DNA of 62,755 nucleotides from an alpha proteobacterium SCGC AAA536-K22 (lineage in GTDB: Bacteria > Pseudomonadota > Alphaproteobacteria > Puniceispirillales > Marisalimonadaceae), in contig ATWQ01000012.1 in assembly GCA_000421325.1 (NCBI GenBank), positions 1 through 62,755 of the forward strand, given 5' to 3'. This document shows positions 1 through 62,755 of this stretch, one piece after another. Each line of letters starts with the position of its first letter. Position 1 is the stretch's first letter. A program made the position numbers and the translations under genes. A model generated the notes under the pieces. The model made no database searches. It was not told the DNA's origin and was given only the letters and a program-made list of their open reading frames with translations.

Positions 1-95
1 TTTCAGCATTTGAATCAATTCAAAAAGAGTTAGCAGAAACAAGACAAACAAAACCAGTAATATTAGTATCGAAACAAAGATATTTACCTCTCAAA
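1..95 (+). repeat. Inverted repeat, left arm (95 bp, exact)
   Basis: Bases 1-95 are the exact reverse complement of 2592-2686. Identity stops at base 96, where this copy continues as the ABC transporter nucleotide-binding domain and the other copy becomes neuB. The arm starts at the first base of the window, so its outer limit is unknown. It encodes the linker between the membrane and ATPase parts of the ABC protein. The pattern fits an assembly or amplification chimera better than a natural repeat. Confidence 0.95.
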
Positions 96-821
96 CAAAA
101 AATATCCCTTGAAAATATCACGTTTACATACCCTGGAAAAACAGAAGCAACTCTTAAAGGCCTAAATATGTTAATTCCAGCCAATAGCGTAATAGGTATA
201 GTTGGTCCATCTGGTTCAGGTAAGTCAACACTTATAGATATTTTGCTTGGCCTAATCGAGCCGCAGAAAGGCGATCTAAAGATAGATAATGAAACCATCA
301 ATGATAAAAATCGACGTTCTTGGCAAAATACTATTGGCTTTGTCGCACAAAGCATTTTTCTATCAGAAGGTACTGTTGCTGATAATGTAGCCTTTGGTAT
401 TCCACAAAAGAAAGTTAATCTAGTAAAAGTTAAAAAAGCAATTAAACTTGCTTATCTAACAGAACTAGTAAAAAGTCTTGAAAAAGGTATTCATACAAAA
501 GTTGGAGAGCGTGGCGTTCAATTATCAGGCGGACAACGCCAACGTATAGGTATTGCTAGGGCCCTATATCACGAACCAGAAGTACTTATCTTTGATGAAG
601 CAACCAGCTCTCTTGATGGTATCACTGAAAAAATAATCATGGAAGCCATACATGACTTTAGAGGAAAAAAAACCATTGTTTTAATCGCTCATCGACTAAA
701 AACAGTTCAAAAATGTGATCAAATTTACTTTGTTGATAAAGAACAAGTAATTGATCAAGGTACTTATCAAGAATTAATTAATAAAAACGAACATTTTAAA
801 AATATGGCGGCTCATTCTTAA
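1..821 (+). CDS. ABC transporter (flippase-type), ATPase half, 5'-truncated
   Basis: This is the C-terminal nucleotide-binding domain of an ABC exporter, open from the window edge (codons from base 3). All ATPase motifs are visible: Walker A GPSGSGKST near 203-230, the Q-loop FVAQS, the signature LSGGQRQR near 520-545, Walker B VLIFDEATSSLD, and the H-loop IAHRL. The membrane half is not upstream. It lies on the opposite strand at 2592-3662, and the shared 95 bp show that the two halves belong to one protein. Joined at the repeat they give about 598 residues, the usual size of MsbA/PglK-type exporters. Next to nonulosonate genes, a role in flipping a lipid-linked sugar or glycan is plausible. 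The split is probably an artefact. Confidence 0.9.
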   Translation, partial: SAFESIQKELAETRQTKPVILVSKQRYLPLKQKISLENITFTYPGKTEATLKGLNMLIPANSVIGIVGPSGSGKSTLIDILLGLIEPQKGDLKIDNETINDKNRRSWQNTIGFVAQSIFLSEGTVADNVAFGIPQKKVNLVKVKKAIKLAYLTELVKSLEKGIHTKVGERGVQLSGGQRQRIGIARALYHEPEVLIFDEATSSLDGITEKIIMEAIHDFRGKKTIVLIAHRLKTVQKCDQIYFVDKEQVIDQGTYQELINKNEHFKNMAAHS

Positions 822-824
822 GTA

Positions 825-848
825 ATACTGATTTTAATCCCTCAGTAT
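825..848 (+). terminator. Possible hairpin after the ABC gene
   Basis: ATACTGA (825-831) pairs perfectly with TCAGTAT (842-848) around a 10-base loop, starting four bases after the ABC stop codon. The stem is AT-rich and no clear T-tract follows, so this is a weak terminator candidate only. Confidence 0.25.
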
Positions 849-888
849 GATTGCGTTGATTATTTTGTATCCATTTTAGTGTATTGAA

Positions 889-917
889 TTGACATCAAAA
901 TATGTATGAACTATAGC
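889..917 (+). promoter_or_regulatory. Putative sigma-70 promoter for the SIS-phosphatase-neuB genes
   Basis: A perfect -35 box TTGACA (889-894) is followed by a 17-base spacer and TATAGC (912-917), which matches four of six -10 consensus bases. It lies about 117 bases before the SIS gene, in the 212-base gap after the ABC gene. The perfect -35 and the ideal spacing make it credible, but AT-rich DNA gives chance matches. Confidence 0.45.
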
Positions 918-1033
918 TCAATACATAAAAAAAATATAATTTGTTAGGCTATTAGATTTTAATAACTTACGAATAGGATTTTATATATTTAATTTGTAAC
1001 CTATATTTATTAAGTCACTTTTGAAAATTTAAC

Positions 1034-1525
1034 ATGACAATTAAAAATATAAATCTACTATTTGAAGTATCTATAATTGTTAAGAGATTATGCCTAAACC
1101 AAGGTTTAAATTGTATTAAAGTTATTGGTGATGAAATATGCAAATCTATTAAAAATAATGGAAAATTAATGCTCTGCGGTAACGGTGGGTCTGCAGCTGA
1201 TGCACAACATTTAGCTGCTGAAATGTTAGTTCGCCTAAGGCCAATGAACAATAGAGAGGCTGTAGCAGCTATCACACTTGCCCAAGGTGCATCTACTATT
1301 ACAGCTTGTGGGAATGACTTTGGATATGATACTTTGTATGAAAGAACTTTAAAAGCTCTTGGAAGAAAAGAAGATTGTCTTTTAGGAATTACAACTTCTG
1401 GTAATTCAAAAAATATATTTTTGGCAATGAAGGCTGCAAAAGAAGCACATATAACAGCTGGCCACGCATTAATGGAGTATATTGAAGATAAATTAATTGA
1501 GTCTGGATATTTAAATTTACAATAA
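1034..1525 (+). CDS. SIS-domain sugar-phosphate isomerase, GmhA-like, with internal deletion
   Basis: The protein resembles sedoheptulose-7-phosphate isomerase (GmhA). The phosphosugar-binding stretch CGNGGSAADAQHLAAEM (about residues 48-64) and TTSGNSKN (about 122-129) are clear. It has 163 residues against about 190-200 for the family. The text runs directly from AMKAAK into EAHITAGHALMEYIE, skipping about 38 residues that normally hold a beta strand and the TARIQ segment with a metal/catalytic Gln. The reading frame is kept. As it stands the enzyme is probably inactive. The stop overlaps the next start (TAATG). No good ribosome binding site is seen. In nonulosonate loci such isomerases supply sugar precursors, so a heptose role is not assured. 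Confidence 0.75.
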   Translation: MTIKNINLLFEVSIIVKRLCLNQGLNCIKVIGDEICKSIKNNGKLMLCGNGGSAADAQHLAAEMLVRLRPMNNREAVAAITLAQGASTITACGNDFGYDTLYERTLKALGRKEDCLLGITTSGNSKNIFLAMKAAKEAHITAGHALMEYIEDKLIESGYLNLQ

Positions 1526-2031
1526 TGAGTATGAAACTTTCTATTGATAAAATTGACGCATTTATTTTTGATTTTGATGGTGTAATGACAAATAATTTAG
1601 TATATCTTGACCAAGAAGGGAGAGAAAGTGTCAGATGTAGTCGAGCAGACGGTTTGGCCATTGATGTCTTACATAAACTTAATAAACCAGCCTTCATACT
1701 CTCCACAGAAAAAAATCTTGTAGTTGCAATGAGAGCAAAAAAGCTTGGAATTTCAGTAATTCAAGGCGTGGCTGAAAAGTCGAAAAGTATTAAAGATCTT
1801 GCCAATAAAAACAATTATAATTTGAACAATATATTCTATGTAGGAAATGATTTAAATGATTACTATGCCATGAAATTGTGTGGTTTCTCAGCTTGTCCGG
1901 CTGATAGTCATTTTAAAATAAAAAGGATTTCAAATTTTACGCTTAAGGTAAAAGGCGGTAATGGAGTTGTAAAAGATTTACTAGAAGAAGTTTTTAGATT
2001 AAACTTACTTAAAATTCTATACTCAGATTAA
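1525..2031 (+). CDS. HAD-family phosphatase, KdsC-like (nonulosonate-phosphate phosphatase type)
   Basis: The protein has 168 residues, the size of KdsC and of the phosphatase domain fused to some CMP-sialate synthetases. HAD motif I is DFDGVMT (about residues 15-21), motif II the STEKN region, and motif IV GNDLNDYYAM. The C-terminal GGNGVVKDLLE is typical of KdsC. It would remove the phosphate from an 8- or 9-carbon acidic sugar made by the neighbouring NeuB-type synthase. It overlaps the SIS gene by one base and lies nine bases before neuB, so the three form an operon. A KDO-8-phosphate phosphatase role is possible, but the context favours a sialic- or legionaminic-acid pathway. Confidence 0.8.
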   Translation: MSMKLSIDKIDAFIFDFDGVMTNNLVYLDQEGRESVRCSRADGLAIDVLHKLNKPAFILSTEKNLVVAMRAKKLGISVIQGVAEKSKSIKDLANKNNYNLNNIFYVGNDLNDYYAMKLCGFSACPADSHFKIKRISNFTLKVKGGNGVVKDLLEEVFRLNLLKILYSD

Positions 2032-2040
2032 GGGGATAAT

Positions 2041-2598
2041 ATGTCAATTGTTATTAGTGCAGAGATAGGGATTAATCATAATGGTGATATGTCCATTTGT
2101 AAGCAACTCATAGACGTAGCAGCTGACTCTGGTGCAGATTGTGTAAAGTTCCAAAAAAGAGATATAAATGAGGTTTATACACCAGAGTATTTAGATTCTG
2201 CAAGAGATAGTCCTTGGGGAACCACTCAACGAGAGCAGAAGATAGGGTTAGAGTTTAGTGTAGAGCAATATAAAGAGATAGACGCTTACTGTAAAACCAA
2301 GGGTATTGATTGGTATGCAAGTGCGTGGGACATCAACTCGCAAATTTTTCTACGCCAATTTGACACTAAGTATAATAAAGTTGCTTCAGCAATGATTGTA
2401 TATAAAAAGCTATTAAAAGAGATTGCAGGTGAAGGCAAGCACACCTTTATATCTACAGGTATGACAACCTATGCAGATATTCAGGTAGCGGTTGATATTT
2501 TTAATGAACATGGTTGTTCATTTGAATTAATGCATACTGTTTCTACTTATCCTATGAAAGATGAAGATGCTAATCTTAAGATGATAGAAACTTTGAGA
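2041..2598 (+). CDS. neuB: N-acetylneuraminate (nonulosonate) synthase NeuB, 3'-truncated
   Basis: This is the N-terminal half of a NeuB-family synthase, which condenses phosphoenolpyruvate with an N-acyl amino sugar to form a nonulosonic acid. Family blocks are plain: EIGINHNGD at the start, VKFQKR, YTPEYLDS, WGTTQREQK, and TFISTGM. The good sequence ends at MIETLR (residue 186 of about 350 expected). The frame then runs through the inverted 95-bp ABC fragment and stops at 2667, so the last 22 codons are foreign. The catalytic C-terminal barrel half and the SAF domain are missing. The break is probably a chimera. A start nine bases after the phosphatase stop indicates an operon. Confidence 0.9.
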
Positions 2599-2686
2599 GG
2601 TAAATATCTTTGTTTCGATACTAATATTACTGGTTTTGTTTGTCTTGTTTCTGCTAACTCTTTTTGAATTGATTCAAATGCTGAAA
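2592..2686 (-). repeat. Inverted repeat, right arm (95 bp, exact)
   Basis: This is the reverse complement of bases 1-95. Its left end coincides with the point where neuB breaks. Bases 2592-2598 (TTTGAGA) fit both the neuB reading and the ABC sequence, so the junction has about 4-7 bp of microhomology. Confidence 0.95.
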
Positions 2687-3662
2687 TACTCCCTTTTATT
2701 CCTGCAATGCTTGCGTAAATTTGTTGAAAAGCTGGCAGTAGTTTAAAGCCTGCAAATGCATAAACAGAAAGTATTGGTAGAATCATACCCAGATCACCAT
2801 TATGACTAGCTATTAAGTAAAGCAAAAGCGACATCATTGAGCCAAAGGCAAGTAATTCCATGAAATAGCGTGGAACTTGGCTTAATGCAACATTAGTACC
2901 TTGACTGTATGCAAGTTTAAAACCTGATTGATTAAAGTTTTTTATAAAATCATTCGCTCTACCTAATAATATTACATCTTTAATGCCACCAAAACCTTCA
3001 TTCATTAGACGAAAACGCTTTTCATTCACTTCTGAAATAGCTCTACCATTACTTTGCAAGCGCAACCTTACTACTTTAAAAAGAATAAAATATGCAAGTG
3101 CAAAAAAAGAAATTCCAATTATAGCAACTTTGGGGTCATAGAAAAATATAGCAAGAAAAATAAATAGTGTAAGTACGATGCGTGAATTCATTTGCATAAG
3201 GGGCATCAATATTCCATTTGTTACTCTTTGTGACTCAACAGCAATCTTTTTTGTGAACTGAGCACTACTTCCAGATGTGTGGAATAACCAATTCTGCTTT
3301 AGATAATGTTCATAGAGACGATCCGCAATTTCGGCGCCAACTTTGTGCCCAAACATGGACAGCCTCCATGTGGTGTATATAGATACTAAAGTTGAAAAAA
3401 GTAACACTACCATAACTCCAACACCAAGCAAAAATACAAATTTTGTTTCTGAGGTTATACCACTGAATTGGTAAACTTTAGTTATCAAAGTATCTTGTTT
3501 AAGCTCACCCATATTCCCGACTATTCCCATAAAGGGAATAATCGATGCCAGGCTAACAATTTCAGTAAATGCCATTAAAACAACCATAAACTGAAGTAAA
3601 TAAAAACTCTTGCGTTGGTCTTTAGAAAGTAAAGTAAAAGATTCTTTTAAAAGTTTAAACAT
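2592..3662 (-). CDS. ABC transporter (flippase-type), membrane half, 3'-truncated
   Basis: This is the N-terminal transmembrane domain of the ABC exporter whose ATPase half starts this window. About 357 residues are genuine. Hydrophobic segments appear near residues 22-47, 77-97, 157-190 and 255-300, as expected for a six-helix exporter domain. It resembles PglK-type lipid-linked oligosaccharide flippases. The open frame continues about 14 codons past 2592 into antisense neuB, and those codons are not real. In the undamaged genome this gene should read straight into the domain at 96-821 and then the SIS-phosphatase-neuB genes, all on one strand. Confidence 0.88.
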
Positions 3663-4159
3663 AATAATTTATAAACACCCGACACCTAAATAAAATAAAA
3701 ATAGTACAATTTTGAAACTTATTTGCTTCGTGTTCTATGAATTATAAGTTATAATGCAAAAAAACTTTTCTCAAGATATTATAAAAAACATTGAGGTTAT
3801 CTACAATCAAAATTATCATTATTGAGATTTTTTATTTCGATTAATCACTCAAAAATTATCTATTTTAATGAATAAACTTGAACAAAGTAAAAAAGTAAAA
3901 ATAAAATACCGCTATTTTATAACGATTTTACTATGCAAACTCATTGCTAGAAACATCAAAAAAACTACAGCCAATATTATGAATTTTTCACTTTAAAAAC
4001 TTAGAATATTAAAACAAAATAATTTTAAATAAGACTTAAAAAAAATTTATAGATAAATGAAATCTATGTTAAGAGATATTATCTCATATTAGCAAATATA
4101 GAATATTATATTATATGAAATTATAAGATATGTAAGTAAATAAATTTAAGTTAGTAATT
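3663..4159. other. AT-rich intergenic region, 497 bp
   Basis: This gap lies between the divergent ABC membrane-domain gene and the amidase gene, so it should hold promoters for both. It is extremely AT-rich with many TATA-like stretches, and no single promoter stands out. I see no tRNA, no strong hairpin, and no credible ORF. A 23-codon frame at 3754-3825 has no ribosome binding site. Confidence 0.6.
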
Positions 4160-4564
4160 ATGCTCACAGTCCCTAAAATTAAAATGCTTGTAGTCCATTG
4201 CTCTGATACTGAAAATAACCAAGATTTATCAGCAATAGACATTCATAAAATGCATTTAGGGTTTGGCTGGGATGGTATAGGTTATCACAAAATTATTAGA
4301 AGATCAGGTGAAATTGAAAATGGCAGACCTGAATATTGGATGGGAGCTCATGTTAAAGGTATAAATGAAATTAGCTTAGGTGTATGCCTAATAGGAAAAG
4401 ACCAATTCACTAAAAGACAGTTTGCTTCCTTAGAAAAGATTTTAATAAAATGGAAAACCATATATCTAAATGCTCAAGTGGTCGGACATAAAGATACTGG
4501 AAACACCAAAAAAAGTTGTCCAAATTTTGATGTTGTCACTTGGTGGCATCATAGATTTAAATGA
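4160..4564 (+). CDS. N-acetylmuramoyl-L-alanine amidase, T7-lysozyme/PGRP-like (AmpD role)
   Basis: This is an Amidase_2/PGRP-family zinc amidase of 134 residues, close in layout to T7 lysozyme. Likely zinc ligands are His13 (VVHCSD), His110 (VGHKDT) and Cys120 (SCPNFD), matching the His-His-Cys pattern of T7 lysozyme. The family cleaves the bond between MurNAc and L-Ala. There is no signal peptide, so it should act in the cytoplasm, where AmpD-type enzymes strip peptides from anhydro-muropeptides. Its stop overlaps the start of the NlpC/P60 gene (ATGA), so the two are translationally coupled. A phage origin is possible, but no other phage genes are near and recycling genes surround it. Confidence 0.85.
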   Translation: MLTVPKIKMLVVHCSDTENNQDLSAIDIHKMHLGFGWDGIGYHKIIRRSGEIENGRPEYWMGAHVKGINEISLGVCLIGKDQFTKRQFASLEKILIKWKTIYLNAQVVGHKDTGNTKKSCPNFDVVTWWHHRFK

Positions 4565-5316
4565 ATATTATTACACCATCAACATATATGAAATCAAATA
4601 CTCAAAGTGTGTCGCTTCTAGAAACTGAATGTTTGTATGGAGAAAAAGTTGAGATTTTAGATAAGTATCAAGAATGGGTTTATTGTAAATTAAATACAGA
4701 TAATTATTGTGGTTGGATCCAAAAAAACAGTTTAGGACAACTAAAAAAAATAACACATAGAGTTATAAATAAAAGCTCCTTTATTTATAGAGAAACTAAT
4801 CCCAAATCTGAAATTTTACTGCGCATTCCTATGGGTGCTAGATTAGCAGTTGAGAATATAAAATCAAATTGGGCTCAAACTTTTTTGATTATTAATAACA
4901 AAATGCAAGTTGGTTATGTACCTAGTGGGCATATAGTTGATAACGACAATAAAGTTAATGACTGGGTAAAAATTGCTCAAACATTAGAAGGGACTCCTTA
5001 CAGATGGGGAGGAAGAGACACTCTAGGCATAGACTGTTCAGCTTTGTTACAGTTATCATATCAAACATATGGACAAAACATACCCAGAAATACTTCAGAG
5101 CAAGTAAACCTGAAAAAAAATACCTTAACAAATCTAAATAATTTGAAACGAGGGTGTGTAGTTTTTTGGCCTGGACATGTTGGGATAATGATTGATAAAG
5201 TAAACTGCATACATGCAAATAGTTTTCATATGAAAACAGTAACTGAACCACTTTTTGATATTATCAATAGAATGGATAAAGATCATCTAATTGCGAAAAT
5301 GATGGATTTTAATTGA
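4561..5316 (+). CDS. NlpC/P60 gamma-D-glutamyl endopeptidase with SH3 domains (YkfC-like)
   Basis: The 251-residue protein has two bacterial SH3-like regions (about 10-60 and 65-125) followed by an NlpC/P60 cysteine peptidase. The catalytic Cys159 lies in GIDCSALLQ, His206 in WPGHVGIM, and a polar third residue is His218 (CIHAN). Family members cut between D-Glu and the diamino acid of peptidoglycan peptides. The SH3-plus-NlpC layout matches Bacillus YkfC, which degrades free muropeptides. There is no signal peptide, so a cytoplasmic recycling role after the coupled amidase is likely. The gene overlaps the amidase by four bases and converges on the epimerase gene 19 bases away. Confidence 0.87.
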   Translation: MNIITPSTYMKSNTQSVSLLETECLYGEKVEILDKYQEWVYCKLNTDNYCGWIQKNSLGQLKKITHRVINKSSFIYRETNPKSEILLRIPMGARLAVENIKSNWAQTFLIINNKMQVGYVPSGHIVDNDNKVNDWVKIAQTLEGTPYRWGGRDTLGIDCSALLQLSYQTYGQNIPRNTSEQVNLKKNTLTNLNNLKRGCVVFWPGHVGIMIDKVNCIHANSFHMKTVTEPLFDIINRMDKDHLIAKMMDFN

Positions 5317-5335
5317 CCAAAGCTTTCTAAAAAAT

Positions 5336-6349
5336 TTATAAATAGTAAGATTTATACCATTCAACAAATTTAGTTATTCCTTCATGAACCGTTGTTTTAG
5401 GTTGAGAGCCTATAAGATTTTCAAGAAGGGTAATATTACTATGTGTTTTATAAATGTCTCCGTCTTGCATGCCTAAAAATTTCTTCTTTGCATTAATGCC
5501 TAATATTTTTTCTAGTTCTGTTATAAAATCAAGTAAGTTTATAGGCTTAGAATTTCCAATATTCACTATTCTAAAAGGAGCTACATCAGACAAACTATCA
5601 TTTTTAATAATTTCTTTATTTTTTTGAGTTTCAAAGGGGTTTTTAAATGTTAAAAGGTAAATAGCCCTAACTAAATCGCTTATATAAGTAAAATCTCTGA
5701 CCATATTGCCTTTATTGTAAACACTTATAGGCTTGTCTGATAAGATACTCTTAGTAAATTTAAATAAAGCCATATCAGGTCTTCCCCATGGCCCATAAAC
5801 AGTAAAAAACCTAAACATAGTAGTGGGTATTTTATATAAATGAGCAAAAGAATGAGCAATAGCCTCATTCGACTTTTTGGTTGCTGCATAAAAAGACATT
5901 GGCGTGTCAGATTTTTGATTTTCATGCAGCGGCATGTCCTTGTTACTTCCATAAACAGAAGATGTTGATGCCATTAGCAAATGCTTGGGTTTGAATTTTC
6001 TTGCTAGTTCAAGTATATGAAAAGTTCCTATTAAATTAGCTTCTAAATAAGACATAGGATTATCAATTGAGTATCTTACACCTGCTTGTGCTGCTAGATG
6101 AATAATAATTTTGGGTTTGTGATTTTCACAAATTTTATGTAATAACTTTGAATTTTGAAGCAAACCTTTATAGGCTATAAATTCAGGGTTCTTTTCTAAA
6201 ATGCTATGTCTGTCTTTTTTTAAATTAACATCATAATAATTTGTCATGGCATCAAAACCAACAACTTTCCAATTTTTTGATAAGAACGTTTGAGCTAAGT
6301 GAAAGCCAATGAAACCTGCAGAACCTGTAATTAAAACAGTTTTACTAAT
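5336..6349 (-). CDS. NAD-dependent SDR epimerase, UDP-glucuronate 4-epimerase-like, probable ATT start
   Basis: This extended SDR protein resembles UDP-glucuronate epimerases (CapI/LpsL type), which make UDP-galacturonate for surface sugars. From the first ATG (6247) it would lack the NAD-binding Gly motif. In-frame upstream codons encode LITGSAGFIGFH, the Rossmann glycine motif, back to an ATT at 6349, with AAGGAG seven bases before it. ATT is therefore the likely start, giving 337 residues, the normal length. The catalytic motif is YAATK, followed by FRFFTVYGPWGRPD. It lies 49 bases downstream of murQ on the same strand and may be cotranscribed with it. Exact substrate specificity is uncertain. 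Confidence 0.82.
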   Translation of the reverse strand: MSKTVLITGSAGFIGFHLAQTFLSKNWKVVGFDAMTNYYDVNLKKDRHSILEKNPEFIAYKGLLQNSKLLHKICENHKPKIIIHLAAQAGVRYSIDNPMSYLEANLIGTFHILELARKFKPKHLLMASTSSVYGSNKDMPLHENQKSDTPMSFYAATKKSNEAIAHSFAHLYKIPTTMFRFFTVYGPWGRPDMALFKFTKSILSDKPISVYNKGNMVRDFTYISDLVRAIYLLTFKNPFETQKNKEIIKNDSLSDVAPFRIVNIGNSKPINLLDFITELEKILGINAKKKFLGMQDGDIYKTHSNITLLENLIGSQPKTTVHEGITKFVEWYKSYYL

Positions 6350-6398
6350 TTTTAATCTCCTTAAAAAATTTTATTAAAATAATTATTTTCAATTAAAT

Positions 6399-7136
6399 TT
6401 AATTATCTATCCTAAGCTTTCTATCTCTTAACTTCTGATTTGTTGGTAACATATGGCTCATTTTTCCATTTTTTACTCTACCCAATTTAACCATAACTAA
6501 AGATGAAATAATGTTTAGACAAATTTTCTGAGCAGTCCCAGCTTTTAATCTTGTTGATCCAGCTATTAATTCTTCTTTTGTATCAAGAATAATTTTACAT
6601 TTTCCAAATTCCAATAATTTTCCATTTGGGTTATTACTTATGGCAATGGTAAGAGCCTCTTTTTTATTAGCCTCTTTCAGAACCTTACATGTAAAGGGTG
6701 TATTTCCACTAGCAGCCAAAGCAATTACCACATCATGTGAATTTATAGATTTCTTAGAAACAAATTTTAAAGCCCCAGATATGTCATCTTCTGCATTTTC
6801 GATGGAATTTAAAACAGCCTGATTACCACCTGCTATAATGTAATCTAATCTTGATTTTGGCCAATTAAATGTTGGTAAAAGTTCAACACCGTCTTGAACG
6901 CCTATTCTACCTGAGGTTCCGGCTCCCACATATATCAATCTTCCTTTTGGGTATGTTTTTAGGTGTTGATATATTTTATTCGTTGCCATTTCTATTGATC
7001 TCTCAGCTTTTTTTACATCTAATGATGCACCTCTATGCTCTTTAATCATTAGAGAAATAGCTTCAGCTGAACTTAAATGATCTATTGGTTTACTTTTTTT
7101 ATAAATTCGTTCTGTTTTGGGTATATTTTTAATCAT
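6399..7136 (-). CDS. murQ: N-acetylmuramic acid 6-phosphate etherase, short form
   Basis: MurQ cleaves the lactyl ether of MurNAc-6-phosphate to give GlcNAc-6-phosphate and D-lactate, the step after AnmK in peptidoglycan recycling. The SIS core is plain: YVGAGTSGRIG (about residues 69-79), the VELLPTF segment that carries the family's catalytic Glu, ENAEDD with the second conserved Glu, AASGNTPF, and GSTRLKAGTAQK. It has 245 residues against about 298 usually. It stops soon after the TNQKLRDRKLRI block and lacks the last 50 or so residues (small helical domain). No continuation is seen in other frames, so the short form looks natural. It is divergent from anmK with 46 bases between them. Confidence 0.92.
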   Translation of the reverse strand: MIKNIPKTERIYKKSKPIDHLSSAEAISLMIKEHRGASLDVKKAERSIEMATNKIYQHLKTYPKGRLIYVGAGTSGRIGVQDGVELLPTFNWPKSRLDYIIAGGNQAVLNSIENAEDDISGALKFVSKKSINSHDVVIALAASGNTPFTCKVLKEANKKEALTIAISNNPNGKLLEFGKCKIILDTKEELIAGSTRLKAGTAQKICLNIISSLVMVKLGRVKNGKMSHMLPTNQKLRDRKLRIDN

Positions 7137-7182
7137 ATTTAATATTATATAATTAAAAATAATTGAAAAGGCTAATTAAGTT

Positions 7183-8274
7183 TTGAGGTATGATTTTTTA
7201 AATATTGCTGGTTTAATGACTGGCACTAGTATGGATGGAATAGATATTAGCTTAGTTCAAACTAATGGGTTAGAATTAAGAAGATTAAATAAAAATTACT
7301 TTTACAAATATAGTGAGAAAACAAAGAGAACTTTACTGAGTTTCTTGAAAGAGGATCTCAATGTAAAATTAAAAAGAAAAAAATATTTTGATGATTTTGT
7401 AACTAACGAACACTTTTTAGCCCTAAAAGATTTAGATATTTTAGAAAATTGTGAATTGATAGGTTTTCACGGCCAGACAATCTATCATAATCCGAAAAAA
7501 AAAGTTTCTATCCAGCTAGGCAATCCCCAAAAGTTAGCAAAGTTACTTAATAAAAATATTATTTTTAATTACAGAGAAGATGATATTGCATTAGGAGGAC
7601 AAGGAGCCCCTATAGCACCAATATATCATCAGTTTATAATTAAATCATTAGATATAGAATTACCATGCTGTTTTTTAAACATAGGTGGTATATCTAATTT
7701 AACTTTTTGGGATGGAAATTCATTAATTGGTTTTGACACTGGACCGGGAAATGCATTGATGGATGACTATATGTCTAGCATGTTAAATAAAAATTATGAT
7801 AAAGATGGCAAACTTGCGTCTAAAGGAACTCCAATTATCGAAGAAATTTCAAGTTTCCTAAAATTTGATTTTTTCAAGAGACTACCTCCTAAATCACTTG
7901 ATAGAGAGAATTTTTTATTTTTTTATAATGAGCTAGTTAACAAAAATCACTCTGTTAATGACATAATGGCAACCTTAGCCGAATTAACAGTTGAGACTAT
8001 TGCAATTAGCTTGGAAATTTTGCCTAAAAAGGTAAAAAATATTATAATTACGGGAGGTGGGTACAGAAATGTCCATTTAATGAACCGCCTTAAAGATAAA
8101 TTAAACATAAAAATTTTTAATGAAAAACAACTTGGAATTAACTTTGACTTCATTGAGGCGGAATTGATAGCTTATTTATCAGCTAGATCATTATATAACC
8201 TTCCATTTACCTTTCCAACAACAACTGGAGTTTCAAAACCATCATCAGGTGGAGATTTATATAAATATTTATAA
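7183..8274 (+). CDS. anmK: 1,6-anhydro-N-acetylmuramic acid kinase, TTG start
   Basis: AnmK hydrolyses and phosphorylates 1,6-anhydroMurNAc to MurNAc-6-phosphate in the cytoplasm. The kinase-fold motifs are intact: GLMTGTSMDGID near the start, FHGQTIYH, NIGGISNLTF, GFDTGPGNALMDDY, and ITGGGYRN near the C-terminus. The 363-residue length is normal. The start is TTG at 7183, since the conserved GLMTGTS block lies 10 residues later. It is divergent from murQ, its pathway partner, and the short shared gap suggests joint control. It converges on the PIG-L gene with a six-base overlap of ends. Confidence 0.95.
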   Translation: MRYDFLNIAGLMTGTSMDGIDISLVQTNGLELRRLNKNYFYKYSEKTKRTLLSFLKEDLNVKLKRKKYFDDFVTNEHFLALKDLDILENCELIGFHGQTIYHNPKKKVSIQLGNPQKLAKLLNKNIIFNYREDDIALGGQGAPIAPIYHQFIIKSLDIELPCCFLNIGGISNLTFWDGNSLIGFDTGPGNALMDDYMSSMLNKNYDKDGKLASKGTPIIEEISSFLKFDFFKRLPPKSLDRENFLFFYNELVNKNHSVNDIMATLAELTVETIAISLEILPKKVKNIIITGGGYRNVHLMNRLKDKLNIKIFNEKQLGINFDFIEAELIAYLSARSLYNLPFTFPTTTGVSKPSSGGDLYKYL

Positions 8275-8958
8275 AAAGCCGTGCTGATTTTCTATATGAA
8301 ACGGCCTTAATTTTAAAGGAGAAGGTAAAATTTCCCTAATATCTGAGAAAGGAAATGAGGGAAAATAGGTATAAGCTTCCGCATAACTATCATTAGGAGC
8401 ATTACATTGGGCAGCTCTGTAAGAATTCATTAATTTAAATAAGTTAACAAATCTTTGAGGATTTTGAGTTTTGTGTTTAAGAATGGCCTCTTTTTTTAAT
8501 TCATAATGATTTGTTATATCGACATAATAATTAGGATTAAAATTTACACCCATTAAAGTATCACAATTTAAAATTGGGATATAATGACTTACTACTTCTT
8601 TGATTATTATGGATAATGACCTGTGATCTGCATGATAATCATTTTCTGAATGTGTGATAATTAAATCCGGCATTATTTTTAAAATATTCTTTTTTATGAT
8701 TTTTCTATGTTCCAAATCTTCACCCAATTCTCCATCTGGAAACTTTAAGAAAATTGGTAAAGATAGTTTTTTTAAACCATTGATAGTTTCATTAGCCCTT
8801 TTCTGGGCTAATTTTTTACCTTTAATTGCACCTCCTTTTGCTCCATCAGTAGCAATCATTGTGTATACTTGATGCCCTTCTTTTTTATAAATAGAAAGCA
8901 AACCATACATAAAAATTTCAATATCGTCAGGATGAGCACCAACCGCTAAAACTTTCAT
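8269..8958 (-). CDS. PIG-L/LmbE-family deacetylase
   Basis: This is a zinc-dependent N-acetylglucosaminide deacetylase-family protein of 229 residues. The metal motif AHPDDIE lies near residues 8-14 and the second motif HADHR is present. The start at 8958 is preferred over the ATG at 9003 because GGGAGAA lies before it and the family begins with this strand. Relatives deacetylate GlcNAc-PI, GlcNAc-malate, mycothiol precursors or, in archaea, diacetylchitobiose. Beside anmK, murQ and a GH84 glycosidase, a GlcNAc or GlcNAc-6-phosphate substrate is a reasonable inference. The gene is divergent from GH84 with 56 bases between starts. The actual substrate cannot be read from the sequence. Confidence 0.83.
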   Translation of the reverse strand: MKVLAVGAHPDDIEIFMYGLLSIYKKEGHQVYTMIATDGAKGGAIKGKKLAQKRANETINGLKKLSLPIFLKFPDGELGEDLEHRKIIKKNILKIMPDLIITHSENDYHADHRSLSIIIKEVVSHYIPILNCDTLMGVNFNPNYYVDITNHYELKKEAILKHKTQNPQRFVNLFKLMNSYRAAQCNAPNDSYAEAYTYFPSFPFSDIREILPSPLKLRPFHIENQHGFL

Positions 8959-9014
8959 TATATTTTTCTCCCAATTAAGATAATATACTATTGTAATATT
9001 CAAAAAGATATCAA

Positions 9015-10154
9015 ATGAAAAATAATGAAAATAACATAATCGGGTATATCGAGGGATATTATGGCAGACTATTACCTTGGAAATATAGAAAACTTATAAT
9101 TAAATCACTTAGAAAAAATAAGATGAATACTTACTTCTACGCTCCCAAGGAAGACATTTGTCATAGATTATGCTGGAGGAAAAAATATAGTAAAAAATGG
9201 CGTTTTAATTTTAGAAAGTTTATTCAATTTAGCAAAAAAAATGGCATAAATGTCATAGCTGGCATTGCTCCTGGACTAGACTTTAATTTTAATGAATTGC
9301 ATGATGTTTCTAAATATAATCAAAACTCTGATTTCGATTTTCTCTTAAAAAAAGCTAAACAGTTACTTGAGGATGGAGCTGATTCTATAGCTTTAATGTT
9401 AGATGATATTCCTAATGATTTTAAAAAAAAATTTCGTATTGATGTGTCTGAAGGCACATACCATGCTATTTTGGCTAATAAGCTCTCAAAAGAACTAGGA
9501 CAAAATATTTTCTTTGTACCAAGAATTTATGCTGATGAATTAATAAAAGATAATCCTTATTACTTAAAAGATTTAAGCAAGACTCTGTATCCTAAAATAA
9601 AAATATTTTATTGCGGTAAAAATGTAGTTGCTAAAAATATTAAAAAATATAAAAAAATATTATCTAATGAGATCATTATTTGGGATAATTTTTATGCTAA
9701 TGATTATTGTCCCCGACGCTTTTTTATTGGGCCACCTTTGGGAAGAGAAAACTTAAAAAATATTATGTTTAACCCTACAGGTTTAATAAAAACAGATCTT
9801 TTAATTTTAGATATATTTGGAAGAAGTATTATTAGCAAACTTTCAAAAAGAGAATGGAAAAATATATTAAATGTTCATGGTGTTCCAGAAATATTTCTCA
9901 AAATTAATCAATTTTTTCTAATGCCAGATTTTGGGTTAAATCCATCCCCTCAATCACTTAATGTTAAGAAAGATGATATTAAAATATTAGATTTTCTTTT
10001 ATGGAAGTGGAAAGGAGAATTGTCAAGAGAATGGTACCCTTATTTGTTTGGCCTGAAGCAAGATTTACAAATCAACCAAAAACTTCTAACCTCAGAGCGA
10101 ATAATAAAAAGTCAAACCATCCCTCTATCTGAATTTCTAAAAAAGGAGAATTGA
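9015..10154 (+). CDS. GH84-family beta-N-acetylglucosaminidase, cytoplasmic
   Basis: The protein matches glycoside hydrolase family 84 (O-GlcNAcase/NagJ). Visible blocks are IEGYYGRLLPW near residue 12, YFYAPKEDICHR near 40-51, the catalytic Asp pair in ALMLDDI (Asp130, Asp131), and IWDNFYANDYCPRRFFIGPP. GH84 enzymes remove terminal beta-GlcNAc by substrate-assisted catalysis. The 379 residues form only the catalytic unit: there is no signal peptide and no extra carbohydrate module, so it should be cytosolic. Set among amidase, murQ and anmK genes, it could split GlcNAc from anhydroMurNAc as NagZ (GH3) does elsewhere. This role is inferred. It is followed after one base by a dehydrogenase gene. 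Confidence 0.87.
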   Translation: MKNNENNIIGYIEGYYGRLLPWKYRKLIIKSLRKNKMNTYFYAPKEDICHRLCWRKKYSKKWRFNFRKFIQFSKKNGINVIAGIAPGLDFNFNELHDVSKYNQNSDFDFLLKKAKQLLEDGADSIALMLDDIPNDFKKKFRIDVSEGTYHAILANKLSKELGQNIFFVPRIYADELIKDNPYYLKDLSKTLYPKIKIFYCGKNVVAKNIKKYKKILSNEIIIWDNFYANDYCPRRFFIGPPLGRENLKNIMFNPTGLIKTDLLILDIFGRSIISKLSKREWKNILNVHGVPEIFLKINQFFLMPDFGLNPSPQSLNVKKDDIKILDFLLWKWKGELSREWYPYLFGLKQDLQINQKLLTSERIIKSQTIPLSEFLKKEN

Positions 10155-10155
10155 A

Positions 10156-11028
10156 ATGAAAAAAATCGGTTTTATTGGCTTAGGTAATATGGGAGCTAGA
10201 ATGGCAACAAATCTTCTGAATGCTAATTATGAAGTTATTGGTTATGATATTAATGAAGAGTTTGTAAAACAACTTTTACCCAAAGGACTAAAAAAAGCTT
10301 CAGATTTAAATGATCTGTCACAAGACATAGATATAATTATTACTATGTTACCAAATGGAGAAATTGTAGAAGAAGTGTTAGATAGCATTATTGATAGTTT
10401 AAGGCCTGGCACATTGATAACAGATTGTTCAACTATTGATGTAGATAAAGCAAAAAATCTACATAAAAAATGTGAGGATAGAAAACTTTTATCTCTTGAT
10501 GCTCCAGTTTCAGGTGGTGTTGGTGGAGCCGAAAATGGCACACTAACTTTTATGGCAGGTGGCACAGAAAATGCTTATGTAATAATGTTGCCTTTATTTG
10601 AAGTAATGGGGAAAAAGTCGCTTTTGTGTGGTTCATGTGGCACAGGACAAGCCACAAAAGCATGTAATAATATGTTATTAGCAACTACCATGATCAGTGT
10701 AGGAGAAGCTTTCAACCTAGGCAAAAATTTAGGTCTAGATCCTCAAAAATTATTTGAAATATTGTCAACTTCAACTGGATCATGTTGGGCAATAAATAAT
10801 TATTGTCCTATTAAAGGGGTAGGGCCTGAAAGCCCCGCAGACAATAACTTTGAACCCGGATTTTCAGCAAGCCTAATGTTAAAAGATCTAAGTATAGCTC
10901 TCAATGCTATAGAGACAAATAATACTAATGCCCCCTTTGGAAAAAAGGCACAAGAAAACTTTAACAATATGGTCAAAAACAATAAAGGTAATTTAGACTT
11001 TTCGGCGATAACAAAATTCAATGAATAA
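10156..11028 (+). CDS. 3-hydroxyisobutyrate dehydrogenase-like beta-hydroxyacid dehydrogenase
   Basis: The 290-residue protein has an N-terminal NAD(P)-binding motif GFIGLGNMGARMA (about residues 4-16), the substrate block DAPVSGGVGGAENGTL, and the catalytic-Lys region GTGQATKACNN. This is the full architecture of the 3-hydroxyacid dehydrogenase family that includes MmsB, tartronate-semialdehyde reductase and threonate dehydrogenase. The detailed valine-pathway activity is not certain. The start lies one base after the GH84 stop, with AAAGGAGAA across the end of the upstream gene, so the two are translationally coupled. That pairing is unusual and may point to a sugar- or lactate-related substrate. 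Confidence 0.85.
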   Translation: MKKIGFIGLGNMGARMATNLLNANYEVIGYDINEEFVKQLLPKGLKKASDLNDLSQDIDIIITMLPNGEIVEEVLDSIIDSLRPGTLITDCSTIDVDKAKNLHKKCEDRKLLSLDAPVSGGVGGAENGTLTFMAGGTENAYVIMLPLFEVMGKKSLLCGSCGTGQATKACNNMLLATTMISVGEAFNLGKNLGLDPQKLFEILSTSTGSCWAINNYCPIKGVGPESPADNNFEPGFSASLMLKDLSIALNAIETNNTNAPFGKKAQENFNNMVKNNKGNLDFSAITKFNE

Positions 11029-11056
11029 AGCTATCATAGTCTACTAACATCTATAG

Positions 11057-13075
11057 TTAGATCAATAAAGGAGCAATAACTAAACTGACAATAGCCATAA
11101 CATTAATTAAAATGTTCATTGACGGGCCAGATGTGTCTTTCAAAGGATCACCAACTGTGTCGCCGACAACTGCAGCCTTATGAACATCAGAACCTTTACC
11201 TCCAAAGTTCCCCTTTTCTACAAATTTCTTTGCATTGTCCCAAGCTCCACCTGCATTTGACATCATTAACGCCATCATTACACAGCAAATAAGTGCACCA
11301 CCTAACATACCACCAAGTGCCTTAGGACCTAGTAAAGACCCAATTATAACAGGTGACAAAACCGCAAGAGTTCCAGGACCTATCATTTTTCGTAGTGCAG
11401 CTCTGGTTGCGATATCAACACACCTTGCTGTATCAGGTTTGGCTTTACCTTCTAATAGACCAGGTATTTCTTTAAACTGCCTTCTAACTTCTTTAATCAT
11501 ATCAAAGGCTGCGTCACCAACTGCTGTCATTGTCATTGAACTAACTAGGAAAGGAAAAATTCCACCTAAAAACATACCGCATAAGACTAATGGATCATTA
11601 ATAGCCAAAACAAAACTTGGGTCACTACTTGAAATTTTTTCAATATAAGCACTTATCAATGCTAATGCTGCTAATGCTGCTGCGCTTATTGCAAACCCTT
11701 TACCAATTGCAGCTGTAGTATTTCCGACTTCGTCGAGAGAGTCTGTTATTTCTCTAGTTTCTTTACCCATTTCAGACATTTCAGCAATTCCACCCGCATT
11801 ATCCGCTACGGGACCATAAGCATCAATTGCCATTGTAATACCAACTGTACTCAACATACCAACAGCAGCGATACCTACTCCATACAAACCTGCGTAAATA
11901 TTGGATATAAATATTATAAATACTATTGTTAAAACGGGTATAGCAACTGATTGCATACCAGTAGCAAGTCCAGAAATCATAACCGTAGCTGGACCAGTTT
12001 CACCATCTTTGGCTATTTTCCTTACTGGTCTACCTCCGGTATAATATTCAGTTACTAACCCAACAACAATTCCACCAACAGATCCTACTAGAACTGCAAT
12101 CCAAACGCCTAATGATACGCCCATAAAATTAATTAGAAAATATGATGTTAAAACGAATATTACTGCAGATCCAATCGTACCATATCTCAGAGCAGTCTCT
12201 GGACTTTTAGAAGAAAAAATCTTAACAGTAATTATTCCTAATAATGAACATATCAAACCTAATGAAGCTAAAGCTAAAGGCATGAATTGCAACATAGATT
12301 GGTTTCCACCAAGATTTGTTATTGTAATGCTTGTCATTGAAGCCGCTAGCGCAATACAAGCAATCATTGATCCACAGTATGATTCAAAAATATCTGATCC
12401 CATACCAGCTACATCACCAACGTTGTCTCCAACATTATCAGCAATTACTGCAGGATTTCTAGGATCATCTTCTGGAATGCCCGCTTCCACTTTTCCTACT
12501 AAATCAGCTCCAACATCTGCACTTTTGGTAAAAATACCACCTCCAACTCTAGAAAAAAGAGCAACCGAGGACGCCCCCATTGCAAAACCTTCAATTGCGT
12601 GAATAGTTTCAGAATTCCCTGCAAAATAATAAAATAAAATACCAATCCCAAACAAACCCATCGCTGCAACCGTTAGGCCCATAACTGAACCACCAAAAAA
12701 GGCAATGTTTAAAGCTTCAGCAGCACCTTTTTCTTTTGCGGCTACAGCAGTTCTAACATTTGCTTTTGTGGCAGCGTACATACCAATAAATCCTGCGATA
12801 CCAGAACATAATGCACCAAGTAAAAATGAAGCAGCAGTTTGCCATCCTAAAGAAAAATATAGAGCTAAGATACAAATTAAACAAAATATAGCTAATCTTT
12901 TATATTCTGCAGACATGAATACCATGGCACCAAGGTGAATTTCGTCTCCTATCTCTTTAACACGACCCTCGCCTTCTGGAGAAGACTTAACCTTTAGATA
13001 TAATGCATAAGCAGACATTATGCCAATAAGACCAAGAAAAACTGTTATAAGAGAATATGGCATTAAAAACCCCAT
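11057..13075 (-). CDS. hppA: Membrane-bound ion-pumping pyrophosphatase
   Basis: The 672-residue polytopic protein couples PPi hydrolysis to H+ or Na+ export. The substrate/Mg motif [21 protein letters not shown] is present, followed by [10 protein letters not shown], and near the end [11 protein letters not shown]. The [13 protein letters not shown] stretch has Ala where K+-independent enzymes have Lys, which suggests the K+-dependent subclass. That subclass includes both H+ and Na+ pumps, so the ion cannot be told by eye. Sixteen or so membrane helices are expected. It lies 63 bases downstream of the YkuD gene on the same strand and converges with the dehydrogenase gene. Confidence 0.95.
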
Positions 13076-13138
13076 TTATTAAAAAAATTTACTTTTAATT
13101 TGAATATTTCAATCTGTAAAGACTTATATTTTTAAATA

Positions 13139-13678
13139 TTACTTTTTAATTTGGATATATGTTTCTCTCTTAATATTTTCAATTAAAAACATCAAATCTC
13201 TTTTTTTTAACGCAACACAACCTGCTGTTGCTTTCAAATCTTCAAAACTACAATGTATAAAAATTGCACTTCCTTTATTCTTAATTATTGGTTTGGTATT
13301 GTGAGACATTTCTATAATTATGTCATAAGCGTTGTCTTCTCTCCATAATCTTTCATAACTTATCTTATTTAAAATACATTTTGTATTAACGTATTTATTG
13401 TAATTTTTACTACTAACATCGTCACACCACCCACAGTATTGTGTAATTCTATTTATTTTTAAAATATTTTTTTTCTTAAATTTTGGTCTTAAAACCCTAT
13501 CAGACCTATAATACAATGATACTAAGTACCATTTCCCAATTGGGGTAGTTTTATCACCTTCTACTTTTTTTTCTTCCTTTTTAAGCCCTCCTGAGCCTAT
13601 TTGACATCTAAAAGCTTTTTTACCAACTTTTAAGAAATATTTTTTATTAAGATTTATAACTAACCAATTTTTCTGCAT
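13139..13678 (-). CDS. Leaderless YkuD-domain L,D-transpeptidase/carboxypeptidase
   Basis: This 179-residue protein has the YkuD catalytic block: SAIFIHCS, then ATAGCVAL, where the Cys of GCVAL is the nucleophile and the upstream His is its partner. The conserved WCDD and ERLWREDNAYD segments match a short alphaproteobacterial YkuD group. There is no signal peptide or lipobox, so periplasmic crosslinking is unlikely. Cytosolic YkuD proteins such as Acinetobacter ElsL act as L,D-carboxypeptidases that remove the terminal D-Ala from recycled tetrapeptides. Divergent placement from ampG with 92 bases between supports that role. Substrate assignment is an inference. Confidence 0.83.
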   Translation of the reverse strand: MQKNWLVINLNKKYFLKVGKKAFRCQIGSGGLKKEEKKVEGDKTTPIGKWYLVSLYYRSDRVLRPKFKKKNILKINRITQYCGWCDDVSSKNYNKYVNTKCILNKISYERLWREDNAYDIIIEMSHNTKPIIKNKGSAIFIHCSFEDLKATAGCVALKKRDLMFLIENIKRETYIQIKK

Positions 13679-13770
13679 TATTAATTATAGATTATTTAAT
13701 CAAACAAAAAACATATATTTTTGTAAAAAATTAGAGTAAAAATATACAATATTTTTAGATTGTTTTTATA

Positions 13771-15141
13771 ATGGTAAAAAAAAAGCAGAGCTTGATTGAA
13801 TCAATTTTAGTATACAAAGATACAAGAATGCTAAAAATCTTACTTCTTGGCGCCATTAGTGGTTTTCCATGGGTCCTGATTGCGACTAGTTTAAGCCTTT
13901 GGCTTAAAGAAGAGGGTCTTAGCAGATCAACAATTGGGTGGGCTGGTTTAATTTTTGGTGTATACGCATTTAATTATCTATGGGCTCCAATTATAGATAG
14001 AATTCAAATACCTCTATTAACAAAAAAACTAGGCCACAGAAAAGGATGGATAGTCTTAATGCAGTTTGCAATTTTATTAAGTTTGATAGTTTGGAGCTTT
14101 ATAAACCCTGCTCAAAACTTAGCTTTATTAATTTCTGTTGGATTAGTTATTGCTATAGCGTCAGCTACGCAAGACATAACCATTGATGCTTTAAGAATTG
14201 AACAAATCAGTGAAACTGAAGGAAAGGTTATGGCAGCCGGTGCAGCAATGGCGGTGGTTGGTTGGTGGACTGGATATAAACTTGGAGGAGTAGCAGCTTT
14301 ATTTACGGCTGAATATTTTGACAATATGGGAATTACTGATTACTGGCAAACAACATTCTTAATTTTAGGAGCTTTTATAATTTTGATGAATATAGGTTTG
14401 ATTTTTGTTAATGAGGCAATTGAAACTAATAGACAAGATAAACAGAAGGAAAATGAAAAAATCATTTCAGGTAAACTTGAGTCTAGTAACATTGTAACAA
14501 GTTTCTTTACATACATTGCTGGAGTTATAGTGGGACCTGTAATTAGCTTTTTTAAAAAAAATGGATTTGCTATAGCTTTAGGAATATTAGGTTTTGTTTT
14601 CTTATTCAAAATTGGAGAAGCATTTCTTGGCCGAATGTCAATTGTATTTTATAAAGAAATTGGATTTTCTAAAGGGCAGATCGCTATTTACTCTAAAGGA
14701 CTTGGTTGGATTACAACTGTTGTTTTTACATTTTTAGGTGGTGTAATGGCAATGAGAACTGGAACAGTAAAAACTATGTTCTTTGCAGGAGGTTTGATGG
14801 CTTTAACCAACCTTCTATTTGCAGTTTTAGCATGGACAGACAAATCTGAATTATTGTTTGCCATTGCTGTCATTGCTGACGATATCGCGGCTGCATTTGC
14901 AACAGTAGCATTTGTCGCATTTATTTCATTATTAGTTGATAGGACTTACACAGCCACCCAATACGCTCTGCTTGCTTCCATAGGAACAGCTGGCAGAACA
15001 ACTCTTGCTTCATCATCAGGAGCCCTTGTAGATTGGCTTAACGGAGATTGGGGGATTTTTTTTATTTTTACCACTTTAATGGTAATTCCTTCTTTAATTT
15101 GTCTGTGGCTCATAAAAAATAGAATTAAAATTGGTAGGTAG
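13771..15141 (+). CDS. ampG: AmpG-type muropeptide MFS permease
   Basis: The 456-residue MFS protein matches AmpG, which imports GlcNAc-anhydroMurNAc-(peptides) from the periplasm. Family features include SGFPWVLIATSLSLWL in helix 1, the LWAPIIDR and HRKGW block of the first cytoplasmic loop, SATQDITIDALR near residue 130, and the ATQYALLASIGTAGR block in the second half. About 12 membrane helices are seen. A charged linker near residues 212-235 separates the halves. It is divergent from the YkuD gene, and recycling enzymes lie within 10 kb. Specificity for GlcNAc-anhydroMurNAc follows from the family. Confidence 0.9.
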   Translation: MVKKKQSLIESILVYKDTRMLKILLLGAISGFPWVLIATSLSLWLKEEGLSRSTIGWAGLIFGVYAFNYLWAPIIDRIQIPLLTKKLGHRKGWIVLMQFAILLSLIVWSFINPAQNLALLISVGLVIAIASATQDITIDALRIEQISETEGKVMAAGAAMAVVGWWTGYKLGGVAALFTAEYFDNMGITDYWQTTFLILGAFIILMNIGLIFVNEAIETNRQDKQKENEKIISGKLESSNIVTSFFTYIAGVIVGPVISFFKKNGFAIALGILGFVFLFKIGEAFLGRMSIVFYKEIGFSKGQIAIYSKGLGWITTVVFTFLGGVMAMRTGTVKTMFFAGGLMALTNLLFAVLAWTDKSELLFAIAVIADDIAAAFATVAFVAFISLLVDRTYTATQYALLASIGTAGRTTLASSSGALVDWLNGDWGIFFIFTTLMVIPSLICLWLIKNRIKIGR

Positions 15142-15321
15142 TAATTACCCTTCAACATTTTCCTTTGGAAATTTTTACGAACAGGATTGAGTTAAATCAA
15201 AAATTATCTTACAAGTTATTATTTCCCAAAGTCTAGTTTTTCCATTCATTACATTAATTCTTGTTTTTAAAAATAAACAGTATAATAAGTAACTAAAATT
15301 AAACTTTAATTAGTGAAATAA

Positions 15322-16602
15322 ATGTTCTTAAAATTACTTTCTATTCCCGAGCTTAATTTTGATTTAAGTTGGGATCGTGGATTGAAAAAAATAAAAAACA
15401 TGAAGCGTTTAGACAAGTTCATGACTGTTTTTTGGATGTTGGGACCATTTATATATTTAATAGAACGAGATCCAGCCGACGTATGGCTTACTTTGATTGG
15501 TCTGATATTTTTAATAAGATGTTTTAAAAAAAATGACTGGAAATGGGCATCTCAACTTTGGTTTAAAAGCGCTTTGATTTTATGGATGTTTGGATTATTT
15601 TCTGCAATTACTGGACCTGAGCCTTTATTTTCATTTCAACAAGGATTTGTTTGGATACGTTTTCCACTATATGCAGCCGCAGCTCAAGTATGGTTAGCAA
15701 AAGATAGAGACATAAGAATAGTTATGTTATTAGCAATGTTAATCGGAATGCTAATTATGTCTATGATCCTAATTGCAGAAACTCTTATAGAACCTAAACC
15801 TAGATTATCATGGCCGTATGGTGATTTAGTCCCAGGAAACTATATCGCTAGAGTGTCATTACCTCTACTGTGCGTTTTAATGGCAGTTGCCGTCAGTAGA
15901 AAAAGTAGAGTTGCTCTAGTTTCAGGCTGCATTGGAATGTTATCAATTTCTGTATCCCTTTTAACTGGTGAACGTATCAATTTTCTTATAAGAGCCTGCG
16001 GTGGAATGCTTGCTGCGCTTGTGTGGAAACCAAAATTTATATTGTATTTTTCATTAGTTATGTTTGAAATAATTGCTGTATTAACTTTAGTTTATAATAG
16101 ACCTGATATATCAAAACATTTTGGAAAAAACTTTGTTAATAGTGTTCCAATAATGAATATGAGTGAAGAAAACTCATATTGGGGTGCATGGAGAGGAGGG
16201 ATCCAACAGGGTATTATTGATCCAATTAAGGGTATGGGGCCCTCTAGTTCAAGAAAAATTTGTTCGACTTTAGATCTAACATCGCCTAACTGGCTTCCAG
16301 GAAAAAATTATTGTGGAAATCATCCACATAATCATTACATACAATTATTCGCTGAAACTGGAATTATTGGATTAATTATTGGAAGTACAATGTTTCTCTC
16401 AATAATAATCACTTGTTATAAAGCAAGAAAAGAAAATTTTGATTGCCCAATGGCTGCAACTGCTTTTGTAATTCCATTTAGCTTGTTTTTTCCATTACAA
16501 CAATTTGGAAGTTTTTATGGTCAATGGGGTAACCTATTTTCTTGGTTTGCAATAGCTTTTGCTTTATCGCAAGTTCAAAATTTTCACAACAGTACCAATT
16601 AG
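15322..16602 (+). CDS. O-antigen ligase/polymerase-like membrane protein (Wzy_C)
   Basis: The 426-residue polytopic protein has about ten hydrophobic segments and the late periplasmic-loop motif HPHNHYIQLFAETGIIG (about residues 335-352), the hallmark of WaaL/Wzy-type enzymes. The family transfers or polymerises undecaprenyl-linked glycans at the periplasmic face. The short basic N-terminus (about residues 1-30) could be an overcall, as MKRLDKFM at about residue 29 is an alternative start. It opens a five-gene surface polysaccharide region. Ligase and polymerase cannot be told apart from sequence alone. Confidence 0.83.
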   Translation: MFLKLLSIPELNFDLSWDRGLKKIKNMKRLDKFMTVFWMLGPFIYLIERDPADVWLTLIGLIFLIRCFKKNDWKWASQLWFKSALILWMFGLFSAITGPEPLFSFQQGFVWIRFPLYAAAAQVWLAKDRDIRIVMLLAMLIGMLIMSMILIAETLIEPKPRLSWPYGDLVPGNYIARVSLPLLCVLMAVAVSRKSRVALVSGCIGMLSISVSLLTGERINFLIRACGGMLAALVWKPKFILYFSLVMFEIIAVLTLVYNRPDISKHFGKNFVNSVPIMNMSEENSYWGAWRGGIQQGIIDPIKGMGPSSSRKICSTLDLTSPNWLPGKNYCGNHPHNHYIQLFAETGIIGLIIGSTMFLSIIITCYKARKENFDCPMAATAFVIPFSLFFPLQQFGSFYGQWGNLFSWFAIAFALSQVQNFHNSTN

Positions 16603-16618
16603 TTGTAAGGTTTTATAA

Positions 16619-17581
16619 ATGGAATTTAATTACCAAAAAAAGAAAACTTATACGGAATATTGGAACAATTTCTTTGATAAACCTAAGAAAATGTCATCTA
16701 TTAAAAATTTATTTAAAAGATTAAAAATTAATCTATATAAATTCATTGGATTTAAAATTAGTGTTAGAATTATAAAAAACACAATCCAAAAAGATGAAGC
16801 TTATCTCTCTTATCCAACAGAGAATTTTGTTAAAAAAAATAGAAATCAGCATATTGTTAAAGAAATACACTCTTTTTTGTCAAAATCAAATCTTCAATAT
16901 AATAAGGCTAAACTAGAGGAGTATGTAGAAGAATTTGACGAAGTGTTTATTCAAAGTCCTGTCAAAGAGCATGAAAGTGGTTTTGGTTATAATGAAGGTG
17001 TCTTTTTTTATTCAATTTTAAGAATTATTAATCCTGAATTAGTAATAGAATCTGGAGTAATGAAAGGATTTACGACATATTTAATAGACGCTGCCACTAA
17101 TAATGACTGTAAAATATTAAGCTATGATATTAATTTTGACAACAAAGTTTTTAATTCTAAAAAAGCTCAATACATCAATTCTGATATTACTACAAAAATT
17201 CCAGCAATCAAAAATAAAAAGGTTGTTGCTTTGTGGGATGATCATACTTCACAACTAGACAGACTTAAGTTTTCACAAGAACATCATATAAAGTTTAATT
17301 TTTTTGACGATGATCTGAGTTTTTTAAACATCCACTCTGACGGATGGCCACCGATACCAACAATATCAATGTTAAAAGATATTAAAAATAATGATACTCA
17401 ATTAGATGAAATTAATTGGGTCTCAAGAAATAGGAAAGGAACAGCTTATCTTAAAAATTTGCGAGAAGTTGATTGCCTGAATAAAATAAAATTTCACAAG
17501 ACTTTTCCACAACTTTTTAAAATCACTGGTTATAAAAATCACAGTCAATGCTCTCTAGTTATTAACAAAATGACTAGTTAA
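16619..17581 (+). CDS. Putative SAM-dependent methyltransferase-like protein
   Basis: I do not recognise a precise family. The 320-residue protein has a central Rossmann-like segment, LVIESGVMKGFTTYLIDAA (about residues 140-158), which resembles methyltransferase motif I in which an acidic residue precedes a Gly-x-x-x-Gly loop. DYDIN/SYDIN-like and ALWDDHTSQ strands follow, as in class I methyltransferases of the cephalosporin-hydroxylase or Methyltransf_24 type. No membrane segment is seen. It starts 16 bases after the ligase-like gene and its 3' end overlaps the convergent GT4 gene by 27 bases. A role in decorating the surface glycan is an inference. Confidence 0.55.
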   Translation: MEFNYQKKKTYTEYWNNFFDKPKKMSSIKNLFKRLKINLYKFIGFKISVRIIKNTIQKDEAYLSYPTENFVKKNRNQHIVKEIHSFLSKSNLQYNKAKLEEYVEEFDEVFIQSPVKEHESGFGYNEGVFFYSILRIINPELVIESGVMKGFTTYLIDAATNNDCKILSYDINFDNKVFNSKKAQYINSDITTKIPAIKNKKVVALWDDHTSQLDRLKFSQEHHIKFNFFDDDLSFLNIHSDGWPPIPTISMLKDIKNNDTQLDEINWVSRNRKGTAYLKNLREVDCLNKIKFHKTFPQLFKITGYKNHSQCSLVINKMTS

Positions 17582-18661
17582 AATTATTTTTCTATAATTA
17601 TCTAATTTTTCAGAACTTTTTTTTGAGGAATGTTCAAAATTATCCCATGATAATTTTTGTAAAGTTTTCATTTTAACAGAATTACTCATTAGCCCTTCAA
17701 GCTCAAATTGAAGTTTTAATTTGTTAATATTCTTAATTAAAATACCATATTCTCTAACAATCTCTGTTATTCCTCCAACATCTGATGTTATTATTGCAAT
17801 ACCATTACTCATAGCTTCAGCAGCAACTAAACCATAAGGTTCTTCCCAAATTGATGGAATAACAATTATAGAAGCACTTTTCATTTTTTCTTGGACAAAA
17901 TCTTGGTTTTTAAATCCATGAAATCGAGTTTGTTTACCGATATTTTGAAATTTTTCAGTTACTTTACTTACAAATGAGTCCTTATTATTATCATCTCCCA
18001 ATCTAAAAGAACCAATTAAATCATATTGCCAATCTGGGAACTTATTGGCAATATTTTCTATAACATCTACATATAAGTCAACTCCCTTTTCAGGGACTAA
18101 TCTTCCAACAAATAAAACTTCTTTTTTCTTTTTTGGAAATCTTTTGAGTTTTCTTTCAACGCCGTTATATAAAACATGAACTTTTTGAAAATTTTGCTTA
18201 ATTCCTTCTAGAAACTTTTTCTTTATATGTTCACTTACACAAAAAATTGCGGCGCATTTATGAATAATATTTTCTCTATCTTTAACAGATTTTGAACCTT
18301 TCATTGTCTGAGGATCATTATGCAAAAAAAGACTAATAGGAAATTTATTTCCTTTTGTGATATTGTCTACAAGATAAGGTCTGTTATGAATTTCTATTAA
18401 CTGTTTTTTATCAGTATCTTTATTAATTATTTTTAACATTTCATGAGCTAAAAATTTATTCTTACTTTTAAATGACAAAATAGAAAAATCTAATCCATAA
18501 AAATTATCTTTAAAAAGTGGATTTTCTACATTTTGACCAAAAACTTTTATTTGATTTAAATAACTGGAATAAAGCAAATTATTTCTAACTGTTATAGAAA
18601 CAGAAGAAGCTTTATTTTTATCAAATTTTTCCTTGTGAGGTAATAAAATATTTATTTTCAT
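17555..18661 (-). CDS. Glycosyltransferase family 4
   Basis: The 368-residue protein has the GT-B layout. The C-terminal domain holds VLFVGRLVPEKGVDL (about residues 182-196) and the donor-binding E-x7-E motif in PSIWEEPYGLVAAEAMSNG, followed by SDVGGITEIV. These features define retaining GT4 transferases using nucleotide sugars. The sugar and acceptor are unknown. It is the only minus-strand gene in the polysaccharide cluster and overlaps the 3' end of the methyltransferase-like gene. Confidence 0.88.
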   Translation of the reverse strand: MKINILLPHKEKFDKNKASSVSITVRNNLLYSSYLNQIKVFGQNVENPLFKDNFYGLDFSILSFKSKNKFLAHEMLKIINKDTDKKQLIEIHNRPYLVDNITKGNKFPISLFLHNDPQTMKGSKSVKDRENIIHKCAAIFCVSEHIKKKFLEGIKQNFQKVHVLYNGVERKLKRFPKKKKEVLFVGRLVPEKGVDLYVDVIENIANKFPDWQYDLIGSFRLGDDNNKDSFVSKVTEKFQNIGKQTRFHGFKNQDFVQEKMKSASIIVIPSIWEEPYGLVAAEAMSNGIAIITSDVGGITEIVREYGILIKNINKLKLQFELEGLMSNSVKMKTLQKLSWDNFEHSSKKSSEKLDNYRKIILTSHFVNN

Positions 18662-18744
18662 GTTTAATATTTTTAATAAAATAATTAATTATGTTATAGA
18701 TTTATTTTCCTAATTTTAAAATCTTTTTATAATAGGACTTTAAA

Positions 18745-19482
18745 TTGCAAACTATCATATGCATGAAATGGGGCTCAAGATACGGTCATGAATATGTAAA
18801 TAGACTCTACAAATCTATAAAAAAACATACCAGACGTAAAACACAGCTTCTCTGTTTTACAGATAACACTTCGAATATTCATAAAAATGTTATTTGTAAA
18901 CCCTTACCCAAAATTTCTTTACCTGAGAATATTTCTTATACACCGTGGAGAAAAATGAGTTTATGGCAATATCCTCTGTATAATTTAAAAGGGGATGTAT
19001 TATTTTTAGATTTGGACTTGGTAATTACAGGTGATTTAGACCGATTTTTTGACTTCAAACCTGGCTTTTATTGCGTTATTGAAAATTGGACTCAAATAGG
19101 AGAGAATATTGGAAACACAAGTTGTTTTAGGTTTCCAATAGGAAAACATAATTTAATTTTCGAAAAATTTCAAAAAAATCCAGAGAAATATTGGAAAAAA
19201 TACCATATAGAACAAGTTTACTTAAGTAAGCAAATTAAAGATCAGGCTTTTTGGCCAAATGATTGGTGCAAAAGTTTTAAACATGACCTTCTTCCTAGAT
19301 GGCCATTTAGAATCTGGAAACCCGCAAAGCTTCCCAAAGATACATCTATAGTTGCTTTTACTGGCAAACCAGACCCTGACGACGTTATAAATGGTAAATG
19401 GCCAATAAAAAACTCACAAATTTATAAAAAACTTTATAAGCAATTGAAGACCCCTCAATGGGTCTTAGATAATTGGTTATAA
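18745..19482 (+). CDS. GT-A-type glycosyltransferase, TTG start
   Basis: The 245-residue protein has the DxD-like metal motif in LFLDLDLVITGDLD (about residues 91-104), the signature of GT-A transferases such as GT8-like enzymes. MKWGSRYGHEYVNRLY near the N-terminus and WCKSFKH further on resemble a common family of short putative glycosyltransferases. The TTG at 18745 with AGGA seven bases upstream is preferred, since the first strand (TIICMKWG) precedes the later ATG. The donor sugar is not predictable. The gene lies between the GT4 gene and wzz. Confidence 0.75.
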   Translation: MQTIICMKWGSRYGHEYVNRLYKSIKKHTRRKTQLLCFTDNTSNIHKNVICKPLPKISLPENISYTPWRKMSLWQYPLYNLKGDVLFLDLDLVITGDLDRFFDFKPGFYCVIENWTQIGENIGNTSCFRFPIGKHNLIFEKFQKNPEKYWKKYHIEQVYLSKQIKDQAFWPNDWCKSFKHDLLPRWPFRIWKPAKLPKDTSIVAFTGKPDPDDVINGKWPIKNSQIYKKLYKQLKTPQWVLDNWL

Positions 19483-19704
19483 ATCTAAGAAATTTGGTTT
19501 GTTTGATTTTAATTAAAAATAGTTTCAATTGATTTTAAGTGAAAGTTAAAAAAACTCCATAGGTCTCTTGTAAAATAACAATATAAAATATTCATCGAAT
19601 TTTAAACAGTTAATTATTGTAAAGTTAACACAATAGTATTATTAATTATATTTCAGCAAGATGTTTTTTTAAAGTAATATTCTGGTTAATATAGGAAATC
19701 TATA

Positions 19705-20886
19705 ATGTCTAATTATCCTCAAACATATGATGATGAAATTGATTTACTCAGTTTAATTCAGACTGTTTGGGATGGTAAATGGAAAATAGCATTGATAATG
19801 TCTGTTTCTTTACTATCAGTTTTTGGCTTTATCATTGTTAAACCAAATACAACTTTTATCGCATCAACTGAAATTAAGCCCATTACCAGTTTTGAACTAG
19901 ACAAATACAAGTTGTTTAATTCATCCCTTAAAATAATTGAAGCAGAACAAAAAGCAGAAAATGAAGAAAGTAAAGTAGAAAAAACAGTTAATATTTTTGA
20001 GATTACGCAACCATTTCTCTTAAGCTTATATGTAGAACAAACACAAGAAGGCTCTTTATTAGAAACTGGCATTGATAAATATAATTTAATCAATAAAGAC
20101 GATTTTGATAGTGAAAGAGATTACAAAGACGCTATTCAAAAATTTGCATCTGAAATTGAAGTTCTAAAGCCCACAATAGAAAAAAAAGAAATACGCTTAC
20201 ATTATGTTTTAAGGGCAGAGTATAATGATAAAAGTAAATGGAAGCAGTTGCTTGCATTTGTTAACTACGAAGCAAATAAAAAAGTGAAGGCTACTATTAT
20301 TAACCGTTTTTCAACGATAGTATCTGTTGAAAACCAGAAAAAAAAATTTGCTATTAAAGATATAGAGATAAAGATTGATAACGTTAAAAAAGACTATGAC
20401 AGATATACAAAAAATAAATTAGCTTTTTTAACTGAACAGGCAGCTATTGCCAGGAAATTAGATATCCAGAAAAATACGATAGCTTCTCAAAGGTTTAGTG
20501 CACAAAATACATTTGTAACCAATGTTAAAACTGATGCCCCTTTTTATCTAAGAGGTTATTTAGCAATAGAGGAAGAAATAAACCAAATAACTGCTAGGAA
20601 GGATAAAAGTGCGTTTACCAAAGATTTATTTAAACTAGAAAAACAAAAAAGAGAGTTAGAACAAGACAAGACTATACAAAGAGCTATAAACTTATTTAAT
20701 AAAACCCCTTTAAACACAAATCATTTTAAATCAACGTTAGTAAAGACTGCTACAACTGATTTTGAGATAAATAGTAAGAAAAACTTATATTATGCTCTAT
20801 CCATAATTTTAGGAGGCATGATAGGTGTTGTATTTGTTTTACTCTCTAAAGCTTTCCAAAATCGTGGAAATAATTCAGTAAGTTAA
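19705..20886 (+). CDS. Wzz-type polysaccharide chain-length regulator
   Basis: The 393-residue protein begins with EIDLLSLIQTVWDGKWK and a membrane helix at about residues 29-48, followed by a long charged, coiled-coil-rich periplasmic part, and ends with a second membrane helix near 362-382. That is the PCP/Wzz layout. There is no kinase domain. Wzz proteins set the modal length of O-antigen or capsule chains. It closes the surface polysaccharide block begun by the O-antigen ligase-like gene. A 222-base AT-rich gap precedes it. Confidence 0.87.
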   Translation: MSNYPQTYDDEIDLLSLIQTVWDGKWKIALIMSVSLLSVFGFIIVKPNTTFIASTEIKPITSFELDKYKLFNSSLKIIEAEQKAENEESKVEKTVNIFEITQPFLLSLYVEQTQEGSLLETGIDKYNLINKDDFDSERDYKDAIQKFASEIEVLKPTIEKKEIRLHYVLRAEYNDKSKWKQLLAFVNYEANKKVKATIINRFSTIVSVENQKKKFAIKDIEIKIDNVKKDYDRYTKNKLAFLTEQAAIARKLDIQKNTIASQRFSAQNTFVTNVKTDAPFYLRGYLAIEEEINQITARKDKSAFTKDLFKLEKQKRELEQDKTIQRAINLFNKTPLNTNHFKSTLVKTATTDFEINSKKNLYYALSIILGGMIGVVFVLLSKAFQNRGNNSVS

Positions 20887-21230
20887 TAAAAATTTATCCC
20901 TTTTATAACATCGTGTTTGCTCTAAATTAAACTTAAATATATTATAAAATTTTAATATTTAAGTCTGTTAAGTTGTTTTTGTAAGCATCTGACTTTAAAC
21001 TTTAGAGATGATTTTACAAGGAGTTAGACAATGTTAATTGAATATAAACCTGTTTGTAGCCGTGTCTATTTGTTGAAGATGAACATGCCTTTTATTCGGA
21101 CTTCGATCACGAATCCGAGCAAGACTATAATCGGCTAGAAGCTGACTTTATCAAAAGGATTGGTTTATGATTTGTAACTACCAAAAATCATTTAAAACAC
21201 ATCAATATATTAAGATAATTAGTTAAAATT
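20887..21230. other. Intergenic region (344 bp) with a small frameshifted ORF
   Basis: No large gene is present. The first 140 bases are AT-rich without a recognised motif. From 21031 there is a GC-richer island with a strong Shine-Dalgarno sequence and a small ORF, entered separately. I see no tRNA or known riboswitch. Confidence 0.6.
21031..21170 (+). pseudogene. Small ORF, apparently frameshifted (about 46 aa), or structured RNA
   Basis: AAGGAG (21018-21023) lies seven bases before the ATG at 21031, one of the best ribosome binding sites in the window. The frame reads MLIEYKPVCSRVY and then becomes unconvincing, stopping at 21138. Reading one base back from 21069 gives a strongly acidic continuation, FVEDEHAFYSDFDHESEQD and onward to a stop at 21168-21170. 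One extra T in the run at 21069-21071 would join them into a 46-residue protein. The stretch also contains an 8-bp stem with one bulge (CGGA-c-TTCG, loop ATCA, CGAATCCG; 21097-21117), so an RNA element is an alternative. I recognise no homolog. Confidence 0.45.
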
Positions 21231-22187
21231 TTAAGGAATTTGATTGATTGGTTTTTTATTTATAAAGGCTTCTATTGCTTTTAAGTATCCATTGTAGAAT
21301 TTTTCATATGCTTCTTCAGACACGTAACCAATATGAGGTGTAAGAATTAAGTTTTTGGTCTTTCGTAAGATGTGGTCTCTTGGTAGGGGTTCTTTATCAT
21401 AAACATCTAAAGCCGCACAGGAAATAGTTTCATTATTGAGTGCTTTTATTAGATCATGTTCTTTTATAATTGGCCCTCTGCTAGTATTGATTATTATAGA
21501 TGTTTTTTTCATTAACTTAAGATTGTTATTATCAATATAACCTCGAGTTCTCTCAGACAATCTAGTGTGAATTGTTAATATATCTGACATTTTAAATAAA
21601 TCTGCACTACTTACATATTCAACACCAACTTTTTCACAATCTTCTTTTTTTAAATTATGGCTCCAAGCAATCACTCTCATTCCAAAAGCTTTTGCATAAC
21701 CAACAACTTGTAAACCTTGCTTGCCAAGACCAAAAACACCTAAAGTATTTCCCTTCAAACCTCTTCCAATTGTTGTCTGCCAATTACCTTCTTTCATGTT
21801 TTGAATTTCAATTTGTAATCCTCTCCAACTATTCATAATCAGTGCCCATGCTAATTCGGCTGTTGAATGGATTTTAGTTTCAGTACCACAATAAATTATA
21901 TCTTTCTTTTTTAATGTTTCTGAATCTATAGAGGCATTCCACATTCCACTTGTAATCACTAGTTTTAAATTTGGAAGTTTATTTATTAAAATTCCAGGAA
22001 GCGGAGTTCTCTCTCTCATCAAGCACAAAATATCAAAATCAAATAATTTATCCGACAAGTTAGCATCATCTCCAATATATTCATTGATAACTTTAAGCTC
22101 AATATTCTCACTAAGAGTTTCCCAATTAGCAAAATGACGAGTAACGTTTTGATAATCATCTAAAACAGCCACCTTAATTTTTTTCAT
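21231..22187 (-). CDS. D-isomer-specific 2-hydroxyacid dehydrogenase
   Basis: The 318-residue protein has the NAD-binding motif GVFGLGKQGLQVVG (about residues 147-160), the substrate Arg in NTSRGPIIKE, the Glu of DVYDKEPLP, and the catalytic His in LTPHIGYVS. These are the standard features of the D-2-hydroxyacid dehydrogenase superfamily (phosphoglycerate, glycerate and lactate dehydrogenases). The N-terminus is not serA-like in a decisive way and there is no ACT domain, so the substrate is unknown. It lies 12 bases downstream of the TcuA-like gene on the same strand, so the two probably act together on an organic acid. Confidence 0.88.
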   Translation of the reverse strand: MKKIKVAVLDDYQNVTRHFANWETLSENIELKVINEYIGDDANLSDKLFDFDILCLMRERTPLPGILINKLPNLKLVITSGMWNASIDSETLKKKDIIYCGTETKIHSTAELAWALIMNSWRGLQIEIQNMKEGNWQTTIGRGLKGNTLGVFGLGKQGLQVVGYAKAFGMRVIAWSHNLKKEDCEKVGVEYVSSADLFKMSDILTIHTRLSERTRGYIDNNNLKLMKKTSIIINTSRGPIIKEHDLIKALNNETISCAALDVYDKEPLPRDHILRKTKNLILTPHIGYVSEEAYEKFYNGYLKAIEAFINKKPINQIP

Positions 22188-22199
22188 TGTATATCCATC

Positions 22200-23663
22200 T
22201 TAAACTGAACCATAACCAGCTATTCTTCCAAAAACAGCTCCAGATGTTAAGCCAGACCCACCAGGGTAACCATTAAAAAAAACACCGCCTACTAGTTCTC
22301 CACACGCGAATAAACCGTTTATTGGATTGTCTTTAGTGTCTAATACTGATCCATTTTTATCTACTTTTAACCCACCGTATGTAAAAGTTATTCCTCCTGT
22401 AACAGGAAAAGCCTTAAATGGGCCTTTATCAATTTTCTGTGCCCAGTTTGATTTTTTAATTTTAATTCCATTTGTTGATTTACCATCAAGAATAGTTGGA
22501 TCAAAAGCAGTGTTAATATCAACTGAATTATTAAATTCATTTATTGTTTTTTTTGTTTCTATTTTGTCAATACCATCCATTTTTGTAATTAAATCATCAA
22601 TGGTATCTGCTTCAACAAAGTGAGCATCATAAAACCTATATTCTTCATAAAGTAAATCGAAAACTTTACTATCAAAAACCTGCCAAGCAAAATGACCAGG
22701 CTGATCTAAAACAATTTTCCCATATTGGGCGTATGTATAATTTCTAAAGTTCTTGCCTTCATCCAAAAATCTTTTTCCTTTTGCGTTAATCATAATTCCT
22801 AAAAAATAACATATCTTTCTGTAATTTTTTCTTTCACTTGGCTCTAAATCTAAACCACCATAATTTTTCATATGCAAATCCATTGGAGTAGCATGACACC
22901 CATTATATAAGCCGTGTTTTACTGCTCCAATTTCTAAGGCCATCTTCAATCCATCTCCCGTATTATGAGGAGTACCCCTTACTTTGGCATTAATCCAATT
23001 GTCGCCTATATAAGATTTACGCAGTTCATCATTGGCCTCAAAGCCACCTGAGGCGCAAATAACAGAGTCAGCATTTACTTTTTCTTCATTAACATAGACA
23101 CCTTTTACCTTCCCAACTTCGTAAATAAGATTTGTAACCGGACTGTCGTAAAAAATTTTCCCACCCAATGATAAAAATGCATCTAGTTCTTGATTAAACA
23201 AACCAACACCTTCGTTTTCTGAAGCTAGCGTTAAACCTCCCCAAAAAATATGTTTTCCATCTTTCAAAAAGCTTTGTCTTGAATAAATAGGCTCAAATTT
23301 CACATTGTGTGAAGAAAGCCATTGAATTGTCTCTAAAGATTTAGAAACTAATATTTTTTGCTCATGACTTAATGGTCTACCATCGTTAAAGTTCAATAAG
23401 TCTTTTTCAAACTTTTCTTGAGTGTATGAACCAAAATCTGTATCTTTTATTCTTTTGTCATTAGGGTCTACTAAAAGATCTCGTAATTGATCGAAATTTT
23501 CGTAAGCAAATCGCATCGCTCCAGCAGTATATTTAGTATTACCTCCGGCCATTTTTTTATCTGCTTTTTCGTAAATAGTTACCTCTGCACCTTTTTCTAA
23601 AGCCGCTATACCTGCAGATAGAGCAGCATTACCAGAACCAACAATTACAACTTTTTTGGACAT
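22200..23663 (-). CDS. FAD-dependent dehydrogenase, TcuA/fumarate-reductase-like
   Basis: The 487-residue flavoprotein begins with the dinucleotide motif VVIVGSGNAALSAG and has GGNTKYTAGAMR (about residues 40-51), which is typical of tricarballylate dehydrogenase TcuA. The C-terminal FAD block CGELVGGVFFNGYPGGSGL closes the domain. It belongs to the FAD-binding_2 family with fumarate reductase and KstD. No heme or FMN domain is present. The partner iron-sulfur/membrane protein TcuB is not nearby, so tricarballylate itself is uncertain. It is upstream of, and probably cotranscribed with, the 2-hydroxyacid dehydrogenase gene. Confidence 0.82.
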   Translation of the reverse strand: MSKKVVIVGSGNAALSAGIAALEKGAEVTIYEKADKKMAGGNTKYTAGAMRFAYENFDQLRDLLVDPNDKRIKDTDFGSYTQEKFEKDLLNFNDGRPLSHEQKILVSKSLETIQWLSSHNVKFEPIYSRQSFLKDGKHIFWGGLTLASENEGVGLFNQELDAFLSLGGKIFYDSPVTNLIYEVGKVKGVYVNEEKVNADSVICASGGFEANDELRKSYIGDNWINAKVRGTPHNTGDGLKMALEIGAVKHGLYNGCHATPMDLHMKNYGGLDLEPSERKNYRKICYFLGIMINAKGKRFLDEGKNFRNYTYAQYGKIVLDQPGHFAWQVFDSKVFDLLYEEYRFYDAHFVEADTIDDLITKMDGIDKIETKKTINEFNNSVDINTAFDPTILDGKSTNGIKIKKSNWAQKIDKGPFKAFPVTGGITFTYGGLKVDKNGSVLDTKDNPINGLFACGELVGGVFFNGYPGGSGLTSGAVFGRIAGYGSV

Positions 23664-23766
23664 TTAACATTTTCCTTTTGGGAGTCGATTAATTTAATAG
23701 ATTGTTTAATTTATTGTTATTCCCTAATATTGTAATTTTCAAGTTCATTTTATTATTTGGTTTTAA

Positions 23767-24681
23767 ATGTCTTCAAATATAATTGGTTCTTTAATTTGGA
23801 TAATATTTATATTTTTATCTCTTTTTACACATATGATTATAAAATCTCTATCAGGTGATGTAGATTTTATAATTACTTTATTCTCTAGGTTTGCATACTC
23901 ACTACCTTTTTTATTTATTTTAGCTTATATAGCTAGAAGATCACTTTTGTTTCAAATCAACAATTGGAAAAATATTGCTTTACGTTCTTTTTTTGGTTTT
24001 GTCACAATGATAATGGTATTTTCCTCATTACAACTAGTTCCTATTGGCCTTACTACTGCACTTGCACAGAGCTCCGCTATATATGTCACTCTCTTATCTC
24101 CATTTGTTTTAGGAGAAAAAATTGGGTTAATTAGATGGACGGCTGTTGTAGCCGGTCTGATTGGAGTTTTTTTAATGATTAGCCCAATTAGCATTATTAA
24201 TGAAACATCAGATTTGTCAGCTTTGGGTATTTATCTTGCCTTTGGAAGTGCCATAACACATGCAGCACTTGCTCTTATTTTAAGAAAAATTGGAAAAACA
24301 GAACACCCCGCGACTACAGCTCTAATTCATAATCTAATAACTTCATTAGTTATCACATTAACTATTATCTTTTTTGGGACAAAGTTTTTTGGAAAAAATG
24401 GTGATTATGGAATAGAAATTCTTATAACTCCAAATAATATATTGTATATTTTAATATCTCTTGGAATTATAGGTTCATTCGTTCAATATCTAATGGCTCA
24501 AAGCTATAAATATGCTGAGGCAACTATTTTAGTAACCCTAAGGTATTTAGCAATACCATTAGCTACCTTTTTTGGATATGTCATTTGGAATGAAATACCG
24601 TCTTACAACCAAATTATTGGTGGATTAATTGTTATTGGATCTTGTCTTTTAATTACTTATCGAGAATTTAAAAAGCAATGA
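23767..24681 (+). CDS. EamA/DMT-family transporter
   Basis: The 304-residue protein shows ten hydrophobic helices arranged as two EamA repeats. Characteristic features are the SPFVLGEKIG loop in the first repeat and the conserved end of helix 9-10 with GGLIVIGSCLLITY. Members export amino acids, purines or other metabolites, and the substrate cannot be predicted. It is divergent from the TcuA-like gene (103 bases between starts) and converges on the gamma-glutamyltransferase gene with one base between. Confidence 0.85.
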   Translation: MSSNIIGSLIWIIFIFLSLFTHMIIKSLSGDVDFIITLFSRFAYSLPFLFILAYIARRSLLFQINNWKNIALRSFFGFVTMIMVFSSLQLVPIGLTTALAQSSAIYVTLLSPFVLGEKIGLIRWTAVVAGLIGVFLMISPISIINETSDLSALGIYLAFGSAITHAALALILRKIGKTEHPATTALIHNLITSLVITLTIIFFGTKFFGKNGDYGIEILITPNNILYILISLGIIGSFVQYLMAQSYKYAEATILVTLRYLAIPLATFFGYVIWNEIPSYNQIIGGLIVIGSCLLITYREFKKQ

Positions 24682-24682
24682 A

Positions 24683-26290
24683 TTAATATCCTATGGCTAG
24701 GCCATCCTTACGCCAATCGCTAGCTCCAATTAAAATATCTCTTTCTTCGTCTATTAAAATCATTTGACCACCACCAATAGGTAAGGATGGATAATTTATT
24801 TCGTGTCCTTTAAATTTTAATTCATCTATTACCTCTTTATCAAAACCATTCTCCAAATCCAAAAGATTATTATTAGGAAAAACACGAGGATAGTTTAGAG
24901 CCAATTGTGGATTTAACCCAAAATCAATCATTTGAGACAAAACATAAGCATGTCCTGCTGCCTGATATTGACCACCCATTACTCCAAAGGACCCTAAAAG
25001 TTTACCATTTTTTGAAATCATTGCTGGTATAATTGTATGAACAGGTCTTTTGTTTGGATTTAATTCATTAAGGTGGCCTTCAATAGTATTAAAAGCCCTA
25101 CCTCTACAATGAAAAAGAATTCCACTTTTAGGAGCTGTTATACCACTTCCAAAAGCGTCGAAAAGAGAGTTAATAAATGAAATCGTCATGCCACTTTTAT
25201 CTCTAACAGTTAAATAAATAGTGTCCGGGTGACTAGGAAAGTCACTTTTCTCAAAAGTTTTGGCTTTATTCATATCAATATTAAAAGCATATTGTTCTAT
25301 GATTTTAGAATTCAAAAAATTATTAACTGATAATTTATTATATTCAGCGTCTGCTAGGTATAGGTCTCTAAGAAAATACCCTATTTTTGTAGCTTCACAG
25401 AAGATATGTAAGTAATCTGCTTTTGTGATTTTATTAAAATTAAACCTTTCAAGAATAGCTAATATAATTAATGCCACTAAACCTTGACTGTTTGGGGGGG
25501 CTTCATGAATTTTTATCCCTCTATAATTTCCTTCAATGGGTTCTACCCATTCAGCAGAAGCATTACTAAAATCTTTTAAAGTATGATTTCCACCAATTAA
25601 ATTAATTTTTTTAATTAAATCACTTGCAACCCAGCCACCATAAAATCCTTCAAAACCTTCTTCAGCTATTGTTCTAAAGGTCTTAGATAAATTTTCATTT
25701 TTAAAATTATCCATAAATTCATAAGCGCGCCCATTCTTTAAAAATAAGTTTGCTGTATCAGTATCTAATGATAATTTTTTTACATTATTTGACCAATCAA
25801 ATGCCACCCTTTCGTGAACTTTTACTCCTTCCTTAGCATAATGTATTGCAGGACCATAAAGTTCTTTCCACGGCATATGTCCATGTTCTTTATGTAACAA
25901 GCACCAACTTGCAACGGCACCTGGTATTGTTATGGCATCTGGCATGTCTGACTTAATTACAGAAACATTATTTTTACGAAGAATTCCTGCACTTGCTTTT
26001 TCAGAAGATTTACCAGATCCATTTAGTACTTTGACATTTGTACTACCATCAACAGAAAGCATTGCAAAACAATCACCACCTACCCCAGTCATATGAGGTT
26101 CAGCAACACACAAAACAGCATTCATTGCTAATGCAGCGTCAACCGCGTTACCTCCACTTTTTAAAATTTCTAATCCAACTGATGATGCAATTGAGTGAGA
26201 AGAAGCCAACATACCATTTGAGCTTAAAGCATTTGACCTACCACTGCTAGAAAAGTCTCTTTTATTAAAATTGCTGAATAGTTTACTCAA
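24683..26290 (-). CDS. Gamma-glutamyltransferase-family protein (YwrD-like), TTG start
   Basis: The 535-residue Ntn-hydrolase precursor carries GGNAVDAALAMN near residue 47 and GVGGDCFAM. The autocleavage/nucleophile Thr lies in HPDTIYLTV (about residue 360), followed by FGSGI, and by NKRPVHTIIP and GSFGVMGGQYQA near the C-terminus. The family hydrolyses gamma-glutamyl compounds or acyl amides. No signal peptide is visible, unlike periplasmic GGT, so it may be cytosolic and of the YwrD type. The start reads as TTG at 26290 with GGAG about ten bases upstream. A G7 tract at 25494-25500 encodes part of EAPPNSQG. Confidence 0.88.
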   Translation of the reverse strand: MSKLFSNFNKRDFSSSGRSNALSSNGMLASSHSIASSVGLEILKSGGNAVDAALAMNAVLCVAEPHMTGVGGDCFAMLSVDGSTNVKVLNGSGKSSEKASAGILRKNNVSVIKSDMPDAITIPGAVASWCLLHKEHGHMPWKELYGPAIHYAKEGVKVHERVAFDWSNNVKKLSLDTDTANLFLKNGRAYEFMDNFKNENLSKTFRTIAEEGFEGFYGGWVASDLIKKINLIGGNHTLKDFSNASAEWVEPIEGNYRGIKIHEAPPNSQGLVALIILAILERFNFNKITKADYLHIFCEATKIGYFLRDLYLADAEYNKLSVNNFLNSKIIEQYAFNIDMNKAKTFEKSDFPSHPDTIYLTVRDKSGMTISFINSLFDAFGSGITAPKSGILFHCRGRAFNTIEGHLNELNPNKRPVHTIIPAMISKNGKLLGSFGVMGGQYQAAGHAYVLSQMIDFGLNPQLALNYPRVFPNNNLLDLENGFDKEVIDELKFKGHEINYPSLPIGGGQMILIDEERDILIGASDWRKDGLAIGY

Positions 26291-26344
26291 GGTAAATTTT
26301 CTCCAAATGTAAAGTTAAGAATTTAATTTTATAGGTTCTTTTTA

Positions 26345-27535
26345 TTATAATAATAACTTTTTAATATTTTTTGCTGCTTGTTTGATCCGTTGTTCATTTT
26401 CAACCAAACCTACCCTAACAAATCCCTCTCCATACTCACCAAATGCCACACCTGGTGCGACAGCGACATCAGCTTTTAACATTAATTCTTTTGCAAATTC
26501 AAGTGACCCACTATTTTTATATTTTTCTGGTAAGGGTGCCCACGCAAACATACTTGCTTGGGGACTAGGAATAGTCCATCCAGATCGAGCCATAGATTCG
26601 ATTAATACATCTCTTCTTTTTTGATAAATATTTCTTATTTCTTTAACACAATCTTGAGGACCGTTAAGTGCCGCAGTAGCTGCTACCTGAACTGGTGTGA
26701 AGGCTCCATAGTCCAAATAAGATTTGATCCTAGTAAGAGCATTTATTAACTTTATATTTCCAACTGCAAACCCAATTCTCCAACCAGCCATGGCATAAGT
26801 TTTGGACGTAGAAGTAAATTCGACAGCTATTTCCTTTGCCTTTGGGATTTGTAGAATTGAGGGAGGTAAAAAATCATCATAATAAATTTCTGCGTATGCA
26901 AGATCAGATAAAATGTAAACGTTATATTTTAAAGCAATTTTGACAACCTCTTCATAGAAGTCTAGTGAAGCAACTTGAGCGGTTGGATTGGATGGGAATG
27001 ATATTATTAATGCTACTGGAGCTGGCACGCTTTCTTTAATTGATTTTTCTAATCTTTCTAAATATAAATTTGGATTGAATGTGCCTTCATCCATCGCAGG
27101 CAAGTGTCTTAAAGAGGCTCCTGCAATAATAAAACCATATGGGTGTATTGGGTAAGAAGGATTTGGAGATAATATTATATCGCCTGGTGAGGTTATTGCC
27201 TGAGCAAGATTTGCTAAACCTTCCTTTGAACCTAGAGTAACAATAACTTCATTTTCTGGATTTAAATCAACATTAAAACGTCTTTTATAATAAGCTGCTT
27301 GGGCTTTCCTTAAACCTGGTATTCCTCTACTAGAGGAATATCTACCTGTACCAGGTTTCTCTACAGTCTCCTTTAATTTTTCTCTGATATGTTTTGGTGT
27401 AGGCATGTCTGGATTACCCATTCCAAAATCTATAATATCTTTACCTTTGGCTCTAAGATTTGCTTTAAGTCTATTAACTTCTTCGAAAACATAAGGTGGC
27501 AATCTCTTTATTCTATCAAATTCATCACTCATCAT
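26345..27535 (-). CDS. PLP-dependent aminotransferase, AlaC/LL-DAP aminotransferase-like
   Basis: This fold-type I class I/II aminotransferase has about 396 residues. DFGMGNPDMPTP near the N-terminus binds substrate, FPSNPTAQ and SDLAYAEIYYD contact PLP, and the Schiff-base Lys lies in TSTSKTYAMAGWRIGF. FVRVGLVENEQRI carries the carboxylate-binding Arg. It resembles the AlaC/YfdZ group, which makes alanine from pyruvate and glutamate, and is often annotated as LL-diaminopimelate aminotransferase. The upstream TTG (27544) is less likely than the ATG at 27535 or 27532. It lies 54 bases upstream of the gamma-glutamyltransferase gene on the same strand. Confidence 0.87.
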   Translation of the reverse strand: MMSDEFDRIKRLPPYVFEEVNRLKANLRAKGKDIIDFGMGNPDMPTPKHIREKLKETVEKPGTGRYSSSRGIPGLRKAQAAYYKRRFNVDLNPENEVIVTLGSKEGLANLAQAITSPGDIILSPNPSYPIHPYGFIIAGASLRHLPAMDEGTFNPNLYLERLEKSIKESVPAPVALIISFPSNPTAQVASLDFYEEVVKIALKYNVYILSDLAYAEIYYDDFLPPSILQIPKAKEIAVEFTSTSKTYAMAGWRIGFAVGNIKLINALTRIKSYLDYGAFTPVQVAATAALNGPQDCVKEIRNIYQKRRDVLIESMARSGWTIPSPQASMFAWAPLPEKYKNSGSLEFAKELMLKADVAVAPGVAFGEYGEGFVRVGLVENEQRIKQAAKNIKKLLL

Positions 27536-27646
27536 TTGTTCCAATTAAAATTTGAATATTTTTATTTAAAATATCTTTTCAAATTTATTATTTATAGTTT
27601 AAATAATATTATTCTTTAGGTCTAATATGTTTATTTTAAGGTATCA

Positions 27647-28045
27647 ATGCGTTTTTTTATTAAAAGTATTTTTTTTGTTTTAGGTGTTTCAATTATCGGT
27701 TTAATGTTGTGGTTTGGGATGCCCAACATACAAAATGCTTTTAAACCAGTAAAAGTGATATCAGTCACTATTACTCTAAATAATAAATGTTCAGTTGATA
27801 ATGATAGCTTTGTAGTAGCAGTACCAGGTACAAATTTAGTAGTTCCTTTTAAAAAGGGGGTAGCAAGATTAAGGCTTAAATCTGACAGAAAAGTTCAGCT
27901 TCAATCAAATCCAAAATATGAGGCTGTCCGGTATACTGGTATCCATGTACCTGTTGAACCTAAGATGATTTTAGAGGCGGATTGCTCTACATCACCAAGG
28001 TTAAAAGGGATATTTGGTTCAATGAAAAATCAATTTAAAAATTAA
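27647..28045 (+). CDS. Uncharacterised membrane-anchored protein (132 aa)
   Basis: I do not recognise this protein. It has a basic N-terminus and one membrane helix or uncleaved signal (about residues 7-24), then a beta-rich soluble part predicted to face the periplasm. Two Cys residues (near 48 and 113) could form a disulfide. The C-terminus is basic. It lies ten bases before the amidase gene on the same strand, so they are probably cotranscribed. Start ATG at 27647; only a weak GG-containing site precedes it. Confidence 0.65.
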   Translation: MRFFIKSIFFVLGVSIIGLMLWFGMPNIQNAFKPVKVISVTITLNNKCSVDNDSFVVAVPGTNLVVPFKKGVARLRLKSDRKVQLQSNPKYEAVRYTGIHVPVEPKMILEADCSTSPRLKGIFGSMKNQFKN

Positions 28046-28055
28046 GGAAACCCTA

Positions 28056-29477
28056 ATGGACAATACTAATCAAATTTTACCAGACGACCCTCTTCTTAAA
28101 AGTGACATTTATGAAATAGGCAAACAATTAAGAGCGGGGTCTCTTACTTGTGTTGAATTAACTTCAACATATTATAAAAGAATAAATATTTTAAATCCTT
28201 ACCTTCATGCATATATTTATCTCAACGAAACAAAAGCCATATCTTGGGCGGAAGGAATTGATAAACTTTTTAATAATGGCGTTGAACTAGGCCCATTAAT
28301 GGGAATTCCAATAGCCATAAAAGATATTTGTTCCGTAAATGGAATGCCAACAACTAATGGGTCAGAAATAATTAGTGATGATATCACTGGACCTGAAGGA
28401 ACCTTAGTTAAAAGATTAAAGTCTCTTGGTTGTGTTATTTTAGGAAAAACTCATACAGTTGAATTTGCTTTGGGAGCGACTGGCTTGAATAAATATAAGG
28501 GAACACCAAGAAATCCTTGGGATGAAAATATACATAGAATACCAGGTGGTTCAAGTAGTGGCTCTGCTGTTGCAGTTGCTTCTGGTTTAGCTGCTTTTGC
28601 TATTGGAACTGATACTGGTGGATCTGTTCGAATTCCTGCGTCACTTAATGGTATTGTAGGATTAAAAACAACAAAAAACAGATGGGCAACTGACGGTATT
28701 TTCCCTTTATCCCCCACTTTAGACACACCTGGTCCAATCGCTCGTAATGTAAAGGATACTAAATTAATTTTTAATACATATAATAATAAAATAGATAAAA
28801 CTTCAAAATCTATTGAAATTAAAAATATGTCTTTTGGAAAGCTAAAAGAACCCTTTACAACTAATTTAGATCCTCAGGTAATGGAGGCATATGAAAATAT
28901 TTGTAGTGAGCTAGAGAAGCTTGGTGCAAAAATTGAAGAAATTATAATACCAGAAGCTAATGAAAAAGCTATATTATTCCCTAGAATAGTTGGGTCAGAA
29001 ATCATAAATGCATTTGGTATTGACCGCTTCACAAAAAATGTGGACAGGATGGATCCTGTAACAGGAAATAGAGCTAAACTAGGCCTTAACGTTTCTTCCT
29101 TTGAATATATTTCAGCTAAGCAAAGAGTTAGTGAATTAGAAGCTATGGTTAATCAACATTTTATGAAATATGATGCACTTCTTTCCCCAACAACCGTTAT
29201 GCAAGCATTAGATGTAAATAAAGCAGAAATCGGTGAAGAATTGCACGAAAGAAGTCTTTTATCATCAGCTAATACTCAACCTGTAAATATTTTTGGAATA
29301 TGTGCTATCACTTACCCCATACAAAAGTTTGTAAAAAACCAAAATCAAGATATTCTTCCAGTCGGTTTGCAAATCATTTGTAATAAAAATGAAGATGAAA
29401 AAGCGGTTGAAATCGCTTTGTCTTTAGAGAAACACTTCGGTGAACCAGAACTGCCTAATATGAATAAATTTTTATAA
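28056..29477 (+). CDS. Amidase-signature (AS) family amidase
   Basis: The 473-residue enzyme carries the AS catalytic triad: Lys in GIPIAIKD (about residue 90), the cis-Ser in the GGSSSGSA block, and the nucleophile Ser in TDTGGSVRIPAS (about residue 190). It resembles GatA and stand-alone amidases such as AtzF-type hydrolases. gatB and gatC are not adjacent and the tail is degenerate for GatA, so a catabolic amidase is more likely. AAGGA lies before the ATG. It follows the small membrane-anchored protein after ten bases. Its substrate is unknown. Confidence 0.87.
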   Translation: MDNTNQILPDDPLLKSDIYEIGKQLRAGSLTCVELTSTYYKRINILNPYLHAYIYLNETKAISWAEGIDKLFNNGVELGPLMGIPIAIKDICSVNGMPTTNGSEIISDDITGPEGTLVKRLKSLGCVILGKTHTVEFALGATGLNKYKGTPRNPWDENIHRIPGGSSSGSAVAVASGLAAFAIGTDTGGSVRIPASLNGIVGLKTTKNRWATDGIFPLSPTLDTPGPIARNVKDTKLIFNTYNNKIDKTSKSIEIKNMSFGKLKEPFTTNLDPQVMEAYENICSELEKLGAKIEEIIIPEANEKAILFPRIVGSEIINAFGIDRFTKNVDRMDPVTGNRAKLGLNVSSFEYISAKQRVSELEAMVNQHFMKYDALLSPTTVMQALDVNKAEIGEELHERSLLSSANTQPVNIFGICAITYPIQKFVKNQNQDILPVGLQIICNKNEDEKAVEIALSLEKHFGEPELPNMNKFL

Positions 29478-29607
29478 TGTTTATTTTTTAAAAATAGAGT
29501 ATTAATACCAAAAATTTTATTTTAGATCTTGAATTTTATCATTTTAAAAATTAATTATCCATAATGATAATAATTGAAATGAACATTTTAATAAGGGATA
29601 CTAATCA

Positions 29608-30564
29608 TTGTCTTCAAAACTCGTAGATGCAAAAAACTTAAAAAAATCATTTGGAGAGTTTGTTGCTGTAGATAATATTGACTTAAGTGTGCAAAGAGGA
29701 GAAGTAGTAGGTTTCCTTGGGCCAAACGGAGCAGGAAAGTCTACAACTATGAAAATGCTTACTGGTTTTCTAGAACCAGATAGCGGTGACATTTTAATAA
29801 ATGATATCGATTTGAAATCTGAGCCATTAAAAGCAAAAGAATTTATTGGATATCTGCCAGAAGGTGCTCCTTCATACTCAGATATGGATGTTTCAGAGTT
29901 TTTATCATTTATTGGTAAAATGAGAGGTCTAAATAAAAAATTATTAACAACCCGGCTTGATGAAATGGCTATTCAAATAAGTCTTAAAGAAGTTTGGAAC
30001 AAACCAATTGAAACGCTTTCTAAAGGTTTCAAAAGAAGGGTAGGTATCGCTCAGGCATTAATACACGATCCTGATATTTTAATTTTGGATGAACCTACGG
30101 ATGGATTAGATCCAAATCAAAAACATGAAATGAGAAATTTAATAAAAACTATATCGAAAAATAAAGCAATTGTGATTTCAACCCATATTTTAGAAGAAGT
30201 AGAGGCAGTCTGCTCACGAGCAATGATAATTGCTGATGGTAAGTTACTTGCAAATGAAACACCTGCAAATCTAGAAAAACAGTTTGCAAATAAAGATATA
30301 ATTTCAATTAAAGTTTTTAATAAAATTAACGCTGTTTTAGCGAAAAATTTAAAATCATCGATTAATTATGGTGAGGTAAAAATTGAGAAGCTAGATAAAG
30401 ATACTAACATAATATTCGTAAGTGATGACAAAAAAACACCAGAACTTAATGCTGTATTGAAACAAGTTAATAAATTTAAACTTAATATAATTGAGGCTAG
30501 TTTCGTAAAGTCAAATTTGGAAGAAATATTTAGAAAAATTACAACAACAAATGCTTCAAGTTAG
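29608..30564 (+). CDS. ABC transporter ATP-binding protein, GldA-like, TTG start
   Basis: The 318-residue ATPase has Walker A FLGPNGAGKST (about residues 39-49), the signature LSKGFKRRVGIAQAL, Walker B ILILDEPTDGLDP, and STHILEEVE. A C-terminal DUF4162-like extension follows, as in GldA and related ABC-2 exporters. The start is TTG with AAGGGA nine bases upstream. It is the first of four tightly packed genes (ATPase, ABC-2 permease, GldG-like, DUF4340) that form one membrane system found in many non-gliding bacteria. The exported substrate is unknown. Confidence 0.88.
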   Translation: MSSKLVDAKNLKKSFGEFVAVDNIDLSVQRGEVVGFLGPNGAGKSTTMKMLTGFLEPDSGDILINDIDLKSEPLKAKEFIGYLPEGAPSYSDMDVSEFLSFIGKMRGLNKKLLTTRLDEMAIQISLKEVWNKPIETLSKGFKRRVGIAQALIHDPDILILDEPTDGLDPNQKHEMRNLIKTISKNKAIVISTHILEEVEAVCSRAMIIADGKLLANETPANLEKQFANKDIISIKVFNKINAVLAKNLKSSINYGEVKIEKLDKDTNIIFVSDDKKTPELNAVLKQVNKFKLNIIEASFVKSNLEEIFRKITTTNASS

Positions 30565-30577
30565 TCGGTAACTGATT

Positions 30578-31324
30578 ATGAAAACTTATTTAGAAAAGAC
30601 TTATATAATTTTTGATAGAGAACTAAAGGGTTATTTTAGAACACCATTAGCTTCAATCTTTTTACTTGTTTTTTTAGCTCTCTCGTCAGGAATGACATTT
30701 TTTTTAGGGAGATTCTTTGAGCGTGATCAAGCAGATTTAACAGCTTTTTTTGCATGGCACCCATGGCTATTTTTGATTTTAATGCCAGCTATTGGTATGA
30801 GATTATGGGCTGAGGAAAGAAGATCTGGTACCATAGAACTACTAATAACTTTACCAGTAACTAACATGCAATTGGTAATAGGTAAATTTTTAGCAAGTTG
30901 GATTTTTACTCTGATTGCACTTATCTTAACTATGCCTATTTGGGTAACAGTTAATTATCTGGGGGATCCTGATAATAATGTTATTTTAATATCATATATA
31001 GGAAGTTGGTTAATGGCTGGCGCTTTTTTGGCTCTTACTTCTTGTTTATCTGCACTTACTAAAAACCAAGTAATTGCATTTATAATCTCCTCAATAAGTG
31101 GATTTGTTTTAATAATGGCTGGTTTTAATCTAGTTTTATCGTCTGTGAGGTCATGGACACCAACTTGGGTGACAGAAACAGTTGGTTCAATGTCGTTCCT
31201 ATCCCATTTTAGTAGAATTCAAATGGGTGTTTTTGATTTAAGGACCTTCATTTTCTTCGTTTCAATGATTATTTTGTGTATTTGGATAAACGTACAGCTT
31301 GTCCAAATTAAAAAAGCAGATTGA
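30578..31324 (+). CDS. ABC-2 type permease, GldF-like
   Basis: The 248-residue protein has six hydrophobic helices and the ABC-2 feature ERRSGTIELLITLPVTNMQ (about residues 85-103) that couples the permease to its ATPase. Its N-terminal YIIFDRELKGYFRTPLASI matches the GldF/NosY-like group. It starts 13 bases after the ATPase stop, and the next gene starts eight bases after it. It is the membrane pore partner of the upstream ATPase. Confidence 0.87.
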   Translation: MKTYLEKTYIIFDRELKGYFRTPLASIFLLVFLALSSGMTFFLGRFFERDQADLTAFFAWHPWLFLILMPAIGMRLWAEERRSGTIELLITLPVTNMQLVIGKFLASWIFTLIALILTMPIWVTVNYLGDPDNNVILISYIGSWLMAGAFLALTSCLSALTKNQVIAFIISSISGFVLIMAGFNLVLSSVRSWTPTWVTETVGSMSFLSHFSRIQMGVFDLRTFIFFVSMIILCIWINVQLVQIKKAD

Positions 31325-31331
31325 GAGAACA

Positions 31332-33143
31332 ATGGAATTTTTAAATAATATAAAGACAAGAACACTTGTAAGATTATCTATATTTTTTTCTGTCTTAGTC
31401 TTTTTTAGTATAAATATTATTATAAATAATGTCTTTAACTCCTCCAGAATTGATTTTACTGAAAAAAAGCTTTATTCATTATCTAATAGTACAATTAATC
31501 TATTAAAAAATCTTCAAGAACCAATACACATCAGATTATTTGTTTCAGGCAATTTAGTTAAAGAAGTACCCCAACTTTCCACTTATGCAAATAGAGTGGA
31601 AACTGTGTTAAAAACATACAGTAATATTTCTAATGGAAAGATTTCACTTGAAATTATTGATCCTAAACCATTCTCTGATTATGAAGATAGGGCAGTTGGC
31701 ATGGGGATCAATTCTTTTACTGCCACTGAAATGTCGGATGCTTTATATTTTGGATTAGCAGCTACTAACTCTACCACTGGTCAAAAAAATATTCCTATTT
31801 TTTCACCTGAACGAGAAACTTTCTTAGAATATGATCTTTCAAGTCTTATTTCAGAGCTTAGTCAAATTAAAAAACCAGTAATAAGTATTATCGATAACCT
31901 TGGACTTCAAGCTGACAGTAGGATTGGTAAACCAGAACAACAAATATTAAAACAAATGAGAGAAATGTTTGTGGTTGAAACAGTTAACGAAACCGCCAAT
32001 GAATTAAATAAAAATACTAAAGTATTAATGATTGTTCATCCAAAGTTTTTATCCGATGAGACACTCTATATGATAGATCAATGGATCCTAAACGGTGGAG
32101 CAACGTTAGTATTTTTAGATCCTTATGCTGAAACTGAAATTAGCCGGCAACAAGGGATGCCACCAATGAATCCTAGGTCTAATCTGAAAAAATTATTGGA
32201 CACTTGGGGTATAAAATTTGACAACAAAAAAGCTGTATTAGATTCAGAATTTGGATTTCGAATCTCTAGAAATTTAAATGGCAGAGATATACAGGTCACT
32301 AATTATCCTTGGTTAAATATAAGGGGAAATGGACTTAACAAAAATGAAAGTGTACTTTCAAATCTTAGTACTATAGTAATGACAACTGCTGGATCTTTTG
32401 AGTCTATTGACAAGAAAACTAACTTAGAACCTATTATTGTTTCAAGTCAAAACTCTGGTCTTGGTGATGCACAAAAGGCAGGTAATCCTGAAGGAGACCC
32501 TAGAGATCTATTGCCGAATATCAAAAAAGACAATAAAAATTTAATTCTGGCAGGTTGGATAAAATCTACACTAAACTCATCCTTTAAAGACAAAGACGAA
32601 ACGCAAATATTAAAATCACAAAACAAGTCTAATATTTTATTAGTTTCGGACGCTGATATGTTGATGGATCGTAATTGGTTAACACAAAGAGGTGCATTTG
32701 CGAATAATGGTGACTTTGTTTTAAATGTCATCGAGAAAATGATTGGAGGAAGTGCTTTATCTGATCTAAGAGGAAAGAGTACCTCGTATAGGCCATTTGA
32801 TAAAATTATAGCCCTAGAAAAAATTGCTGAAGAAAAGTTTCTCCTGGAGGAACAGCAACTAGCTGAAAAGCTAAAAGGTATGGAAGACAAAATAAGAAGT
32901 CTAACTCAGAATAATGAAGATGATATAGATATATTATCTCCTGAAACTATCGAGGCAATTGATGGATTTAAAGCTGAAATGATGTCAACTAGATCTCAAC
33001 TAAGAAGTGTTAAATTTGACTTAAGAAGAGATGTAGAAAATTTGAAAAAGTGGGTTATTGCTTTTAATGTTGCAATACTTCCCGTCATATTTGCTGGCCT
33101 AGCCTTGATTATATCGTTTAGAAGAAAGAAAAGTTCTTATTAA
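31332..33143 (+). CDS. GldG-like auxiliary membrane protein
   Basis: About 603 residues: an N-terminal membrane helix (about 14-38), then a large periplasmic part with the IDFTEKKLYSLS motif typical of GldG/ABC_transp_aux proteins, a coiled-coil segment rich in Glu and Lys, and a C-terminal helix ending in RRKKSSY. An in-frame start at 31299 inside the permease gene is less likely than the ATG at 31332, which has GAGAG upstream. It probably works with the ATPase and permease, though its exact role is not known in any family member. Confidence 0.84.
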   Translation: MEFLNNIKTRTLVRLSIFFSVLVFFSINIIINNVFNSSRIDFTEKKLYSLSNSTINLLKNLQEPIHIRLFVSGNLVKEVPQLSTYANRVETVLKTYSNISNGKISLEIIDPKPFSDYEDRAVGMGINSFTATEMSDALYFGLAATNSTTGQKNIPIFSPERETFLEYDLSSLISELSQIKKPVISIIDNLGLQADSRIGKPEQQILKQMREMFVVETVNETANELNKNTKVLMIVHPKFLSDETLYMIDQWILNGGATLVFLDPYAETEISRQQGMPPMNPRSNLKKLLDTWGIKFDNKKAVLDSEFGFRISRNLNGRDIQVTNYPWLNIRGNGLNKNESVLSNLSTIVMTTAGSFESIDKKTNLEPIIVSSQNSGLGDAQKAGNPEGDPRDLLPNIKKDNKNLILAGWIKSTLNSSFKDKDETQILKSQNKSNILLVSDADMLMDRNWLTQRGAFANNGDFVLNVIEKMIGGSALSDLRGKSTSYRPFDKIIALEKIAEEKFLLEEQQLAEKLKGMEDKIRSLTQNNEDDIDILSPETIEAIDGFKAEMMSTRSQLRSVKFDLRRDVENLKKWVIAFNVAILPVIFAGLALIISFRRKKSSY

Positions 33144-33164
33144 ATATAAGTGTTGGATTATAAT

Positions 33165-34190
33165 ATGACAAAAATAAAATTTGTGAAAACTTCGATAGTA
33201 ACTTTAACTTTTGTTATTTTAGCAATCATATCTATAAATTTAAATTCAAATAGTCACGTTTTTAAAGACAGAGGTAGTTTATTTCTTAAAGACTTCACCA
33301 AAAATATTAATAAAATTGATAATATTTCCATAAAATCATTTGAAAACAACATTAATTTAGTAAAAAAAGATAATATTTATATCTCAGAATCTGGTTATCC
33401 ACTTAAGAAGGGTATGTGGGAAAACTTAATTACAAGTTTATCATTGTTGAGAATTGAGGAATTAAAAACAAAAGATTCACAAAGACATGCTGATTTAAAT
33501 TTACTTCTTCCAGAACGAAATAAAAGCAAGGAGGATGATGAAGGTTATGGAACAAAGATTACTTTGAAAAAACAAGATAGAACAATTTATTCATCTATTT
33601 TATTTGGTAAAGTGGATCGGACTGTTGGTGGATTAAGCGGGGGTCAATTTGCAAGATTCCCAGAAAAAAATCAAAGCTTTCTTCTAAAAGGCGCCATAAG
33701 AATGCCTACAACTAAATCTGATTGGTTTGAGAGTTTAATTTTGACAATAAAAAACGATCAATTCATAAAAGCCACTTTAAACAACAAAAATGGGACTTTT
33801 GAAGTTGGGAATAAAAATAATAAGTTAAGTTTAATAATTCCTAAATCTTTAAATTTTGAAATTGACGAAACTCAGTTGAGTGATATTAGAGATGTTATTA
33901 GTAGTTTTTATTTTTATGATGTAAAAAAATCATCGAAAAAGTATTCTGACAATCTTCCGACTATATCTTATGAAATTAAAAACGGTTTAGTAATATCAAT
34001 AACCTCTGTTGAACCAGATAAAGATGGTGAAAGTTGGGTAACTATTAAAGTTAAATCTAATGACAAAAAATCAGAAAAACTAGCTCAAGACATAAGGAAC
34101 AAAACTGAAGGTTTTGAGTTCTTAGCAAATATTATTACAAGCGACATTCTAAGATTGAAGCCTGAGGACCTTGCAGTTAAAGATAAATGA
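33165..34190 (+). CDS. DUF4340-domain protein
   Basis: About 341 residues with an N-terminal membrane helix (residues 7-25) and a beta-rich periplasmic part that matches the DUF4340 proteins commonly encoded after GldG-like genes. A conserved-looking FGKVDRTVGGLSGGQFAR block lies near residue 150. The ATG at 33165 is preferred to the GTG at 33150, though neither has a strong ribosome binding site. It is the last gene of the four-gene cluster and ends three bases from the convergent acyl-CoA dehydrogenase gene. Its function is unknown. Confidence 0.75.
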   Translation: MTKIKFVKTSIVTLTFVILAIISINLNSNSHVFKDRGSLFLKDFTKNINKIDNISIKSFENNINLVKKDNIYISESGYPLKKGMWENLITSLSLLRIEELKTKDSQRHADLNLLLPERNKSKEDDEGYGTKITLKKQDRTIYSSILFGKVDRTVGGLSGGQFARFPEKNQSFLLKGAIRMPTTKSDWFESLILTIKNDQFIKATLNNKNGTFEVGNKNNKLSLIIPKSLNFEIDETQLSDIRDVISSFYFYDVKKSSKKYSDNLPTISYEIKNGLVISITSVEPDKDGESWVTIKVKSNDKKSEKLAQDIRNKTEGFEFLANIITSDILRLKPEDLAVKDK

Positions 34191-34193
34191 TCT

Positions 34194-35384
34194 TTAATAT
34201 GATCTAGGCATCCCCAAAACATGTTCAGCTAAGTAAGATAATATTAAATTAGTAGAAATTGGGGCTACTTGATACAATCTAGCTTCCCTAAACTTTCTTT
34301 CAACATCATATTCCTCTGCAAAACCAAAGCCACCGTGGGTTTGCACACAAGCTTCAGCAGCCGCCCATGAGGCATCTGCTGCTAGCAATTTTGCAGTATT
34401 TGCTTCTTCACCAATCGGCTTGCCAGCTTCATATAGTCTAGCTGCATGATAAACCATAAGCTCTGCAGCCCTCATTTGAGCATAAGCCTTGGCAATTGGG
34501 AACTGAATACCTTGGTTTTTACCAATTGCTCTTCCAAAAATATTTCTATCATTAGCATAATCAGTTGATTTTTTAGTAAACCACTTTGCGTCACCTATAC
34601 ACTCTGCAGCAATTAAAATTCTTTCTGCATTCATGCCTGACAAAATGTATCTAAAACCCTTGTCTACCTCGCCTATAAGATTAGAAGCAGGAATTCTAAG
34701 GTTATCAAAAAAAACTTCAGTAGTAGAGTGGTTCATCATTGTTCTTATAGGCCTGATAGTAAGACCATTTCCTTTTGCCTTTCTCATATCTAAAAGAAAA
34801 ACAGAGAGACCTTCAGTCTTTTTATTAACTTGATTTAAAGGTGTTGTTCTAGCTAACAACAACATTAAATCTGAATGCTCAGCCCTACTGGTCCAAATTT
34901 TTTGTCCATTAATTATGTAATCATCTCCATCACGCACAGCTACAGTTCTTAAACTTGTAGTGTCTGTACCACTAGTTGGTTCGGTTACGCCGAATGCTTG
35001 TAACCTTAAAGTTCCGTCAGCAATCTTTGGCAAGTATTCTTTTTTTTGTGCATCAGATCCATGTCTTAGAACAGTTCCCATTGTATACATTTGTGCGTGA
35101 CACGCTGCGGCATTACAACCTTGATGATGTATTTCTTCTAAAATGACAGATGCTGCAACCATTCCTAAACCAACGCCACCATATTCTTCCGGTATAAGGG
35201 CTCCCAAAAAACCCGCATCAGTCAAAGCTTTAACAAATTCTGTAGGATAACCTTGCTCTCTGTCAAGTTTCCTCCAATATTCACCTTGAAAATCACCGCA
35301 TAGTTTAGCTACTGATTCTCTTACATCTGTAATCATACTATCTTCGGTATCTGAATTTTCTACTTGAATAGTGCTATCAGGCAT
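34194..35384 (-). CDS. Acyl-CoA dehydrogenase
   Basis: About 396 residues with the three ACAD domains. FAD/substrate blocks are AFGVTEPTSGTDT (about residues 130-142) and WTSRAEHSD, and the C-terminal block is THGGFGFAEEY. The medium-chain enzyme's catalytic Glu (IYEGT) is replaced here by QVAPIST. A Glu in GMNAERIL matches the position used by isovaleryl-CoA and long-chain dehydrogenases, so it may be the base. The ATG at 35384, with GAGG seven bases upstream, is preferred to the one at 35396. The substrate is not predictable. Confidence 0.87.
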   Translation of the reverse strand: MPDSTIQVENSDTEDSMITDVRESVAKLCGDFQGEYWRKLDREQGYPTEFVKALTDAGFLGALIPEEYGGVGLGMVAASVILEEIHHQGCNAAACHAQMYTMGTVLRHGSDAQKKEYLPKIADGTLRLQAFGVTEPTSGTDTTSLRTVAVRDGDDYIINGQKIWTSRAEHSDLMLLLARTTPLNQVNKKTEGLSVFLLDMRKAKGNGLTIRPIRTMMNHSTTEVFFDNLRIPASNLIGEVDKGFRYILSGMNAERILIAAECIGDAKWFTKKSTDYANDRNIFGRAIGKNQGIQFPIAKAYAQMRAAELMVYHAARLYEAGKPIGEEANTAKLLAADASWAAAEACVQTHGGFGFAEEYDVERKFREARLYQVAPISTNLILSYLAEHVLGMPRSY

Positions 35385-35524
35385 TTTAGTCCTCATAAAT
35401 GTATTATGTTATAGTTATGAATATAATAATTTAATCTTATAATACTAGCTTATTTATCTTAATTAGTATTAATTATTTGATATAGCGTAAATACGATGAT
35501 CATTAAATGATTTGGAGATTACAA

Positions 35525-35941
35525 ATGAAACTAGAATTTCACCATATAAATTTTGTGTCAAAAAATATAGATGAAATGAATAATTTTTATAAAAAAATCC
35601 TTAGTATGGATAGTATTCCAATAGAAAACTTTCCCCGAACAGAAGAAACTGCAGATAGTGGGTATAGTGGCAAAATCAATTTTGTGACTGAAGGTAAAAT
35701 TGAAATGCATCTTGCTGAACGAGACTTAAATGTTGCTTTTAAAAACAATCAGACAATTAATCCTGTTGATAATGGACATATAGCATTTAGGACAGATGAT
35801 ATAAAAACCTTTATTGAGAGACTTAAGAAAGAAAAAATTCCCTATTCAGATTACGGAACCACTTTTGCTAAGGAATGGCATCAAGTTTTCTTTCAAGATC
35901 CAGAAGGTAATATAGTCGAAGTTCACCAAAAAATTTCATAA
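35525..35941 (+). CDS. VOC-family (glyoxalase/bleomycin-resistance fold) protein
   Basis: The 138-residue protein from the ATG at 35525 has paired beta-alpha-beta-beta-beta modules. Putative metal ligands are His in LEFHHINF near the start, Glu in KIEMHLAE, His in GHIAFR, and Glu in GNIVEVHQ. It belongs to the vicinal oxygen chelate superfamily (glyoxalase I, dioxygenases, fosfomycin resistance). Specific function cannot be assigned. GGAG lies nine bases before the start, which excludes the earlier ATG at 35507. The MFS gene follows after eight bases. Confidence 0.78.
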   Translation: MKLEFHHINFVSKNIDEMNNFYKKILSMDSIPIENFPRTEETADSGYSGKINFVTEGKIEMHLAERDLNVAFKNNQTINPVDNGHIAFRTDDIKTFIERLKKEKIPYSDYGTTFAKEWHQVFFQDPEGNIVEVHQKIS

Positions 35942-35949
35942 TATATTGA

Positions 35950-37185
35950 ATGATTAGGGAATGTTTTAAAAATACAGATTTTCGAGTTCTTTGGGGTGCA
36001 GGTTGCATGACTGGAATTGCACGTGCTATGGAGTTTTTAGCCCTAAGTCTGTATGCCCTTCAAGAGCTGGGTATTCCATATTTAGTAACAGTAATCTTCG
36101 CAGCAAGAATGTTGCCAATGAGCCTTTTGGGGATAGTTATAGGTACAATTTCAGAAAGGGTGTCTCCGATTTTGGTAATCAAAATCATCTACTCACTTTC
36201 TAACATTTTTACTGGCATGGCTGTAATATTAGTTTTTACAGATAATTTTAATATGTTTTTTGCATTTACTCTTGCATTTATAAATGGAATTACGTGGGTA
36301 GTAGATCTTGCCGTAAGACGTCGCGTGCTAGCTGATAATATTAAGAAAAAACTTTTAAGTTCTTCACTCGCAATGGAAACATTGTCTAATAATGCTACTA
36401 GGTTTATAGGTCCTCTATGTGCCGGAACACTCTATACTTTTGTAGGGCTAACTGGAATATTTATTCTTCAATTTCTAATGTATCTCTTAGCTTTAGGATT
36501 AATCATTAGATTTAAAAACAATACTAATAAGGATATTATTTTAAATTCCCCCCCCCAAATTACATTAGCTATAAAAGAGCATTGGGCACATGGTCTTTTG
36601 GATGAGATATTAAAAACAGGAAAAAGTGTATATAGTCTTGTAAGTTTAAGAATGGTATTAATAACGACTCTAATCTTTAATATTTTTGGTTTTCCGTTAG
36701 TTTCATTAATACCAGTATTAGGTAGAGAAAAGTTAATATTATCTGAATTTAATATTGGAGTTTTAGCGTCCTCAGAGGGATTAGGAGCTCTTATAGGAGC
36801 TTTAATTATTGGCAATCTTTCTCCACAAAAATATCTATCAGTAATCTTTATAACAGGTGTAAGTGGATTTTTTTTGGGTATGTTTTTATTTTCTTACTCA
36901 CCTAATCTGTTACTGGCTTTTATAAGTTTAACATTTGGGGGTATTTTTTTATCAGGTTTTAGTACAATGCAAGGCGCACTTGTTTATCAAGCATCTTCCA
37001 AGTCAAAAGGAAATAATTTTGGCATATTAGTAACTTGTATTGGGACAGCGCCACTTGGTCTTATGAATTTATCTTGGATAATGACTTTCATTCCAGTTGA
37101 CAGAACAATCCAAATAAATGTGTTTATGGGATTATTCTGCCTACTAATAACTATTTTTTATTTTTTCTTTAGAAGATCAAAATAA
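35950..37185 (+). CDS. MFS transporter
   Basis: The 411-residue protein shows about 12 hydrophobic helices and a central loop near residues 190-235. It resembles the MFS_3/enterobactin-exporter-like group, and the substrate is unknown. Its start lies eight bases after the VOC gene, so they are probably cotranscribed. A run of nine C bases (36548-36556) encodes the SPP stretch of the central loop. It converges on htpG with five bases between. Confidence 0.82.
   Translation: MIRECFKNTDFRVLWGAGCMTGIARAMEFLALSLYALQELGIPYLVTVIFAARMLPMSLLGIVIGTISERVSPILVIKIIYSLSNIFTGMAVILVFTDNFNMFFAFTLAFINGITWVVDLAVRRRVLADNIKKKLLSSSLAMETLSNNATRFIGPLCAGTLYTFVGLTGIFILQFLMYLLALGLIIRFKNNTNKDIILNSPPQITLAIKEHWAHGLLDEILKTGKSVYSLVSLRMVLITTLIFNIFGFPLVSLIPVLGREKLILSEFNIGVLASSEGLGALIGALIIGNLSPQKYLSVIFITGVSGFFLGMFLFSYSPNLLLAFISLTFGGIFLSGFSTMQGALVYQASSKSKGNNFGILVTCIGTAPLGLMNLSWIMTFIPVDRTIQINVFMGLFCLLITIFYFFFRRSK
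36548..36556 (+). repeat. C9 homopolymer tract inside the MFS gene
   Basis: Nine consecutive C bases lie in the coding sequence near codon 200, in DNA that is otherwise about 70% AT. Such tracts can slip during replication and would switch the gene off by frameshift. The frame is intact here. Confidence 0.9.
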
Positions 37186-37190
37186 ATTCT

Positions 37191-39089
37191 TTAATTTGGA
37201 ATGGCTTTTAATAAAAACTGGTTCATGATTTTACTAAATTGAGCTGGGTCAGCTGGCATCTTACCTTCCATCAACCTAGCCTGTTCAAATAAAAGAGTTC
37301 CGGCATCACTTACTAAGTCGTTATCTTCTTTTTTACTTAGTAGTGACTTCATATTTTTAATAAGAGAGTGGTCTCCATTAATTTCTAAAATTCTTGGAGC
37401 TCCCTTGTAGTTTGTATCTCTCTGTGCCATCAATTGCTCCATAGCAATATCCATATCACCCTCATCAGCAACTAAGCAAACGGGACTATCAGTTAACTTA
37501 GACGATAATCTTATGTCTTTAACCTGATCACCTAACACGACTTTTAATTGAGCAACTAAATCAACATATTCTTTATCTTGTTTTTCTTTTTCACTCTTGT
37601 CGTCTTTTTTCTTATCTTTATTTTTTGCATCAAGTTCATCTAAATTAATCTGTCCCTGTGTAATTGAAGTAAACTTCTTTTCTTTAAAAGAGCCAACCAT
37701 AGGTAGCCAAAACTGATCAATTGCATCTGTCATAATCAAGACAGGTACTTTTTTAGATTTAAAGCCTTCCAAGTGAGGACTCGCCAAAGCTTGAGCATTT
37801 GTTTCAGCAGAGATATAGTATATATCCTTTTGAGTTTCAGGCATTTTTTCTAAATATTCAGATAATGATATTGGGTCATCATTTTCATTAGTTGAGAACC
37901 TACATAAATCTAATAATGCTTCCTTTCTTTCTACATCTTCATATAAGCCTTCTTTTAAAACAGCTCCATACTCTTTCCAAAAACTTTTATAACCATCTAA
38001 GTTTTTTTCACTCACTTTCTTGAGTTCTCTTAAAATTTTTCCAACTAAAGACTTACTGATCTTTGCGACAGCAGGATTATTTTGAAGCATTTCTCGGCTC
38101 ACATTCAGATCTATATCTTGAGTATCAACCAAACCTTTGATGAATCTTAAGTAACTTGGAATTAGAGCATCACATTTATCTGTAATGAATACTCTATTTA
38201 TATATAATTTTAATGAGGATTTTCTTTCTGGATTGAATAAGTCAAATGGTCTTGTTGAGGGAACACATATAAGATTAGTGTAACTAATTGTACCTTCGGT
38301 GTTATTATGCATAGTTAGAAGTGGTTTACCATAACCTGCACCAATGTGTGAAAAAAATTCTTGATATTGCTCATCTTTAATTTCTTTTGTTGGTCTGGTC
38401 CATAAAGCTGAGGCTTCATTTAAAGTTTTTATTTCAGCGTCTTTTTTGTCAATTTCATGCATTTTAACAGGATAAGAAATATGATCTGAATATTTTCTAA
38501 CAATGAATTGGAGTCTAGTTTCTTCTAAAAATTCTTTAGCATCTTTTTTTAATTTAAGTGTAATAGACGTTCCAAAATCTTCTTTGTCAGTTTTTTCTAA
38601 ATTAAAACCTGTCTTTCCATCCGAAGACCATTTCCATGCTTGGTTTTCACCTACTTTTTTAGATAACACATCTACACTGTCAGACACCATAAAAGAGGCA
38701 TAGAAACCTACACCAAATTGTCCAATCATAGACATGTCTGATTTTTTATCTTTACTATTCGTTGCCATTTGTTCTAGGAATGCTTTTGTTCCTGATCTTG
38801 CAATAGTGCCTAGAGAAGATTTTAAATCTTCTTCATTCATCCCAATACCGTTATCCGATATTGTTAAAGTCTTTTCTTTATTATTAACTTCAATTTTTAT
38901 TTCAGACGTATCTGAAGAAATAGCAATTTTTTTATCAGTCAAGCCAAGATATTTTCTTTTATCAAGGGCATCTGAAGCATTTGAGACCAACTCACGTAAA
39001 AAAATCTCTCTTTCAGAGTAAAGAGAATTAATAACTATATCTAGAATTTTACCTGTATCAGCTTCGAATTTATTATTCATATTGGTCAT
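37191..39089 (-). CDS. htpG: Chaperone HtpG (Hsp90)
   Basis: The 632-residue protein has all Hsp90 landmarks: ELVSNASDALDK (Bergerat ATP site, about residues 34-45), DNGIGM, IGQFGVGFYASF near 125, the middle-domain RVFITDKCDALIPSYLRF, and a C-terminal dimerisation part. Length is normal for HtpG. It is an ATP-dependent cytosolic chaperone. The ATG at 39089 has GGGGA seven bases upstream. It is a single-gene unit, divergent from the frameshifted dehydrogenase gene. No CIRCE or heat-shock promoter was recognised in the 103-base gap. Confidence 0.97.
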   Translation of the reverse strand: MTNMNNKFEADTGKILDIVINSLYSEREIFLRELVSNASDALDKRKYLGLTDKKIAISSDTSEIKIEVNNKEKTLTISDNGIGMNEEDLKSSLGTIARSGTKAFLEQMATNSKDKKSDMSMIGQFGVGFYASFMVSDSVDVLSKKVGENQAWKWSSDGKTGFNLEKTDKEDFGTSITLKLKKDAKEFLEETRLQFIVRKYSDHISYPVKMHEIDKKDAEIKTLNEASALWTRPTKEIKDEQYQEFFSHIGAGYGKPLLTMHNNTEGTISYTNLICVPSTRPFDLFNPERKSSLKLYINRVFITDKCDALIPSYLRFIKGLVDTQDIDLNVSREMLQNNPAVAKISKSLVGKILRELKKVSEKNLDGYKSFWKEYGAVLKEGLYEDVERKEALLDLCRFSTNENDDPISLSEYLEKMPETQKDIYYISAETNAQALASPHLEGFKSKKVPVLIMTDAIDQFWLPMVGSFKEKKFTSITQGQINLDELDAKNKDKKKDDKSEKEKQDKEYVDLVAQLKVVLGDQVKDIRLSSKLTDSPVCLVADEGDMDIAMEQLMAQRDTNYKGAPRILEINGDHSLIKNMKSLLSKKEDNDLVSDAGTLLFEQARLMEGKMPADPAQFSKIMNQFLLKAIPN

Positions 39090-39192
39090 CGATGATCCCC
39101 ATTAATTAATTATTATGTTATGATAATTGGGTACTAAAATTAATATTTTCAAGAGAGATAATGATTTTTTAAAATTTAAAATGGGAGTTTTT

Positions 39193-40084
39193 ATGAATAG
39201 AATTGGTCTTTGTGGCACAGGTAAGATGGGTTTGGAAATTGCTAAAAGATTGTTGGATTGTGATCAGATTGTAACAGCATGGAATAGAACGCAAAGTAAA
39301 GTAGCACCACTCATTGAATTTGGAGCAAAAAGAGCTACAAATATTTCAGAATTAGTTAAAAATAATGATGTAATCTTAATTATTGTAGGAAATGATGTAG
39401 CACTTGATTACATCTACGAAAATTCTGACGGAATTAAAAGTCAAGATTTAAAAAATAAAATTATAATAGAGCTAAGTACGACTAGCGTAGAAAAAATGAA
39501 ATCTTTAGAACAGACCATTCATTCCTTAAACGGTGAATTTATAGAATGTCCCGTTGGTGGATCAACAAAGCCAGCACGAGATGGGAATTTGTTAGGGTTA
39601 GTTGGTGGGAATAAGAAAACTTTTGAAAAAATTGAGTATATCTTAAAGCTCATTTGTAAGAGATATGAATATCTTGGTGAAGTTGGTAAAGGAACTGCTA
39701 TGAAGTTAGCCATTAACCTTCCATTGATGGTTTATTGGCAAGCTTTAGGTGAAGCCATGTCTATAGCAACAAATTCAGGAATTAAATTTGATAAAGCTTT
39801 AGATATAATGATGGATAGCTCCGGAGCAGCAAAAGTAGCACACCTCAAGTCTAATATCATATTACAGGCAATTAAAAAATGAGAATAATTTAGGTTCAAC
39901 ATTTAATGTATCTTCATCTTTAAAAGATATTAATTTAATGATTGAAGAAGGAGAAAAATTTAATAATCAATTACATGTTATCAAAAGTACTAAATCTTAT
40001 GTACAAGCAGCAGTAAATGACGGTTGGTCAGATCATGATGCCTCATTATTAAGTGTTTATATTAATAAAAAATTAAGGAATTAG
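39193..40084 (+). pseudogene. 3-hydroxyacid dehydrogenase-family gene broken by a +1 frameshift in an A6 run
   Basis: The first frame (to 39882) encodes GLCGTGKMGLEIAKRL, CPVGGSTKPARDG and GKGTAMKLAINL, the NAD, substrate and catalytic-Lys blocks of the 3-hydroxyisobutyrate dehydrogenase family. It ends at AIKK and a stop. From 39878 the next frame continues with NNLGSTFNVSSSLKDINLMI to TAG at 40082-40084, which is the normal C-terminal domain. Deleting one A from 39874-39879 restores a 296-residue protein. The start at 39193 has GGGA six bases upstream. It may be a pseudogene or a homopolymer sequencing error. It converges on the aldolase gene. Confidence 0.88.
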
Positions 40085-40087
40085 CTT

Positions 40088-40864
40088 TTAATTAGCATAA
40101 TCAGGGTTTTCTTGATCTAATATTGATTTTATTTCTCTCAAAAACGCAGTTCCTGCAGGATGTGGATGCTCTTCATTATCTAATTCTTCTGCGGTTTTTT
40201 CGGCTATTTTATCATTTAAAATACTTATTTTTTTTCCAGTTTGAAGAGCATTAATATATGTTTGAGCGGCTCTTTCAAAATAATATAATCGGTTAAAAGT
40301 TTCCGCTACATTTGTACCAAAAATTAGTACACCGTGATTACCCATTATAAATGTGTGCCTTTTAGAATTTGATAAAAGATTTGCACACCTCTCACCTTCA
40401 TCTTCAAAAGCTAAACCACCGTAATTTTTATCAACAACTTGTCTTCCAAAAAACATTGCAGCAACCTGATTTATTGGAGGCAAAATACAATCTTCAAGAG
40501 ATGCTAAAGTTGTTGCATATACAGAATGAACATGCATTATGCATTTTGCGTGTGGACATAATTTATGAATAGCTCCGTGTAAACCCCATGCTGTTGCATC
40601 AGGTGGATTGTCTTTTGAAAGTACAGATTTGTCATTTACATCTAATAATAATAAATCAGAGGCTTTAATTCTCGAAAAATGCCACATATTTGGGTTCATT
40701 AAAAATTCTGTTCCTTCAGAATTAACGGCCAAACTAAAATGATTAGCAACGGCTTCATGTAAATTACTTCTTTCAGCCCACCTAAATGCGGCAGCTAAGT
40801 CTTTTCTCTCTTCTTGAAAGGAATCGTTAGATATATATGGTGAGGCTGATTTAATCTGGTTCAT
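40088..40864 (-). CDS. Class II aldolase/adducin-family protein
   Basis: The 258-residue protein has the aldolase-II zinc site: the HVHS pair (about residues 110-113) and a later His in MGNHGVLIFG, with an N-terminal SNLHEAVANHFS block. The family includes fuculose-phosphate aldolase, ribulose-5-phosphate epimerase and decarboxylases. The catalytic Glu expected in true aldolases is not obvious to me, so an aldolase, epimerase or decarboxylase function cannot be separated. It ends three bases from the frameshifted dehydrogenase gene on the other strand. Confidence 0.85.
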   Translation of the reverse strand: MNQIKSASPYISNDSFQEERKDLAAAFRWAERSNLHEAVANHFSLAVNSEGTEFLMNPNMWHFSRIKASDLLLLDVNDKSVLSKDNPPDATAWGLHGAIHKLCPHAKCIMHVHSVYATTLASLEDCILPPINQVAAMFFGRQVVDKNYGGLAFEDEGERCANLLSNSKRHTFIMGNHGVLIFGTNVAETFNRLYYFERAAQTYINALQTGKKISILNDKIAEKTAEELDNEEHPHPAGTAFLREIKSILDQENPDYAN

Positions 40865-40896
40865 TTTAAATTACCCTAAAATTATAATTTTTCATA

Positions 40897-40925
40897 TTGT
40901 CTTAAGTAGAGTCAAATATTATAAA
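40897..40925 (+). promoter_or_regulatory. Putative sigma-70 promoter for the SMR transporter gene
   Basis: TTGTCT (40897-40902), a 17-base spacer and TATAAA (40920-40925) precede the SMR gene by about 28 bases. AAGGA (40943-40947) forms the ribosome binding site. The match is good but common in AT-rich DNA. Confidence 0.4.
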
Positions 40926-40952
40926 TAAATAACATATTTTTTAAGGATTAAC

Positions 40953-41282
40953 ATGGGATATTTTTACCTTTTAATTGCTATTATTGGAGAGGTTGTTGGG
41001 ACTACTTATCTTAAGAGTACTAATAATTTTTCAGAGTTAATACCCAGCACCTATGTAGTCATTGGCTACGGAACAGCTTTTTACTTTATGATGCTGGCAA
41101 TGAAAACAATACCTATAGCTATTACATATTCAATATGGGCAGCTGTAGGAATTTCGGCTATTACAATTATAGGTGCGTTAAAATACAAAGAAATTCCAGA
41201 CCTATGGGCACTTTTAGGTCTAAGTTTAGTTGTAATTGGAGTGATAATCTTAGTTTTTTATAGTAAAATGAATGTGAACTAA
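40953..41282 (+). CDS. Small multidrug resistance (SMR/EmrE-like) transporter
   Basis: The 109-residue protein has four membrane helices. The essential Glu lies in IIGEVVGTTYLK (Glu12), followed by AITYSIWAAVGI in helix 3, both diagnostic of the SMR family. Members work as antiparallel dimers that exchange H+ for cationic drugs, guanidinium or polyamines. The EmrE-like TTYLK stretch favours the quaternary-cation group, though this is tentative. Its end overlaps the convergent lpd gene by four bases. Confidence 0.9.
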   Translation: MGYFYLLIAIIGEVVGTTYLKSTNNFSELIPSTYVVIGYGTAFYFMMLAMKTIPIAITYSIWAAVGISAITIIGALKYKEIPDLWALLGLSLVVIGVIILVFYSKMNVN

Positions 41283-42691
41283 AAATGAATAGCTTTAGAG
41301 TATGTTGCCAAAGCAGCTTCTTTAATAGCTTCATTAACGGTAGGATGGCCATGACAAATTCTTGCTACATCTTCGGATGATGCCCCAAAACCCATAGCAA
41401 TCGATAATTCATGTATTACAGTTCCTGCTTCATGACCTATCATATGAGCACCTAATATTTTATCAGTAGATTTATCAGAGAGTATTTTTACCATTCCATC
41501 AGTATGATTTATAGCTTTAGCTCTACTATTTGCTGAAAGTGGAAAAACACCTTTATTAAATAATATTCCTTCTTCTTTAAGTTCTTCTTCAGTTTTGCCA
41601 ATGACGGCAACTTCTGGTGCGGTATAAATTATACCTGGAACAAGATTATAATCCACATGGCCAGCTTCTCCATTTATTATCTCGACTGCCGCAACTCCGT
41701 CTTCCTCCGCTTTATGAGCTAACATTGGGCCTTTTATAACGTCTCCAATTGCATAAATATTATTAATAGAAGTTTGAAAATTACTGTTTGTTTTAATAAA
41801 GCCTTGTTCATCTATATCCAATTTTAAATCTTTAAGACCCAATCCATTAGTGTTTGGCTTTCTTCCAACTGCAACTAAAACAACATCTGCTTCTATTTCT
41901 TCTATATTTTCCTTAGCAACATCTCTAATTGATAAAATGACCTTATCTTCAACAATTTTTGTTGATTCAACAGCGTGACCTAATTTAAAATTTAAACCCT
42001 GTTTTTCGAGAATTTTCATGAACTTTTCAGCAACTTCGTTGTCCATTCCAGGCAAAATCCTTGGCAAATATTCTATTACTTCTACCTCGGATCCAAGTCT
42101 TCTCCAAACAGTCCCCATTTCAAGGCCTATTACACCAGCTCCAATTACAATCATTTTTTTTGGAACTTCTTTCAGTTCTAATGCACCAGTTGACGTAACT
42201 ATTTTCTTCTCATCAATATTAATATTTGGAAGATGAGCGGCCTCTGATCCTGTAGCAATTATTATGTTCTCAGCATGTATAATATCTTTGGTGTTATCGT
42301 TAGTAATTTCAATGGTGTTTGACGTTATTAATTTTGCTGCCCCAATATACTTACTCACTTTATTTTTTTTATAAAGAAAGTCGATACCCTTAGTAAGTTC
42401 TTCGACTATACCAGATTTTTTTTTCAATAATTTTGTTAAGTCTAAACTCACATCTTTACAAGTTATACCCCATTCTTCGTTGCCATTTAATTTAACTGAG
42501 TTTTCATATTGTTCAGATGCATGAAGCATTGCTTTAGATGGAATGCAACCTACATTTAAACAAGTACCACCTAAAGTTTTTCGTTTTTCTATACTGGCAA
42601 CTTTCATACCCTTTTGTGCCGCAACGATAGATGCTACGTATCCACCTGGACCAGAACCTATAACAACAAGATCATATTTTTTTTCAGACAT
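41279..42691 (-). CDS. lpd: Dihydrolipoamide dehydrogenase (E3)
   Basis: The 470-residue flavoprotein reoxidises dihydrolipoyl groups of E2 with NAD+. It has the FAD motif VVIGSGPGGYVAS, the redox disulfide GGTCLNVGCIPSK (about residues 42-54), the NAD motif VIGAGVIGLEMG, the FAD block NIYAIGDVIKGPMLAHKAEEDG, and the catalytic HGHPTVNE near the C-terminus. The ATG at 42691 with AGG six bases upstream is preferred to a TTG at 42697. It follows sucB by 19 bases as the last gene of sucA-sucB-lpd, so it serves 2-oxoglutarate dehydrogenase and perhaps other complexes. Confidence 0.97.
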   Translation of the reverse strand: MSEKKYDLVVIGSGPGGYVASIVAAQKGMKVASIEKRKTLGGTCLNVGCIPSKAMLHASEQYENSVKLNGNEEWGITCKDVSLDLTKLLKKKSGIVEELTKGIDFLYKKNKVSKYIGAAKLITSNTIEITNDNTKDIIHAENIIIATGSEAAHLPNINIDEKKIVTSTGALELKEVPKKMIVIGAGVIGLEMGTVWRRLGSEVEVIEYLPRILPGMDNEVAEKFMKILEKQGLNFKLGHAVESTKIVEDKVILSIRDVAKENIEEIEADVVLVAVGRKPNTNGLGLKDLKLDIDEQGFIKTNSNFQTSINNIYAIGDVIKGPMLAHKAEEDGVAAVEIINGEAGHVDYNLVPGIIYTAPEVAVIGKTEEELKEEGILFNKGVFPLSANSRAKAINHTDGMVKILSDKSTDKILGAHMIGHEAGTVIHELSIAMGFGASSEDVARICHGHPTVNEAIKEAALATYSKAIHF

Positions 42692-42710
42692 ATTCAACCT
42701 TTACTTACAA

Positions 42711-43997
42711 TTAAGCCCCAACAACAAGACGTCTAGGGTCTTCTATAATCTCTTTAATTCTTACTAGAAAAGAAACAGCTTCTCTACCATCTATAATACG
42801 ATGATCATAGGATAAGGCTAAATACATCATTGGTCGAATTTCAATAACATCATTGATCGCAACTGGTCTTTTTTGAATTTTGTGCATTCCTAATATACCT
42901 GATTGAGGTGGATTTAAAATTGGTGAAGACATTAATGAACCATAAACTCCACCATTAGAAATTGTAAAAGTTCCACCAGCCATATCCGTTATACCTAAGC
43001 TACCTTCTTTAGCTTTTTTACCAAAATTAGCAATATTAAGCTCAGTTTCTCCAAAAGACATTTTATCAGCATTTTTTAGGACAGGCACTACTAATCCTTG
43101 AGATGTTCCGACTGCAACACCAATGTTATAATAATTTTTGTAAACAATATCACTACCATCTATTTCTGCGTTAACTGCAGGAAATTGACTTAACGCATCA
43201 ATTGAGGCTTTAACAAAAAAACTCATATATCCAAGCCTAACTCCATTTTTCTTTTCAAAACTATCTTGGTAGTTCTTTCTCATTTCCATTAAAGCTGTCA
43301 TATCAACTTCATTGTATGTTGTTAACATAGCTGCAGTATTTTGTGCTTCTTTTAATCTACGAGCAATAGCTTGCCGCAATCGAGACATTGGAACACGCTC
43401 TTCAAGAATATTGTTAACAGCTTCTCTAACAACCTCAGGTTTAATATTAATTTGCTTGTTTTCAACTTTCTCCGGCTTAATTGTTTGTTCTTCAACCTTT
43501 TTATTTTCTTGTTTTGGAGTAGGTTTAGAATTTTCATCTGTTTTTTCTCCAGCGACTATAATTGCCAATAGCGCCCCCACTTCAACAGTATCACCCTCTG
43601 AAACTGCAAGATTATCTAGAATGCCAGACACAGCTGCTGGAACCTCTAATGTGACTTTATCTGTTTCGAGTTCTACAATTGGCTCGTCAACTTCAACAAA
43701 CTCTCCTTGTTTTTTTATCCACTTAGAAACCGTTGCCTCTACAACAGACTCTCCCAATACTGGAACCAGAACATCCATCCCACTAACCTTTCGTTCATTT
43801 ACTTTTATTTCTTTGTTTATATTATTTAACTTAGAATCATCTTCGTTTTTGATTTGATTTAAATATAAAAGAACATCGCCTTTTGTTACTCTATTATCAA
43901 CTCCCGTACCTTCTATATCAAAAATATCTAAATTTTTTTCCTTTATAATTTTTGCTGCTGAAGGCATGGCTACTTTGCCAGTAATTTTATTTTCCAT
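42711..43997 (-). CDS. sucB: 2-oxoglutarate dehydrogenase E2 (SucB) with permuted domain order
   Basis: SucB transfers the succinyl group to CoA. The order is unusual: a peripheral-subunit (E3-binding) domain comes first, at residues 11-48 ([32 protein letters not shown]). A linker follows, then the lipoyl domain at about 75-150 with its lipoyl-Lys114 in [10 protein letters not shown], a Lys/Glu/Pro linker, and the catalytic domain from about 200 with His399 in SYDHRIIDG. Canonical SucB is lipoyl, then E3-binding, then catalytic. No E3-binding domain remains between lipoyl and catalytic parts here. The gene starts eight bases after sucA, and there is no room for an upstream lipoyl domain. Confidence 0.95.
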
Positions 43998-44005
43998 AAG
44001 TCAAA

Positions 44006-46900
44006 CTATTCTGCCGCTTGCCTGGTTGTTTTATTTGTAGTTGTTTCTAAAGCTTCATTTACTAAATCAGATTGTTCTTTATTATGCCTAGATAAGGATC
44101 CTGTTGCAGGAGAAGCTGCTTCTGCTCTACCAGCATAAAAGGGTCTTGAAAACTTTGCCTTAAATGATCTAAGCACGTTTTCAATTTTTCTATCAACAAA
44201 GAACCATGCGCCCATATTTTTTGGTTCTTCTTGGCACCAAACAAATTCAGCATTTGGTGTATCAGACAATATTTCTTTTAATGTTGAAGAAGGAAACGGA
44301 TAGATCTGTTCTAATCTCAAAATTTTCACATTATCTAATTTTCTTTTTTCTCTTTCTTCCAATAAATTGTAGAAGACTTTACCAGAACAAATAACAACTT
44401 TTTTTATTTCTTTATCCTTAAGATTTGTATTTGGATCTCTTATTACTCTTCGAAAGGCAGTATTCTCTGCCATATCAGACAAATTAGAAACACACATTTT
44501 ATGCCTTAAAAGACTTTTGGGTGTCATTATAATTAATGGTTTTCTGAAATCTCTTTTTAATTGTCTCCTTAAGGCATGAAAATAATTTGCAGGTGTACTA
44601 CAATTTAAAACTTGCATATTATCTTCACCACATAATTGAAGATATCTCTCCAATCTTGCTGATGAATGTTCTGGTCCTTGACCTTCATAACCATGAGGAA
44701 GTAGCATCACCAATCCTGACATTCTTAACCATTTAGCCTCACCACTTGAAATAAATTGATCTACAATTACTTGAGCACCGTTAGCAAAGTCCCCAAATTG
44801 AGCTTCCCACATAACTAAAGCTGTAGGTTCTGTTAGAGAATAACCATATTCAAAGCCTAACACTGAAGCCTCTGATAAAGGAGAATCAATAACCTCAAAA
44901 CTTTGTTGGTTAGGTTTAATGTTATTTAAAGGTGTATATCTTTCTTCTGATACTTGATCAATAAATACAGAATGCCTCTGAGAAAAAGTTCCTCTACAAC
45001 TGTCTTGTCCTGATAATCTTACAGGATATCCTTCTATTAATAACGAGCCAAACGCAAGATGTTCTGCAGTTGACCAGTCTATTCCTTCACCAGACATGAT
45101 GGTTTTTTTTCTAGCTTCTATTATCCTTGAGAGTTTTTTATTTACTTGTAAGTTTTCAGGTATAGTAGTAATTGCTTTTCCGATTAATTCTAAGTCATCT
45201 TTAGTTACAGATGTCTCTCCTCTACGGTCATCTCCATGAGCAGCCCGTAGACTTGACCATTGACCTTCTAACCAATCTGCTTTATTGGGCTTATAATTTA
45301 TTCCAGCTTCAAATTCTTTTTCAAGGAAGTTGATATGATTGTCAACTTCATCCTTAGCTTCTTGGTCAGATAAAACACCTTCATTTATAAGCTGAGATGC
45401 ATAAATTTTACTAATACTATCGTGGGATCCAATTGTTTTATACATAACTGGTTGAGTGAAAGCGGGCTCATCTCCTTCATTATGACCATAACGACGGTAA
45501 CTTATAATATCTAGAACAACGTCACACGCAAATTTTTGTCTAAACTCTGTTGCTATCCTTGATGCATGAACTACAGCTTCTGGATCATCACCATTAATAT
45601 GCATAATTGGAGCCATGACCATTTTTGCTACATCTGTACAATATGGGCTCGAACGAGAATAATTTGGACTAGTTGTAAATCCAATCTGATTATTTACAAC
45701 TATATGAATAGTACCACCTGTTCTGTAACCCCTTAGTCCAGAAAAATCAAAAGTTTCAGCTACTATTCCTTGACCTGCAAAGGCAGCATCACCATGTAAC
45801 ACAATCCCTAACACTGATAATCTGTCATTTGTATCATTATGTTGGTTTTGTTTTGCTCGAACCCTACCAATGACAACAGGAGCTACGACTTCTAAATGAG
45901 ACGGATTTGCTTGTAACGATAAATGTACGTTGTTTCCATCAAACTCTCTATCAGCAGAAGCACCCATGTGATACTTAACATCTCCAGATCCTCCTGCCTC
46001 TTCTGGATTTGCTTGATTGCCCAAAAACTCAGAAATAATTGCTCTAAAGGGTTTATTTAATATGTTGTATAAAAGATTTAATCTTCCTCTGTGAGCCATC
46101 GCAATGACAACTTCTTTCATGCCTAACTGACTACCACGTTTTAATATTTGCTCGATAGCTGGAACAACAGACTCTGAACCATCTAATCCAAACCTTTTAG
46201 TTCCAGCGTATTTTTTATGAAGAAATTGTTCAAATGTCTCTGCTCCAACTAATCTTTCATAAATAGCTTTTTTACCTCTTTTGGTAAATTCTGTAGCATT
46301 TCTAATTGATTCTATTCTTTCTTGTATCCAGGCTTTTTGAGCTGGATCTTGTACATGCATAAATTCTATTCCTATTGAGCCACAATAGGTTTCTTTTACT
46401 ATTTCCATTATTTGTCTTAAAGATGCTGACTCCATTCCTAGAACATTATCTATAAAAATTGGTCTGTCCCAATCATCGTCACCAAAGCCATAAGTTTTAG
46501 GATTAAGTTCTGGGTGTATATCGCCTTGTTGTAAATTGAGAGGATCTAACTTAGCTAAAAGATGTCCATTGATCCTGAAAGCTCTAATAAGCATTATAGC
46601 CCGGATTGAGTCAGTTGTCGCTGCTCTTAAATCTGTTGCTGACAAATCACCTTTACCAACAATCCCTCTTGCTACTGCCCTTACACTCTCAACAGTATCT
46701 ATTGCTCCAATAACTTGACTATTTTTCCTGGCCCAACTTGGCCCATCATCAAGTATAGCTTCATCTCCATTACTCTTGAACCAAAGATCCCATTCTTTTG
46801 GAACAGCATTTTGATTAATCTTCCATTCTTTATACAAATCATTAATGAAAGTTGCATTTGTACCAGAGAGAAAACTTTGATCAGAGTTTTGATCGTCCAT
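44006..46900 (-). CDS. sucA: 2-oxoglutarate dehydrogenase E1
   Basis: The 964-residue thiamine-diphosphate enzyme decarboxylates 2-oxoglutarate and transfers the succinyl group to SucB. It has the N-terminal E2-contacting segment (SFLSGTNATFINDLY), the E1 core with AMAHRGRLN, the ThDP motif from HGDAAFAGQG to NNQIGFTTSP, YRRYGHNEGDEPAFTQP, and the C-terminal QDSCRGTFSQRHSVF and VWCQEEPKNMGAW blocks. Length fits the family (about 930-990). It lies 69 bases downstream of sucD and eight before sucB in one operon. Confidence 0.97.
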   Translation of the reverse strand: MDDQNSDQSFLSGTNATFINDLYKEWKINQNAVPKEWDLWFKSNGDEAILDDGPSWARKNSQVIGAIDTVESVRAVARGIVGKGDLSATDLRAATTDSIRAIMLIRAFRINGHLLAKLDPLNLQQGDIHPELNPKTYGFGDDDWDRPIFIDNVLGMESASLRQIMEIVKETYCGSIGIEFMHVQDPAQKAWIQERIESIRNATEFTKRGKKAIYERLVGAETFEQFLHKKYAGTKRFGLDGSESVVPAIEQILKRGSQLGMKEVVIAMAHRGRLNLLYNILNKPFRAIISEFLGNQANPEEAGGSGDVKYHMGASADREFDGNNVHLSLQANPSHLEVVAPVVIGRVRAKQNQHNDTNDRLSVLGIVLHGDAAFAGQGIVAETFDFSGLRGYRTGGTIHIVVNNQIGFTTSPNYSRSSPYCTDVAKMVMAPIMHINGDDPEAVVHASRIATEFRQKFACDVVLDIISYRRYGHNEGDEPAFTQPVMYKTIGSHDSISKIYASQLINEGVLSDQEAKDEVDNHINFLEKEFEAGINYKPNKADWLEGQWSSLRAAHGDDRRGETSVTKDDLELIGKAITTIPENLQVNKKLSRIIEARKKTIMSGEGIDWSTAEHLAFGSLLIEGYPVRLSGQDSCRGTFSQRHSVFIDQVSEERYTPLNNIKPNQQSFEVIDSPLSEASVLGFEYGYSLTEPTALVMWEAQFGDFANGAQVIVDQFISSGEAKWLRMSGLVMLLPHGYEGQGPEHSSARLERYLQLCGEDNMQVLNCSTPANYFHALRRQLKRDFRKPLIIMTPKSLLRHKMCVSNLSDMAENTAFRRVIRDPNTNLKDKEIKKVVICSGKVFYNLLEEREKRKLDNVKILRLEQIYPFPSSTLKEILSDTPNAEFVWCQEEPKNMGAWFFVDRKIENVLRSFKAKFSRPFYAGRAEAASPATGSLSRHNKEQSDLVNEALETTTNKTTRQAAE

Positions 46901-46969
46901 AGCTACAAGTCCTTTTTAACGAATGATTAATAAAGATATACTACACAAAAACTTAACAATTAAATCAAG

Positions 46970-47851
46970 TTATTTCCATTGTTGTATTGCTTTTACGACA
47001 GCTTTACCCAAACCAGAAGGAGATTCAGACATTATAAAGCCAGAGTCACTCATAACTTTAACTTTTGAATTTGCGTCGCCACTCCCTCCACTAACAATTG
47101 CTCCCGCATGCCCCATAGTTCTTCCAGGAGGAGCAGTCTTACCTGCTATAAAGCCAGCTATAGGTTTTTTTATTTTATGATTTTTTATGAAAGCAGCTGC
47201 ATCTTCTTCAGCATTTCCACCAATTTCTCCAATCATTAATATTGCCTCTGTTTGTTCATCATTCAAAAACATTTCAAGACAATCAATGAAGTTAGTACCA
47301 TTTATAGGATCACCACCAATTCCGATACAAGTTGACTGCCCTAAACCTGCAGCTGTTGTTTGAGCAACCGCTTCATAAGTTAATGTACCTGACCTGGAAA
47401 CTATACCTATTTTACCTGGAATGTGAATGTGTCCAGGCATTATACCAATTTTACATTGTCCAGGCGTAATTACCCCAGGACAATTTGGTCCAATCAATCT
47501 GGAATTTGATTGATTAAGATACTGCTTAACTTTGATCATATCTTGAACTGGAATTCCTTCAGTAATACAAATAATTAATGGTATGTTTGAGGATATAGCT
47601 TCTAAAATTGAATCAGCTGCAAATGGCGGTGGTACATAAATTACTGATGCATCTGGATTAACTTCTTCAACACACTCTCTAACAGTATTGAAAACTGGAA
47701 GGTTTAAATGTATTGTTCCACCTTTTCCTGGGGTAACTCCCCCAACCATTTTAGTACCGTATGCAATAGCCTGCTCAGAATGAAAAGTACCCTGGCCTCC
47801 AGTAAATCCTTGGCAAATTACTCTAGTATCTTTGTTGATCAAAACAGACAT
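46970..47851 (-). CDS. sucD: Succinyl-CoA synthetase alpha subunit
   Basis: SucD, 293 residues, carries the CoA-binding [15 protein letters not shown] near residue 16, [20 protein letters not shown] near 121, and the phospho-His site GHAGAIVSG near 247. It catalyses the substrate-level phosphorylation step of the TCA cycle with SucC. Its start follows directly on the sucC stop with no spacer, so the two are translationally coupled. Confidence 0.97.
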
Positions 47852-49021
47852 TTAATTAATCTCCCTTACAGCACTTACAATCTTCATAGCTGCATCGTCT
47901 AAATCATCCGCCGGGGTTATTTTAAGACCAGAATCAGACAATATTTTTTTACCCTCTTCAACATTTGTTCCGGCTAGCCTTACCACTAGTGGTTTAGTTA
48001 ATGATAATGCTTTTGCTGCTGCCACAACACCTTCTGCAATAATATCACACCGCATTATTCCACCAAAAATATTGACAAGAATACCTTTAACTGCTTCATC
48101 AGATAAGATAATTTTAAATGCTTCTGTAACTTTTTCTTTTGTAGCACTGCCACCGACATCTAAAAAATTAGCTGGTGATGATCCTTTTAATTTAATAATA
48201 TCCATGGTTGCCATTGCAAGACCTGCTCCATTTACTAAACATCCTATAGTCCCATCTAGTTTGATATAAGCTAAATCATATTTACTTGCTAAAATCTCGG
48301 CGGGATCCTCTTCAGTTTCATCTCTTAAAGCCATTATTTTTTGATGTCTATAGAGTGCATTATTGTCAAATGACATTTTTGCATCTAAGGCGATCAAACT
48401 ATTTTCAGAAGTTAAAACTAAAGGGTTTATTTCTAATAAACTTGCATCAGTTTCAGTAAAAAGTTTATACAACTGACTAAAAAAATTTCCAGCTTGTTTA
48501 AAACTTGTTCCACTTAAATTAAGATTGTTTGCTATCAATCTAGAATGAAAAGGCTGAAAACCTATTGTAGGATCAATATTAAAAGATAATATTTTTTCTG
48601 GATTTTTTTCTGCAACTTTTTCAATATCCATCCCACCTTCTGTTGAAACTATTACTGAAACCCTACTGCTAACTCTATCAATGACCATTGAAAAATAATA
48701 TTCTGAATCTATATCACATCCATCTTCAATATATAATCTCTGGACAAGCTTTCCTTCACTACTAGTTTGATGCGTTATTAACTTTTGACCAAGAATTGTT
48801 TCAGCAGCATTTTTTACTGCTTCTAAATCATTTACAACTTTGACACCACCAGCTTTTCCTCTTCCACCTGCGTGTATTTGTGCTTTCACAACATAAACCG
48901 GTCCAGGTAATTCTTTTGCAGCAAGTAATGCATCTTCAACTGAAAAAACAGCCTTTCCATTAGGAGTTGGAATATTATAATCCCTTAACAGCTCTTTTGC
49001 TTGATGTTCATGAATATCCAA
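47852..49021 (-). CDS. sucC: Succinyl-CoA synthetase beta subunit
   Basis: SucC has 389 residues and an N-terminal ATP-grasp fold ([29 protein letters not shown] near residue 45). [10 protein letters not shown] lies near 195, and the C-terminal ligase domain holds [15 protein letters not shown] and [11 protein letters not shown]. It supplies the nucleotide-binding part of succinyl-CoA synthetase. It lies 22 bases downstream of mdh and abuts sucD. This mdh-sucC-sucD-sucA-sucB order is a classical alphaproteobacterial TCA operon. Confidence 0.97.
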
Positions 49022-49043
49022 AACTTATACCTTTCTATGATAT

Positions 49044-50012
<969 letters not shown>

Positions 50013-50139
50013 TTATTCTAAGTATTAAAGAAAGTGCGATTAATTATAATTAAAAATTGATTAATTTATTATAATTAATGGTTATCTTTTAAACTTTTTT
50101 TTCTATGCTATCAAGGTAAGATTAATTATTAAGTTTTTA

Positions 50140-51213
50140 TCAAACTTGTGACATTTCTACTATCCTAGAGATAGTTCTTTGAAATTCAAATTCCCATTCC
50201 TCTCCTTGATATATTTTTCTAAAATCAGTCTCTGCATTAGCTATTAAAAAGCAATTTTTATCATATAAGGCATCTATTAACCATATGAACCTTCTTGTTT
50301 CATTACGAGATTTATCATCAAGAACTGGAATGTTTTCTATTATGATTCCCTTATATCTTTGTCCTATTTCTATATAATCAGACGCAGCTAAAGGCTTGTT
50401 ACATAAATCATTAAAATCTATTTTCGCTATACCTGCAGCCACTTGAGGAATGAATATTGTTCTGCCTGAAATCTCAATTGTTTCTGATTGTTTTACAAAA
50501 CCTAAACTAAGTTTCAAAAATATATTGTCGATTTTCTTTTTATTTTCTTTGTTTATAGGACTTAGCCACACCTTATTACCGCTTAGAGATCTCTCCCTCC
50601 AATCATCACCATTTTGAATTTCTACAATTTCTGTTTTTAATTTTAGATTCTCTATGAAGGGTAAAATTCGATCTCTATGTAAACCATTTTTGTAAAGACC
50701 AGTTGGCGGTTGATTTGATGTTGTTACTAAAGTTGTTCCGTAAGAGAACATTACATTGAATAAACGTGATAAAATCATAGCGTCAGCAATATCTCTAACT
50801 TCCATTTCGTCAAAACAAAGTAACTTTGCTGACCTTGCTAAATCTTGCCCAACCAAGAGAACACAATCTTTATTTTTTTCTATTTTACTTTTTTCTAAAA
50901 TACGCTGATGAACTTCTTTCATAAAATCATGAAAATGTAATCTTCTTTTTTCTTTGATAGGGACATTTTGAAAAAATAGATCCATAATCATAGATTTACC
51001 TCTTCCAACACCTCCATACAAATAAATACCTCTTATATGATCTGAGTTTTTATTTGAAAATATTTTATAAAAAAAATTCTGTTTGGTATTTAATTCAACA
51101 AATTTTTGATGAAGTTTGTCAAAAAAGGAGGCTACAATCAGTTGACCTTTATCTAGGTTAATGGAATTATTTAAAGCTATATTTTGGAGGTTTTTTTCTA
51201 TTACTATTTTCAA
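50140..51213 (-). CDS. zapE: Cell division ATPase ZapE (AFG1 family)
   Basis: The 357-residue P-loop protein has Walker A YGGVGRGKSMIMDLFF (about residues 67-82), HFHDFMKEVHQRI, Walker B LLCFDEMEVRDIADAM, and the LVTTSNQPPTGLY block. This is the AFG1/LACE1-like ATPase ZapE, which in E. coli associates with the Z-ring late in division. It often sits between sdh and mdh genes in Alphaproteobacteria, as here. It starts 33 bases downstream of sdhB on the same strand. Confidence 0.93.
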   Translation of the reverse strand: MKIVIEKNLQNIALNNSINLDKGQLIVASFFDKLHQKFVELNTKQNFFYKIFSNKNSDHIRGIYLYGGVGRGKSMIMDLFFQNVPIKEKRRLHFHDFMKEVHQRILEKSKIEKNKDCVLLVGQDLARSAKLLCFDEMEVRDIADAMILSRLFNVMFSYGTTLVTTSNQPPTGLYKNGLHRDRILPFIENLKLKTEIVEIQNGDDWRERSLSGNKVWLSPINKENKKKIDNIFLKLSLGFVKQSETIEISGRTIFIPQVAAGIAKIDFNDLCNKPLAASDYIEIGQRYKGIIIENIPVLDDKSRNETRRFIWLIDALYDKNCFLIANAETDFRKIYQGEEWEFEFQRTISRIVEMSQV

Positions 51214-51246
51214 ACCATTCAGCCACTTTAAGGAAACTGTTTAAAA

Positions 51247-52026
51247 TTATTTTCTTTCAAGCTGAAGTTTTTTAATTTCTCCAATAGCCTTTGCAGGATT
51301 CAAACCTTTAGGACAAGTTTTTGTACAATTCATTATTGTATGACACCTATAAAGTTTAAAAGTATCTTCCAAATCATCTAATCTTTCGTTCGTGTTTTCG
51401 TCTCGACTATCTGCAATCCACCTATATGCTTGTAATAAAACAGCTGGACCTAAATATTTATCACCATTCCACCAATATGAGGGGCAAGATGTGGTACAAG
51501 AAAAACACAAAACACATTCCCATAGACCATCTATTTTTTCTCTTTCTTTTGGAGATTGCTTTCTTGATTTACCCTGTTCAGGCTTAGTATCAGTTTGCAA
51601 CCAAGGTTTAACAGATGTTAACTGAGCGTAGGCTTTTGTTAAATCGGGTACTAGATCTTTTACAACATCCATGTGCGGAAGGGGATATATATTTATATCA
51701 CCTTTAACATCCTCTATAGATTTTAAACAAGCTAAAGTATTTGTGCCGTCAATATTCATTGAACATGAACCACATATACCTTCTCTACAAGAACGTCTAA
51801 ATGTTAAACTTGAATCAATTTCTTGTTTAATTTTGATTAAGGCATCCAAAACCATAGGACCACATTCATCTAGATCAATAGTATAGCTATCAATTCTAGG
51901 ATTTTGATCATCGTCTGGGGACCATCTATAAACATTTACTTTTCGAGAATTTTTTGTTTCACCTATAAATGGGTAATCAATACCTTTGACGATTTTAGAA
52001 TGTTTTGGTAGGGCAAATTCAGCCAC
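51247..52026 (-). CDS. sdhB: Succinate dehydrogenase iron-sulfur subunit
   Basis: SdhB has 259 residues. The N-terminal ferredoxin domain holds [16 protein letters not shown] ([2Fe-2S] ligands), and the C-terminal domain has [16 protein letters not shown] and [17 protein letters not shown] for the [4Fe-4S] and [3Fe-4S] clusters. It passes electrons from SdhA to ubiquinone. It follows sdhA by 17 bases in the sdhCDAB operon. Confidence 0.97.
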
Positions 52027-52043
52027 AAATATCTCCTATTAAA

Positions 52044-53834
52044 TCAGTAAACTCTTGCAGCAGGTGGAACCGTAGCAACTTCGTTAGTTAGTGTATTAAG
52101 GTGAACATCTCGATAATCAAGTTTAGTCTTATTTTTATCATTTAACCACATGATTGTGTGTTTCATCCAATCTTTGTCATCTCTTTCTGGATAATCCTCA
52201 TGCGAGTGAGCGCCTCGTGATTCTTTCCTTTGATCTGCAGATTTAATTGTAACTATTGCCTGTTGCATAAGGTTTTCCAGCTCTAATGCTTCGACTAAAT
52301 CAGTGTTAAAAATCATTGATCTATCTTTTATGCCAATTCCATCTAAACTATTTGCAATAGTATCAACTTTTTTTACACCCTCATTCATTGAAGAATTAGA
52401 CCTAAAAACTGCTGCGTGTTTTTGCATTGCATTTTGCATTGAAGTTCTTATTTCACCGACAGAAATATCACCTTTAGCATGTCTCATTTTGTCTAATCTT
52501 GCCAAAATTTTATCTGTTACATGTTTAGGTAAGGGAGCGTGTGAGGCGCCTTTTTCAACTGTTTTTAACGCTCTTTGAGCAGCTGCTCTACCAAAAACTA
52601 CTATATCTAACAATGAATTAGTGCCTAACCTATTAGCTCCGTGGACAGAAACACATGCCGCCTCTCCAATAGCCATTAAGCCAGAAACAACCGCATTTTG
52701 GTCACTTCCTTTTCTAGTTACAACTTCTCCATGATAATTAGTTGGTATACCACCCATGTTATAATGCACAGTTGGCAAAACAGGAATAGGTTCCTTAGTT
52801 ACATCAACCCCGCAAAATATTTTTGCAGTTTCGCTAATTCCCGGCAATCTCATATGTAAAGTTGCAGGATCAATATGCTCAAGATGCATAAAGATATGAT
52901 CTTTATTAGGACCAACACCTCTGCCTTCGTTGATTTCAATAGTCATTGACCGTGAAACAACATCTCTACTTGCTAAATCTTTTGCGGTGGGGGCATATCT
53001 TTCCATAAATCTTTCGCCCTCAGAATTTGTTAAATATCCACCTTCACCTCTTGAACCCTCTGTAATTAATACACCAGCACCATAAACACCTGTTGGATGA
53101 AATTGGACAAATTCCATATCTTGCAGTGGTAATCCTGCCCTCAAGACCATAGCATTACCATCTCCAGTACATGTATGAGCTGATGTGCAAGAAAAGTAAA
53201 CTCTACCATATCCACCTGTAGCCAAAACTGTTTGATGACCTCTAAACCTATGTATTTTGCCATCATCCATGCATAGAGCTAATACACCTACGCACTTGCC
53301 ATTGTCATCCATCAATAGATCTGTTGCGATATACTCTACAAAAAACTCAGCTTGATGTTTTAAACATTGTTGATAAAGAGTATGCAAAATTGCATGCCCC
53401 GTTCTATCAGCGGCAGCACAAGCTCTTCTAGCCATTTTTTTTCCATAATCTAGAGTATGTCCGCCAAAAGGACGCTGATATACTTCTCCTTCTTCTGTAC
53501 GAGAAAAAGGTACTCCAAAGTTTTCTAATTCGGTGACAGAAGGAATAGCCTCTTTACACATATATTCAATTGCATCTTGATCACCTAACCAATCAGAACC
53601 TTTAACAGTATCATACATATGAAATTGCCAGCTATCATTTTCACCCATGTTATTCAGAGCAGCACCAATTCCGCCTTGTGCTGCAACTGTATGACTTCTA
53701 GTTGGGAAAACTTTTGTAATACAAGCAGTTTTTAAACCACCAGAGACCATACCCAAGGTTGCTCTTAAACCAGCGCCACCAGCACCTACAACAACAACAT
53801 CATGTTCATGGTCTATAATTTCATATTCAGACAT
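52044..53834 (-). CDS. sdhA: Succinate dehydrogenase flavoprotein subunit
   Basis: SdhA has 596 residues. FAD motifs include [15 protein letters not shown], and [16 protein letters not shown] carries the covalent-FAD His (about residue 48). The substrate site has [24 protein letters not shown] and the catalytic [13 protein letters not shown]. Length is typical. It oxidises succinate to fumarate on the inner face of the membrane. It lies 16 bases after sdhD. Confidence 0.97.
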
Positions 53835-53850
53835 TAAAATACTTTCTTGA

Positions 53851-54234
53851 TTATAAATAAATTTTTAATACACATAGGATTGACAAGACACCTAAAACGA
53901 ATGCTATTAATTTTATAAGTATTAAAGATACAATTTTCAACCCCTCATGATGCACATAATCCTCGATTACTACTTGCAATCCTAAAGCCGCATGAAAATA
54001 TAAAGTTCCAAATAGTAGTATCAATCCTGTTGCATTGAAAGGACTCTGCAACCATTCAATTGACTGCTCATAGCCACCTATTAAAATTAACATAAGTGAA
54101 GAAGTAAACCATACAACTAGAGGTACCATAGCAATAGCAGAAATCCTCTGCAATTTCCAGTGACCGACTCCATGTGTTTTTAGAGTTTTCAAATCTTCAA
54201 CCTTAATTAAATTATCATTAATACTATTATTCAT
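53851..54234 (-). CDS. sdhD: Succinate dehydrogenase membrane anchor SdhD
   Basis: The 127-residue protein has three membrane helices (about 32-52, 65-88 and 101-125). [16 protein letters not shown] precedes helix 1, and [16 protein letters not shown] carries the probable heme-ligand His and quinone-site residues. It anchors SdhAB with SdhC. It lies four bases after sdhC. Confidence 0.94.
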
Positions 54235-54238
54235 ACAC

Positions 54239-54625
54239 CTAAATCACTTTGAGATAAATTATTAACCAAGTTAATACAGTTAAAAATAAAGAACAAGAAA
54301 CTACTACCCCACCAGAAATATAAGCATGCTTCAAATCATAACCATAACCAGCATCCCAAAATAAATGTCTTATACCGTTAGAGAGATGATAGAACAGACC
54401 AAAAGTAAAACCAAGAAGAACTAAATGACTAAACCAATGATTGATAACCGTTGAATATAAAAGATATGTGTCTTTACCAAGTGTTAGAGCTATTATCCAA
54501 ACTACCAAAATGATGCTACCCATTGATAAGACAACACCTGTACCTCTATGAAGAATTGAAAGAATTGAAGTAAGTTGTGGTTTATAAATTTGGAGATGAG
54601 GTGAAAGTGGTCTTTGTCTACTCAT
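54239..54625 (-). CDS. sdhC: Succinate dehydrogenase cytochrome b556 subunit SdhC
   Basis: The 128-residue protein starts with RPLSPHLQIYKPQLTSILSILHRGTG, interrupted here only for its two key parts: SPHLQIY and SILHRGTG. Three helices follow, and HLSNGIRHLFWDAGYG carries the axial heme His. It is the first gene of sdhCDAB. The 82-base gap upstream, before the DMT gene, should hold the operon promoter, but none is clear. Confidence 0.94.
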   Translation of the reverse strand: MSRQRPLSPHLQIYKPQLTSILSILHRGTGVVLSMGSIILVVWIIALTLGKDTYLLYSTVINHWFSHLVLLGFTFGLFYHLSNGIRHLFWDAGYGYDLKHAYISGGVVVSCSLFLTVLTWLIIYLKVI

Positions 54626-54707
54626 ATATTATACCCGTAACATTAATATATTCAATAAATGAACTAATTATGTAAAAATTTCAATTATAAATACAAAAAA
54701 ATCTAAC

Positions 54708-55622
54708 TTATTGGTTAATAATTATTAAAATTGATCCACCAAGAAGCACAATACCAATAAATTCGGTATTTTTAATTTTTTCTCTAAAAATAATCATTGA
54801 TATTAAAATTGAGAAAATTAATTCAATTTGTCCTACTGCTCTTACTTCAGCTGCTGTAGCTAAGCCAAAAGCTACAAACCATCCAAATGTTGCACCTGTT
54901 CCACATAATCCAGCTGGTAAACTAGGTTTCCAAAATTTAAAGACCGCCTTAAGTTGGTCTTTTTTAAATAAAAGCATATAAAATCCTACAATAATTGTTT
55001 GAAAAATTATTGCGATAAAAGAAATGAATAATGATTTATCTAAAAGTGGCCCGTCTACAGAAATTATAGACATTCTAAAAGTCACAACTGATGCCGCTAG
55101 AAGCAAACCCGATGAAAGCCCGATTAATGTTCCAAGCGATGTTACAGATTTAAATAATAATTTTATTGTATCTAGGAAAGTTTCTGCTTTTTTTGCATAT
55201 GATAATAATAATACTGATGTAACTCCCAAAAGTATTCCAAATATTATAGGCAAGGAAAAAGTTATACTTAAAATTAACGTCTCCAAAAATGCTATCAATA
55301 CTACTTCGGTTTTAGAAAATGCAATTCCCGCTGCAAAACTTTTATGAGAGAAAACTTTCATAAGAACATAAGTAAAAAGAACCTGAAAAATAGATCCTAA
55401 AAAACAAAGTATAATTGAATAGTTTGACAATATAGGAATTGAATTACCAGGAATATTAATCCACACAAACCATATAAGTGATGTAAATGGTAGCGCATAA
55501 CAAAATCTTATATAAGCAGCACCGTAATCACCTAATTTAGGTATCATGTTTTTTTGGAAAGCCGATCGAGCAGTTTGACAACCTGCAGCAAAAATTGCTG
55601 CTACGATCCATACAAATTCCAT
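54708..55622 (-). CDS. EamA/DMT-family transporter
   Basis: The 304-residue protein has about ten helices in two EamA-like halves. IRFCYALPFTSLIW near residue 38 and the FSKTEVVLIA segment in helix 4 are typical. The C-terminal half ends with FIGIVLLGGSILIIINQ. No substrate can be given. It lies between asd and sdhC on the same strand, and its role there is unclear. Confidence 0.83.
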   Translation of the reverse strand: MEFVWIVAAIFAAGCQTARSAFQKNMIPKLGDYGAAYIRFCYALPFTSLIWFVWINIPGNSIPILSNYSIILCFLGSIFQVLFTYVLMKVFSHKSFAAGIAFSKTEVVLIAFLETLILSITFSLPIIFGILLGVTSVLLLSYAKKAETFLDTIKLLFKSVTSLGTLIGLSSGLLLAASVVTFRMSIISVDGPLLDKSLFISFIAIIFQTIIVGFYMLLFKKDQLKAVFKFWKPSLPAGLCGTGATFGWFVAFGLATAAEVRAVGQIELIFSILISMIIFREKIKNTEFIGIVLLGGSILIIINQ

Positions 55623-55654
55623 TTATTCAGGAATAAAATTAATAAAATAAAGCA

Positions 55655-56683
55655 TTAAAGTGAAATTCCTTTAAGATTTTTACTAGCCAGCAACTCAGCA
55701 ATCTGAACAGTATTTAGTGCTGCACCTTTTCTTAGATTATCTCCAACACACCAAAAAGCTATTCCATTCTTCACAGATGAATCTTTTCTGATTCGGCTTA
55801 TGTAAACATCGTCTTCACCAGCAACTTCTACAGGAGTTACATAACCTTCATCAGCTCTATGGTCAATAACTGTAATACCGTTAGCCTCTCGTAATAAGTT
55901 TCTTACTTGTTTTTCATCAATGTCTTTTTTACATTCAACGAATACAGCTTCACTATGACCTATAAAGACAGGTACTCTAACACAATGTGCAACTAAATTA
56001 ATATTAGGATCTAATATTTTTTTAGTCTCAACTTTCATTTTCCATTCTTCTTTTGTAAACCCATCATCCATAAAAATATCAATATGCGGTATTACGTTGA
56101 AAGCTATTTTTTTTGTAAATTGTTCCGGTTTTGCTTGATCATGCACAAATACACCTTTTGTCTGATTAAATAATTCATCCATCGCAGGTTTCCCAGCACC
56201 AGAAACCGCTTGATAAGTCGAAACTACTACTCTTGAAATTTCAAATTTTTCATGAATTGGCTTTAATGCAACAACTAATTGAATAGTAGAACAGTTAGGG
56301 TTAGCTATTATATTTTTTTTATTAAAATTATTAATAGCTTCGGGATTAACCTCGGGAACTATTAGAGGCACCTGATCATCCATTCTAAAGCAAGAGGAAT
56401 TATCAATAACTATACAACCCTTTTTTCCTGCTATTAGTCCAAATTTTTTAGCAATATTAGAGCCCGCTGAAAAGAGTGCAATATCTACATCTTCAAAATT
56501 AAAATCATCAACAGATTTAATTTTTAAAATTTTGTCTTCTCCATAAGAGACTTCTTTTCCAATGGACGATTTAGAAGCTAGTGCATAAATATTTTTTATT
56601 GGAAACTTTCTTTCAAACAAAGTTTGAAGCATTTCTCTTCCCACGGCACCAGTTGCACCAACTACAGCTACATTATAAGCCAT
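55655..56683 (-). CDS. asd: Aspartate-semialdehyde dehydrogenase
   Basis: The 342-residue enzyme reduces aspartyl phosphate for lysine, threonine, methionine and diaminopimelate synthesis. It has the NADP motif VVGATGAVGREML, the catalytic Cys in NPNCSTIQL (about residue 132), VSTYQAVSGAG, and the His in RVPVFIGHSEAV. It begins directly after the leuB stop and is part of leuC-leuD-leuB-asd. Confidence 0.96.
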   Translation of the reverse strand: MAYNVAVVGATGAVGREMLQTLFERKFPIKNIYALASKSSIGKEVSYGEDKILKIKSVDDFNFEDVDIALFSAGSNIAKKFGLIAGKKGCIVIDNSSCFRMDDQVPLIVPEVNPEAINNFNKKNIIANPNCSTIQLVVALKPIHEKFEISRVVVSTYQAVSGAGKPAMDELFNQTKGVFVHDQAKPEQFTKKIAFNVIPHIDIFMDDGFTKEEWKMKVETKKILDPNINLVAHCVRVPVFIGHSEAVFVECKKDIDEKQVRNLLREANGITVIDHRADEGYVTPVEVAGEDDVYISRIRKDSSVKNGIAFWCVGDNLRKGAALNTVQIAELLASKNLKGISL

Positions 56684-57799
56684 TTATTTTGTTAATTCCT
56701 CTAACTTATTTATTACCAAGTCCATCATTCCCCTAGTCCCAACTTTTTCTCTTCCATCAGCCATAATATCTGGTGTTCTTGGTCCAGCGTCTAATGCTCT
56801 CGAAACAGCTTCGTCAACCAAATCAGCCTCATCTTCCATATTAAAAGAATATCGCAACAACATTGATAAACTTAATAATTCAGCTAATGGATTAGCTAAA
56901 CCTTTACCTGCTATATCGGGAGCAGACCCATGGACTGGTTCGTACATGGCATATCTCTTTCCAGTATTCTTATCAACTGAACCTAAACTTGCGGATGGAA
57001 GCATACCAAGAGAACCAGTTAACATAGCTGAACAATCAGACAAAATATCTCCAAATAAATTATCAGTAACTATTACATCAAATTGCTTGGGGTCTTTTAC
57101 TAATTGCATTGCACAGTTGTCAGCATACATGTGATGCATATCTACACCATTACCTTCTTTTTTATGAAGGTTTGTCATAACCTCTCGCCACAAAACCCCA
57201 GACATCATAACATTTGCTTTTTCAACAGAAGTGACCTTTCCATTTCTTACCTTAGCCATATCAAAAGCAACTCTCCCAATTCTTTCAATTTCAGGGGTAG
57301 TGTATAAGTTGGTATCATATCCTTTTTTTAGCCCTACTTTAATTTCATCAATTCCACGTGGCTCAGCAAAATATATCCCACCTGTTAATTCTCTCAATAT
57401 TAGTATGTCTAATCCAGAGATTATTTCTGGCTTAAGTGAAGAAGCATCGACTAAAGCTGGAAAAACTATTGCAGGTCTGAGATTTGCAAACAAATCCATT
57501 TCTTTTCTTAATCTTAAAAGGCCATTTTCTGGTCTTTTATCAAATTCTACACCGTCATAACTTGGGCCACCAACAGCTCCAAATAAAACAGCATCTGCAT
57601 CCATAGTATCTGCTAAAGTTTCATCTGTAAGAGGTGTTCCATATTTATCATAAGAAGCTCCACCAACAAGTCCTTCTTTAATATTAAAGCTTATACTTTT
57701 ATTTTTTGCTAACCAATCAACTACTCTTAATGTTTCATTTACCACCTCAGGACCAACTCCATCCCCAGGTAAAACCATTAATGTTCTATTTGATGACAT
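56684..57799 (-). CDS. leuB: 3-isopropylmalate dehydrogenase
   Basis: The 371-residue enzyme performs oxidative decarboxylation of 3-isopropylmalate in leucine synthesis. It has LPGDGVGPEV at the start, the substrate Arg region RLRKEMDLFANLRPA, ELTGGIYFAEPRG, the metal Asp site TDNLFGDILSD, and EPVHGSAPDIAGKGLANP. Length is normal. It lies 25 bases after leuD. Confidence 0.97.
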   Translation of the reverse strand: MSSNRTLMVLPGDGVGPEVVNETLRVVDWLAKNKSISFNIKEGLVGGASYDKYGTPLTDETLADTMDADAVLFGAVGGPSYDGVEFDKRPENGLLRLRKEMDLFANLRPAIVFPALVDASSLKPEIISGLDILILRELTGGIYFAEPRGIDEIKVGLKKGYDTNLYTTPEIERIGRVAFDMAKVRNGKVTSVEKANVMMSGVLWREVMTNLHKKEGNGVDMHHMYADNCAMQLVKDPKQFDVIVTDNLFGDILSDCSAMLTGSLGMLPSASLGSVDKNTGKRYAMYEPVHGSAPDIAGKGLANPLAELLSLSMLLRYSFNMEDEADLVDEAVSRALDAGPRTPDIMADGREKVGTRGMMDLVINKLEELTK

Positions 57800-57824
57800 T
57801 ACTTTTCCTAGTTTTTATTTTTTA

Positions 57825-58430
57825 TTATAACCATGGTCTATCAGTGGACATTTTTTTTTCAAATTTTTCAATTTCATTAGATTTTTGCATTGTTAAGCCA
57901 ATATCATCTAAACCTTCAATAAGGCATTTTTTTCTAAATGGATCTATTTCAAACTTTATAACAGCACCATTTGGTCTCCTAATCTCCTGTGATGGAAGAT
58001 CTATTTCTAGTTCAGGATTATCTTTATCTTTAGCATCAGCCATTAATGCTTCTCTTTGATCTGCTGTTACTTTAATTGGGAGAAGACCGTTCTTAAAGGA
58101 ATTGTTATAAAAAATATCCGCAAATGAAGTGGATATTATACACTTTATACCAAAATCAGACAAAGCCCAGGGAGCATGCTCTCTACTTGAACCACATCCA
58201 AAATTATCACCTGCTACAATAATGTTACTAGATCTGTAAGGTTCTTCGTTTAATACAAAACCTTTTTTTTCAGTGCCGTCGTCATTAAACCTCATTTCAT
58301 CAAACAGGTGTTTACCTAAACCTGTTCTCTTAATTGTCTTTAAGAATTGTTTTGGTATTATTTTGTCAGTATCTACATTTATAAAATTAAATGGAGCAGC
58401 TATACCCTTAAGATTTATAAATTTATCCAT
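57825..58430 (-). CDS. leuD: 3-isopropylmalate dehydratase small subunit
   Basis: The 201-residue swivel domain has [14 protein letters not shown] near the start, [17 protein letters not shown] (about residues 74-90), and FKNGLLPI. It pairs with LeuC to isomerise 2- to 3-isopropylmalate. It lies 19 bases after leuC and 25 before leuB in one operon. Confidence 0.97.
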
Positions 58431-58449
58431 GACCCAACCTTTAAAACAA

Positions 58450-59853
58450 TTAGCTTATTGAATTACAATCCGTTAATCTTCCGGTTATTGCAGAAGCTGC
58501 AGCTATTTCAGGACTTACCAGATGAGTTCTTCCACCTTTCCCTTGTCTACCCTCAAAATTTCTGTTTGAAGTACTAGCACATCTTTCTCCAGGCTGAAGT
58601 TTATCTTCATTCATCGCCAAACACATTGAACAACCAGGCTCTCTCCATTCAAAACCTGCTTCAGTAAACATTAAGTTAAGCCCTTCTTTTTCAGCCTGAG
58701 CTTTAACTAATCCTGAACCAGGTACAACCATTGCTCTTATGCCCTGTTTAACTTTTCTTCCTTCAATAATCCTGGCAGCTGATCTTAAATCTTCTATTCT
58801 AGAATTAGTGCAAGAACCTATAAAAACTGTATTGATTTCAACGTCAGAGATTTTTTGACCACCTTTTAAGCCCATATATTCAAGTGATCTTTCAACTTTT
58901 ACTCTGGCGTCATCATCTTTGATTTTATTTGGGTCTGGAATAAAACCATCAATAGACACAACATCTTCTGGGCTTGTTCCCCAGGTTACAGTAGGTTTTA
59001 TTTTAGTAGCATCAATACTTATTTTTTTATCATAAAAAGCACCTTCGTCTGAAGGCAATGACCCCCACCATTCAACTGCTAGGTCCCAATCACTCCCTTT
59101 AGGAGACATCGGCTTATTTTTTAAGTAATCAAAAGTAACTTGATCTGGCGCTACCATTCCTGCTCTAGCACCTGCTTCTATAGACATATTGCATACTGTC
59201 ATTCTACCTTCCATAGATAGTTTTTTTATTGCCTCTCCTGAATATTCTATAACATGACCTGTTCCACCGGCTGTACCAATTTCACCAATTATGGCGAGGA
59301 CAAGGTCTTTTGCAGAAACACCAGATTGAAGTTCTCCTTCTAACTTGATAAGCATATTCTTAGCAGGCTTTTGTATTAGAGTTTGTGTTGCTAAAACGTG
59401 TTCTACTTCTGATGTCCCAATTCCAAAAGCAAGAGCGCCAAAAGCTCCATGTGTAGCAGTATGGCTGTCTCCACAAACTATTGTCATTCCTGGCTGAGTG
59501 AAACCTTGTTCAGGTCCAATAACATGAACAATGCCTTGCCTTTCATCCATCATATTAAAATAAGGTATTCCAAAATCTTTAACATTTTTGTCTAGAGCTT
59601 CAACTTGGATTCTTGATTCTTCTTCATCTATTCCACCTGCTCTGTCAGTAGTAGGAACATTGTGATCAGCGACTGCCAGTGTTCTTTTTGGGGAATTGAC
59701 AGCTCTTCCAGATATTCTTAAACCCTCAAAAGCTTGAGGGCTTGTTACTTCATGAACCAAATGTCGATCTATATATATCAGAGAGGCACCATCTTCTTGA
59801 GTATCTATGAGATGGTGATCCCAAATCTTGTCAAAAAGTGTTTTAGGTTTCAT
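58450..59853 (-). CDS. leuC: 3-isopropylmalate dehydratase large subunit
   Basis: The 467-residue aconitase-family protein has the Fe-S ligands in [14 protein letters not shown] (about residue 347) and [14 protein letters not shown] (about 407-420). [15 protein letters not shown] lies near 125. An ATG at 59883 is in frame, but [11 protein letters not shown] at 59853 has GGAG nine bases upstream and is the normal N-terminus. It is the first gene of leuCDB-asd, downstream of rplS. Confidence 0.97.
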
Positions 59854-59946
59854 TTTTTTTGTCTCCATCAACTCGGAAATCAATTTAATAATTATAAATC
59901 AGTTTATAAAAAGCTAATAATTAATAATTTATGAAGTTTTTTCATC

Positions 59947-60360
59947 TCAAGTTTCTTTAACTTCTGACTTTACAACCTTTGAATTATTATCTTTTTTAGC
60001 GACTTGAATTTTCTCAACGATACGTGCTGATTTACCTCTTCTATCTCTTAAGTAATAAAGTTTGGCCCTTCTAACTTTTCCTCTTTTAAGAACTGTAATT
60101 CCTGAAATTTTAGGTGAGAAAATAGGGAATATTCTTTCAACGCCCTCTCCATATGAGATTTTTCTAACTGTAAAGCTTTCGTTCAATCCGCCACCGCTTC
60201 GGGCAATGCATAAACCTTCAAAGGCCTGTATTCTCTCTTTATCACCTTCTACAATTTTAACGTCAACTTTTATAGTGTCACCTGCACCAAATTCTGGAAT
60301 AGATCTTTCTGAGGAAATTTTATCCATCTGATCTTTTTCGATTTTATCAATAACGTTCAT
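59947..60360 (-). CDS. rplS: Ribosomal protein L19
   Basis: L19, 137 residues, stands at the 30S-50S interface. [39 protein letters not shown] and [14 protein letters not shown] are family blocks (each a continuous run, quoted here in part). The C-terminal 20 residues form a charged Lys/Glu tail. It starts 54 bases after trmD, with AAGGG before the ATG, in the conserved rpsP-rimM-trmD-rplS set. Confidence 0.97.
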
Positions 60361-60414
60361 TTTATTACCCTTTCGTGAAACATACTCATAGCAAATTAAT
60401 AATTTTTTTTCCAG

Positions 60415-61101
60415 TTAAGATTTTATATATTTGGACCACAAGTCTGGTCTCTTAGATTTAGTTAGATTTTCTGACATTTTAATTTTCCACATTTTTATTT
60501 TTTGATGATCTCCAGAAAGAAGTACCTCGGGTACCTCTATGTTGTTCCAAACTCTTGGGTAGGTGTATAGTGGGTATTCTAACAAATTATTTTCAAAACT
60601 TTCTTCAACCAATCCTAATGAATTTCCAATCACATTTGGAAGAAGTCTAACTGTAGCATCAATAATCAATTGAGCACCGATTTCACCACCAGACAAAATA
60701 AAGTCACCAACACTTACTTCAGTAACATCATTATGTATTAAAAACCTTTCATCTACCCCTTCATACCTTCCACATATAAAAACAGCCCCTTTTTCTTTAG
60801 ATAAATTCCTGGCAATTGCCTGATCAAATTTTTTTCCTCTTGGTGACAGATAAATTCTCGGTCCTTCATATGCAGAAACTGACTTCAAAGCTTTATCAAG
60901 AACTTCAGGATTAATGACCATTCCGTGTCCACCGCCAAATGGAACATCATCAACTTTTCCATTTTTGTTATTTGCAAAGTCCCTAATATTAATCTTATTG
61001 AGGTTCCACAAACCATTTTTTAGGGCCTTGCCTGCCAAAGAAGAACCTAACGTTCCTGGAAACATTTCTGGAAACAATGACAAAACTGTTGCATTCCACA
61101 C
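60415..61101 (-). CDS. trmD: tRNA (guanine37-N1)-methyltransferase
   Basis: TrmD, 228 residues, methylates G37 of tRNAs to prevent frameshifting. The SPOUT knot shows in YLSPRGKKFDQ, FICGRYEGVDERF, and VSVGDFILSGGE. GGGHGMVI lies near residue 57. The length is near the family norm (about 230-250). It begins 15 bases after rimM. Confidence 0.97.
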   Translation of the reverse strand: MWNATVLSLFPEMFPGTLGSSLAGKALKNGLWNLNKINIRDFANNKNGKVDDVPFGGGHGMVINPEVLDKALKSVSAYEGPRIYLSPRGKKFDQAIARNLSKEKGAVFICGRYEGVDERFLIHNDVTEVSVGDFILSGGEIGAQLIIDATVRLLPNVIGNSLGLVEESFENNLLEYPLYTYPRVWNNIEVPEVLLSGDHQKIKMWKIKMSENLTKSKRPDLWSKYIKS

Positions 61102-61116
61102 AAAAAACTCCTCTTG

Positions 61117-61626
61117 TTAATCTTTGACAAAATTCAAGTCTAAATTTAAAATAACCTCTTTTTCCACGTAATTAATGTTCTTTAAAAAATTTGAGCCCAT
61201 AGGCAAATAAAACATTTTATTATTATTTTTAACTTCAACTAACAAACCTCCTCCAAAGTCATTGAAGGAAATTACTGAACCAAAACTTTCTCGATTTAGG
61301 TTATAGACCTGAAAACCTATTAAATCTACTTGATAGAATTCATCGTCTGCAAGTTTTGACAAATTATCTCTATTTATAAATAACTTCAAACCTCTTAATT
61401 TTTCTGCATCAGTCCTAGTCGAAATATTTTCAATTTTACAAATAAGACTTTGTTTAACTTTTCTAACAAATTTTAAATTTATAGGTTTGTTAGAATTCTC
61501 TATATAAAAGTCTTTATAAGAAAAAATATTTTCTGGGATTTCAGTGTAACTTTTAAGTTTCACTTCTCCTTTAATACCATGAACACCTAACAAGAGTCCT
61601 ATTTCTAAAAGATTTTTATTAGACAA
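61117..61626 (-). CDS. rimM: 16S rRNA processing protein RimM, TTG start
   Basis: RimM, 169 residues, helps 30S subunit maturation. The N-terminal domain has IGLLLGVHGIKGEVKL, and the C-terminal PRC-barrel has DDEFYQVDLIGFQVY. The start reads as TTG at 61626, seven bases after the rpsP stop. Position between rpsP and trmD confirms it despite low sequence conservation. Confidence 0.94.
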   Translation of the reverse strand: MSNKNLLEIGLLLGVHGIKGEVKLKSYTEIPENIFSYKDFYIENSNKPINLKFVRKVKQSLICKIENISTRTDAEKLRGLKLFINRDNLSKLADDEFYQVDLIGFQVYNLNRESFGSVISFNDFGGGLLVEVKNNNKMFYLPMGSNFLKNINYVEKEVILNLDLNFVKD

Positions 61627-61633
61627 AATTTAT

Positions 61634-62221
61634 TTATTCTTTTTTATCCCCTTCAGTTGGTGTTTTGTCAGCCGGACCCTCTTCAACCGGCACATCTGCT
61701 ACAGCTGCTTCTTCTGATGGGGCTTCTGCTGCAGGTGCCTCTTCAACCGGCACATCTGCTACAGCTGCTTCTTCTGATGGGGCTTCTGCTGCAGGTGCCT
61801 CTTCAACCGGCGCATCTGCTACAGCTACTTCTTCTGATGGGGCTTCTGCTACAGGTGCCTCTTCAACCGTCGCATCTGCTGAAGATAATTTTTCAGCCGC
61901 ATCTGCGTCTCTTTCTTTTCTTTTCTTTCCTGGAGCACTTTTAATAGGCTGATCCCTAATTACAGGTGCTTTTACCAAACCATCTGAAGATAACATTTTA
62001 GCAACCCTTAAAGTTGGCTGAGCTCCTTTTGATATCCAATATTTTGCTCTTTCAACATTTAAGACTAATCTCTCAGCATGATCTTTAGCCACCATTGGGT
62101 TATAAGAGCCTAGTCTTTCTACAAACTTGCCATCTCTTGGAGATAAAGCCTCTGCAACTACTATCTTATAAAAAGGTCTCTTTTTAGTTCCACCTCTAGA
62201 TAATCTTATTTTTAACGCCAT
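61634..62221 (-). CDS. rpsP: Ribosomal protein S16 with repetitive acidic tail
   Basis: The S16 core occupies residues 1 to about 85 ([43 protein letters not shown]). Alphaproteobacterial S16 often has a C-terminal extension, but this one reaches 195 residues. Its tail is a 20-residue Ala/Glu/Pro/Val repeat (unit like [20 protein letters not shown]). The tail is strongly acidic, odd for a ribosomal protein, and probably disordered. The DNA repeat is entered separately. The gene lies between ffh and rimM. Confidence 0.96.
61675..61875 (-). repeat. 60-bp tandem repeat in the rpsP tail
   Basis: Bases 61681-61740 and 61741-61800 are identical. Bases 61801-61860 differ at about three positions, and 61861-61880 is a degenerate partial fourth unit. 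The period is exactly 60 bp, so each unit encodes 20 residues in frame. Copy number may vary between cells without breaking the gene. Confidence 0.95.
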
Positions 62222-62249
62222 TTTTTTTCCTTATTTTAATTTATTAAGT

Positions 62250-62755
62250 TTATCGTCTTTTCTTTGATGGTTTTCCTCCTAACCCAGGTAACCCAGCGCC
62301 TCCAAATCTATTCGCCATATTTCCTAAATTAGGCATATTTCCACCCATAATTTTTTGCAATTCAGCCATCTTGTTTGCATCCATCATTGGAGCTTGACTT
62401 TCTGATACTTGTTCAGAATTCGAGCTTCCACCTCCTAATGAGGACATCATATTCTTTAATCCGCCTAGGCCGCCCATTTTTCCCATTTTTTTCATCATAC
62501 GTGCCATATCTTGTTGCTGTTTTACCAGTCTATTTACCTCAGAAACAGCCGTTCCTGAACCAAATGCAATTCTCTTTCTACGTGAAGCATTTAATAAAGC
62601 AACATTTACTCTTTCCTTCTTAGTCATTGAGTAAATTATAGCTTCTTGCTTTGAAATAGCTTTATCGTTAAAATTGTTTGCTGCCATTTGTTTCTGCAAT
62701 TTACCAATACCAGGTAGCATTGACATAACACCGCCTAGACCACCCATTTTTTTAA
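62250..62755 (-). CDS. ffh: Signal recognition particle protein Ffh, C-terminal M domain (partial)
   Basis: The frame is open through the window edge, so only about the last 168 residues are present. They form the Met-rich M domain that binds 4.5S RNA and signal peptides: LPGIGKLQKQM, EAIIYSMTKKER, ASRRKRIAFGSG (the RNA-binding helix-turn-helix) and VNRLVKQQQDMARMMKKM. The Gly/Met-rich end KPSKKRR is typical. The GTPase (NG) part lies outside the window. rpsP follows 28 bases downstream. Confidence 0.95.
   Translation of the reverse strand, partial: KKMGGLGGVMSMLPGIGKLQKQMAANNFNDKAISKQEAIIYSMTKKERVNVALLNASRRKRIAFGSGTAVSEVNRLVKQQQDMARMMKKMGKMGGLGGLKNMMSSLGGGSSNSEQVSESQAPMMDANKMAELQKIMGGNMPNLGNMANRFGGAGLPGLGGKPSKKRR

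Follow-up and report, generated by a model that had tools for sequence, protein, structure and literature searches.

Whether a bacterium can recycle its peptidoglycan through a familiar series of steps while entrusting several of them to other protein families is the question raised by the stretch of DNA analysed here, a window of 62,755 nt on contig ATWQ01000012.1 (GCA_000421325.1) from alpha proteobacterium SCGC AAA536-K22 (Puniceispirillales, Marisalimonadaceae). The source genome, SAR116-like in the scan for GH84 (best 80 loci), is 79.8% complete, and most of the genomes compared with it are likewise incomplete. A first-pass annotation had placed eight recycling genes within positions 4160 to 15141, and all eight (AmpG, amidase, NlpC/P60, YkuD, AnmK, MurQ, GH84 and PIG-L) are found there by Pfam and NCBIfam matches.

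4160..4564, plus strand: AmpD-like N-acetylmuramoyl-L-alanine amidase (Amidase_2), leaderless; PF01510, 51 bits, cut-off 26
4561..5316, plus strand: YkfC-like SH3_16 + NlpC/P60 peptidase; PF00877, 64 bits, and PF18348, 43.8 bits
5336..6247, minus strand: NDP-sugar epimerase/dehydratase; PF01370, 142 bits
6399..7136, minus strand: MurQ, MurNAc-6-phosphate etherase, short form of 245 aa; PRK05441, 270 bits, cut-off 168
7183..8274, plus strand: AnmK, anhydro-MurNAc kinase; PF03702, 241 bits, cut-off 24, and NF007141, 359 bits, cut-off 352
8269..8958, minus strand: PIG-L/LmbE zinc deacetylase; PF02585, 83.3 bits, cut-off 28.2
9015..10154, plus strand: GH84 (O-GlcNAcase family), leaderless; PF07555, 151.3 bits, cut-off 25
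10156..11028, plus strand: 3-hydroxyisobutyrate-dehydrogenase-like gene; TIGR01692, 332 bits, cut-off 291.6
11057..13075, minus strand: membrane pyrophosphatase; NF001961, 1105 bits
13139..13678, minus strand: YkuD protein, leaderless, 179 aa; PF03734, 43.7 bits
13771..15141, plus strand: AmpG muropeptide permease; TIGR00901, 367 bits, cut-off 350

The island and its proposed pathway

The island probably represents a single cytoplasmic pathway for salvaging the products of the cell's own peptidoglycan turnover, with GH84 in place of NagZ and PIG-L in place of NagA. Read from the genes, GlcNAc-anhydroMurNAc-peptide would be imported by AmpG and its peptide freed by the amidase, which is predicted to cut it from anhydroMurNAc; the leaderless YkuD protein would remove the terminal D-Ala, and the peptide would be broken down by NlpC/P60, with the help of an M19 dipeptidase in sister lineages. 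On the sugar side, GH84 would yield GlcNAc and anhydroMurNAc, AnmK and MurQ would carry anhydroMurNAc to GlcNAc-6-P, PIG-L would convert this to GlcN-6-P, and GlcN-6-P would probably proceed to UDP-GlcNAc through GlmM/GlmU. Every substrate and reaction in this scheme, and any fate of the free GlcNAc, is predicted. AmpG exceeds its cut-off and AnmK exceeds both of its own; MurQ exceeds that of the PRK05441 subfamily and falls below that of the TIGR00274 equivalog (195.6 vs 302 bits), the C-terminal part of the model (about 55 residues) being uncovered. That the enzymes carry no signal peptide, as had been claimed, is borne out by hydropathy: judged by 15-residue Kyte-Doolittle means near the N-terminus, on which the leaderless call rests, the seven enzymes have no hydrophobic stretch there, with a top mean of 1.13 vs 2.23 for AmpG.

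Conservation of the cluster and GH84 as a proposed stand-in for NagZ

Among the 58 genomes of the window's family, AnmK and GH84 are each present in 40 and occur together in 39, on one contig in 37 of these 39, and GH84 is thus present in 39 of the 40 genomes with AnmK, an association that exceeds chance. Gene order was mapped in 20 loci of the family and, for two sister families, in each of their 45 genomes with GH84 (37 and 8). Across the order, the mapped loci keep GH84 and PIG-L beside AnmK, the neighbourhood that the first-pass annotation had proposed for checking, and in G258, a single contig rated 100% complete, all eight genes lie in about 9 kb (locus L101). In the window's own family the amidase (6/20 loci) and NlpC (7/20) are less tightly bound to the island, and MurQ accompanies PIG-L in 17 of the 20. 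GH84 is found in 85 of 136 genomes of the order; one genome, G046, has kept AnmK, PIG-L and MurQ without it.

NAGidase is the sole Pfam match of the GH84 protein, which falls outside PF00933 (GH3/NagZ), and the window's own genome holds no GH3 protein. The same is true of all 58 family genomes and of four further order genomes (0/62 tested), the test beyond the window's family having covered four genomes of family f2. In the class sample GH3 is present in 326 of 386 genomes. Its absence alone is not rare, given that GH3 is missing, and GH84 with it, from 55 of the 381 sampled genomes that belong to the class but not to the order. GH84 as a general alphaproteobacterial trait was considered and rejected: it occurs in 11 of the 386 class genomes, five of them order members sampled, and the six from outside the order also possess GH3. 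Five of those six GH84 proteins were placed in the tree, where they lie far off.

The residues D130 and D131, which we take to be the adjacent catalytic Asp pair, and K45, Y172, W223, N225, D230 and N253, presumably those of the GlcNAc pocket, are invariant in 16 sequences. GH84 is proposed to split GlcNAc-anhydroMurNAc instead of NagZ. GH84 catalysis requires the acetamido group of the sugar, and the enzyme must therefore precede any deacetylase acting on the same sugar. The fold and motifs of the protein are those of O-GlcNAcases, and these, together with the surface-polysaccharide genes around the window's island, are what could be said for an O-GlcNAcase or an enzyme of surface or storage glycans that sits near anmK through inherited gene order. 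Such a role is distinctly unlikely, for GH3 is missing from every order genome tested and yet GH84 accompanies AnmK almost without fail in the family; moreover, AmpG lies near a GH84 of the same clade in 11 of 11 Granulosicoccaceae loci among the matches listed. Because these gammaproteobacteria share it, a transfer of the GH84 part from one class to another is probable. Among the best 80 loci, 33 are distant GH84 genes, from SAR86, Fibrobacterota and others, and have no other island genes in the flanks retrieved; the GH84 tree that includes distant relatives was built from 72 selected rows, of which 31 come from the best 80 loci.

PIG-L and NagA as probable alternatives

The PIG-L protein carries the motifs HPDD (H9 P10 D11 D12) and HxDH (H109 D111 H112), which are invariant in 30 sequences (alignment A3, 30 chosen rows; L088 and L085, with a stop codon within the coordinates used, as well as L087 were left out of the PIG-L alignment A2). 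The listed ORF of 244 aa begins upstream of the conserved start; in relatives the protein is most often 229 aa long. It gives no TIGR00221 (NagA) match over cut-off, and its NCBIfam matches, all sub-cut-off, are of BshB/Mca type only. The best of these, BshB1 (TIGR04001), might point to a low-molecular-weight thiol (bacillithiol-like) pathway and an accidental position in the island; this is highly improbable, since the score is 70.2 bits vs a cut-off of 182.5 and the gene is conserved beside AnmK and GH84 and never found with NagA.

NagA above cut-off occurs in none of the 58 family genomes. An overlooked NagA was considered and rejected: 51 of the 58 have partial matches of about 18-33 bits, vs a cut-off of 225.65, read as other amidohydrolases. 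Across the order NagA is present in 15 of 136 genomes at E<=1e-12, 13 of them over cut-off. Among the 85 order genomes with GH84, 67 have PIG-L only, 10 NagA only, none both and eight neither (Fisher p 1.4e-8, kinship ignored); outside the window's family, the corresponding numbers for 45 genomes are 28, 10, none and seven (p 6.1e-6, kinship ignored). In these counts G045 (E 5.8e-17) was scored as without island PIG-L, whereas the GH84 of G024, fragmented and with stops, and the PIG-L of G036, broken across reading frames, were scored as present. In G505, G513 and G516, AnmK directly adjoins GH84 with no PIG-L between, and at least these three are consequently real exceptions with neither deacetylase. 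To account for the PIG-L and NagA states, the GH84 tree needs at least three changes, each of them dictated by branches with good support, and swaps occur inside two genera. An initial tree took in 55 of the 56 loci with GH84 that had been mapped in the family and sister families (L086 left out), and the tree used for the changes is the same minus four rows with neither deacetylase; eight later-mapped loci are in neither tree. NagA lies on the island contig in five NagA-bearing genomes of one genus (L109-L113). This pattern of exclusion and swaps supports GH84 for NagZ and PIG-L for NagA, and the exclusion is support beyond that available to the first-pass annotation.

PIG-L is proposed to be a GlcNAc-6-phosphate deacetylase standing in for NagA. 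In Caulobacter the two nagA genes could not both be lost, a result that the authors of the study connect with the toxicity of GlcNAc-6-P (PMC13046382), and a MurQ-bearing cell without NagA would on that ground need a substitute. Known PIG-L enzymes have unphosphorylated GlcNAc conjugates as substrates, and a review of LmbE proteins (PMC4101496) uses neither "6-phosphate" nor "NagA" in its main text. It is possible, though doubtful, that PIG-L instead deacetylates the free GlcNAc released by GH84 to GlcN, as archaeal Dac does in chitin breakdown, with an unrecognised enzyme handling the GlcNAc-6-P from MurQ. By sequence PIG-L is nearest to diacetylchitobiose deacetylase (about 30% identity in structure alignment); its structure model (pLDDT 91) is matched best in fold by the hydratase GalB, which belongs to the same superfamily, in a tie with deacetylases. 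A sugar-kinase-family (BcrAD_BadFG) gene lies near NagA in L113, L118 and L119, the L118 protein matching NagK_SO3507 below cut-off, so that the swap could be one of kinase plus NagA against PIG-L on free GlcNAc. The frequent company of MurQ and PIG-L nevertheless means that GlcNAc-6-P continues to be formed and has to be deacetylated, and in genus g5 PIG-L has given way to a NagA beside which the ORF lists show no recognised kinase (L115, L128). Deacetylation of GlcNAc-6-P remains the preferred role.

Peptide branch, end point and known systems

The window's amidase is over the Amidase_2 cut-off, and its ortholog in L101 scores 28 bits against the AmpD model PRK11789 (cut-off 143). The window's amidase gene overlaps the NlpC/P60 gene by 4 bp; in sister lineages the two form a single ORF, with an Amidase-SH3-NlpC/P60 architecture in 5/5 such fused ORFs scanned. 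The 4561..5316 protein has the features of the YkfC type, namely SH3_16 with NlpC/P60 and no signal peptide by hydropathy. LdcA is found in 0/58 family genomes, and the non-standard families that had been suggested for the NagZ, NagA and LdcA positions would fill positions whose usual occupants, over cut-off in the case of NagA, are missing from all 58. The pattern that the first-pass annotation had named as contrary to its reading (nagZ, nagA and ldcA present, GH84/PIG-L unconserved) is the opposite of what was found. ElsL is an established case of a leaderless YkuD protein that does the work of LdcA, and that of the island resembles it by the criteria of PMC8649774: it is leaderless by hydropathy, its 179 aa lie within 105-200 aa, it has no other domain, and the family genomes lack LdcA. 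It is predicted to be an ElsL-type cytoplasmic L,D-carboxypeptidase, differing in that the SAR116 gene adjoins ampG.

Classical NagB occurs in 8 of 136 order genomes, a count outside which any SIS-type NagB falls, as the TIGR00502 profile presumably does not cover it. Given this rarity, GlcN-6-P may return to UDP-GlcNAc. The single cytoplasmic pathway envisaged at first pass gains from gene content, conservation and the exclusion of PIG-L and NagA; its end point is what shifts, possibly to UDP-GlcNAc via GlcN-6-P rather than sugar phosphates. Scavenging of foreign peptidoglycan fragments is unlikely to be what the island serves. AmpG-type uptake would suit either source, and sister-lineage islands gain M19 dipeptidase and LamB/YcsF-type genes that suit amino-acid catabolism, but the classical NagB that burns amino sugar is rare (SIS-type outside the count). 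Salvage of the cell's own wall fits better.

What is new appears to be a variant of a known pathway, in a pattern that recurs in relatives. The predicted steps and their order are those of E. coli recycling (AmpG/AmpD/NagZ/LdcA/AnmK/MurQ/NagA), with standard-family AmpG, AnmK and MurQ in both; the island, in contrast, has GH84 for GH3 NagZ, PIG-L for NagA and YkuD for LdcA, its genes stand together, and classical NagB is rare. Caulobacter crescentus likewise has an alphaproteobacterial AmpG pathway without LdcA but uses NagZ, two NagA and a MurU shunt and has no MurQ (PMC13046382), whereas in SAR116 MurQ is present, NagZ is missing from the genomes that were tested for it, and NagA is missing from most. 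Bacterial GH84 OgOGA (2xsa/2xsb) shares fold and active-site residues with the island enzyme; titles and abstract beginnings treat other GH84 proteins as O-GlcNAcases or hexosaminidases, with no recycling role among them. Archaeal Dac, a PIG-L family member, acts on GlcNAc2 in chitin breakdown (PMC4101496), unlike the GlcNAc-6-P predicted here. At the level of titles and abstract beginnings, no earlier description of GH84/PIG-L recycling or of SAR116 peptidoglycan recycling was found. The evidence leans, if modestly, towards a marine order having rebuilt the sugar branch from unrelated families, with GH84 as NagZ and a PIG-L GlcNAc-6-P deacetylase outside the amidohydrolases repeatedly swapped with NagA, the GH84 part being shared with Granulosicoccaceae. 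Surveys by NagZ and NagA would then score SAR116 as without peptidoglycan recycling although the whole pathway seems present; bacterial GH84, better known as a model of human O-GlcNAcase, would gain a natural bacterial task, and the PIG-L superfamily a new predicted substrate.

The NDP-sugar epimerase, the 3-hydroxyisobutyrate-dehydrogenase-like gene and the membrane pyrophosphatase, which the first-pass annotation did not name, also lie inside the island. The dehydrogenase-like gene begins 1 bp past GH84 and is kept across the window's family, with none after GH84 in the mapped islands of other families; the pyrophosphatase is a family-specific insertion separating the enzyme genes from YkuD-AmpG. 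Both were rejected as island core, not being seen in sister-family islands. Surface-polysaccharide genes surround the island. A tRNA scan of the window found none, a promoter scan was uninformative (68 vs a mean of 61.5 in shuffles), and a terminator scan (9 vs 5.2) led nowhere. The epimerase, which is outside the recycling set, has an in-frame Rossmann motif 5' of its ATG and probably starts at an ATT codon upstream.

Conservation and gene content of the island

The island at window 4160..15141 probably encodes a known recycling pathway in a new variant, its gene roles predicted, and the first-pass annotation, which had described it as a muropeptide-recycling island drawing on non-standard families, is supported and sharpened. 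The eight genes it named (Amidase_2, NlpC/P60, MurQ, AnmK, PIG-L, GH84, YkuD and AmpG) were all located where it had placed them, and three unnamed genes also lie within: an NDP-sugar epimerase, a 3-hydroxyisobutyrate-dehydrogenase-like (HIBADH-like) gene and a membrane pyrophosphatase. The claimed lack of signal peptides agrees with the hydropathy profiles, as none of the seven enzymes shows an N-terminal hydrophobic segment (top mean hydropathy over 15 residues near the N-terminus 1.13 versus 2.23 for AmpG, a crude check that is not SignalP). The window features concerned are as follows.

2041-2667: short NeuB-like ORF, 208 aa, with the profile matched to 171 of 241 positions; overlapped by an opposite-strand ORF (2547-3662)
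5336-6247, minus strand: epimerase, without its Rossmann motif if ATG is the start; the start is probably ATT, because the in-frame upstream stretch (6248-6349) restores this motif and is preceded by AAGGAG
6399-7136: MurQ, leaving the final ~55 residues of the MurQ model uncovered; full-length SAR116 copies measured 243-276 aa
8269-8958: PIG-L, best read as 229 aa, since this is the commonest length in relatives
10156-11028: HIBADH-like gene

The window comes from a draft genome of 2.0 Mb, split over 92 contigs, whose completeness is 79.8%. GH84 and AnmK are each present in 40/58 family genomes, together in 39, on the same contig in 37, with neither in 17 (counted from search lists). Within the order GH84 occurs in 85/136 genomes, and in the class sample in 11/386, namely five order members and six scattered genomes, all six of which have GH3 too. 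GH84 lies on 19 of the 20 mapped family loci and PIG-L within 0.9 kb of it in all 19, so that the expected retention of this pair is borne out; MurQ is found on 17/20, the amidase on 6/20 and NlpC/P60 on 7/20. In the sister families all 45 GH84-bearing genomes were inspected (37 + 8), and AmpG is on the fetched stretch in 33, the other 12 stretches being merely 3.5-12.2 kb long. The HIBADH-like gene comes after GH84 in 19/19 GH84-bearing family loci (in the window at a distance of 1 bp), yet no part in recycling is apparent for it. Given that the order member G258 (locus L101; a single contig of 2,753,527 bases) holds the eight island genes within ~9 kb without either the HIBADH-like gene or the pyrophosphatase, both of these appear to have been inserted later.

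Absence of the standard enzymes and the PIG-L/NagA swap

The standard enzymes, suspected of being missing elsewhere, were indeed not found in the family: profile searches gave GH3 (the NagZ family) in 0/58 genomes, LdcA (PF02016) in 0/58 and NagA (TIGR00221) above cut-off in 0/58, the last profile making partial, weak matches in 51/58. All three profiles do find their targets in controls, E. coli among them, and therefore work. GH3 was found in 326/386 class-sample genomes, in 0/5 order members of that sample (the window's own genome among them) and in 0/62 distinct order genomes in all (58 family genomes plus sampled order members). Outside the order 55/381 sampled genomes are without GH3, so its absence by itself is not rare; none of the 55 has GH84.

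Across 136 order genomes, NagA was matched at E<=1e-12 in 15, 13 of them over cut-off (those in G499 and G501 are partial and below it), and the island PIG-L at E<=1e-15 in 70, 69 at 5.2e-35 or better; the G045 match (5.8e-17) resembles a paralog and was left uncounted. No genome among the 136 has both. The 85 GH84-bearing genomes comprise 67 with PIG-L only, 10 with NagA only, 0 with both and 8 with neither (Fisher p 1.4e-8, kinship ignored), and the 45 outside the window's family 28, 10, 0 and 7 respectively (p 6.1e-6, kinship likewise ignored). On the GH84 tree, 51 loci with PIG-L or NagA require three state changes, all three forced by well-supported branches, or four when four neither-rows are included and scored as not NagA. 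The swap is visible within single genera: g5 has PIG-L in G448, G449, G450 and G453 and NagA in G451, G160 and G452; g282 has PIG-L in G458 and NagA in G456. Five g286 genomes carry NagA on the same contig as the island, next to its AnmK end rather than its other end (L109-L113). A BcrAD_BadFG kinase-family gene is near NagA in L113, L118 and L119, the L118 protein scoring 134 bits against NagK_SO3507, under the cut-off of 370; no kinase was recognised near NagA in g5 loci L115 and L128.

The eight genomes with neither gene are G028, G457, G502, G505, G509, G513, G515 and G516. G505, G513 and G516 (L124, L234 and L125), all of family f169, are real exceptions in which AnmK directly adjoins GH84 with no PIG-L between; the ORFs listed for L124 and L125 include no further recognisable deacetylase, and these three islands may hold some third solution. 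In G502 a contig edge falls inside AnmK (L126), in G515 and G509 GH84 is at a contig edge (L236, L232), G457 is 57% complete, and G028 has only a partial GH84. Elsewhere, G046 has AnmK, PIG-L and MurQ with GH84 not found, the G024 GH84 match is fragmented and interrupted by stops, and the G036 PIG-L match is split between frames. Both GH84 and AnmK are missing from G044, a genome rated 100% complete; the whole pathway can therefore be lost.

Proposed pathway and its precedents

In the predicted pathway, AmpG would import the muropeptide, the amidase, YkuD and NlpC/P60 would break down its peptide, GH84 would cleave the disaccharide, AnmK and MurQ would process anhydroMurNAc, and PIG-L would take the GlcNAc-6-P step. 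GH84 catalysis employs the substrate's own acetamido group, and GH84 must therefore act before deacetylation of that sugar. Within the island PIG-L is the only substitute candidate for NagA. In Caulobacter, loss of both nagA genes was not obtainable, a result that the authors of the study connect with toxicity of GlcNAc-6-P (PMC13046382), so a MurQ-bearing cell without NagA would need a substitute; the same study reports Caulobacter to be without LdcA and Mpl. Since classical NagB is rare (8/136 order genomes, one over cut-off, by a profile that would not see SIS-type NagB), GlcN-6-P is expected to return to UDP-GlcNAc rather than enter glycolysis. A leaderless YkuD acting as recycling L,D-carboxypeptidase is already known as ElsL (PMC8649774), and the YkuD part is consequently not new. 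For GH84 or PIG-L in peptidoglycan recycling, titles and abstract openings in the literature searched gave no prior report.

GH84 beyond the order and neighbouring genes

The SAR116 GH84 and those of 11 Granulosicoccaceae (Gammaproteobacteria) form one well-supported group (99/99, midpoint root), which points to a likely transfer between classes, in either direction. Near GH84 in these 11 loci, taken from among the best 80 GH84 matches, are AmpG (11), NlpC (9), amidase (7), AnmK (4), MurQ (3) and M19 (2), with PIG-L or NagA in 0/11; the closest named carriers among the same 80 are SAR116 cluster bacteria. In another alphaproteobacterial family, a distant GH84 lies near AnmK, AmpG and MurQ (L108, G312), in a genome that has GH3 as well. 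Two SAR86 loci (L209, L222) carry a GH84 of ~347 aa with no other island gene nearby, behind genes that we take to be hemA, prfA and prmC.

Amidase_2, SH3_16 and NlpC/P60 share one reading frame in all five long ORFs scanned (L110, L113, L117, L131, L134), and because of this amidase and peptidase very likely work in sequence. An M19 dipeptidase gene, which would suit the L-Ala-D-Glu dipeptide from a YkfC-type enzyme, is in the neighbourhood at 24/56 loci compared, and among the best 80 GH84 matches in 19 named loci, directly after GH84 in 17. In one MAG, GH84 and M19 are in one frame (L138:8976-11051), which may reflect either a genuine fusion or a misassembly. A LamB/YcsF gene adjoins the island in L130:2955-5647 and seven other loci (genera g5 and g283), beside what are presumably further 5-oxoprolinase genes. 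A HAD-family hydrolase gene is in the neighbourhood at 18/56 loci (L101:1154-2023, L137:102-782 and 16 others), adjoining the amidase where looked at.
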